Shown piece after piece: positions 1 through 28,579 of a stretch of DNA of 28,579 nt. The stretch covers positions 1-28,579 of IMG/VR virus record IMGVR_UViG_3300042905_001576; one strand, 5' to 3'. The position numbers were made by a program, and so were the translations under genes. This DNA comes from a virus. The notes under the pieces are model-generated. The model did not search any database. It was given only the letters and a program-made list of their open reading frames with translations, and was not told the origin of the DNA. Each line of letters opens with the position of its first letter. The first letter of the stretch is position 1.

Positions 1-120
1 TTAATTTGGAGAAACGACTGTAAAGAAATAGGCAAAGAAAACTTAGCAGTAAGTCTTACTGAAAGATTTATGGCTTGGATATTTTATTGTCCAATTTGGT
101 TAATTGGATTTTTTCGTTAA
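1..120 (+). CDS. C-terminal end of an unknown small membrane protein (cut by window edge)
   Basis: The first base lies inside an open frame that runs 39 codons to a TAA at 118-120. The visible residues end in a hydrophobic stretch (about residues 24-38, with aromatic and Ile/Leu content: WIFYCPIWLIGFF) after a mildly charged segment, which suggests a membrane-associated tail. The frame direction and the 22-base gap to the next gene fit membership of the same operon. Because the start is missing I cannot assign a family. Coding is inferred only from the open frame, its position and plausible composition. Confidence 0.5.
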   Translation, partial: LIWRNDCKEIGKENLAVSLTERFMAWIFYCPIWLIGFFR

Positions 121-142
121 ACCATATGGTTGACACCAAAAA

Positions 143-547
143 ATGCTATTTATGAATGAAGTTGAAAAATTAATAAGAAAAACAAATGAACAAAGGGTTA
201 GGGAATTAATGATAGCTTCTGGCAGGAATCCAGACTATGACGAAAACAAGGCATTTAGATCAAATGAAAATAAACTACGCTACGACCTTTGCCCAGCGAT
301 AGCGCAAAGGGAATATGCGAAGGTTTGGACTGAAGGATTAAAAAAGTATCCTGCCCGAAATTGGGAGAAAGGTTTTTTATTTTCCGAAGTTATCGCCTCC
401 GCTATGCGTCACTTGGAAGCCATGCGACTTGGTGAAATGATAGACGAAGAAAGTGGGCTTTTGCATTCAGCGCACTTAATGGCAAATGCGGCAATGCTAA
501 CAGAATTTCATTTTACTCACCCAGAACTAAATGATTTAAAGAAATGA
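143..547 (+). CDS. dATP/dGTP diphosphohydrolase-like protein (DUF5664 / MazG-like)
   Basis: This 134-residue protein matches the phage DUF5664 family, annotated in databases as dATP/dGTP diphosphohydrolase N-terminal domain. I see the family's succession of motifs: KLRYDLCP (44-51), a Lys-Lys-Tyr then Arg-Asn-Trp-Glu-Lys-Gly block (67-77), the RHLEAMRLGE helix (89-98), and DEESGLLHSAH followed by a small-residue helix (101-118). MazG-type enzymes hydrolyse dNTPs to monophosphate and pyrophosphate, using acidic helices to bind metal. A second ATG at 152 (MNEVEK) is an equally good start. It overlaps the next gene by four bases (ATGA), and a dCTP deaminase lies three genes on, so the operon appears to adjust dNTP pools. 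Family call is solid; the exact substrate is inferred. Confidence 0.75.
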   Translation: MLFMNEVEKLIRKTNEQRVRELMIASGRNPDYDENKAFRSNENKLRYDLCPAIAQREYAKVWTEGLKKYPARNWEKGFLFSEVIASAMRHLEAMRLGEMIDEESGLLHSAHLMANAAMLTEFHFTHPELNDLKK

Positions 548-951
548 ATAATGAATTTGTAAGCTATGGAATTGCTTTAAAACTTAAAGAACTTGGATTT
601 GATGAGCCTTGTCTTACATATTATTATGAACTTACTAGTAACCTAAGAACACATTTAGCAATTGACATACTAAATGCCTGGACGTACTCGGGAAATAAAA
701 AATTAGGATTTACTTTAGCACCACTATACCAACAAGTATTTAAATGGTTTCGGGAAAAAAAGTTAATTGATTTGATTGTAAGTAGATATGAAAGTAGAGA
801 TAATGGAGATACTTATTATTACTACCAAATAACTAATGACTATGGCATTGAAGAAACACGACACTTTAAAGAAGGTTTTTTTACCTACGAAAAAGCTGAA
901 CTTGCAGGCTTGCAAAAAATGATTAAAATAATTGAAAACCAAAAGAAATGA
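544..951 (+). CDS. Small phage protein, first copy of a duplicated family
   Basis: A 135-residue soluble protein with no recognised catalytic motif. The first 76 residues are nearly identical to the protein encoded at 4633-5028 (shared FVSYGIALKLKELGFDEP, then TYYYELTSN, later LGFTLAPLYQQ). The middle (about 77-115) is unrelated, and both end with an AGLQKMI helix. From memory, proteins with this architecture (FVSYEIA...KELGF start, APLYQQAFDWFREK middle) are common small hypotheticals in Bacteroidota phages and prophages; none has a function I can name. It is translationally coupled on both sides by ATGA overlaps. The aromatic-rich fold with conserved ends and variable centre could be a binding scaffold, but that is speculation. 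Confidence 0.8.
   Translation: MNNEFVSYGIALKLKELGFDEPCLTYYYELTSNLRTHLAIDILNAWTYSGNKKLGFTLAPLYQQVFKWFREKKLIDLIVSRYESRDNGDTYYYYQITNDYGIEETRHFKEGFFTYEKAELAGLQKMIKIIENQKK
553..641 (+). repeat. 89-bp identical segment, copy 1 (matches 4642-4730)
   Basis: The two paralogous genes are base-for-base identical over these 89 positions at a constant offset of 4089. A second identical block of 67 bp follows at 665-731 versus 4754-4820. Identity at third codon positions implies recent duplication or gene conversion. Confidence 0.95.
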
Positions 952-1184
952 GCAAGCAAACGGCTGTTGAAATTTTAGAATTAAAATTACTTGGAATTGT
1001 TTCTTTTGATTCAGAAGTCCTTAGAAATAAATACAAAGAGCAGTTTAAAATTGCTAAAGAAATGGAAAAGGAGCAGATAATAGAGGCGCATATAGATGCT
1101 ATGGATTCTTTACCTGTTTACCCAAATTATAATGGAGATGCAGAACAATATTACAACGAAATTTATAAAAAAGAAGACAAATGA
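948..1184 (+). CDS. Small acidic phage protein (TAVE...MEKEQI...AEQYYNE type)
   Basis: A 78-residue charged, predicted helical protein. Its blocks QTAVEILELKL (4-14), AKEMEKEQIIEAH (36-48) and AEQYYNEIYKK (65-75) resemble a small hypothetical family often found in Bacteroidota phages, recognised from memory only. There is no membrane segment, cysteine cluster or catalytic signature. It overlaps both neighbours by four bases (ATGA at 948 and at 1181) and so is translated as part of the nucleotide-metabolism operon. Function unknown. Confidence 0.75.
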   Translation: MSKQTAVEILELKLLGIVSFDSEVLRNKYKEQFKIAKEMEKEQIIEAHIDAMDSLPVYPNYNGDAEQYYNEIYKKEDK

Positions 1185-1714
1185 TTTTAACAGACAAAAC
1201 AATTATTGACGAAATAGCAGCTAAAAATATCGTCATTGAGCCATTGATAGAGGCAAACATTGGTACTAATAGTGTAGATTTAACACTAAGCAATACTTTG
1301 CTAATGTACACTGATAATATTCTTGACACAAGGAAAAAGAATGCTTATGCTCCTTTTATTATTCCAGAAGAAGGAATTATTTTAAGACCAAATGTTTTAT
1401 ACCTTGCCTCAACCGTTGAATATACGGAGACCTTGCGCCATGTACCAATTATACAAGGGAAATCAAGCCTTGGAAGATTAGGATTATTTGTCCATGTAAC
1501 GGCAGGCTTTGGAGACACGGGATTTAAAGGACACTGGACTCTGGAGCTTGTTTGTGTACAGCCTGTAAAGATTTATCCATACATGAAGATTGCCCAAATT
1601 TGCTATCACGACATTAGCGAAATGCCTTACACCGACTATGCCAGTAAGGCAGATGCCAAGTATAAAGACCAAGGCAAAGATCCAGTAGCAAGTAAAAACT
1701 ATTTAAACAAATAG
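1181..1714 (+). CDS. dcd: dCTP deaminase (dUTPase-fold)
   Basis: A 177-residue member of the trimeric dCTP deaminase/dUTPase fold. The diagnostic blocks are present: IGTNSVDLTLSN (27-38), the phosphate-binding GKSSLGRLGL loop (93-102), and HVTAGFGDTGFKGHWTLEL (105-123) with the Glu at 122 in the place of the catalytic glutamate of bacterial Dcd. A Tyr/Gln-rich segment follows (IYPYMKIAQICYH). The enzyme converts dCTP to dUTP, feeding dTTP synthesis; whether it is bifunctional with dUTPase activity cannot be told here. Length is close to the family norm (about 180-190). It is the last of four genes coupled by ATGA overlaps, which together suggest remodelling of the host dNTP pool during replication. 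Confidence 0.88.
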   Translation: MILTDKTIIDEIAAKNIVIEPLIEANIGTNSVDLTLSNTLLMYTDNILDTRKKNAYAPFIIPEEGIILRPNVLYLASTVEYTETLRHVPIIQGKSSLGRLGLFVHVTAGFGDTGFKGHWTLELVCVQPVKIYPYMKIAQICYHDISEMPYTDYASKADAKYKDQGKDPVASKNYLNK

Positions 1715-1721
1715 CCATGAC
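1704..1721 (+). repeat. 18-bp direct repeat, copy 1
   Basis: TAAACAAATAGCCATGAC occurs here and at 1826-1843 without mismatch. Each copy spans the last codons and TAG of one gene plus the ATG of the next. The 122-bp unit between equivalent points contains exactly the 39-residue membrane-protein gene. Confidence 0.9.
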
Positions 1722-1836
1722 GGAAAAGCAAAGAGATAAATTACATGAATTAAATTTTTACGTTTGGTTTATGGTATCAGTATTTATGGGATTAGGCCTA
1801 TTTGCCGATTTGATTTATTTTTTAGTAAACAAATAG
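1717..1836 (+). CDS. 39-residue single-pass membrane microprotein
   Basis: The frame from ATG 1717 to TAG 1834-1836 encodes MTEKQRDKLHELNFYVW then a long hydrophobic helix (about residues 14-36), ending with Asn-Lys. The charged amino end followed by one membrane span is typical of phage microproteins (antiholin-like, inhibitor or exclusion peptides), but no family is recognised. It starts two bases after the dcd stop codon and ends two bases before the next gene. Both junctions share an 18-bp identical sequence, so the gene sits in the operon as a separable cassette. Coding is inferred from the tight packing and the coherent membrane helix. Confidence 0.6.
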   Translation: MTEKQRDKLHELNFYVWFMVSVFMGLGLFADLIYFLVNK

Positions 1837-1843
1837 CCATGAC
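1826..1843 (+). repeat. 18-bp direct repeat, copy 2
   Basis: Exact copy of 1704-1721. It covers the end of the 39-residue membrane gene and the ATG at 1839 of the following lysine-rich gene. Recombination between the copies would delete the membrane gene and leave dcd directly joined to the next gene with an intact start. Confidence 0.9.
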
Positions 1844-2096
1844 ACCAGAGGAAAAAAAAGCGCGGAAATCGGAGTACATGAAAAAATACTACCGAAACAT
1901 GAATGATTATCAAAGGGAAAAAATAAGGCTTAAAAATTTAGAAAACAAAAAAAGGAGATACGAGGAGAATAAAACGAAGTGCAAGAACAAAAACTACGAC
2001 AAAAACAAGGCGTATTATTACAAGCACATTGAAAAAATTAAGGCTTATCAGGCTATGTATCGTAAAAAACAAAAAGAAAAAAAAGAATCATGCTAA
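1839..2096 (+). CDS. Lysine-rich basic protein, 85 residues
   Basis: The frame stays open upstream to an ATG at 1764, but 1764-1836 is occupied in another frame by the membrane microprotein. ATG 1839 (MTPEEKK) carries the same junction context as the gene before it, so I place the start there. The product is extremely Lys/Tyr/Asn-rich (about one third Lys), highly basic and predicted entirely helical, for example MKKYYRN, KKRRYEENK and KNKAYYYKH. It resembles short basic phage proteins with repeated Lys-Xaa-Tyr helices thought to contact nucleic acid. No zinc ligands or enzyme motif are seen. It overlaps the next gene by seven bases. Function unknown; nucleic-acid binding is an inference from charge. 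Confidence 0.7.
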   Translation: MTPEEKKARKSEYMKKYYRNMNDYQREKIRLKNLENKKRRYEENKTKCKNKNYDKNKAYYYKHIEKIKAYQAMYRKKQKEKKESC

Positions 2097-2218
2097 CAGA
2101 AAATGAAAAACAAAAATTGATTAAGGATTTGGCTCTCATCATTGTAGCCGCTGGAGGGTTGTTAACTCTCGCTTATGCCATTTACTTTATTATTGACACT
2201 TTAAAAAAATGGTACTGA
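2090..2218 (+). CDS. 42-residue single-pass membrane microprotein
   Basis: ATG 2090 opens a frame to TGA 2216-2218, giving a charged 13-residue amino end (MLTENEKQKLIKD), one hydrophobic helix (about residues 14-36) and a Lys-Lys-Trp-Tyr end. It overlaps the lysine-rich gene by seven bases (ATGCTAA) and the next gene by one (TGATG), the usual packing in this operon. It has the same overall plan as the 39-residue protein at 1717 but no clear sequence similarity. No family recognised; small phage proteins of this shape include lysis regulators and host membrane inhibitors. Confidence 0.6.
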   Translation: MLTENEKQKLIKDLALIIVAAGGLLTLAYAIYFIIDTLKKWY

Positions 2219-2355
2219 TGTATTGGGAAATAAAATGGAAGTCAGGCAGAATAATCACCAACGCCCCGACGGTTGAAGAGGCGATAGAAAATTTTAAGAA
2301 GCTAAGGATTGAGGTACCGGATAAAGAAATTTCGATTAGTAAGTTTGGTAAATGA
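2218..2355 (+). CDS. 45-residue hypothetical protein
   Basis: The frame from ATG 2218 to TGA 2353-2355 encodes a small mixed alpha/beta-looking protein: MYWEIKWKSGRIITN, then VEEAIENFKKL, and ISISKFGK at the end. Strand, turn, helix and strand would suit a compact minimal fold. The start shares one base with the preceding stop (TGATG), and a strong terminator follows 22 bases after its stop, so it is the last gene of the first operon. Not recognised. Confidence 0.55.
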   Translation: MYWEIKWKSGRIITNAPTVEEAIENFKKLRIEVPDKEISISKFGK

Positions 2356-2376
2356 GTGAATGTTTAAGTTGTTTTC

Positions 2377-2409
2377 AATCCCATATCTTTCGGTATGGGA
2401 TTTTTTTTT
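2377..2409 (+). terminator. Rho-independent terminator of the first operon
   Basis: AATCCCATA at 2377-2385 pairs perfectly with TATGGGATT at 2394-2402 across an eight-base loop (TCTTTCGG). The second arm runs directly into nine T residues (2401-2409). The position just after the last gene of the operon supports termination of right-going transcription. Confidence 0.9.
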
Positions 2410-2410
2410 A

Positions 2411-2503
2411 AATAAATACACAAATATTTTTTTATATAATTATTTATACATATTTTTACAAAAGAAACAAAAAAACATTTTTATTACTACTAAATTTTAA
2501 CAA
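2411..2503 (+). promoter_or_regulatory. AT-rich early leader/promoter region A
   Basis: This 93-bp stretch between terminator and next start has no gene. It is almost pure A/T and contains the 14-mer AAATATTTTTTTAT (2422-2435), exactly repeated at 3638-3651 in the leader of the gene at 3725. The flanking bases align as well, down to a GAAACAAA-like tract near 2463. A promoter is expected because transcription must restart after the terminator. I do not see a good Bacteroidota -7 (TAnnTTTG) element, so the promoter may be phage-specific. The start codon at 2504 is preceded by TTTAACAA and lacks a Shine-Dalgarno site. Confidence 0.5.
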
Positions 2504-2770
2504 ATGGAAAAGCAAATTTACACCGTCATGTACTTTGGCAATGCCAAAAGGTATCAAGATTTATGCGAAGAAGTAGCCGCTTATAGCAAAAGACACGCTG
2601 TTGAAAAGGTTTATGCCAAAATGCGTAACGAAGATTATTTCCCAGATGATTTCTTCCTATGGGGAGGGCTTGTTAAGGATTGCGACGGCAATGTGATTGC
2701 AGATGCAAGCGACGAAACTATCGAGTATGATGGAGGTCATTTTTATGCAGAACTAAAAATAGTTGAATAA
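2504..2770 (+). CDS. Hypothetical acidic protein, 88 residues
   Basis: First gene after leader A. The product begins with a strand-like YTVMYFGNAK, then a helix (YQDLCEEVAAYSKRHAVEKVYAKM), an aromatic/acidic segment with YFPDDFFLW, and ends ELKIVE. Strand-helix-strand layout with many Asp/Glu residues. No signal peptide or membrane segment. It overlaps the following glucosaminidase-like gene by one base (TAATG). I do not recognise the family. The context, namely its own leader and coupling to a cell-wall-type enzyme, could mean a regulator or partner of that enzyme, but nothing in the sequence proves it. Confidence 0.7.
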   Translation: MEKQIYTVMYFGNAKRYQDLCEEVAAYSKRHAVEKVYAKMRNEDYFPDDFFLWGGLVKDCDGNVIADASDETIEYDGGHFYAELKIVE

Positions 2771-3615
2771 TGAAAGAGCCAATAATTGAGACATACGTCC
2801 CACAAAATAAAAGGCTGCCTTATCAGGTAGCTGGAGGCATTGGAGTTGCTTTTGTTATTGGGTTGATTTATTCCCCAATAAATACCCAATACAATTACAC
2901 TTCATTTGTTCCCATCATTCAGCGCGATACTGTTTACGTTCACAAAATTACGTCGTTAACTATTCAAGGTAAGGACGAAAAAAAAGAAGTTGATATAAGC
3001 GCCTACGGATCTCGGTCATACGGCTGGGAGGTGCGCAAGTTATCCGGTGAACAGTTAAAACAAACATTGGAAGGTAGAGGCTTTAGGAATTTAAAAGGAG
3101 TTGATAGGGCGAAGCTTCGTCGCATATACCTTGCTTATTGCTATGAATCAATGCTAATGAACGTACACGTATTAACTGATTTTCCCGTATCAATGATTTA
3201 TAGCTTCTTCATTATTGAGGCAACTAGTCAGGGAGTTGAAACTGAATTGTGGCGTAAACACGCCAACGCTGGAGGAGTTAAGGCCCTTAAAGGTCATGAT
3301 TATGTGACCTATAGAACAAGGGAAGTTATCAGAGGAAGAAACAAATACATAAGGGCTAAATTTATGAAAGCTGAAAGCACCGAACAAGGGATGGAGTTAT
3401 GGGCTGGTGTTTTAAATTCTGGAAGATACGCGGCTTGCAAGAAGGCAAATTACAAGATGAAAGGAATTAAATTGTACGAATCCATTTGTAAATGTGTTTA
3501 CAAATCGGGATACCATACCGACAGGGATTACAAATTCCGTGCCTCGCTTATGGCTGAATACTGGCAAATCAAACGGGATAACTTCCCTTTGAAGAAAGAT
3601 TACAATGTTTTTTAA
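2770..3615 (+). CDS. Membrane-anchored glucosaminidase (GH73/lysozyme-fold)-like protein
   Basis: A 281-residue protein with one amino-terminal membrane helix (about 19-36, AGGIGVAFVIGLIYSP) and a carboxyl half resembling GH73/FlgJ-type N-acetylglucosaminidases. SMIYSFFIIEATSQGV (141-156) carries Glu150 in the position of the catalytic acid. It is followed by Asn/Gly-rich NAGGVKALKG (166-175), a Thr-Arg-Glu strand segment (182-185), KFMKAES (197-203), an LNSGRY helix (215-220) and SGYHTDRDYKFRASL (246-260), all typical of the fold. The orientation would place the enzyme domain in the periplasm. Unlike the endolysin it is transcribed with early genes. It could trim murein during infection, act in superinfection exclusion, or be catalytically degenerate. 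Fold confidence is moderate, role inferred. Confidence 0.65.
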   Translation: MKEPIIETYVPQNKRLPYQVAGGIGVAFVIGLIYSPINTQYNYTSFVPIIQRDTVYVHKITSLTIQGKDEKKEVDISAYGSRSYGWEVRKLSGEQLKQTLEGRGFRNLKGVDRAKLRRIYLAYCYESMLMNVHVLTDFPVSMIYSFFIIEATSQGVETELWRKHANAGGVKALKGHDYVTYRTREVIRGRNKYIRAKFMKAESTEQGMELWAGVLNSGRYAACKKANYKMKGIKLYESICKCVYKSGYHTDRDYKFRASLMAEYWQIKRDNFPLKKDYNVF

Positions 3616-3724
3616 CTTTTTTTTTATTTATTTGTGTAAATATTTTTTTATGTAAATATTTATTTAAATATTTACATATCGAAACAAACAAAACGATATT
3701 TCACCACTTAAAAAACAAAACATC
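3616..3724 (+). promoter_or_regulatory. AT-rich leader/promoter region B with palindromic operator-like site
   Basis: This gene-free stretch holds a perfect inverted repeat: TATGTAAATATTT (3649-3661), a four-base spacer ATTT, and AAATATTTACATA (3666-3678). A third GTAAATATTT lies just upstream (3636-3645). It shares the 14-mer AAATATTTTTTTAT with leader A. A TTTG at 3631-3634, about 18 bases before TAAATATT, loosely fits the Bacteroidota -33/-7 spacing. The start-proximal part TTTCACCACTTAA (3699-3711) recurs before the gene at 4091. I read it as a promoter with an overlapping repressor or activator site. Confidence 0.6.
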
Positions 3725-4018
3725 ATGACAACAAGACCAGATTTACAAAGCAGTTTTTTTAAAGCTGAAAAATTGGCATCAGGTGGGTTTAACACCTATT
3801 ACCGTTTTAATCTTAATGTAAACGAAAAGCCAGCATATTACGCCTTTACAAAACAATTAGATTTAGCGACGTACAGGTCAAAGGTAAAAGTTACATATAT
3901 ACTTCCTTATAAAACTCATGCAAAAATTGAGCATGGCGACTTTTACTGCTATGTAACTAATGGTGTAGGCTATATAGATAATGCCATCAAAGCAATGGTT
4001 TATTGCGGAATTATGTAA
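3725..4018 (+). CDS. Hypothetical protein, 97 residues
   Basis: A single-gene transcription unit, with leader B before it and a terminator 19 bases after its stop. The product is rich in Tyr, Lys and Thr with alternating beta-strand-like segments (YYRFNLNV, KVKVTYILPYK, GDFYCYVTNGVGYI) and a short terminal helix; no membrane or export signal. The strong isolated expression unit suggests an abundant small protein, such as a host takeover or single-strand DNA-binding-like factor, but I see no diagnostic motif. Not recognised. Confidence 0.7.
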   Translation: MTTRPDLQSSFFKAEKLASGGFNTYYRFNLNVNEKPAYYAFTKQLDLATYRSKVKVTYILPYKTHAKIEHGDFYCYVTNGVGYIDNAIKAMVYCGIM

Positions 4019-4036
4019 CAATTTATAAACCCCAAC

Positions 4037-4068
4037 AGGGCAGTCCCCCAGCTGCCCTACTTTTTTTT
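4037..4068 (+). terminator. Rho-independent terminator after the 97-residue gene
   Basis: AGGGCAG (4037-4043) pairs with CTGCCCT (4052-4058) around an eight-base loop TCCCCCAG, followed by AC and eight T residues (4061-4068). The T tract runs directly into the leader element of the next gene, so some read-through could serve the downstream operon. Confidence 0.88.
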
Positions 4069-4090
4069 CACCACTTAACAAACAAAACAA
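4066..4090 (+). promoter_or_regulatory. Repeated translation-leader element
   Basis: TTTCACCACTTAA (4066-4078) is identical to 3699-3711 and sits at nearly the same distance from the start codon (12 versus 13 bases), followed in both by an A-rich tract with AAACAAAAC. The A-rich tract is the normal Bacteroidota initiation context. The repeated upstream part may be a shared ribosome-recruitment or mRNA-binding site. Confidence 0.5.
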
Positions 4091-4630
4091 ATGGAAAAGA
4101 ATTTCACCAACACCCAGTTTAAATGGACATTCGAAAGCATCAGCGACAATATTCCAACAATCATGCTTTTGACAATAGTATTAACCTACGGGGTTAATGC
4201 TTATTTGACCGCTATCTTTTTACCAATTAACTTTTGGGTTGCAATCACCGCTTCCACCATTTTACAACTTGGACGCTTTGCAGTCGTTTTCATGGACTTT
4301 CTAAATCCAACTAAAGGTAGAAGTACTTACCCACCTAAAATAGCATTAGGCGCGACGATTGTGGCTTTAATAGAAATATTCTTTGGATTACAAGAACATT
4401 ATGAAGGTGGGGAATATATCACCATGTTTTTATTTGTTGGAACTATTATAGTTTTTGGCTATCTTTTGGAAATAAACTTTGTTGATAAAGGAGTAGAAGC
4501 CTACGGAATTAATGAACCAAAAATTATAAAGAGACGTAGAAAACGTAAAACGATTGTTGCAATAAACAACGAAGAAGTGCCTAAGAATTTTAAAAGAAAC
4601 ATTACTTCATTTCAATTATCAATGTTTTAA
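4091..4630 (+). CDS. Four-helix membrane protein with basic cytoplasmic tail
   Basis: A 179-residue integral membrane protein. Four hydrophobic segments are visible at about 21-44, 46-67, 83-100 and 109-127, and a strongly basic segment KIIKRRRKRK (144-153) begins a 50-residue tail. The positive-inside rule puts both ends in the cytoplasm. No transporter, holin or enzyme signature is recognised. The length and its place at the head of an early operon argue against a holin, because a good holin lies beside the endolysin. Possible roles are superinfection exclusion, host-membrane remodelling or anchoring replication. The next gene begins two bases after its stop. Confidence 0.75.
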   Translation: MEKNFTNTQFKWTFESISDNIPTIMLLTIVLTYGVNAYLTAIFLPINFWVAITASTILQLGRFAVVFMDFLNPTKGRSTYPPKIALGATIVALIEIFFGLQEHYEGGEYITMFLFVGTIIVFGYLLEINFVDKGVEAYGINEPKIIKRRRKRKTIVAINNEEVPKNFKRNITSFQLSMF

Positions 4631-4632
4631 TT

Positions 4633-5028
4633 ATGGAAAAAGAATTTGTAAGCTATGGAATTGCTTTAAAACTTAAAGAACTTGGATTTGATGAGCCTTG
4701 TCTTACATATTATTATGAACTTACTAGTAATATAAGGACAGGATTATCAATTAACATACTAAATGCCTGGACGTACTCGGGAAATAAAAAATTAGGATTT
4801 ACTTTAGCACCACTATACCAGCAAGCTTTTAAATGGATTAGAGAAAAACATAATATAGATATTAGTATAAATACTATTTATTCTAAGTATAATGAAAATA
4901 CAATTAAACAATATAGTGGAGTTATTGATACTAAAACTATGTATACCAATGTCGGTTTTTACGACAACTACGAAGAAGCTCAACTTGCAGGCTTGCAAAA
5001 AATGATTGAAATAATTAAAAACAAATGA
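4633..5028 (+). CDS. Small phage protein, second copy of the duplicated family
   Basis: A 131-residue paralogue of the protein at 544-951. The DNA is identical over 89 bp (4642-4730 versus 553-641) and again over 67 bp (4754-4820 versus 665-731), so the amino-terminal 76 residues differ at few positions. The centre (about 77-112, Ile/Asn/Tyr-rich) is unrelated to the other copy, then both close with an AQLAGLQKMIEIIKN-type helix. Such conservation at both ends with a replaced middle points to recombination rather than simple drift. It overlaps the resolvase gene by four bases (ATGA). Function unknown. Confidence 0.8.
   Translation: MEKEFVSYGIALKLKELGFDEPCLTYYYELTSNIRTGLSINILNAWTYSGNKKLGFTLAPLYQQAFKWIREKHNIDISINTIYSKYNENTIKQYSGVIDTKTMYTNVGFYDNYEEAQLAGLQKMIEIIKNK
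4642..4730 (+). repeat. 89-bp identical segment, copy 2 (matches 553-641)
   Basis: Second copy of the block described at 553-641. Together with the downstream 67-bp block it forms a direct repeat about 4.1 kb apart, able in principle to delete or duplicate everything between (dcd, glucosaminidase-like gene and others). Confidence 0.95.
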
Positions 5029-5522
5029 GAACATACATAGGGGTTGACCCAGCAATAAGATTAAACGGAATGGCAGCCTGTTTTATTAAGCCAAACAAAG
5101 AGGTTGAATTTAAAAAATACAAAAGGTTTGTAGATTTTTTGGAAGATTCTTTTTACTGGCATATGGATTATCCAAACGCTGTTGTTTTAGTGGAAGATAG
5201 TAGCCTTCAAAATGTAACTTTTAACTCTTCCATTAACCGCGCGATCCTTTCTCGAATGTCCCGAAATGTAGGCATGAACCAAGCTGCTTCGCGAATAGCC
5301 TACGAATGGATTAAAGAAAATGGTTGCGAAGCCTACAATATTTCCCCAGAACAAAAGGGGAAAAAATGGGGAAAGGAAATATTTATGAAAGTCTTTCAAA
5401 ATGAAGGCTACAAATTTGAACCAAATTTTAAAACAGCCAAAATAAGTCAGGACGAAATAGATTGTTTTACTCTTGCTTTAAAGGCTAAAAATTATCAAAA
5501 ACATGAAAACAAATGGAAATGA
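5025..5522 (+). CDS. RuvC-like Holliday-junction resolvase (RNase H fold)
   Basis: A 165-residue RNase H-fold nuclease of the RuvC type. The first strand MRTYIGVDPA places Asp8, the second acidic residue is Glu57 in VVLVEDSS, and the carboxyl helix SQDEIDCFTLALKA supplies Asp143 and Asp146. A Lys-rich loop with KGKKWGK (111-117) lies between, as in phage RuvC homologues. Such enzymes bind two metal ions and cleave branched DNA, so the likely job is resolving recombination or replication junctions before packaging. Length matches cellular and phage RuvC (about 160-180). It overlaps both neighbours (four and 20 bases). Family confidence is good; junction specificity is inferred. Confidence 0.78.
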   Translation: MRTYIGVDPAIRLNGMAACFIKPNKEVEFKKYKRFVDFLEDSFYWHMDYPNAVVLVEDSSLQNVTFNSSINRAILSRMSRNVGMNQAASRIAYEWIKENGCEAYNISPEQKGKKWGKEIFMKVFQNEGYKFEPNFKTAKISQDEIDCFTLALKAKNYQKHENKWK

Positions 5523-5748
5523 ACCAGCTTTTTCAAAAGCAGCTTATAATGATCCTTATTTTGGTCTTGATGCATCGAACGAAGGATTAACTAAACGTGA
5601 ATATTTTGCAGCTATTGCAATGCAAGGAATAATAACTAATAAGGATGGACTTGATATTAAAATTGAATACATTGTTGAAAGTGCGGTTGATGTAGCAGAT
5701 GCTTTGATTGAAGAACTAAACAAAACAAAGACGAATGAAAAAAAATAA
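5503..5748 (+). CDS. Small conserved phage protein (GLTKREYFAAIAMQG type)
   Basis: An 81-residue acidic, helical protein. The central GLTKREYFAAIAMQG (28-42) followed by a Val/Ala-rich helix (VDVADALIEELNK) is a pattern I recall in many small phage proteins of both Proteobacteria and Bacteroidota, usually annotated hypothetical. Its start lies 20 bases inside the resolvase gene, a tight overlap that suggests coupled translation. No membrane segment or metal site. Function unknown. Confidence 0.75.
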   Translation: MKTNGNEPAFSKAAYNDPYFGLDASNEGLTKREYFAAIAMQGIITNKDGLDIKIEYIVESAVDVADALIEELNKTKTNEKK

Positions 5749-6022
5749 TGAAATGATAGATGGCATTAGTGTTGCTACATGGAAAGAAATTGAAAAAATT
5801 TCTAAGCAATATCCTAAACCTGTCAGATATGCTGAAGGTACGGTAGCAAAATTAACTATCCTTAAATTTTATCTTGAGCCTTTAATGAAAGATGAAAGGC
5901 CACCAATGGATATGATGGAGCCTGGGAGAATGATAACCATAGCATACAAATTTTACAAAGAGTCAGACGGTGAAAATATTAGAAATTTATCGTTAACTTT
6001 ATTAAATAAATTTATAAATTAG
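5735..6022 (+). CDS. Hypothetical protein, 95 residues
   Basis: Last gene of the right-going block, overlapping its predecessor by 14 bases. The product has an amphipathic first half (WKEIEKISKQYPKPVRYAEG), a Met/Pro-rich loop with MDMMEPGRM, and a final helix. It is soluble, with slightly basic ends. A second Met at residue 7 (5753) would avoid the overlap, so the exact start is uncertain. I do not recognise it. The terminator 33 bases after its stop separates it from the converging late operon. Confidence 0.7.
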   Translation: MKKNNEMIDGISVATWKEIEKISKQYPKPVRYAEGTVAKLTILKFYLEPLMKDERPPMDMMEPGRMITIAYKFYKESDGENIRNLSLTLLNKFIN

Positions 6023-6054
6023 GTTGATTACGTTTGTTAATTAGTGGTAATATC

Positions 6055-6082
6055 GGGGTAACATTTGCGTTGCCCCCTTTTT
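6055..6082 (+). terminator. Terminator at the convergent early/late boundary
   Basis: GGGGTAAC (6055-6062) pairs with GTTGCCCC (6069-6076), with one G-U pair and a six-base loop ATTTGC; C and five T residues follow (6077-6082). It ends right-going transcription two bases before the stop codon of the left-going endolysin gene. In the opposite direction the hairpin lacks a good U tract. Confidence 0.8.
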
Positions 6083-6084
6083 AT

Positions 6085-6750
6085 TTAAAAATTTACTAAA
6101 CCTATTTTTGTTGCGTATTCAAAAACAGCTCTAGCGTGACACAAAGCTATTTTATTTTGAAAGTCTGTATCAAACATTAATTTCGCATCGTGATAGTTGG
6201 TAAAAAATCCATTTTCAGACAAAACCGCAGGCATATTAGTTTGAGTTAAAACATGAAATCTAGCTTCTTTGTCGTGGTCTCCGTCGGTTGTATCAGGCCT
6301 AAAAATCCAATTAGGCAAATTTTGTTTTACTTCTTTAAATAAAATTTCTGCGTAAATATCGGATTTGGTTTGTCCTGGGGATGTAAACACCTCCCATCCT
6401 CTAGCACTTTTGTTTTCGGCTGCGTTTCCGTGAATGCTTAAATACAAAGATGCCTTATAATTTTTAGCCGCAAAATTCGCTTTATTTACCCTTTTGGTTA
6501 GTGATGTGTCTAACACTTCATCGTAAACTTTCATAGTTATAAAGCCCCAGTCATTTAAATATTGTTCAATATATTGCACAACGGCCCTGTTAAACACACC
6601 TTCAAAAAACCATCCATAGGAATGAAAGCTGCCATTATTGTGTTGCGCACACTTAGCAGGGTAGGTAGTATATCCATTAGGTAATTTTACCTTAGGATTA
6701 ATACCTCCATGACCAGCATCTAAAAAAATACAAAATTCATTTTTATTCAT
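6085..6750 (-). CDS. N-acetylmuramoyl-L-alanine amidase endolysin (Amidase_3)
   Basis: A 221-residue zinc amidase of the Amidase_3 family, cutting the bond between N-acetylmuramic acid and the stem peptide. Visible signatures are FLDAGHGG (His14), Glu50 in FFEGVFNR, SIHGNA (His107) as the third zinc ligand, and VLSENGFFTN with catalytic Glu179. No signal peptide and no separate cell-wall-binding domain are present, as is normal for phages of Gram-negative hosts whose endolysin exits through a holin. It is the last gene of the late operon, downstream of the holin and one unknown gene. A 7-bp-arm hairpin precedes its start. Confidence 0.92.
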   Translation of the reverse strand: MNKNEFCIFLDAGHGGINPKVKLPNGYTTYPAKCAQHNNGSFHSYGWFFEGVFNRAVVQYIEQYLNDWGFITMKVYDEVLDTSLTKRVNKANFAAKNYKASLYLSIHGNAAENKSARGWEVFTSPGQTKSDIYAEILFKEVKQNLPNWIFRPDTTDGDHDKEARFHVLTQTNMPAVLSENGFFTNYHDAKLMFDTDFQNKIALCHARAVFEYATKIGLVNF

Positions 6751-6765
6751 AATTTACAATTTTAA

Positions 6766-6793
6766 AGGGAGGCATAAATCAATATACCTCCCT
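6766..6793 (-). promoter_or_regulatory. Hairpin in the endolysin leader
   Basis: AGGGAGG and CCTCCCT arms (6766-6772 and 6787-6793) flank a 14-base AT-rich loop. On the left-going transcript the second arm is followed by UUUAAAAUU, so it could be a weak attenuator or an mRNA-stability element ahead of the amidase gene (start 6750). The purine-rich arm AGGGAGG resembles a Shine-Dalgarno sequence but would be sequestered in the stem. Confidence 0.5.
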
Positions 6794-6825
6794 GAAGCCG
6801 CATAAGGTAGCGAATCTGTCTGCGC

Positions 6826-7119
6826 CTATAACTTAAATCCGATTAACGAAAAAGCTGCGGAAATCAAAGAAAATTTAGAAGGCAAACTCACCGAAATCTC
6901 TTTCCCAGCACATTCGCGGCTTGTTTCTTTAATTTTATCCCAAATGATTTGAGCAAGTTGGATATATTGCCTCCATGTGAACTTGACTTTATTACCTTCC
7001 ATAAAAATGTTCACCTCTCCTGCTAGCTCCGCAAAGTTCATTGAGTAACAAGCTATATCGCCAAGCGGTGACTTTACTGTGTCTGCATTTTTAAGGGCAT
7101 CTTTTAAATTAGTCTGCAT
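6826..7119 (-). CDS. Hypothetical protein of the lysis cassette, 97 residues
   Basis: It lies between holin and endolysin genes. The product is soluble-looking: an amino-terminal helix (LKDALKNAD), SPLGDIACYSMNFAELAGEV, FTWRQYIQLAQIIWDKIKE (48-66), and a hydrophobic, Phe/Leu-rich end (SLISAAFSLIGFKL) too short for a sure membrane span. There is no lipobox or signal, so a spanin is not supported. Candidate roles are holin regulator or a chaperone of lysis proteins, by position only. Ten bases separate its start from the holin stop. Confidence 0.7.
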   Translation of the reverse strand: MQTNLKDALKNADTVKSPLGDIACYSMNFAELAGEVNIFMEGNKVKFTWRQYIQLAQIIWDKIKETSRECAGKEISVSLPSKFSLISAAFSLIGFKL

Positions 7120-7129
7120 ATTATTTATT

Positions 7130-7534
7130 TTAACGATTAAAAAAACGTGTGATTAAAACGCCAAGATTTACACCTGTTATACGTTTTATATTTTCTGAAA
7201 TAGAATAAAGTTCCACGGTTGCAATTAAAAACGCTGCCATGTACGTAATGTTGAAAGGAAGGCTAAAAGTATTTCTTGCACCTTCGAAAATAAGGATAGC
7301 ACAAAAATACACCACTATTTTTTCTATGGTACGATAAAGACCACGGCTATTTATCTTTTGCCCTTCCTTCTTTGCCGCAATGATTCCCGTTGCCATGTCA
7401 GCAAAAACAACAAATACCGTAAATATCAAAAATCCCTTAATAGGAACAAAGAATGAAAATATCCATCCGCAACAAATGGCATACGTTATTTTCTCCCATC
7501 CAAGATGCAAAAGGTTGATTAAGGTTGCTTTCAT
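7130..7534 (-). CDS. Holin (Phage_holin_4_1 / toxin-secretion holin family)
   Basis: A 134-residue membrane protein with hydrophobic segments at about 18-30, 33-53, 70-86 and 95-110. Family marks are the Asp-Met-Ala-Thr-Gly-Ile turn (46-51), AAKKEGQKINSRGLYRT (53-69) with the positively charged loop, a Lys-Ile-Val-Tyr helix (72-76), and VELYSISENIKRITG (107-121), matching the E-x-x-SI-x-EN signature of this holin class. It forms the membrane lesion releasing the amidase. It overlaps its upstream neighbour by one base. Three or four spans with a charged tail fit the family. Confidence 0.85.
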   Translation of the reverse strand: MKATLINLLHLGWEKITYAICCGWIFSFFVPIKGFLIFTVFVVFADMATGIIAAKKEGQKINSRGLYRTIEKIVVYFCAILIFEGARNTFSLPFNITYMAAFLIATVELYSISENIKRITGVNLGVLITRFFNR

Positions 7535-8130
7535 TATTCAAGTTTTATTAGCCTAACACCACCGTCCACGGTTGCAAATTTGCCGTCAGCATATTTATAC
7601 AAGTCGTATTTAATACCGTTAAAGGCAAAGGAAACTTGATTGGTAAATGTAGATAAAAGTAAGTTGGTAGAAATCGTGTACACCTTGCCATTGTCTGGGT
7701 TAAATATAAGCCGTTTGTTTACATTTAACTCAATCTTACCATCAATAATTTCACCGTTAAAATTTAACTTCCAGTCGCCCAAAAACTTTGCCGTATCTCT
7801 TTGAGCCGTTGTAAAATAGACAGGCTTACCACTAATTTGAACGTGCAAGTCATTGTAGTAATTAATCCTTTGTACGGCTTTGCCCTTTGTGATAATAGGC
7901 TTTGCATGAATAGCAATCGTGTTGCTTTGCCTTTCGGCATCGGTAACAAGGCTTTGAATGGCAGTTGCAGAATCGCCCAATATTTGCTTTGAGCCTGTCA
8001 CGGTGCTATCCGACAAAGTCGTTTGCTGAATAATGTAATAAATGTTGCCTTGCTTTTGAATGTAAACAGTGTCTTTGACAACGTCTTGGGCAAAGGAAAA
8101 CAAGGGAAGGAATAAAAATAGGTATCTCAT
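7534..8130 (-). CDS. Exported-looking protein between fibre and holin genes
   Basis: The frame is open from an ATG at 8166, but the ATG at 8130 is far better. It comes one base after the upstream TAA (8134-8132) and begins a classic signal peptide, MRYLFLFLPLFSFAQD. The 198-residue product has a presumed cleavage after the Phe-Ala-Gln stretch, then Thr/Gln-rich segments, a short helix, and a beta-rich carboxyl half (WKLNFNGEIIDGKIELNV, DGKFATVDGG). No enzyme motif is recognised. Position after two fibre genes suggests an accessory fibre, adhesin or secreted lysis factor. A Sec signal on a late phage protein is unusual and shared with the fibre upstream. Confidence 0.75.
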   Translation of the reverse strand: MRYLFLFLPLFSFAQDVVKDTVYIQKQGNIYYIIQQTTLSDSTVTGSKQILGDSATAIQSLVTDAERQSNTIAIHAKPIITKGKAVQRINYYNDLHVQISGKPVYFTTAQRDTAKFLGDWKLNFNGEIIDGKIELNVNKRLIFNPDNGKVYTISTNLLLSTFTNQVSFAFNGIKYDLYKYADGKFATVDGGVRLIKLE

Positions 8131-8131
8131 T

Positions 8132-9958
8132 TTATTTATTTTCGAGGTTAATAATTCTTTGTTCAAGGGCTTTGATCAGGGCTTGTTGTTGCTGGATAGC
8201 TTTTGTTAAAATAGGAATAATACTTTGATAATCTACTCCCATATATTCATCAAAGTGTACGCTTTCTGGAATAATAACGCCAATGTCCTGGGCGATAAAA
8301 CCGAGTTGATGTTCACCATTACTTTTATACGTATAACTAACTGGCATTATTTGCATAATTTCATTTAAGCCATAATTAATACTTTTAATTTCGTTTTTTA
8401 AATTATAATCGGATCTCGTTGTATATCCAGCAGCAGAAACACGCCCACCGACATATAAGCTATCGTTAACAGTTAAGCGATAATTTGCCTGTGGCGCATT
8501 CGTTCCTATTGCTACGCTTCCTGCAACTGTCGTTCCTGTGCCACTTGCACCAGTTATAAATAAAACATTTTGGTAAACGCCTTGATTTGAGCCATTCGAG
8601 ACAGGCAAGTCAATTTGATTGCCAATAGCAACGTTGCCAGAGGCTGCAAATCGAATATTGTCAGCTGCATAAGTACCAATGGCAATATTGTTTGAGCCTG
8701 TTAATGTGTCGCCAACGGTTGTATTGTTCATTGAACTTATACCAATTGCCACATTATCAGTTCCTGTAGTATTATTTCCACCAGCACTTGTGCCATAAAA
8801 ATTATTATTAGATCCTGATATATTATTTACGCCAGCTGATGCACCAAAAAAATTATTATTAGATCCATTTCTATTATTTTGACCAGCTCCTAAGCTAAAA
8901 AAATTATTATTAGCAGCGGTTGTATTATTTAATCCAGCATTAAAGCCAAAAAAATTATTATTAGAACCAATAGTATTTCTTAAACCAGCATTTGTTCCAA
9001 AAAAATTATTATTTCCAGATGCTGTATTGAAAAGTCCTGCGTTTATACCAAAAAAATTATTACTAGTACCAATAGTATTTCTTAAACCAGCATTTGTTCC
9101 AAAAAAATTATTATTTGCCCCTGTAGTTCTTAATCCACCGCCTCCAATAGCAATTGTTGAAGAATTTGGCATCCTTAATGAATTATATAATACTGTAGAA
9201 TTATTTTCTTGCCCTGCAAATATAACAGGTGCACTTCCTGTTATTTCAACAATACTTACATTATCAAGATCACCTGTAAATGATGAAGTCGTAAATCGAA
9301 AGCCACCCGTTGCACTTGTTGGTAATAATAAAATTACATTTGCCGTTGCACTATGTAAAGGCAAATTTAAACTTACATCACCTATCGTTGCAGTTAATGT
9401 ACCAGCCGAATAACTTGTAACCGTGTAAGTAATTTCATAGGCATTTCCACTTGTAATAGTCAATGCAGGTGTGTAAGTCAAATTGCCAGTTGCTGCCGTT
9501 GCTATTGCTTGTGCGCCGTTAAATGTCCATCCTGTGCCACGCGTCCAATTTGTTGTATCGGCTGCAAATGTTTGTGTTGCTACAACCGTTGTTCTTGATA
9601 GATCTTGACTATTTTTTAATATTAAATTTGAAGTCAATGTCTTTACCCCATTTACCGTTTGCGCTCCATAGGTATTTACATATGCAATTAAACTTGTATC
9701 ACTACCACCTGCAATACTCCAAACATTGGTATTTCTTTTATAATGGAAAAACCTATGATTCACTGTGTCAAGAATGATATACGCGCTTGTATCACTTGAG
9801 GGTGTAATAATGCCCGTGTCCGCAAGTACGCCCCGATAAATAAGCCCATCGGCAGTGCTCTGTTCTCCAAGCGTTATCTTTTGATTGCCGTTGCTCGGAT
9901 ACTGTGCCAAAGCAAAGCAAGGCAAAAGGAAGAGGAAAAGGGGAAGGGGTTGTTTCAT
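8132..9958 (-). CDS. Tail fibre/spike with 17-residue repeats and S74 intramolecular chaperone
   Basis: A 608-residue receptor-binding candidate. In order: signal-like leader LFLFLLPCFALAQ (7-19); an N-terminal module similar to that of the 1332-residue fibre (TADGLIYRG, YIILDTVN, NVWSIAGG); a jelly-roll-like module (about 128-240) also found in the tail hub; seven 17-residue repeats of the NNNFFGxNAGLxN type (281-400), reminiscent of trimeric adhesin head repeats; more IAIG/VAIG adhesin-like turns; and a carboxyl Peptidase_S74 domain. There SDYNLKNEI supplies Ser516 and Lys521, the Ser-Lys pair expected to self-cleave after trimer folding. A coiled coil (ALIKALEQRIINLEN) closes the chain. 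Confidence 0.88.
   Translation of the reverse strand: MKQPLPLFLFLLPCFALAQYPSNGNQKITLGEQSTADGLIYRGVLADTGIITPSSDTSAYIILDTVNHRFFHYKRNTNVWSIAGGSDTSLIAYVNTYGAQTVNGVKTLTSNLILKNSQDLSRTTVVATQTFAADTTNWTRGTGWTFNGAQAIATAATGNLTYTPALTITSGNAYEITYTVTSYSAGTLTATIGDVSLNLPLHSATANVILLLPTSATGGFRFTTSSFTGDLDNVSIVEITGSAPVIFAGQENNSTVLYNSLRMPNSSTIAIGGGGLRTTGANNNFFGTNAGLRNTIGTSNNFFGINAGLFNTASGNNNFFGTNAGLRNTIGSNNNFFGFNAGLNNTTAANNNFFSLGAGQNNRNGSNNNFFGASAGVNNISGSNNNFYGTSAGGNNTTGTDNVAIGISSMNNTTVGDTLTGSNNIAIGTYAADNIRFAASGNVAIGNQIDLPVSNGSNQGVYQNVLFITGASGTGTTVAGSVAIGTNAPQANYRLTVNDSLYVGGRVSAAGYTTRSDYNLKNEIKSINYGLNEIMQIMPVSYTYKSNGEHQLGFIAQDIGVIIPESVHFDEYMGVDYQSIIPILTKAIQQQQALIKALEQRIINLENK
8759..9118 (-). repeat. Seven 51-bp tandem repeats in the fibre gene
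   Basis: The anchor AATTATTATT (or a one-base variant) recurs at 8800, 8851, 8902, 8953, 9004, 9055 and 9106, exactly 51 bp apart, encoding 17-residue units. Two units are joined by a 49-bp perfect match (8966-9014 and 9068-9116, 102 bp apart), a sign of recent internal duplication. Spacing is in frame, so copy-number change would preserve the protein. Confidence 0.92.
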
Positions 9959-9969
9959 GTTTATGTTTT

Positions 9970-12900
9970 TTATAAATTTATAACACTTATTGTAAAACTA
10001 CCAGAAGAAGGATTTACTGCAGAAGATGAATAATTGTTAAATCTTATTTTAACTGTATTTGCAGCTGATACCCATGCGGTATAATTAGTATTTGCAGGAG
10101 CTGAACCATCTGGCACTCCTAATAATACAGGCTGTCCAACAGATACACCAGTTAGAGTAAATGTTAAATCACTTGAAGATTGTGCGTTTGTATTAGGAAA
10201 ATCAGTACCAACTGTTATACTTCTTTTTATATCTAATGATATTACAGGATTAGTGCCTCCAGTCGATAAAATAGGTAATGATGCCGTAACACTTGAGACA
10301 CCTCCTGAGCTTACACCAATAGCCGTTCTAAAATCCGCTGCGCTTAAAGCACTTACAGTGTTATCAGCGTTAAATCTTGGAAAGGTAATCGCTGAAGGAT
10401 TAGTAAGCATAAACATATTTTGTCCTAAAGTTGTGCCACCTAAATCAATCCTAATGCCTTCAGCAGTCCTTTGGCTAACTGTGTTATTTGCGTTGTATCT
10501 TATAAAAGATACTTGGTCTATGTCTGGTAAGGTAAAAACATTGGAACCTCTTACCGTTGCGCCTAATGCCGTTCTTGCGGTTGAGGCAGAGTTTGCACCC
10601 GTGCCACCATTTGTTATGGCTAATATTCCCCCTAATGTAACTACTCCAGTTGATGCCGTATTTGGTGTAAATCCCGTTGTTCCTGCGCTAAATGAAGTAA
10701 CCGATGAACCTATTGTTTGAGTAGATAATAATCCTGTTGAACTTGCAACTACCATTCTTGTACCCGTGCCTGCAAGCGAGGTAAATTCATTGAAATTATA
10801 ATCATTAATTAATTTAGCGTTAGGAATGGTTATTCCATCCCACCTTAATAATGATTGCCCAATATACGAACTACTAGAAAAAATTGGTATATATGAATTT
10901 GAGCCAACGCCTGAAATATTTCCTGCCCCTATTGCAGTTCTGGTATCAGCTGCATTTAAAAGGGTTATTGTGTTGTTTGTATTAACTTTAATAAATTTAT
11001 CAGATACGCTATTTGTAATCCCAAACAATAATTTTCCTTGTGCCGTTGCGCCTAAATTTGTTAATGCTCCATCGGCTGTAGTTGCACCCGTACCACCATT
11101 TAATAAAGGTAAAGCTGTACCACTGTATGTAAGTGCTAAAGTGCCGCTTGTTGTAACAGGTGAACCGCTTACATTAAATATAGAAGGTGCGGTTAAACCT
11201 ACACTTGTAACGGTACCAGTTCCTCCACCTCCTCCGCTGTATTGTGGAATATTTAAAGTACTACCTATTAATGTAGCTGCTCCACTTGTGCCCGTTGTGG
11301 TTAGTGTAATATTGTTTTGTTTTGCCGCAAATCTTGAAGTAAGATTTAATAAAGATGTATCAGCATCTCGAAAATACGGTGATAACATATCTAAAGTATC
11401 AGATATATTAACTTTATTATTAAAAGTATTCCAATCAGTTGATGTCAAAAAACCATTTACGGAGGTTGTTGCCTGTGTTATAGATAAAGTCCTATTAGCC
11501 GTCAAATTACCTCCCCCTTGTAATGGCGCCGTTGTTGCTATAGTTATTGTGCTATTTGCTGGCGTAAATCCTAAAGCGGCTTGTTTGTTATTAAATGTAG
11601 TCCAATCAGTTGAAGTTAAATACCCATTTCTTGCGCTTGTTGCACTTAATAATTCTATTGTTGGAGTAGTTGTGTTATTGTCTATTGAAATTGGATTACC
11701 CGAAGTAGTTGCAGCATTTACCGTTGTGACAGTACCTGCACCAATAGCACTCCTAAAGTTAGTAGCCGTTAAAGCCGAAACAGTATTATCAGCGTTAAAC
11801 CTCGGAAAAGTTATTGCCGAAGGATTTGTTAAGGTAAACATTGATTGTCCAATAGTTGTACCTCCTAGGCTTGTGCGGCCCGTAGATGGCAATAAATCAG
11901 TGCTACCTCCGTCCCATTTTAATCTATCAGTAAATGCGGTATTCCAATTACTCGAATTATTTGGAATAGATGAGGCCCAAGTTGAACCTGTTGAAAGGGC
12001 TATGCCTGCATCTGGGTAAATAGGATTTGGAAACACACCTGTATTTATTGAACCAATACCACTTACTGTGGCTACGGTGTAATTAGCTCCTACCTTAAAT
12101 GACGTGGAAACAATGGTAATTTTATTTGTGTCAGTTAAATTATATTGGTCGTTATTCAATAGTTGTCCATTCCTAAATACCAAAATATATGCCTTTAATT
12201 GAATGGGAAATTTTGGCGTAATTGTCCAAGTCAAAACACTTGATAAAGCTGGTTGATATTCTTGTTTTAAAATTTTTATTGTATCATTTCCAATAGCTAC
12301 ATTAATCGAATCTTGCAACCTTGCGTAAATAGTTGACGTATCTAAACGCAAAGTTCCCGTCGTTGTTATTGTACCGCCAAGTAAACCAAAACCAGAACCA
12401 ACGCTTGTAACAGTACCCGTTCCTTTTGCATCTATTCTATTTGATAATGATATAGTATCAGATGGATTTAATTTTGATGCAAATCTTGTAGTAAGATTTA
12501 ATAAACTTGTATCTGTTAACTCCATTAATACAGATAAATCAGCCGACACCGTGCCCGTGGTTGTGATTGGATTAGGTGATACAAGTATTCCCGTACCACC
12601 TGAAATTGAGGTAAGGCTTCCCGATCCTCCACCCGAACCTGCACCACCACCACGGGGAAAAATTACCGTATAATTATCGTTAACTTTGAATGATGAAGCT
12701 GAAATAACCACGCTTGTTGACGTTGGTACGGTGTATTGAGAAGGTAATAAGATTTGTCCGTTGCGATACACTTGAATAAAGGTAACTCCCCCGGGAATTA
12801 AAGTGTCTGTTTGTGTCCAAGTTAAGGTTGACGTTGTTACGCCTGTACTATAATCCTGTCTTGCATATAATCTACCCGTTGTGTCCGCGTATGCTTTGGT

Positions 12901-13968
12901 TGCATAGTTGGCTAACATTGCAGCCGTATCACTTACTAAAAGAGCCGCGGTTGTATCTCTCCATAAACCACCTGAATAATATAAAGAGGCATTTGTAACT
13001 GGCGAAGAAATAGCCACATCATGAAGCTCGTTTAATTTATAACCCGATGCTACACGAATGGCAATAGTACCATTATTTGAACTTGAATTTATACAAAAAC
13101 CGATAGGCATATCAAGATTTGGCGCAATAGGTTCCACGTCCGTCCATACACCTGCCACTGTTGGCGAAGGGTAAAGGATTGCACCTGCCGCAAAGGTATC
13201 AGTGTTGACTTGCCTTATTTTACCAAATGAAATAACGTAACCGTCTTCCCCGTCGGTTAAATCATGTGCCGTTATTCCTAATAAATACTTTGCATCTATT
13301 GTGCCGTTGGCTATGAACTTCGCAACTGTTATTCTGCCACTTGCTCCCACCGTGCCATTAGCATAAACGATACTGCCTTTTGTAATGGTTGAACCCGTTT
13401 GATTTTTTACAAGCCAAAAGTTTTTAAAGCCTATTTCATTGGGCACAGCATCATACATTCCCAAAACAACCGTTCCAAGTTCATTGTCCCATCGCATTTT
13501 AGCCGTGTCCACATTGTTAGGCGGTGCACTTGTTTTGAAAAATAATGAATCAATAGGTTGTGCAAAAGCACCGCCACCTACTTGATTCCAAACATTAGAA
13601 GTAAAATCAAATGAGTATATTTTTAGGTTAACGGTATCAAGAATTACCCATGCGTTTTGATTTGATACCGGTTGAATAGATGATGTGTCGGAAATTGAAC
13701 CACGCCATACGAGACCGTCCGCGGTAGTCTGGAAACCTAATCTTTGTTTGTTGGTATTTGTTGGAAATTGGGCGAAGGCAATAGTAAACGAAAGTAAAAG
13801 TAATATAGATAGTGTTTCTCTCTTTTTTGGCAATTTTACTTTGTCAACTACTTTGCCGATAAACTTTCTTGCAATTCCCATGACTAATTCCTCTGCTAAA
13901 ACTTTGCCAATATTGCCAACGGCTTTTAAAAACTTCCTTTCTTTCTTTGGTGCTTTTATCTCTTCCAT
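9970..13968 (-). CDS. Large multidomain tail fibre (1332 residues)
   Basis: Start chosen because ATG 13968 shares a base with the preceding stop (TAATG). The amino end is a basic amphipathic helix (1-50), then a signal-like hydrophobic segment SILLLLSFTIAFAQ (54-67), then a module related to the neighbouring fibre (TTADGLVWRG, WVILDTVN, NVWNQVGGG). A capsid-fibre-like beta region follows. Two copies of a RNGQ module lie near 370-440 and 570-640, STDWxTFNNK repeats near 784 and 841, two NGGTG repeats (about 956 and 1117), and four 40-residue NADNTVSxLTAxxFRxAIGAG-type repeats. Gly/Ser/Thr-rich linkers join the parts. The architecture fits a long trimeric side or tip fibre; receptor unknown. 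A beta-sandwich ends the chain. Confidence 0.85.
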   Translation of the reverse strand: MEEIKAPKKERKFLKAVGNIGKVLAEELVMGIARKFIGKVVDKVKLPKKRETLSILLLLSFTIAFAQFPTNTNKQRLGFQTTADGLVWRGSISDTSSIQPVSNQNAWVILDTVNLKIYSFDFTSNVWNQVGGGAFAQPIDSLFFKTSAPPNNVDTAKMRWDNELGTVVLGMYDAVPNEIGFKNFWLVKNQTGSTITKGSIVYANGTVGASGRITVAKFIANGTIDAKYLLGITAHDLTDGEDGYVISFGKIRQVNTDTFAAGAILYPSPTVAGVWTDVEPIAPNLDMPIGFCINSSSNNGTIAIRVASGYKLNELHDVAISSPVTNASLYYSGGLWRDTTAALLVSDTAAMLANYATKAYADTTGRLYARQDYSTGVTTSTLTWTQTDTLIPGGVTFIQVYRNGQILLPSQYTVPTSTSVVISASSFKVNDNYTVIFPRGGGAGSGGGSGSLTSISGGTGILVSPNPITTTGTVSADLSVLMELTDTSLLNLTTRFASKLNPSDTISLSNRIDAKGTGTVTSVGSGFGLLGGTITTTGTLRLDTSTIYARLQDSINVAIGNDTIKILKQEYQPALSSVLTWTITPKFPIQLKAYILVFRNGQLLNNDQYNLTDTNKITIVSTSFKVGANYTVATVSGIGSINTGVFPNPIYPDAGIALSTGSTWASSIPNNSSNWNTAFTDRLKWDGGSTDLLPSTGRTSLGGTTIGQSMFTLTNPSAITFPRFNADNTVSALTATNFRSAIGAGTVTTVNAATTSGNPISIDNNTTTPTIELLSATSARNGYLTSTDWTTFNNKQAALGFTPANSTITIATTAPLQGGGNLTANRTLSITQATTSVNGFLTSTDWNTFNNKVNISDTLDMLSPYFRDADTSLLNLTSRFAAKQNNITLTTTGTSGAATLIGSTLNIPQYSGGGGGTGTVTSVGLTAPSIFNVSGSPVTTSGTLALTYSGTALPLLNGGTGATTADGALTNLGATAQGKLLFGITNSVSDKFIKVNTNNTITLLNAADTRTAIGAGNISGVGSNSYIPIFSSSSYIGQSLLRWDGITIPNAKLINDYNFNEFTSLAGTGTRMVVASSTGLLSTQTIGSSVTSFSAGTTGFTPNTASTGVVTLGGILAITNGGTGANSASTARTALGATVRGSNVFTLPDIDQVSFIRYNANNTVSQRTAEGIRIDLGGTTLGQNMFMLTNPSAITFPRFNADNTVSALSAADFRTAIGVSSGGVSSVTASLPILSTGGTNPVISLDIKRSITVGTDFPNTNAQSSSDLTFTLTGVSVGQPVLLGVPDGSAPANTNYTAWVSAANTVKIRFNNYSSSAVNPSSGSFTISVINL

Positions 13969-14333
13969 TATACAATTATAAAAAATATGACATAATTAGA
14001 ACCATCGTAATGAGTAGATGAATCTATTGTTATAACTGACCCAGCAACGGAGAATTGACTACTAATTAATTCCTGACCATTTTGGAAAATTAAAAGTTGT
14101 TCCAAATTTGAAGGTAATACGCCTGCATTTTTTGTGACGGTTAAAATGGCTGTATAGCTATCTAAAAAGGATTCTTTAAACACCTTTGTAACACTACTAT
14201 TCTGTGTATTTGGCGTGCTATTTGTTGGCGTTATAGATCCTGTTCCGGCTACGCCTCCAGCCGAATGATTTGGAGTTCTACCCGAATCAAAATCTAAGCC
14301 CCTAAATAATACTGTTTTTTCCGTGTATGGCAT
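13968..14333 (-). CDS. Small fibre-associated protein carrying the RNGQ-type module
   Basis: A 121-residue protein between tail hub and large fibre, overlapping both by one base. The first 45 residues are Gly/Ser/Thr/Asn-rich and flexible, with FRGLDFDSGRTPN near the start. The last 70 residues (YTAILTV, LLIFQNGQELISSQFSV, SVITIDSS, NYVIFFIIV) match the module seen twice in the large fibre, where it reads VYRNGQILLPSQYTV and VFRNGQLLNNDQYNL. This looks like the widespread phage beta-sandwich with an N-G-x-x-L...Y-T core. Likely an adaptor linking hub to fibre, or a tip decoration. Role inferred from shared module and position. Confidence 0.75.
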   Translation of the reverse strand: MPYTEKTVLFRGLDFDSGRTPNHSAGGVAGTGSITPTNSTPNTQNSSVTKVFKESFLDSYTAILTVTKNAGVLPSNLEQLLIFQNGQELISSQFSVAGSVITIDSSTHYDGSNYVIFFIIV

Positions 14334-16579
14334 TATGACTGGTCTATAATTTCAATAAATGTACCTTGCACTATATCGCTTTTTAATTCCATAGTAGCCG
14401 TTTCCATGATAAATTTAACATCATTATTTTCAATGGCTACATGAGGATACCATGGATTGTCATTGTCTAAAACCTGAAAAGACATATTAAGCATTTTTCT
14501 TACCGGAAACAACTGACCTTTAATAATTTCATTAACCAATAATTGATTAATGTTTTTTCCGTCACCTATATTTTTTACACGCCATCCAGTCCCATCGGTT
14601 ATTTGCCATGTATTACTGTCGTTCTTTACTCTTATTGCACCCGGACTACCTAATGATGGACCGTCACCAATAAACACCCGTTTTTTAACACTTATACTAC
14701 TTGTGTCATTATTAAAAGAACCGTAAACGATAACATCATTTTGACTTCCTAAATTACCAGCTGCTAAATGTTCCATAAATAAATTTCCTAACTCGTAAAA
14801 TTTAAGATAGCTTGTAAGTAAATCTGTTCCCGTTGCCGTTTGAATCCTGCTTAATAAAAACCTTACACCAACGTCACCACTTTCAGGCATTGTTGGTGTA
14901 GTCCAATTTACGATAATATTATCAACTGTTCCACCAGCGGCAGGTAAGGTAGTCGCTCCACCCGGTATAACAAATTTATAATAGCTAAATGTTTGCTCCC
15001 AACTTTGAGCAGAAAAAGTATGCTGAAATCCATTATATGTAATATCCCTTTTTAGCCAGTATTTTACATGATTGATTTTAACGTAATTAATTTTCCCGTT
15101 AAATGTGCCGCTAGGGTCAAAGGTTAATTGTTGGGTTGAAATACAAACAATCCTTTCATAATATTCTCCTGTAGTTGTAATGCTAAAAGTATCGCCACCC
15201 ATTTTTAAAACAAGCGTTCCATTTGTGACCTCAATGCCAAAAGATACATAATAAGTCGCACCATTTGTAGGAGTAAAATTAGTGTAAACCAAATCGCCAG
15301 TTGCGTTGGTTGCTTTTGCGTGACCTAAAGCAGCTCCGCCACCATCGGAAAAAGTCCATCCGCTGCCTAATGTCCAAGTAGTAATTTCAGGTGAACGATT
15401 TGCCGTTAAAAAATCTATTAATGGTACGACGATAGGTCGTAACTCGATAACAAAAGAACCTTCTACTATATGTTCTGCAATTGTACTTGAACCTACTTGA
15501 CTATCCCTGTATTTCATTACTGAAGTAAATGTTATAGTAGCTTCGTCATTATTATAATCTAAATCTTTTGAGTTAAAAAACTCAGTATTTAAATTATTAA
15601 ATATTTTACCAGACAATAAATTTACCGATGCTATGTGTTCATATTCAATATCTAAATCCTTTATATGTCCATAATATCCCCATTTACCACCGCTAAAACG
15701 AAGCATTTTATTTGTTTCGGAATAGTTATCATTTTCAATACTTGATTGAAAGCTACTTTGTTGTAATAAAGTAGATGTTAGGTAATAAATATTAATTGTA
15801 ACGGCTGAATCTAAATAAGTATTTGGCTGAACCATAAAAAATTTCCTGTCCGAAAAAAAGAACCTTAAACCCAATGGTACCATCATTCTTTTTAGAACAT
15901 CATAGCACTTCATGTAGGTATAATTACCCTTACTATCTATCGTGTAAAAAACTTTATGATTAACCCTCATTCTAAGAAGTGGGTCTATAGAACTATCATA
16001 CGTCCATGAATCCTCATGCCATTGAAACGCACTAGCCAAAACCCCTATAGATGTGCCATATATTGATTGAACGTATGTAAGTTTTTGTAAGCAATTATTT
16101 ACATGATTTATAATAGTATCGTCACCTTGATAAATGTCACTACCGTCTGGCTTATAATCAATTCCTTTTAACCACCCTATGCCATCAATAGCATTTATGG
16201 TGTAATTATATCCCATCTCTAAAGGAATATCGTCAAACTCAATTAAATCAGCTAAAATATAGCCATACCAATAAAAGTTTGGTGCATTAGATGTGTCGTA
16301 ACCTATTAATTGAATAGTAAATCTACCTTCTGGTGCCGTTAAAAAATCGGTTAATAATAATTGTTTTTGTTCTGTGTCAATAATAAAAGTAAACTTAAAA
16401 TTACTTCCTATTATTGGTGCGTATCTTTCTAATCCATTTTCGACATCCGCCTGCCATTCTATTTGCGCTCCCGTAACATCTATATCGTATGTCATTCCTG
16501 AAAAGGTACTGTCATCTATTACTAAGTAATATTTACGCTTTTTTTCTGAATAAAATGTAGATGTATATCTTGCAGCCAT
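14333..16579 (-). CDS. Tail tip / baseplate hub-like protein (748 residues)
   Basis: It begins one base inside the tape-measure stop (TAATG), the normal place of the distal-tail/hub protein. The first 150 residues are beta-rich (KYYLVIDDSTFSG, FKFTFIIDTEQKQLL, FYWYGYILADLIEF), like the ring domain of Dit/hub proteins. The middle contains a helix-poor hub-like region with KCYDVLKRMMVPLGLRFF (about 224-241). A jelly-roll module (about 393-508) shared with the S74 fibre is inserted (TWTLGSGWTFS, GDLVYTNF, FNGKINYVKINH). The end is again beta-rich. No lysozyme or peptidase motif is seen. The shared module makes carbohydrate contact plausible. Confidence 0.75.
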   Translation of the reverse strand: MAARYTSTFYSEKKRKYYLVIDDSTFSGMTYDIDVTGAQIEWQADVENGLERYAPIIGSNFKFTFIIDTEQKQLLLTDFLTAPEGRFTIQLIGYDTSNAPNFYWYGYILADLIEFDDIPLEMGYNYTINAIDGIGWLKGIDYKPDGSDIYQGDDTIINHVNNCLQKLTYVQSIYGTSIGVLASAFQWHEDSWTYDSSIDPLLRMRVNHKVFYTIDSKGNYTYMKCYDVLKRMMVPLGLRFFFSDRKFFMVQPNTYLDSAVTINIYYLTSTLLQQSSFQSSIENDNYSETNKMLRFSGGKWGYYGHIKDLDIEYEHIASVNLLSGKIFNNLNTEFFNSKDLDYNNDEATITFTSVMKYRDSQVGSSTIAEHIVEGSFVIELRPIVVPLIDFLTANRSPEITTWTLGSGWTFSDGGGAALGHAKATNATGDLVYTNFTPTNGATYYVSFGIEVTNGTLVLKMGGDTFSITTTGEYYERIVCISTQQLTFDPSGTFNGKINYVKINHVKYWLKRDITYNGFQHTFSAQSWEQTFSYYKFVIPGGATTLPAAGGTVDNIIVNWTTPTMPESGDVGVRFLLSRIQTATGTDLLTSYLKFYELGNLFMEHLAAGNLGSQNDVIVYGSFNNDTSSISVKKRVFIGDGPSLGSPGAIRVKNDSNTWQITDGTGWRVKNIGDGKNINQLLVNEIIKGQLFPVRKMLNMSFQVLDNDNPWYPHVAIENNDVKFIMETATMELKSDIVQGTFIEIIDQS
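15055..15402 (-). other. Carbohydrate-binding-like module within the tail hub
   Basis: The hub segment (residues about 393-508) aligns with residues 128-240 of the S74 fibre: W-T-x-G-x-GWTF start, then G-N/D-L-x-YT, a Gly-x-x-Tyr strand, GTL with a following Gly, and a terminal G-x-I/L-x-x-V-x-I. The order of aromatic and glycine positions is that of family-4/CBM-like jelly rolls. Its counterpart in the fibre gene lies at 9239-9577. Confidence 0.6.
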
Positions 16580-18777
16580 TATCTTATTCTTGAATTAATA
16601 TTTCTAGCTTTTTCCATGATTACTAATAAATCACTTCCAGCCACTCTGGTGGTTAATATGTAAGGTGATCCGCCACCATCTAACATACCCTTTAATTTTG
16701 ATAAAGGTGCTATAACTTCCGGGTCAACCCTTGCATTTCGGTTATCTCCTACGGTTGCCATTGTTGGCCCGTATGCCAACCCACCTTGCGCAAGTTTTGG
16801 AGGAGCAACTTTATTAAGCATTGTATTGAATAAAACGGCTGCACCTGCACCTGCCGCACCTGCTACGGCTATAGCTCCAGGCCCTAAAGTTTTACCCAAC
16901 GGGCCGCCTAATATACCTTTTATAATACCTGCTACACCTTCTTTTATGTAAGCGCTAATAATCATTCTTGCGGCTTGCATGGCTGCACTACCTAACTTCT
17001 TCATATCGGTTTCACCTTGCATCGCCATATTTGAAAAGGCATCGGTTGCCGCAACTAATATATTTTGCATTGGAGTTAATGCACCCTCAACACTTTGTAC
17101 TCTATGTGTTATAGCATCAAATGAGTTAGCTAAAGATAAATTCGTTTCTTTTAATCTTTCGTTGGCAGCCGTAATACTTTCTAATTTTTTAGGAATCAAA
17201 TCTAAAGTAGGAAGCGTGTTGACATTTAACATTTCAAATTGCATCATACTTTTATTAGTCTGCATTTCTTTGATTGCATCTAAAGTAGTATTACCTTTTG
17301 GCTCTGTAGTTGGAGTTGCCTTATTTTTAGTTGTATTTTTTAACGAATCTTCTAAAGCTTTTATTTTAGCCTTCATTGCGGCTACTTCGGGAGAGTCGGT
17401 TGTTGTTGTTTTTTTTGTGTCATCGCCCCAGCTTCCACCTGCTCCACTAGGTTTACCAGCCGAACCACCACCAAATCCAACTTCAATTTCAGGTTTAACT
17501 TTTTGCTTATTAATTAACCTTAAAGTTTCTAATAAATTTACGGCTCCATCGTACACAAAATTAATAAAAGTTAAAACCGCATTTATTTGAGACAAAACAA
17601 CTTCAAAAGTAAACACCGCTATTTTCCCAAATACAAATAAAAGTAAATCAAATAACGGTTGAAGTTTGGATAATAATGTTAAAGTAGTTTGAAAAGCAGC
17701 TTTAATTCTATCAAAAGAACCTGACAATAATTTTCCTGTTTTTGATAGGCTTTTTTGACCTTCGTCTGTACTTGCATAATAAGCAACTAATGAACCTATC
17801 GCCGCAACTAGTAAATAAGTACCACCAGTCATAACGGTAAAAAGTGGTATCAATGTCCTAGTTAAAGTAATAATAGATGTTATTGATGTTGCAAATTGAC
17901 CAATGATTAAAATAACGGGACCTATTGCAGCCGCTATTAAAGCAAATTGAACAATATTTGCCTGTTGCGCAGGTGTTAGTGCTTTAAATCTTTCAACTAA
18001 TCCTTCTATTTTTTTTGAAATATTATCAAATACAACTTCTAATTTTAACGTTTCATTGATTGTTTTACCTAACTCATTTAAACTAATAAAAATATTGTCG
18101 CTTAGGTTTTCAAAGCTATTTGCAAGACCACCCGTAACATTTTGTGTTTGAGGTAATATTTCTAAACCCCTAGCTAATTGCAATAAAAAATCTTTAGCGC
18201 TAATTCCTGTTTCCCTAATTAAATCAATATTTGACGTTCCAAAAGCCGCTTTAAGACCCTCACCCATTAACGGTAAATTACTTTGAATAACTTTATAATC
18301 TTCCGCTAATATTTTATTTTTGGAAATCATTTGAGTCATTTGGTATTGAATTGCTTCTAACTCAAATTTACCTTTACCCGTAGCGGCTAAAGCTTTACCA
18401 AAACCCATTAATGTATTCTTTGCTTCTTCGGCTGATAAACCAACCGCTTGCAAATTTACACTACCTTGAACGGCTTCTTTTAATCCTAATCCTGGAAGCC
18501 TTGCAACTTCTCTAAGTTTTACTATTTCATCTTTTGCTAGTTGGCTACTTCCCATAATGGCAGTCATACCTTTTTCTAGCTTTTCCATTTCGGCAAAAGC
18601 CTTTAATGATGCTGCACCAAGTCCAATAATAGGTAATGTCAAAGATGTGGTAAGATTAGAACCTACGTTCTTCATCGTATTACCAAACTTAGTCATAGAC
18701 TTTTCTACCTTACCTAATTCTTTATCGAGATTAGTGGTATCAATACCCAGCTTTAAAAGTAGTTTACCTATTGCCAT
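16579..18777 (-). CDS. Tape measure protein
   Basis: A 732-residue tape measure that sets tail length and enters the host at injection. It starts right after the chaperone stop (TAA then ATG). The amino part is the tape-measure N-terminal domain (LKAFAEMEKLEKGM, GLSAEEAKNTLMGFGKALAA, LAEDYKVIQSNLPLMGEGLK). A long hydrophobic region (about 265-335) holds two or three potential membrane helices. A Gly/Thr/Lys-rich linker and a coiled region follow. The end has an Ala/Gly-rich hydrophobic segment (GAIAVAGAAGAGAAVLF) and the common LAQGGLAYGPTMATVGD close. By the usual 1.5 angstrom per residue rule the tail would be about 110 nm. No peptidase or lysozyme domain is visible. Confidence 0.9.
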   Translation of the reverse strand: MAIGKLLLKLGIDTTNLDKELGKVEKSMTKFGNTMKNVGSNLTTSLTLPIIGLGAASLKAFAEMEKLEKGMTAIMGSSQLAKDEIVKLREVARLPGLGLKEAVQGSVNLQAVGLSAEEAKNTLMGFGKALAATGKGKFELEAIQYQMTQMISKNKILAEDYKVIQSNLPLMGEGLKAAFGTSNIDLIRETGISAKDFLLQLARGLEILPQTQNVTGGLANSFENLSDNIFISLNELGKTINETLKLEVVFDNISKKIEGLVERFKALTPAQQANIVQFALIAAAIGPVILIIGQFATSITSIITLTRTLIPLFTVMTGGTYLLVAAIGSLVAYYASTDEGQKSLSKTGKLLSGSFDRIKAAFQTTLTLLSKLQPLFDLLLFVFGKIAVFTFEVVLSQINAVLTFINFVYDGAVNLLETLRLINKQKVKPEIEVGFGGGSAGKPSGAGGSWGDDTKKTTTTDSPEVAAMKAKIKALEDSLKNTTKNKATPTTEPKGNTTLDAIKEMQTNKSMMQFEMLNVNTLPTLDLIPKKLESITAANERLKETNLSLANSFDAITHRVQSVEGALTPMQNILVAATDAFSNMAMQGETDMKKLGSAAMQAARMIISAYIKEGVAGIIKGILGGPLGKTLGPGAIAVAGAAGAGAAVLFNTMLNKVAPPKLAQGGLAYGPTMATVGDNRNARVDPEVIAPLSKLKGMLDGGGSPYILTTRVAGSDLLVIMEKARNINSRIR

Positions 18778-19029
18778 TTATAATTCTTTATCCCATTTGT
18801 CAAATATTGTTTTGTCATTATTTGTCAAACTTCTTTTAGTTTCTTTTTTGGTTGGATTCTCCCACGGAAATTCGATTAAATCTTTTGGCTTTAAACTCTT
18901 TCCTTTTGCCGTATGGACATTTAATAATAAAGTTGTTTGCCATCGTATTCGTTCCCATTCTGTTTGCTCCTGTTGTTCAAAGAAATTGTTATAGCCTTGC
19001 ATAGCCATAACAACCTCTCGGAAACTCAT
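18778..19029 (-). CDS. T-like half of the tail assembly chaperone (read by -1 frameshift)
   Basis: The 83 codons from ATG 19029 are the distal part of a longer open frame that continues without stop back to the slippery site at 19119. A -1 shift there joins residue Asn102 of the upstream chaperone to 113 further residues (RSGEGGELTLEYIERF... first, ending in this segment), making a 215-residue fusion like lambda gpGT. Residues here are helical and charged (REVVMAMQGYNNFFEQQEQT), with WERIRWQTTLLL and a basic tail. Independent initiation at ATG 19029 is possible but not needed. The last codon abuts the tape-measure ATG, the protein it should chaperone. Confidence 0.85.
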   Translation of the reverse strand: MSFREVVMAMQGYNNFFEQQEQTEWERIRWQTTLLLNVHTAKGKSLKPKDLIEFPWENPTKKETKRSLTNNDKTIFDKWDKEL

Positions 19030-19055
19030 TTCATTGTATTGCGAAGGAGGAAATC

Positions 19056-19424
19056 TTAAAACTCCGAAACAAAAGCGTTCGATGTATTCAAGGGTAAGCT
19101 CTCCGCCTTCGCCACTACGTTTTTTTGGCTCTCATCTTCTGGTGGTGAAATCTCGTTTGAAATCATTTCCATTATACGAGCTATACCACCCATATCAGTA
19201 TCGACCAAATCGCAAAAAGATTGTAAATCATAAGGACATTTTTCTCCTTTAGCTTTGTACCCCTGTTGAACGCCTGCAAAGGCTAATTCAAGAGCTAAAA
19301 GAAGATCTTCGCCAAGTAGGGAAAGGTCACTTAATTTAAGCTTCCTTTCCCTTAAAAATGTACCTAAAACGAACATACCAAATTTAATTGGAATGTCCGC
19401 ATTAGCTATTTTTATTGTTTTCAT
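19056..19424 (-). CDS. Tail assembly chaperone, G-like
   Basis: A 122-residue, mainly helical protein between major tail and tape-measure genes, the standard position of lambda G-type chaperones. Segments: MKTIKIANADIPIKFGM strand start, LRERKLKLSDLSLLGED helix, an Ala/Leu-rich helix (LLLALELAFAGVQQGY), CPYDLQSFCDLVDTDMGG, and IARIMEMISNEI. Codons 100-102 read CAA AAA AAC and contain the A AAA AAC slippery heptamer. Without a shift, translation adds 20 residues and stops at 19056. It coats the tape measure so the tail tube can polymerise around it. The lambda-like arrangement makes the assignment strong despite weak sequence identity to any named family. Confidence 0.85.
   Translation of the reverse strand: MKTIKIANADIPIKFGMFVLGTFLRERKLKLSDLSLLGEDLLLALELAFAGVQQGYKAKGEKCPYDLQSFCDLVDTDMGGIARIMEMISNEISPPEDESQKNVVAKAESLPLNTSNAFVSEF
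19119..19125 (-). promoter_or_regulatory. Programmed -1 ribosomal frameshift site (A AAA AAC)
   Basis: On the left-going strand the heptamer A AAA AAC lies in the exact X XXY YYZ phase of the upstream frame (codons CAA AAA AAC, residues 100-102). After a -1 slip the next codon CGT (19119-19117) opens a frame that runs 113 codons to 18778. No obvious downstream stimulatory hairpin was identified by eye. Confidence 0.9.
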
Positions 19425-19441
19425 TTTAGGTAATTTTAAAA

Positions 19442-19870
19442 TTATGCTTTAGTAGTTTTCACAATCGCTCCAGTAACTTCAAATGAAGCTGAATAGCTTA
19501 CATTCTCTTCCACACCAGCGTTTAAGTCTAATGATGTACAAATGGCACTCATAGTGTACACATTATCACCCACAACGTCGGTAGTAAACTTAATAGTCAA
19601 TGCGGTACCTGCCACGAGGTCGGTAAATAAATCATCAAACAAATAGTTTGTTGAAGCATCGCCCGGGCCCGCATATAACGCCTCCGTCGAAAGTGTTCCG
19701 GAAAGTTGACCTTTCTTTACTTCTCTCCATCCTCCAGCCGCAGAATCCTTTGTAAGAATTTCACGCATTGCAGATGAAATGTTCATTTGGCAAGATGTGG
19801 CATAGCCGATAGCCGTACTATCTTTGTAAAGCCTCATTAACGTACCATTAATTATTCCAGTAGTTGGCAT
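19442..19870 (-). CDS. Major tail tube protein (TP901-1 type)
   Basis: A 142-residue beta-rich protein located just upstream of the tail chaperones. It opens with GIINGTLMRLYKDSTAIGYATSC-type strands, has NISSAMREILTKDS, GGWREVKKGQLSGTLSTEAL (typical tube beta hairpin and loop) and a Val/Thr-rich end (VSYSASFEVTGAIVK), matching the TP901-1/phage_tail_2 family pattern. It polymerises as hexameric rings around the tape measure. Its size is near the lower limit of the family (about 140-200). Six bases separate it from the upstream small gene. Confidence 0.85.
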   Translation of the reverse strand: MPTTGIINGTLMRLYKDSTAIGYATSCQMNISSAMREILTKDSAAGGWREVKKGQLSGTLSTEALYAGPGDASTNYLFDDLFTDLVAGTALTIKFTTDVVGDNVYTMSAICTSLDLNAGVEENVSYSASFEVTGAIVKTTKA

Positions 19871-19876
19871 GGTTAT

Positions 19877-20122
19877 TTATTTTTTTTGTTTAGTAATATT
19901 TTCTTCTTCATCACTTTGGAAATATTCCGCAGGAACAGGAATAGGAATGTAAACAGGCTCTTGTTTCACCTCCTCTTTTTTTGGCATATCTTCTACGACA
20001 TAATCTTCATCAAGTAGCTCCGCTATGCCATCTTTAATCATTTGTTCCCCATATTCCGAAAGAAAAACGCCAGTGTTACCCGGTTGTTTTCCATTCCATT
20101 CTTTTAAAAGTCTTAGTTTCAT
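19877..20122 (-). CDS. Small acidic protein of the head-tail region, 81 residues
   Basis: It lies between tail terminator and tail tube genes and overlaps the former by four bases. The amino end (MKLRLLKEWNGKQPGNTGVFLSEYG) followed by a helix (EQMIKDGIAELLD) resembles the protein at 22001-22213, where KVRFIKS, a Gly-Tyr turn and AKELIRLEIAIE appear in the same order. The rest is an acidic, Pro-rich tail (VYIPIPVPAE) ending with EEEN and Lys. Both may share a compact fold with an extended tail. Role unknown; minor joining or decoration function by position. Confidence 0.65.
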   Translation of the reverse strand: MKLRLLKEWNGKQPGNTGVFLSEYGEQMIKDGIAELLDEDYVVEDMPKKEEVKQEPVYIPIPVPAEYFQSDEEENITKQKK

Positions 20123-20508
20123 CTTTTCATTTTTATCATAAAATCAATGCTGACCCAATAAACGGAAAGTTCTGCATTAAATACCTGTGAACTTTGCCTA
20201 ACATATTTTATAGTTTGCACCTCAACACCCTCAAGTGTACCAACGAATCTGTCTAATCTATTTCTAATTAAATTAGCTAGGTTTTGGGTCGTGTCGTAGT
20301 TTTGGGTATAAACGTCAATTTGCAAATCAATTTCTTCTAAATTACTTTGTCCGTCTTTAAAGTCAACTGGATTGCTATCAATGATAGAATAAACAATAAA
20401 TGGATAATCAACATTTTGAGGCGTAATATCAGGGTAGATATTAGTGCTAATAATAGCAGTAATATTTGAAGCAGTTGACAATCTTGCATAAATTAATTTA
20501 CCTATCAT
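20119..20508 (-). CDS. Tail completion/terminator protein (DUF3168-like)
   Basis: A 129-residue protein with the DUF3168 pattern: an N-terminal helix (IGKLIYARLSTASNITAIIS), NIYPDITPQNVDYPFIVYSII (Tyr-Pro...Pro...PF-x-x-Y core), then strands EEIDLQIDVYTQNY, a helix with QNLANLIRNRLDRF, and a beta finish (ELSVYWVSIDFMIK). Proteins of this fold cap the tail tube and join it to the head (lambda gpU/HK97 gp10-11 neighbourhood). It is coupled to its neighbours by four-base overlaps, in the conserved order after the gp10-like gene. Confidence 0.8.
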   Translation of the reverse strand: MIGKLIYARLSTASNITAIISTNIYPDITPQNVDYPFIVYSIIDSNPVDFKDGQSNLEEIDLQIDVYTQNYDTTQNLANLIRNRLDRFVGTLEGVEVQTIKYVRQSSQVFNAELSVYWVSIDFMIKMKR

Positions 20509-21074
20509 ATCTCCCAGAATTTACGCGGGTACTGTTGTGCCATTCTTAATGCCTCTTGTGACATTTTTTGAATAACAGCCATTTGACTAGCCCTTTCAGC
20601 TTTGTTTTTTACTTTTCTAACCCATGCTTTTGTACTTCCGTAAATCATGTGCGCATAAAACCCATCGGTCTTACCATCGCTTCCTAATGTAGCTCCTTTA
20701 CCTTGTGGTTGATATAAAGGCCCTATTGAGGAAGTAGCTTTTTTTAAATTCTTTACGTCTGATATAATTTTAATAGAACGTTGTAAGTTACCCGGCATAA
20801 TATTGTAAACTAAGCCTTCGCCCTTAACATAATATTTATGTGGCTTTTTTGAGATAGGTACTTGATTTTTATAAGCCTCTAAAGCTATTGGCTCCGCTGC
20901 TTTTGCAATTTCTTTTCTTTTATCAATAGTAATTTTCTTCATTAAGTCATCGAGTTCAACTACAGCCTCCGCAAGATTGTAAATAGCAAGTAAACTACCC
21001 TTTTTTGTAACCTTTTTTTGGGTTTGGGCTTGAAGTCTCCTAAGATTGTCTAACCTTGCTTGTTTGATAAACAT
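20505..21074 (-). CDS. HK97 gp10-like head-tail component
   Basis: A 189-residue protein. The gp10 pattern is seen in its central helix (KRKEIAKAAEPIALEAYKNQ, 52-71), the PISKKPHKYY loop, PGNLQRSIKII (about 94-104), and TDGFYAHMIYGSTKAW (136-151), which is the family's Tyr-x-x-x-x-E/Y-G-T segment. The N-terminal 45 residues are a basic coiled region longer than usual. It sits between head-closure and DUF3168-like genes, exactly the family's usual place. Thought to act in joining head and tail. Confidence 0.8.
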   Translation of the reverse strand: MFIKQARLDNLRRLQAQTQKKVTKKGSLLAIYNLAEAVVELDDLMKKITIDKRKEIAKAAEPIALEAYKNQVPISKKPHKYYVKGEGLVYNIMPGNLQRSIKIISDVKNLKKATSSIGPLYQPQGKGATLGSDGKTDGFYAHMIYGSTKAWVRKVKNKAERASQMAVIQKMSQEALRMAQQYPRKFWEI

Positions 21075-21076
21075 AA

Positions 21077-21433
21077 TTAAACGGTTGCGTAGCTATCAAA
21101 ATAAAAACCTGTAAAGTCGATAAATCGCTTATCGTGACTTACAGCTAAATTTTTTACTTGATATACTTTGTTATTAAAAATAACTCTTGATTCCTCTGTG
21201 ATACTTGAATTATACCGAATGGTAAATTCAATAACATTCTTAACGGTATTTTTACCCTCAATAACTGTTTCGTTTGAACGTGATAATTTACTATCAATAT
21301 AAGCCCAAATGGTAGCAACATTCGTCCATGCTTCGGTTGTAAAACCTGTTAACGTTTTTGTTCGTGTAACATTTTGAAGGATAATTCTATCCCTCATTTT
21401 ACCAATAACTTCATTTTTATTATACCCAGTCAT
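21077..21433 (-). CDS. Head closure / head-tail joining protein (SPP1 gp16-like)
   Basis: A 118-residue beta-barrel protein with the Phage_H_T_join pattern: GKMRDRIILQN (11-21), then TRTKTLTGFTTEAWTNVATIWAYID (about 23-47), ETVIEGKNTVKNVIEFTIRYN, RVIFNNKVYQVKNL, and KRFIDFTGF near the end. It seals the connector after packaging. The start overlaps the upstream adaptor gene by 14 bases (21420-21433). Length and motif order agree with the family (about 100-120). Confidence 0.85.
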   Translation of the reverse strand: MTGYNKNEVIGKMRDRIILQNVTRTKTLTGFTTEAWTNVATIWAYIDSKLSRSNETVIEGKNTVKNVIEFTIRYNSSITEESRVIFNNKVYQVKNLAVSHDKRFIDFTGFYFDSYATV

Positions 21434-22004
21434 ATTTGTGTCTGTTTAACATTACGTCCGAAGCCGTAGGCATTTTATAAACACTATCAGTCCTATTCTC
21501 GTAAATGTTAGCTATCATTTTTAGAATAGCTATTCTAATATCAGTCGGGCAGCTTGTTGCACTTGTTCCAAATCCTGCCACATAAGTAATCGTAACATCA
21601 TTTAATGAAAGATAAGTATCTGGAAAGTCCTGGTCAACTGCTTCACCTATTATTCCCCTGTATGTGTCAACTTCGTATAAATTTTGTGGTAATGTTTGGC
21701 TATTGCCATTTTCGTCTAGGTAGGTAATTGAAGTAACACTAATTACCGGATAAACCAATAATTTAATTACATTTTCGTAATCAGTAGCAACCTTATAAGA
21801 AGATGGAAATCTTTCTAATCTTTGTATAATCGTTTTATTTAAAGTGCTAATATTTTGCCTAGCCTCAACCGCTTCTCTCGCACCTTTAATAATAGTAGTA
21901 ATTAAAGAGTCGTCCGCTGAATCCTCAACTTTTAAATAATTTTTGACTTCGGATAAAGTCCATAATTCATTTGTCTGGTCAACGGTAACTCTCCAAGGTT
22001 TCAT
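21420..22004 (-). CDS. Head-tail connector adaptor (HK97 gp6-like)
   Basis: A 194-residue, mostly helical protein with the gp6/SPP1 gp15 signature: LWTLSEVKNYLKVEDSADD (14-32), SLITTIIKGAREAVEARQN (33-51), a beta insertion with PVISVTSITYLDENGN (86-101), a DVTITYVAGFG strand (136-146), and the helix PTDIRIAILKMIANIYENR (153-171). It forms the ring beneath the portal. The amino insertion is typical of the longer form (phage_chp_2). It overlaps the small gene upstream by four bases. Confidence 0.87.
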   Translation of the reverse strand: MKPWRVTVDQTNELWTLSEVKNYLKVEDSADDSLITTIIKGAREAVEARQNISTLNKTIIQRLERFPSSYKVATDYENVIKLLVYPVISVTSITYLDENGNSQTLPQNLYEVDTYRGIIGEAVDQDFPDTYLSLNDVTITYVAGFGTSATSCPTDIRIAILKMIANIYENRTDSVYKMPTASDVMLNRHKYDWV

Positions 22005-22213
22005 CTCTTAATAGCTTTTTTTGGTTTGGTGCTACTTGTATTTTCAATGATTGTTTTAGCCTCTATTTCTTTTGGCTTATCATTTACTTCAATAGCTATT
22101 TCTAGCCTAATCAATTCTTTTGCCGTAATCTCGTTTAGTTCTGCCTCATCCCCCTGAAAATATCCAAGGGAATGAGGCGAACCTGAAGGAGACTTTATAA
22201 ATCTCACTTTCAT
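22001..22213 (-). CDS. Small protein of the head module, 70 residues
   Basis: A short gene between the signal-peptide protein and the gp6-like adaptor. MKVRFIKSPSG, a Gly-Tyr-Phe-Gln-Gly turn, and a helix (EITAKELIRLEIAIEV) are followed by a Lys/Glu/Thr/Ser-rich disordered tail. The layout matches the 81-residue protein at 19877-20122. Such small proteins are frequent in HK97-like modules, sometimes annotated as head fibre or rho-like peptides, but I cannot assign one. Overlaps the next gene by four bases. Confidence 0.65.
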   Translation of the reverse strand: MKVRFIKSPSGSPHSLGYFQGDEAELNEITAKELIRLEIAIEVNDKPKEIEAKTIIENTSSTKPKKAIKR

Positions 22214-22214
22214 T

Positions 22215-22655
22215 TTATGGGTTTTTAGCTACAAAGTAGGCAGTATATCTGGTTGATTGAGTACCAACACCAGTTAACACTAATCTATATTTTGTACCAC
22301 CAATTATAGCATCTTCATTAGATTGCACTAAACCATTTACGTTTAAAGTGTCTAAAGTTGCAACGCTAGTATAATCGGTTGAACTTGCAGCTTGTAAGAC
22401 AGTAGGCAAAATATAAGTAGTGCCTGACAAATTAGTAGCTACAATCGACCAATAACCGCTCCAAGGGCTTAACAAGCTAACAGGAATAGTAATAGTGTCT
22501 ATTTCAGTATTAGTGATTGTGTCACTTACTGAATAGCTATAAAATGTACTTGAAGCATCATCATAATTTGCATCAAGTGTTTTGCTTCGGTCGTTTACAA
22601 AAGCCGTTAATCCAATAGCGGCAAAAACAAACAAACCAATTAAAATATTCTTCAT
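22215..22655 (-). CDS. Signal-peptide protein directly downstream of the capsid gene
   Basis: A 146-residue protein with a hydrophobic leader MKNILIGLFVFAAIGLTAF (1-19) resembling a signal peptide or anchor, then a beta-rich, Thr/Ser-rich domain (DTITNTEIDTITIPVSLLS, WSIVATNLSGTTYILP, TKYRLVLTGVG, TRYTAYFVAKN). It stands 11 bases after the major capsid gene, where decoration or head-fibre proteins are usual. An export leader there is odd, since capsids assemble in the cytoplasm. It may be a secreted factor, or the segment may insert in the virion rather than the membrane. No family recognised. Confidence 0.7.
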   Translation of the reverse strand: MKNILIGLFVFAAIGLTAFVNDRSKTLDANYDDASSTFYSYSVSDTITNTEIDTITIPVSLLSPWSGYWSIVATNLSGTTYILPTVLQAASSTDYTSVATLDTLNVNGLVQSNEDAIIGGTKYRLVLTGVGTQSTRYTAYFVAKNP

Positions 22656-22666
22656 TTTTTTAATTT

Positions 22667-24004
22667 TTATATGCCAGTAATATCTGCATCTTTAATAGCT
22701 GCAAATGAAGCAGCGTGACGTACCGCAGCATCCCACCATGAGTTAACTACAATGGTAACTAAGGCGTTTTTGCTAGATGAATAAGGATCGACCACAACAT
22801 CTAATCCAGCCCACTGACCAATAAGCATCTCGGCAAAGTTTCCGAAAATTACTGAATGCAAATCAGTACCACCACCTTTAGTAAGGTTGTTTGGAACTTG
22901 CGTAGAAACATAAGCACGGTACCCATTTAATAAATCAGTTCTAATACCTTGCTGACCAACAGGAGGCGCACCATCTGACCAAACAAACTGGGCAGTGCCA
23001 CTTGCTTTTTCAGTATTCTTTAAAAATCCTCTTACTCCAGGAGTAGTTAGGTAGGCTAAGGTACCAAAATCAGCATTATCAGTAGCTAAGGCAGTTTCTA
23101 AGTCAATAATATGCTTGTAAGTCAACGGCCCGCCATCGGTTCCAATTGCAACTGAACCAATGCCAGCTGTGTTCAAAATACCGTAAAATGGTTGTGTGGA
23201 ATTATCGCCATTAATCAAAGCATAATCCAATGCTCTGTTAATTGCTTCGCTCAAACGATTTCTTACAAAATTTTCCACGTCAATAGACGATTGAACAAGT
23301 AATTGTTTTGAAATATCAGTAAATGCACCCAAACGATTAGGTGACATACTAATTTTATCAAAAGTTGGGCTTGTTTCATTGTTTTCAGAATTTTCAGTCT
23401 CCCAAACCGCAGTAGCCGCAGCATCATTACGCGGAAAATCTAGGTTACCTGTTAAGCCAGTTAACAAAGTAGCACCTGCCTGAATTACCGCTAATCTAGG
23501 ATCAAGAAATGGAATCAAATCACCTAAAATAGTCGGTACAGTATTACCACCACCAGCCGCGGAGCTGACAGTCATATCTCTTTTTTCATTCTTTACAATC
23601 ATTTTAGGAATGTAAAGATTTCCCGAAGCAGAAATACCAGCCTGTTTAAATTCTCTTTCGGCTTCCTGGTGCATTTCAAGTTCTAAGCCGTCTAAGTTTT
23701 TGTTGTTGGCTACTAAATTAGCGGCACGAAGGAATGAGTAATTTTTCTTCACTCTTTGCTCATCGCTAACTTTGTTTTCGTTACCCCTAGTAGCAGGAGC
23801 CGCCATTCTTTTGGCTTCGGCTTCTAACATTAAGTGATTTTCAATGTCACTTTCAATATTAGTAACCTCATTCCTAATAGTTGTTAATTTCGACCTTTGT
23901 TCATCGTTGGCATTTGCCCCTAATGTTTCAATGGCAGAAATTAAAGTGCGCATTTCTTCTATTTTAGCGGAACGCGACTGCTTTAATTCATCGGATTTTA
24001 ACAT
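22667..24004 (-). CDS. Major capsid protein (HK97 fold)
   Basis: A 445-residue capsid protein. The first 70 residues are a coiled-coil delta domain (KIEEMRTLISAIETL, NEVTNIESDIENHLMLEAEAKR) acting as built-in scaffold and expected to be removed by the protease encoded next to it. The mature part shows HK97 features: DLIPFLDPRLAVIQAGATL (161-179), WETENSENNETSPTFDKIS (A/E-loop region), GAFTDISKQLLVQSS, AINRALDYALINGDN (258-272), and the end NSWWDAAVRHAASFAAIKD typical of the P-domain strand. Length is normal for a delta-domain capsid. There is no separate scaffold gene. Confidence 0.93.
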   Translation of the reverse strand: MLKSDELKQSRSAKIEEMRTLISAIETLGANANDEQRSKLTTIRNEVTNIESDIENHLMLEAEAKRMAAPATRGNENKVSDEQRVKKNYSFLRAANLVANNKNLDGLELEMHQEAEREFKQAGISASGNLYIPKMIVKNEKRDMTVSSAAGGGNTVPTILGDLIPFLDPRLAVIQAGATLLTGLTGNLDFPRNDAAATAVWETENSENNETSPTFDKISMSPNRLGAFTDISKQLLVQSSIDVENFVRNRLSEAINRALDYALINGDNSTQPFYGILNTAGIGSVAIGTDGGPLTYKHIIDLETALATDNADFGTLAYLTTPGVRGFLKNTEKASGTAQFVWSDGAPPVGQQGIRTDLLNGYRAYVSTQVPNNLTKGGGTDLHSVIFGNFAEMLIGQWAGLDVVVDPYSSSKNALVTIVVNSWWDAAVRHAASFAAIKDADITGI

Positions 24005-24005
24005 G

Positions 24006-24563
24006 TTAATATTTTTTTAAATTGTTTAAAAATTCAACAAACTCATTGAAATTGCATTCCGCTTTTTCATTTTGCTGAATATGTCTTTCCATATTTCTTG
24101 CGGCTACTGTAGTATTTGGGTTAGCAGGATAAGTAACCGGAGAAACATCATATACTTTGTTAATTTTCTTAATAATTCTTTTCCATCGTCCTTCCATTAT
24201 TTCCCATGAATCACCATCATCTTTAATATCAAAAGCAAAGGAAGATTGATAAATGTCACCTCTGTTTATTAAAATCATTACGTCCTTAGCTGCAGATGTT
24301 TCAGGAGGATTAATAGTGTAAACAAGACTTTTATCTTTTACCTCAATCTTTAAAGTTTTGTTTTTAACCCTACCAAGTACAATATTTTGGTCATGATTAA
24401 ATAAAGCGGCTGCCTCGGAAAAATCTGCATCATCAAAAGCGTGTTCATCTATAGCTTCGTCAAAATACCCCATATCATAGGCAGAATTTAAAGACGATGC
24501 TGTACCCTGAATTTCATTATTTTCAAGGCTTTTATATTCAATATTAAAATATCTTGTTTCCAT
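24006..24563 (-). CDS. Prohead protease (S78, HK97 gp4-like)
   Basis: Frame opens from ATG 24602, but ATG 24563 (METRYFNIEY) lies seven bases past the portal stop and gives the usual family start, so 185 residues are proposed. The S78 pattern is visible: DMGYFDEAIDEHAFDDADF, AALFNHDQNIVLGRV with the catalytic His (residue 57 from this start), a Ser-Ser-Phe-Ala-Phe motif (GDIYQSSFAFDI; Ser107/108), and the strand VYDVSPVTYPANPNT. It cleaves the delta domain and itself during prohead maturation. The final 30 residues are helical, as in autocatalytically trimmed homologues. Confidence 0.88.
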   Translation of the reverse strand: METRYFNIEYKSLENNEIQGTASSLNSAYDMGYFDEAIDEHAFDDADFSEAAALFNHDQNIVLGRVKNKTLKIEVKDKSLVYTINPPETSAAKDVMILINRGDIYQSSFAFDIKDDGDSWEIMEGRWKRIIKKINKVYDVSPVTYPANPNTTVAARNMERHIQQNEKAECNFNEFVEFLNNLKKY

Positions 24564-24570
24564 TGATTTA

Positions 24571-25800
24571 TTATTTTGCAGCTCCATTAGCTTGATTTTC
24601 ATTATTAACTTCTTTACTATTAGATGCTAATGGCATGCCAAATACGTCACCACCTTCGTAGGGATTAAAACCCTCAAGATTTCTAATTTCATTTGGTGCA
24701 ATCGCTCTAATATTATAAAGTTTAGTGTAAAATTCTGCTCTAGCCATAACATCACCTCTATACAACTCATCTAAATCTAACTTAACAAAATATTTGCCCC
24801 AGTCCTTTTGTGGAAATAATTTTGTGTTAAACTCATTTTCAATTCTTTTAGTCCAAGCCCTTAAAGTGTATTGAACAAAAATTCTATTTAATATTTCGAT
24901 GTTTGTTGCAGAAATATTGTTTTGACCTAACAAAAGAAAGCCCGGAACGCCAGTAAGATTGGAAATATCTTCAATAGTCAATTTTCTTGCGTCAATATCG
25001 GCTGCATCTAATTTTGAAGATACTGGTTTAAATTTAAAACCAGCCTGTAGGAATGCTACACCTTGTTGATTGTTAGGGCCCGAATATTTATCTGCCCAAC
25101 CCTTTTTAATTGCGTTTAATTGATCCTCATTTAAAATCATATCGGTTTCAACAGTACCCGAAAGATTTGTACCTTTTGCATAAACATCATTTCCGTAATC
25201 AATTTCGTGCAATGCTCTAGAAAAAGTAGTTTTTCCTGCCTCAATCAAACTTTTGCCCCAATATCCATTATCGCTAAATGATTTTATGTGAAGTACCTCG
25301 GACTGGCTATAAATTTCATTATTGGATTCTAATTTATAGTAAAATTCATCGTTAATCTTGTACATTTCCCACGGTTCGTCAACCAAAACCAAATCAATTA
25401 CATTACCTGCCTGATTTCTATTAGGAATAATAAGAACATTTCCCGATTTAGTGGACATTGAACCGTTTACGGCTTGCCTAACAATGGCTTCCCTAAAACT
25501 AAAAGTATCGTATTTTTTTGAAGGTCTATATTTGATTAAGCTATACATTGGGTGATTAATAGCCTCAACCACGTTACCGTCTGATTTTAATTCATAAATG
25601 GAAAATGGTAAACTTGCTATTTGCTCCGATAAAATAGATAATGCCCTAAAGTAAGCAGGAATAGATAATGAAGTTTCATGAGATACGCGCCTTTGGTTGG
25701 TACCAAAAAGTTCTTGGTATAATTTCCAATCTTTAGCGGGCCCTAAATTGGAAATTCTACTTCTTTTTATAAACTTTACTATTTTATTTATAAACTCCAT
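24571..25800 (-). CDS. Portal protein (HK97 family)
   Basis: A 409-residue HK97-type portal. Motifs: SLSIPAYFRALSILSEQIASLP (about 45-66) with the usual wing start, PSKKYDTFSFREAIVRQ (about 93-109), NVLIIPNRNQAGNVIDLVLV, EVLHIKSFSDNGYWGKS, GVPGFLLLGQNNISATNIEI (about 281-300), and FVKLDLDELYRGDVMARAEF (stem and tunnel-loop helices). It forms the dodecameric vertex for DNA entry and anchors the terminase. Length is near the family norm (380-420). A basic amino end (KIVKFIKRSR) starts 44 bases after the TerL stop. Confidence 0.93.
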   Translation of the reverse strand: MEFINKIVKFIKRSRISNLGPAKDWKLYQELFGTNQRRVSHETSLSIPAYFRALSILSEQIASLPFSIYELKSDGNVVEAINHPMYSLIKYRPSKKYDTFSFREAIVRQAVNGSMSTKSGNVLIIPNRNQAGNVIDLVLVDEPWEMYKINDEFYYKLESNNEIYSQSEVLHIKSFSDNGYWGKSLIEAGKTTFSRALHEIDYGNDVYAKGTNLSGTVETDMILNEDQLNAIKKGWADKYSGPNNQQGVAFLQAGFKFKPVSSKLDAADIDARKLTIEDISNLTGVPGFLLLGQNNISATNIEILNRIFVQYTLRAWTKRIENEFNTKLFPQKDWGKYFVKLDLDELYRGDVMARAEFYTKLYNIRAIAPNEIRNLEGFNPYEGGDVFGMPLASNSKEVNNENQANGAAK

Positions 25801-25844
25801 ACTACAAAGATGAATATAATAAACTTATTAAGCAAATAAAAAAT

Positions 25845-27491
25845 TTATCCAATAATTAAGTTAAAATCCAAATTAATTTTATTTTTTGGGTCAATGGCTT
25901 CACCAATAGCCATGGCAGCCGCAACCATACCATCTATTTTTTCATTAGATTTCCTTTTGTCAAATTTTACAAGCCCTGTAGAGTTAATAATCAACGCCAC
26001 ATTTGATAGCATCCATTTTGCAACTGGATCACCATTATGAAATATCTTTTTACCTGTTATCATTTTTTCAAATTCGCAAATAGGCGTATTCATTTCCGGA
26101 AAACTTTGAGGGAATGGCTTAACGTTTACTCCCCGTTCTTGTAGTGAAATTACAACATGAGTAGCCCTCCATGGGTCATAAGCTAAACTTCTTATATTGT
26201 ATTTTTGGTATAATAGGTAAATGTCATTGATTATGGCATCGTTATCTACTATATTACCATTCGTTACCTTTATGCTTCCATTTAAAGCCCAATCCATGTA
26301 AGGAACGCCATCTCTAAGGCTCCTTTCCTTTACATTTTCTTCAGGTATCCAATATTTCCACAACAAAAAAGCTGGTTTACCGTCAAATTCAGGAAAAAAC
26401 AAACAAAATGCACTTATATCTACTGTTTGCGCCAAATCTAAGCCGCCAAATGCTGGACGTTTTAATAAAAAGTCTTCCTTAATATCCATTTGGCACTCAT
26501 TCCACATATTTTCATTAATCCATGTCGCATGAGTATTTGTCCAATAGTTAAGGTTTTTAGTCATAAAACCTATTTGCTTTGCAGCACCTTCATTTATGGC
26601 TTTTGTGTATTGGTCTTGTAAATAACCCATACCAATAGTGACATTCATGGAAGGATTAGATTTTACCCAATTATTACTATCCTGCCAGTCATCTTCTTCA
26701 TCTAAAGAAAATATAAGGGGGAAAACCGCGTCATCGTGTTTATGACCTTTAATTATATCTAAACAAACTTTTCGTAATTGGTAACATGGACTTTCTTTAT
26801 TAAATCCTGCAGTAGTAGTAATTAAGATTAATGGCTGTGTACGGCTACCAATACCCGACTCCATGATTTCTAAAATAGAACTATCCGGATGCGCGTGCAT
26901 CTCGTCAATGATTGCCACGTGTGGGTTTAATCCATCTAAGGTTTTCGCATCGGATGACACTGGCACCATCTTTGAATTTGATTGGGTGCTATAAATTGAG
27001 TGAGCGCGAACCTGCACCATTTTATTTACTGCCTTACTATCTTTTTTTAGGTAGTCTAATATTACCCTGGCAGCATCCCAGCATATACGAGCTTGATCGC
27101 GAGTGGTTGCGGCTGTGTAAATTTCAGCTCCTTTTTCCTGGTCAAGTATAAAACAAGCTACAGCCGTTAATGCTGCAGTTTCAGTTTTGGCATTCTTTCT
27201 TGATATTTCTAAGTAAACCTTTCTAAATCTACGTTTTTTATCAATTTTACGCTTCCATCCAAAAATCATAGCCCAAAAGAACTCCTGCCACGGCATAACA
27301 TTAACATTCATAGCAGCATACTCACCTTTAGTCAACCTACACACCTTCATAAAAGAAATATAAGTATCAGCTGCCTTTTGGTCGTAATAATAAGGGTAAT
27401 TACTACTTTCCGACTTTTTTAGGTCATCGTAATGCCTTTGTATGGCTAATCTTGCATATTCACCTATCTTTTCATTTTCAAGTTGAAACAT
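25845..27491 (-). CDS. terL: Terminase large subunit (Terminase_1 / HK97-like)
   Basis: A 548-residue packaging motor with ATPase and nuclease domains. Walker A is the family's divergent form EISRKNAKT (95-103), Walker B is VAIIDEMHAH (192-201; Asp196, Glu197), and the coupling motif is LITTTAG (223-229). In the RNase H-like nuclease domain the acidic residues are Asp352 (FGGLDLAQT), Asp439 (LAYDPWRAT) and Asp520 (IDGMVAAAMA). The amino end contains the adenine-binding PWQEFFWAMIFGW segment. It overlaps terS by one base. It hydrolyses ATP to fill the prohead and cuts the concatemer. Confidence 0.95.
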   Translation of the reverse strand: MFQLENEKIGEYARLAIQRHYDDLKKSESSNYPYYYDQKAADTYISFMKVCRLTKGEYAAMNVNVMPWQEFFWAMIFGWKRKIDKKRRFRKVYLEISRKNAKTETAALTAVACFILDQEKGAEIYTAATTRDQARICWDAARVILDYLKKDSKAVNKMVQVRAHSIYSTQSNSKMVPVSSDAKTLDGLNPHVAIIDEMHAHPDSSILEIMESGIGSRTQPLILITTTAGFNKESPCYQLRKVCLDIIKGHKHDDAVFPLIFSLDEEDDWQDSNNWVKSNPSMNVTIGMGYLQDQYTKAINEGAAKQIGFMTKNLNYWTNTHATWINENMWNECQMDIKEDFLLKRPAFGGLDLAQTVDISAFCLFFPEFDGKPAFLLWKYWIPEENVKERSLRDGVPYMDWALNGSIKVTNGNIVDNDAIINDIYLLYQKYNIRSLAYDPWRATHVVISLQERGVNVKPFPQSFPEMNTPICEFEKMITGKKIFHNGDPVAKWMLSNVALIINSTGLVKFDKRKSNEKIDGMVAAAMAIGEAIDPKNKINLDFNLIIG

Positions 27492-27937
27492 TAGGCGTTT
27501 TTAATTAGCTTCATAATTGGGTCTTCTTCTTTCTTGTCAGCTCTATTAAAGTATTCTAGCTTTAAACGAGCCTTCGGGTCTAACCCAAACCTATCAGACA
27601 TATCGTTATAAATCTCAACTGACTGTTTAAACATCGTCCACTCTGGTGATATTTGCTGTGTACCATTAGGGTAAACAACTACACCGTCATTTTTTAAGAT
27701 GTTATTGGCTGCATGCTGGATAACGGTTAACAATCTTGCTAGCATATTTATAGCAATTATATCAACATTGTAACTAGCATCGGCACTTTCTAAATGCCTT
27801 TTGACTAATTCCACGGTATTTTGCTCCTCGTCCGTTAATTCAAACGGATTATGGGCAATTATTTGTTGTGGCGTAATTCTTTTAACCCGACTAGGTTTTA
27901 AAGTGCCCTGAAGTTCTTTTAACTTTTGTGTTTTCAT
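27491..27937 (-). CDS. terS: Terminase small subunit (P27 family)
   Basis: A 148-residue P27-family protein that recognises the packaging site and loads TerL. LKELQGTLKPSR (6-17) is the family's N-terminal signature, followed by a helical core (AINMLARLLTVIQHAANNILKN-type segment), the conserved NG-loop (VYPNGTQQISPEW), and the closing RFGLDPKARLKLEYF (115-129), matching the usual FGLTPxxR pattern. It is packed between the HNH endonuclease and TerL genes, a layout typical of cos-type phages of the HK97 group. Confidence 0.9.
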   Translation of the reverse strand: MKTQKLKELQGTLKPSRVKRITPQQIIAHNPFELTDEEQNTVELVKRHLESADASYNVDIIAINMLARLLTVIQHAANNILKNDGVVVYPNGTQQISPEWTMFKQSVEIYNDMSDRFGLDPKARLKLEYFNRADKKEEDPIMKLIKNA

Positions 27938-27938
27938 T

Positions 27939-28367
27939 TTAATTTACTTTTTTAGCTATAATAGCTTTAATAATGTTCTCTTTGCTTTGTGGGAGGTAAT
28001 AACCGTCTATGCTTGCCATTCTACCTGGTGAAAAGCCTCTACCTTCCATATTACTTTTCGTGTTATGACATTTTTTACAAAGTGTAAATAGATTTTGTTC
28101 GTCAAACGGGTGACCACCTTGTAATAATCTTATAGCGTGATCCGCTATGCCATTATTATTTCCATCAGAACAATCTGTAATAATTCCTTTAGCTTCGCAA
28201 ACTTCGCAAATCGGTTTCCGTATTTTTTGTAAAGTCCTAATTCGTTTCCAGATTGCAGAGCCATAAAATTTCTTATCGGCTGAATCTTTGTAAGTATTTG
28301 GTTTTACAGGATTTTCAAACCTCCGATACCTTCTATTGTTTAAATTTGGCATACGACAAATATACAT
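27939..28367 (-). CDS. HNH endonuclease next to the terminase genes
   Basis: Numbered from ATG 28367, the 142-residue protein contains an HNH domain: AIWKRIRTLQKIRKPICEVC (38-57) with Cys54/Cys57, ADHAIRL (75-81) carrying the Asp-His pair, QNLFTLCKKCHNTKS (91-105) with Asn92, Cys97/Cys100 and His101. It is a zinc-ribbon HNH nuclease. In HK97-like and other cos phages the neighbouring HNH protein stimulates TerL cutting at cos. A second ATG at 28352 (MPNLNNRRYRRF) is a better start, since 28367 lies inside a possible promoter element. It is the first gene of the late operon. Confidence 0.88.
   Translation of the reverse strand: MYICRMPNLNNRRYRRFENPVKPNTYKDSADKKFYGSAIWKRIRTLQKIRKPICEVCEAKGIITDCSDGNNNGIADHAIRLLQGGHPFDEQNLFTLCKKCHNTKSNMEGRGFSPGRMASIDGYYLPQSKENIIKAIIAKKVN
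28357..28364 (-). promoter_or_regulatory. Possible Bacteroidota-type -7 element of the late operon
   Basis: TATATTTG on the left-going strand fits the Bacteroidota consensus TAnnTTTG exactly. It lies just upstream of ATG 28352, which would leave almost no leader, and I see no matching TTTG about 20 bases further upstream. The call is therefore tentative. Confidence 0.3.
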
Positions 28368-28579
28368 TATTTTTTTTTACACCACCCTTCGGAAAAAATG
28401 GATTGATTTGCTTAGAATTTGGGCCGAAAGTGGATAGGATTTTGCTGAAAATTTCGACCCTCCCCCCGTCTTTTGAAGGTTCGCACCGTTCGCAACATCG
28501 ATGCAAATAAAAAAGCCATGGCACACAACCACAGCTCAAACACATCATAGATGCAACATACACATTAACCTTTGCTTTG
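28368..28579. other. Gene-free stretch ahead of the late operon; candidate cos/packaging region
   Basis: No convincing gene is seen in these 212 bases. It contains the sequence GACCCTCCCCCCGTC (28456-28470), unusually GC-rich for this genome, two GTTCGCA repeats nine bases apart (28479-28485 and 28488-28494), and a CATCGATG palindrome close by. Position just before an HNH/TerS/TerL cluster is where cos sites of HK97-like phages lie. A late promoter should also be here or just beyond the edge. Confidence 0.4.

Follow-up and report, generated by a model that had tools for sequence, protein, structure and literature searches.

In the window, i.e. the whole stretch of 28,579 nt analyzed here (IMG/VR virus record IMGVR_UViG_3300042905_001576), two small overlapping reading frames between the genes of the tail tube and the tape measure protein are, judged from sequence comparison, very probably joined by a programmed -1 ribosomal frameshift such as that of lambda G/GT. 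A frameshift joining two tail assembly chaperones had been proposed in the original prediction, and this proposal is supported by the position of the pair, the phase of the heptamer, the open second frame, conserved heptamers in the relatives and a covarying stem. The mechanism is an ordinary one, while the family in which it occurs is unannotated. Ribosomes translating the G-like gene would meet the heptamer A_AAA_AAC and, 6 nt further on, the start of a stem-loop. The majority would stay in the zero frame and yield a G-like chaperone of 122 residues, while a minority, held by the stem, would slip back by one base and yield a GT-like fusion of 215 residues carrying a helical T domain. We infer the slippage itself and its efficiency, and also that, as described for lambda (PMC5009743), G would coat the tape measure, with T recruiting the subunits of the tail tube.

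Reading frames, gene neighbourhood and protein identity

The features of the region are as follows, in the direction of transcription:

19442..19870, minus strand: major tail (tube) protein gene, upstream neighbour (PF06199 Phage_tail_2, E 1.3e-9; phrog_1407, E 1.9e-17)
19056..19424, minus strand: G-like tail assembly chaperone ORF, zero frame, 122 aa, start ATG at 19424
19119..19125, minus strand: slippery heptamer A_AAA_AAC, predicted -1 frameshift site, exact and in phase in relatives
19113..19118, minus strand: 6-nt spacer between heptamer and stem, of constant length in 94 distinct sequences
19106..19112, minus strand: 5' arm of the putative stimulatory stem, GCGAAGG, paired with the 3' arm in 94/94
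19041..19047, minus strand: 3' arm of the putative stimulatory stem, CCTTCGC, pairing with GCGAAGG
19027..19029, minus strand: internal ATG at codon 31 of the T extension, start of the called 83-aa protein, judged not a real start
18778..19119, minus strand: T-like extension, -1 frame, 113 codons plus stop TAA
16579..18777, minus strand: tape measure protein gene, downstream neighbour (PF20155 TMP_3, E 1.3e-15; several PHROG tape-measure families)

The AAAAAAC begins at an offset of 299 from the ATG at 19424, which corresponds to phase 2. The zero-frame codons are therefore (CA)A AAA AAC, with the first base of the motif as the wobble base of codon 100 of the G-like ORF, and the heptamer shows the X_XXY_YYZ phase of a canonical -1 signal exactly where the original prediction had placed it; all of its coordinates were right. 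While the zero frame stops at 19058-19056, the -1 frame from 19119 reads RSGEGGELTLEYIERF... (codons CGT AGT GGC GAA ...). It stays open for the predicted 113 codons and closes with a TAA at 18780-18778 that directly adjoins the tape-measure ATG at 18777. Recalculation of the products gave the same lengths as proposed before, namely 122 residues for the G-like protein and 102 + 113 = 215 residues for the fusion. Mechanical ORF calling likewise returned the expected isolated ORF of 83 residues from 19029, and gene callers will report this truncated protein at such loci.

The gene order is tail tube, G, T and tape measure. As in a lambda-type pair, two ORFs lie between the major tail protein and tape measure genes, and the second, overlapping frame is open from the slip site without a usable start. 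The T extension matched phrog_16333, a family of 'unknown function', with an E-value of 3e-17 over residues 17-108, and also phrog_7377, but no others. All 48 of 48 T family members matched phrog_16333. Weak Pfam matches among the T relatives were observed to Phage_TAC_6 (14/48, best E 0.0014) and Phage_tail_T (3/48, best 0.073), and among the G relatives to Phage_TAC_12 (2/37, best 0.0062) and to phrog_183 'tail chaperone' (2/37, best 3.8e-5), at E-values at which unrelated weak matches occur as well. The G-like protein of the window itself showed no significant family match (best E 0.041). Its AlphaFold2 model (pLDDT 79) was similar to predicted viral proteins in BFVD, several of which are named as tail assembly chaperones (E 1.2e-4 and TMq 0.68 for the best of these). 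The model of the T extension is helical (pLDDT 84.7). Searches of the PDB by sequence and fold returned no solved relative, the search for G proteins among named phages found none, and the nucleotide similarity search in named phages gave spurious matches only. Altogether, the analysis supplies the missing annotation for phrog_16333, an abundant unnamed tail chaperone family that occurs in Bacteroidota phages as well as in aquatic and gut viromes.

Since the named and genome-derived T homologues come from Bacteroides, Cellulophaga and a Bacteroidales MAG, the host is likely a member of the Bacteroidota. A terminase search for the host was of no help, as it matched Firmicutes and other phages at approximately 36% identity. 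Among the closest described systems are gp19/gp20 of Cellulophaga phage phi39:1 (KC821626) and gp39/gp38 of Bacteroides phage F4 (MT806185), which comprise a homologous T domain (23-29% identity to the T of the window), the same gene order and an A-run at the junction, but are annotated as separate hypothetical proteins. Unlike the window, phi39:1 carries eight A's, and its T frame lies at +1/-2 and not at -1 relative to G. In this phage the flanking tail proteins were annotated from virion MS/MS, while gp19 and gp20 were not, a hint that would fit a lambda-type pair, whose two products do not enter the virion.

Tail assembly chaperone frameshifts were catalogued by Xu, Hendrix and Duda 2004, as cited in PMC5009743 and PMC10885494. 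Compared to lambda gpG/gpGT, the arrangement is the same, but the pair of the window shows no detectable sequence homology to the lambda proteins and uses A_AAA_AAC with a structured 3' stimulator. The g-t frameshift of the haloarchaeal HCTV-2 (PMC5009743) has the identical heptamer A_AAA_AAC at the same gene pair, in a virus with an archaeal host. The -1 signals of IS911 and dnaX (PMC5009743) also comprise an A-rich heptamer followed by a stem-loop, and the RNAalifold consensus of the window recalls the branched IS911 structure (PMC5009743). These signals belong to different genes, however, the heptamer of the window is A_AAA_AAC and not A_AAA_AAG, and no Shine-Dalgarno-like stimulator was established for the window. 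Literature searches outside subscription papers found no described frameshift in Bacteroidetes tail chaperones, which is not proof of absence.

Conservation of heptamer and stem

Within the window the motif AAAAAAC occurs 22 times compared to 26 expected, i.e. without enrichment. In the minus-strand genes of the window, 101 of 6976 codon steps (1.4%) carry any in-phase X_XXY_YYZ and three of the 6976 an in-phase A_AAA_AAC. By chance, the probability of at least one in-phase heptamer in an overlap of 22 codons is approximately 0.27. The heptamer of a single genome is thus weak evidence for frameshifting and suggestive only. Because in-phase heptamers are common in this AT-rich genome, the heptamer alone was rejected as proof, and since within the window it is only weakly above chance, the case rests on comparison.

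More than 220 contigs in IMG/VR encode relatives of either G or T. The close set comprises 153 distinct G-T regions of the clade of the window, down to about 73% T identity. A_AAA_AAC is exact and in phase in 153/153, a number of distinct sequences of which many are closely related and which does not represent independent events. The lysine codon of the heptamer is AAA and the asparagine codon AAC in all 153, although AAC accounts for only 120 of the 522 Asn codons in the genes of the window. The base preceding AAA is always A across five different codons (CAA, AGA, GAA, AAA and GGA). The original prediction had named a synonymous disruption of the heptamer in related phages as the observation that would count against it; such a disruption was looked for, and 153/153 retain A_AAA_AAC.

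Remote relatives, found by searches seeded with the homologues from named phages, cover Cellulophaga, Bacteroides, marine and gut lineages with a T identity to the window of about 20-30%. When pairs were required to have, besides an open T frame, an ORF of 60 aa or more upstream in -1 relation, an in-phase slippery heptamer was found in the overlap of 243/243 distinct homologous pairs, whose T identities extend from roughly 20 to 99% and whose heptamers are of several types. A_AAA_AAC is present in most of them, and G_GGA_AAG, G_GGA_AAC, runs of nine A's (A_AAA_AAA/G) or C_CCA_AAG in the others. In a held-out test, four of four loci from Bacteroidota genomes, detected later with the T profile, showed the -1 arrangement and an in-phase heptamer, two of the four being weak profile matches (E about 2e-4). 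A -1 ORF of the required length was absent from 19 loci, most of which end at contig edges; in one of them (L404) the script had missed a -1 arrangement that can be read by eye. True exceptions are phi39:1 (L157 and L314) and L403, which carry eight A's and have the T frame at +1/-2 of G instead of -1 (junctions at L157:3930-4010 for phi39:1 and at L403:2440-2490). These can be attributed either to a -2 shift, to transcriptional slippage or to a homopolymer sequencing error. At the sequence level, the conservation is confirmed to place the heptamer far beyond chance.

Downstream of the heptamer, at a constant distance of 6 nt, GCGAAGG and CCTTCGC form a stem of seven base pairs, all of which are standard pairs in 94/94 distinct sequences. 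One pair varies (A-U in 71, G-C in 16 and G-U in 7 of the 94 sequences, without a mismatch); it is the only pair that changes on both sides, and shuffles ignoring relatedness overstate the covariation. In a part of clade 2 the 3' arm changes from TCG to CCG (Ser to Pro in T) together with a G that matches it in the 5' arm. Within the 3' arm, the Pro and Ser codons show no change at their wobble bases, in contrast to the preceding Pro, whose wobble base varies. An unbiased scan that covered every 7-bp stem of the 641-nt G-T region in 146 distinct sequences, with 97% pairing required for each pair, ranked this stem first. The RNAalifold consensus comprises the outer stem and two small hairpins within its loop. 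Accordingly, a 3' RNA structure a few nucleotides downstream, as is typical of a canonical -1 signal, is present as well.

Nine diverse members of the clade with A_AAA_AAC gave folding z-scores between -2.6 and -5.4, and the stem of the window itself gave modest ones (-2.55 and -2.78). Since other windows in the same region fold equally well or better, z-scores alone were rejected as proof of a stimulator, and the claim of a stimulator rests on the conservation of the pairs.

Weighing of alternative explanations

An accidental overlap of frames, from which no fusion would be made, is compatible with the in-phase heptamer expected in about 27% of such overlaps. It does not account for a heptamer conserved in 153/153 close and 243/243 distinct homologues and in 4/4 held-out loci, nor for the covariation of the stem. 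Unless all of this conservation were due to an unrelated coding constraint, the chance reading can be regarded as already refuted by conservation, and its probability is negligible. Alternatively, the two proteins could be separate, with the 83-aa protein started independently at ATG 19029 after termination of the 122-aa protein at 19056. The ATG is located about 26 nt past the upstream stop, and the Met is kept in 148/148 members of the clade. In the wider family, however, the residue at this position is mostly not Met, and upstream of this ATG, as far back as the slip site, the frame offers no ATG, GTG or TTG. Furthermore, the match to phrog_16333 starts at residue 17, and the ATG follows only at residue 31 of the -1 frame, so that an independent start would cut into the T domain; the helices predicted for T at 10-20 and 25-30 would be lost as well. 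An independent start would also leave the invariant heptamer and the stem unexplained. Given that T domain and helices start further upstream and that conservation of the Met ends with the clade, a start at 19029 was rejected as very improbable.

Another source of a fusion would be transcriptional slippage, in which RNA polymerase adds an A within the A-run, so that some of the transcripts carry the fusion as a single frame. A-runs are classic sites of transcriptional slippage, and distant gut relatives carry nine A's at the same junction. The run comprises seven A's here, however, and only six in the sister clade and in L085. The phase and the terminal C of the heptamer do not vary, slippage of this kind would not need a conserved 3' stem placed at ribosomal spacing, and long runs are lacking altogether in the G_GGA_AAG relatives. 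Owing to the run of only 6-7 A's, this explanation was rejected for the site of the window, where we give it as slim a chance as the independent start; for the relatives with nine A's it may well hold. A programmed -1 ribosomal frameshift is thus the reading adopted for the window.

Slip-site strength and RNA structure within the family

In E. coli, A_AAA_AAC is much less prone to shift than A_AAA_AAG (PMC5009743). The original prediction contained neither this weakness nor a stimulator. Within the family, the structure was compared by the z-score of the 86 nt downstream of the heptamer. The median was -0.28 in 20 members with G_GGA_AAG/C and -0.05 in 17 others with A-runs, and the A_AAA_AAC members differed from these groups with Mann-Whitney p-values of 2e-5 and 5e-4, which overstate the case because the members are not phylogenetically independent. 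Outside the main clade, structure was seen in three single lineages, namely L160 (C_CCA_AAG), L381 (nine A's followed by GGGG) and L426 (nine A's followed by C).

In the main group with G_GGA_AAG, the marine lineages L315-L393, the heptamer is followed by an immediate zero-frame stop in 50 of 55 distinct sequences, and little 3' RNA structure is found. An immediate zero-frame stop after the heptamer was also observed in 11 sequences with A_AAA_AAG. The deeply divergent gut lineages L394-L428 repeatedly show nine A's in a row at the G/T junction; such runs are long enough for transcriptional slippage, which could well operate there.

The finding that the heptamer weak in E. coli is always paired with structure, while relatives with G_GGA_AAG or nine A's mostly lack it, is mildly new and is considered as a lead. 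A tentative explanation, which we hold to be possible but less probable than not being the case, would be that the recoding signal was rebuilt several times along a trade-off: a weak A_AAA_AAC with strong 3' structure, a G_GGA_AAG with a direct stop and mostly without structure, or nine-A runs with possible transcriptional slippage, with extra hairpins of the clade possibly tuning the ratio. If this were true, the family would represent a natural experiment in which different mechanisms arrive at one fixed G:GT ratio. As a comparative set, it offers homologues that differ in slip-site strength and stimulator while presumably requiring the same product ratio.

Two further conserved hairpins were observed in the G-T mRNA of the clade, which could tune the G:GT ratio. 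A perfect 8-bp hairpin is located early in the G-like gene at 19351-19319 (minus strand, GGGAAAGG/CCTTTCCC), about 200 nt before the slip site, and is paired in 146/146 distinct relatives. One of its pairs joins two wobble positions and occurs as G-C in 65, G-U in 45 and A-U in 36 sequences, another as G-C in 144 and A-U in 2; the compensatory changes fall at synonymous positions. In a stricter 8-bp scan of the G-T region it was the only stem found, and the same scan of the tail tube gene and the stretch before it gave no stem (10-20 sequences only). Other lineages of the family do not show the hairpin at the corresponding position, and Rfam contains no match to it. The second hairpin lies in the T frame at about 18985-19014 (minus strand) and extends to approximately 17 bp in the window itself (window offsets 405-444). 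Its inner 12 bp are paired in 94-100% of 146 sequences, one of them as G-C in 59, A-U in 58 and G-U in 26, while the outer part is not conserved.

The strongest RNA fold predicted anywhere in the window (z -5.5 to -7.8) was found outside the G-T region at 22100-22219 on the minus strand, close to where the small genes 22001-22213 and 22215-22655 adjoin. Two paralogous small proteins (FVSYGIALKLKELGFDEPCLTYYYELTSN...) without Pfam match are encoded at 544-951 and 4633-5028 on the plus strand, apparently as the result of a gene duplication. The tail protein encoded at 8132-9958 (minus strand) carries a C-terminal Peptidase_S74 intramolecular chaperone domain (E 3.6e-11), which is preceded by repeated NNNFFG-like units.
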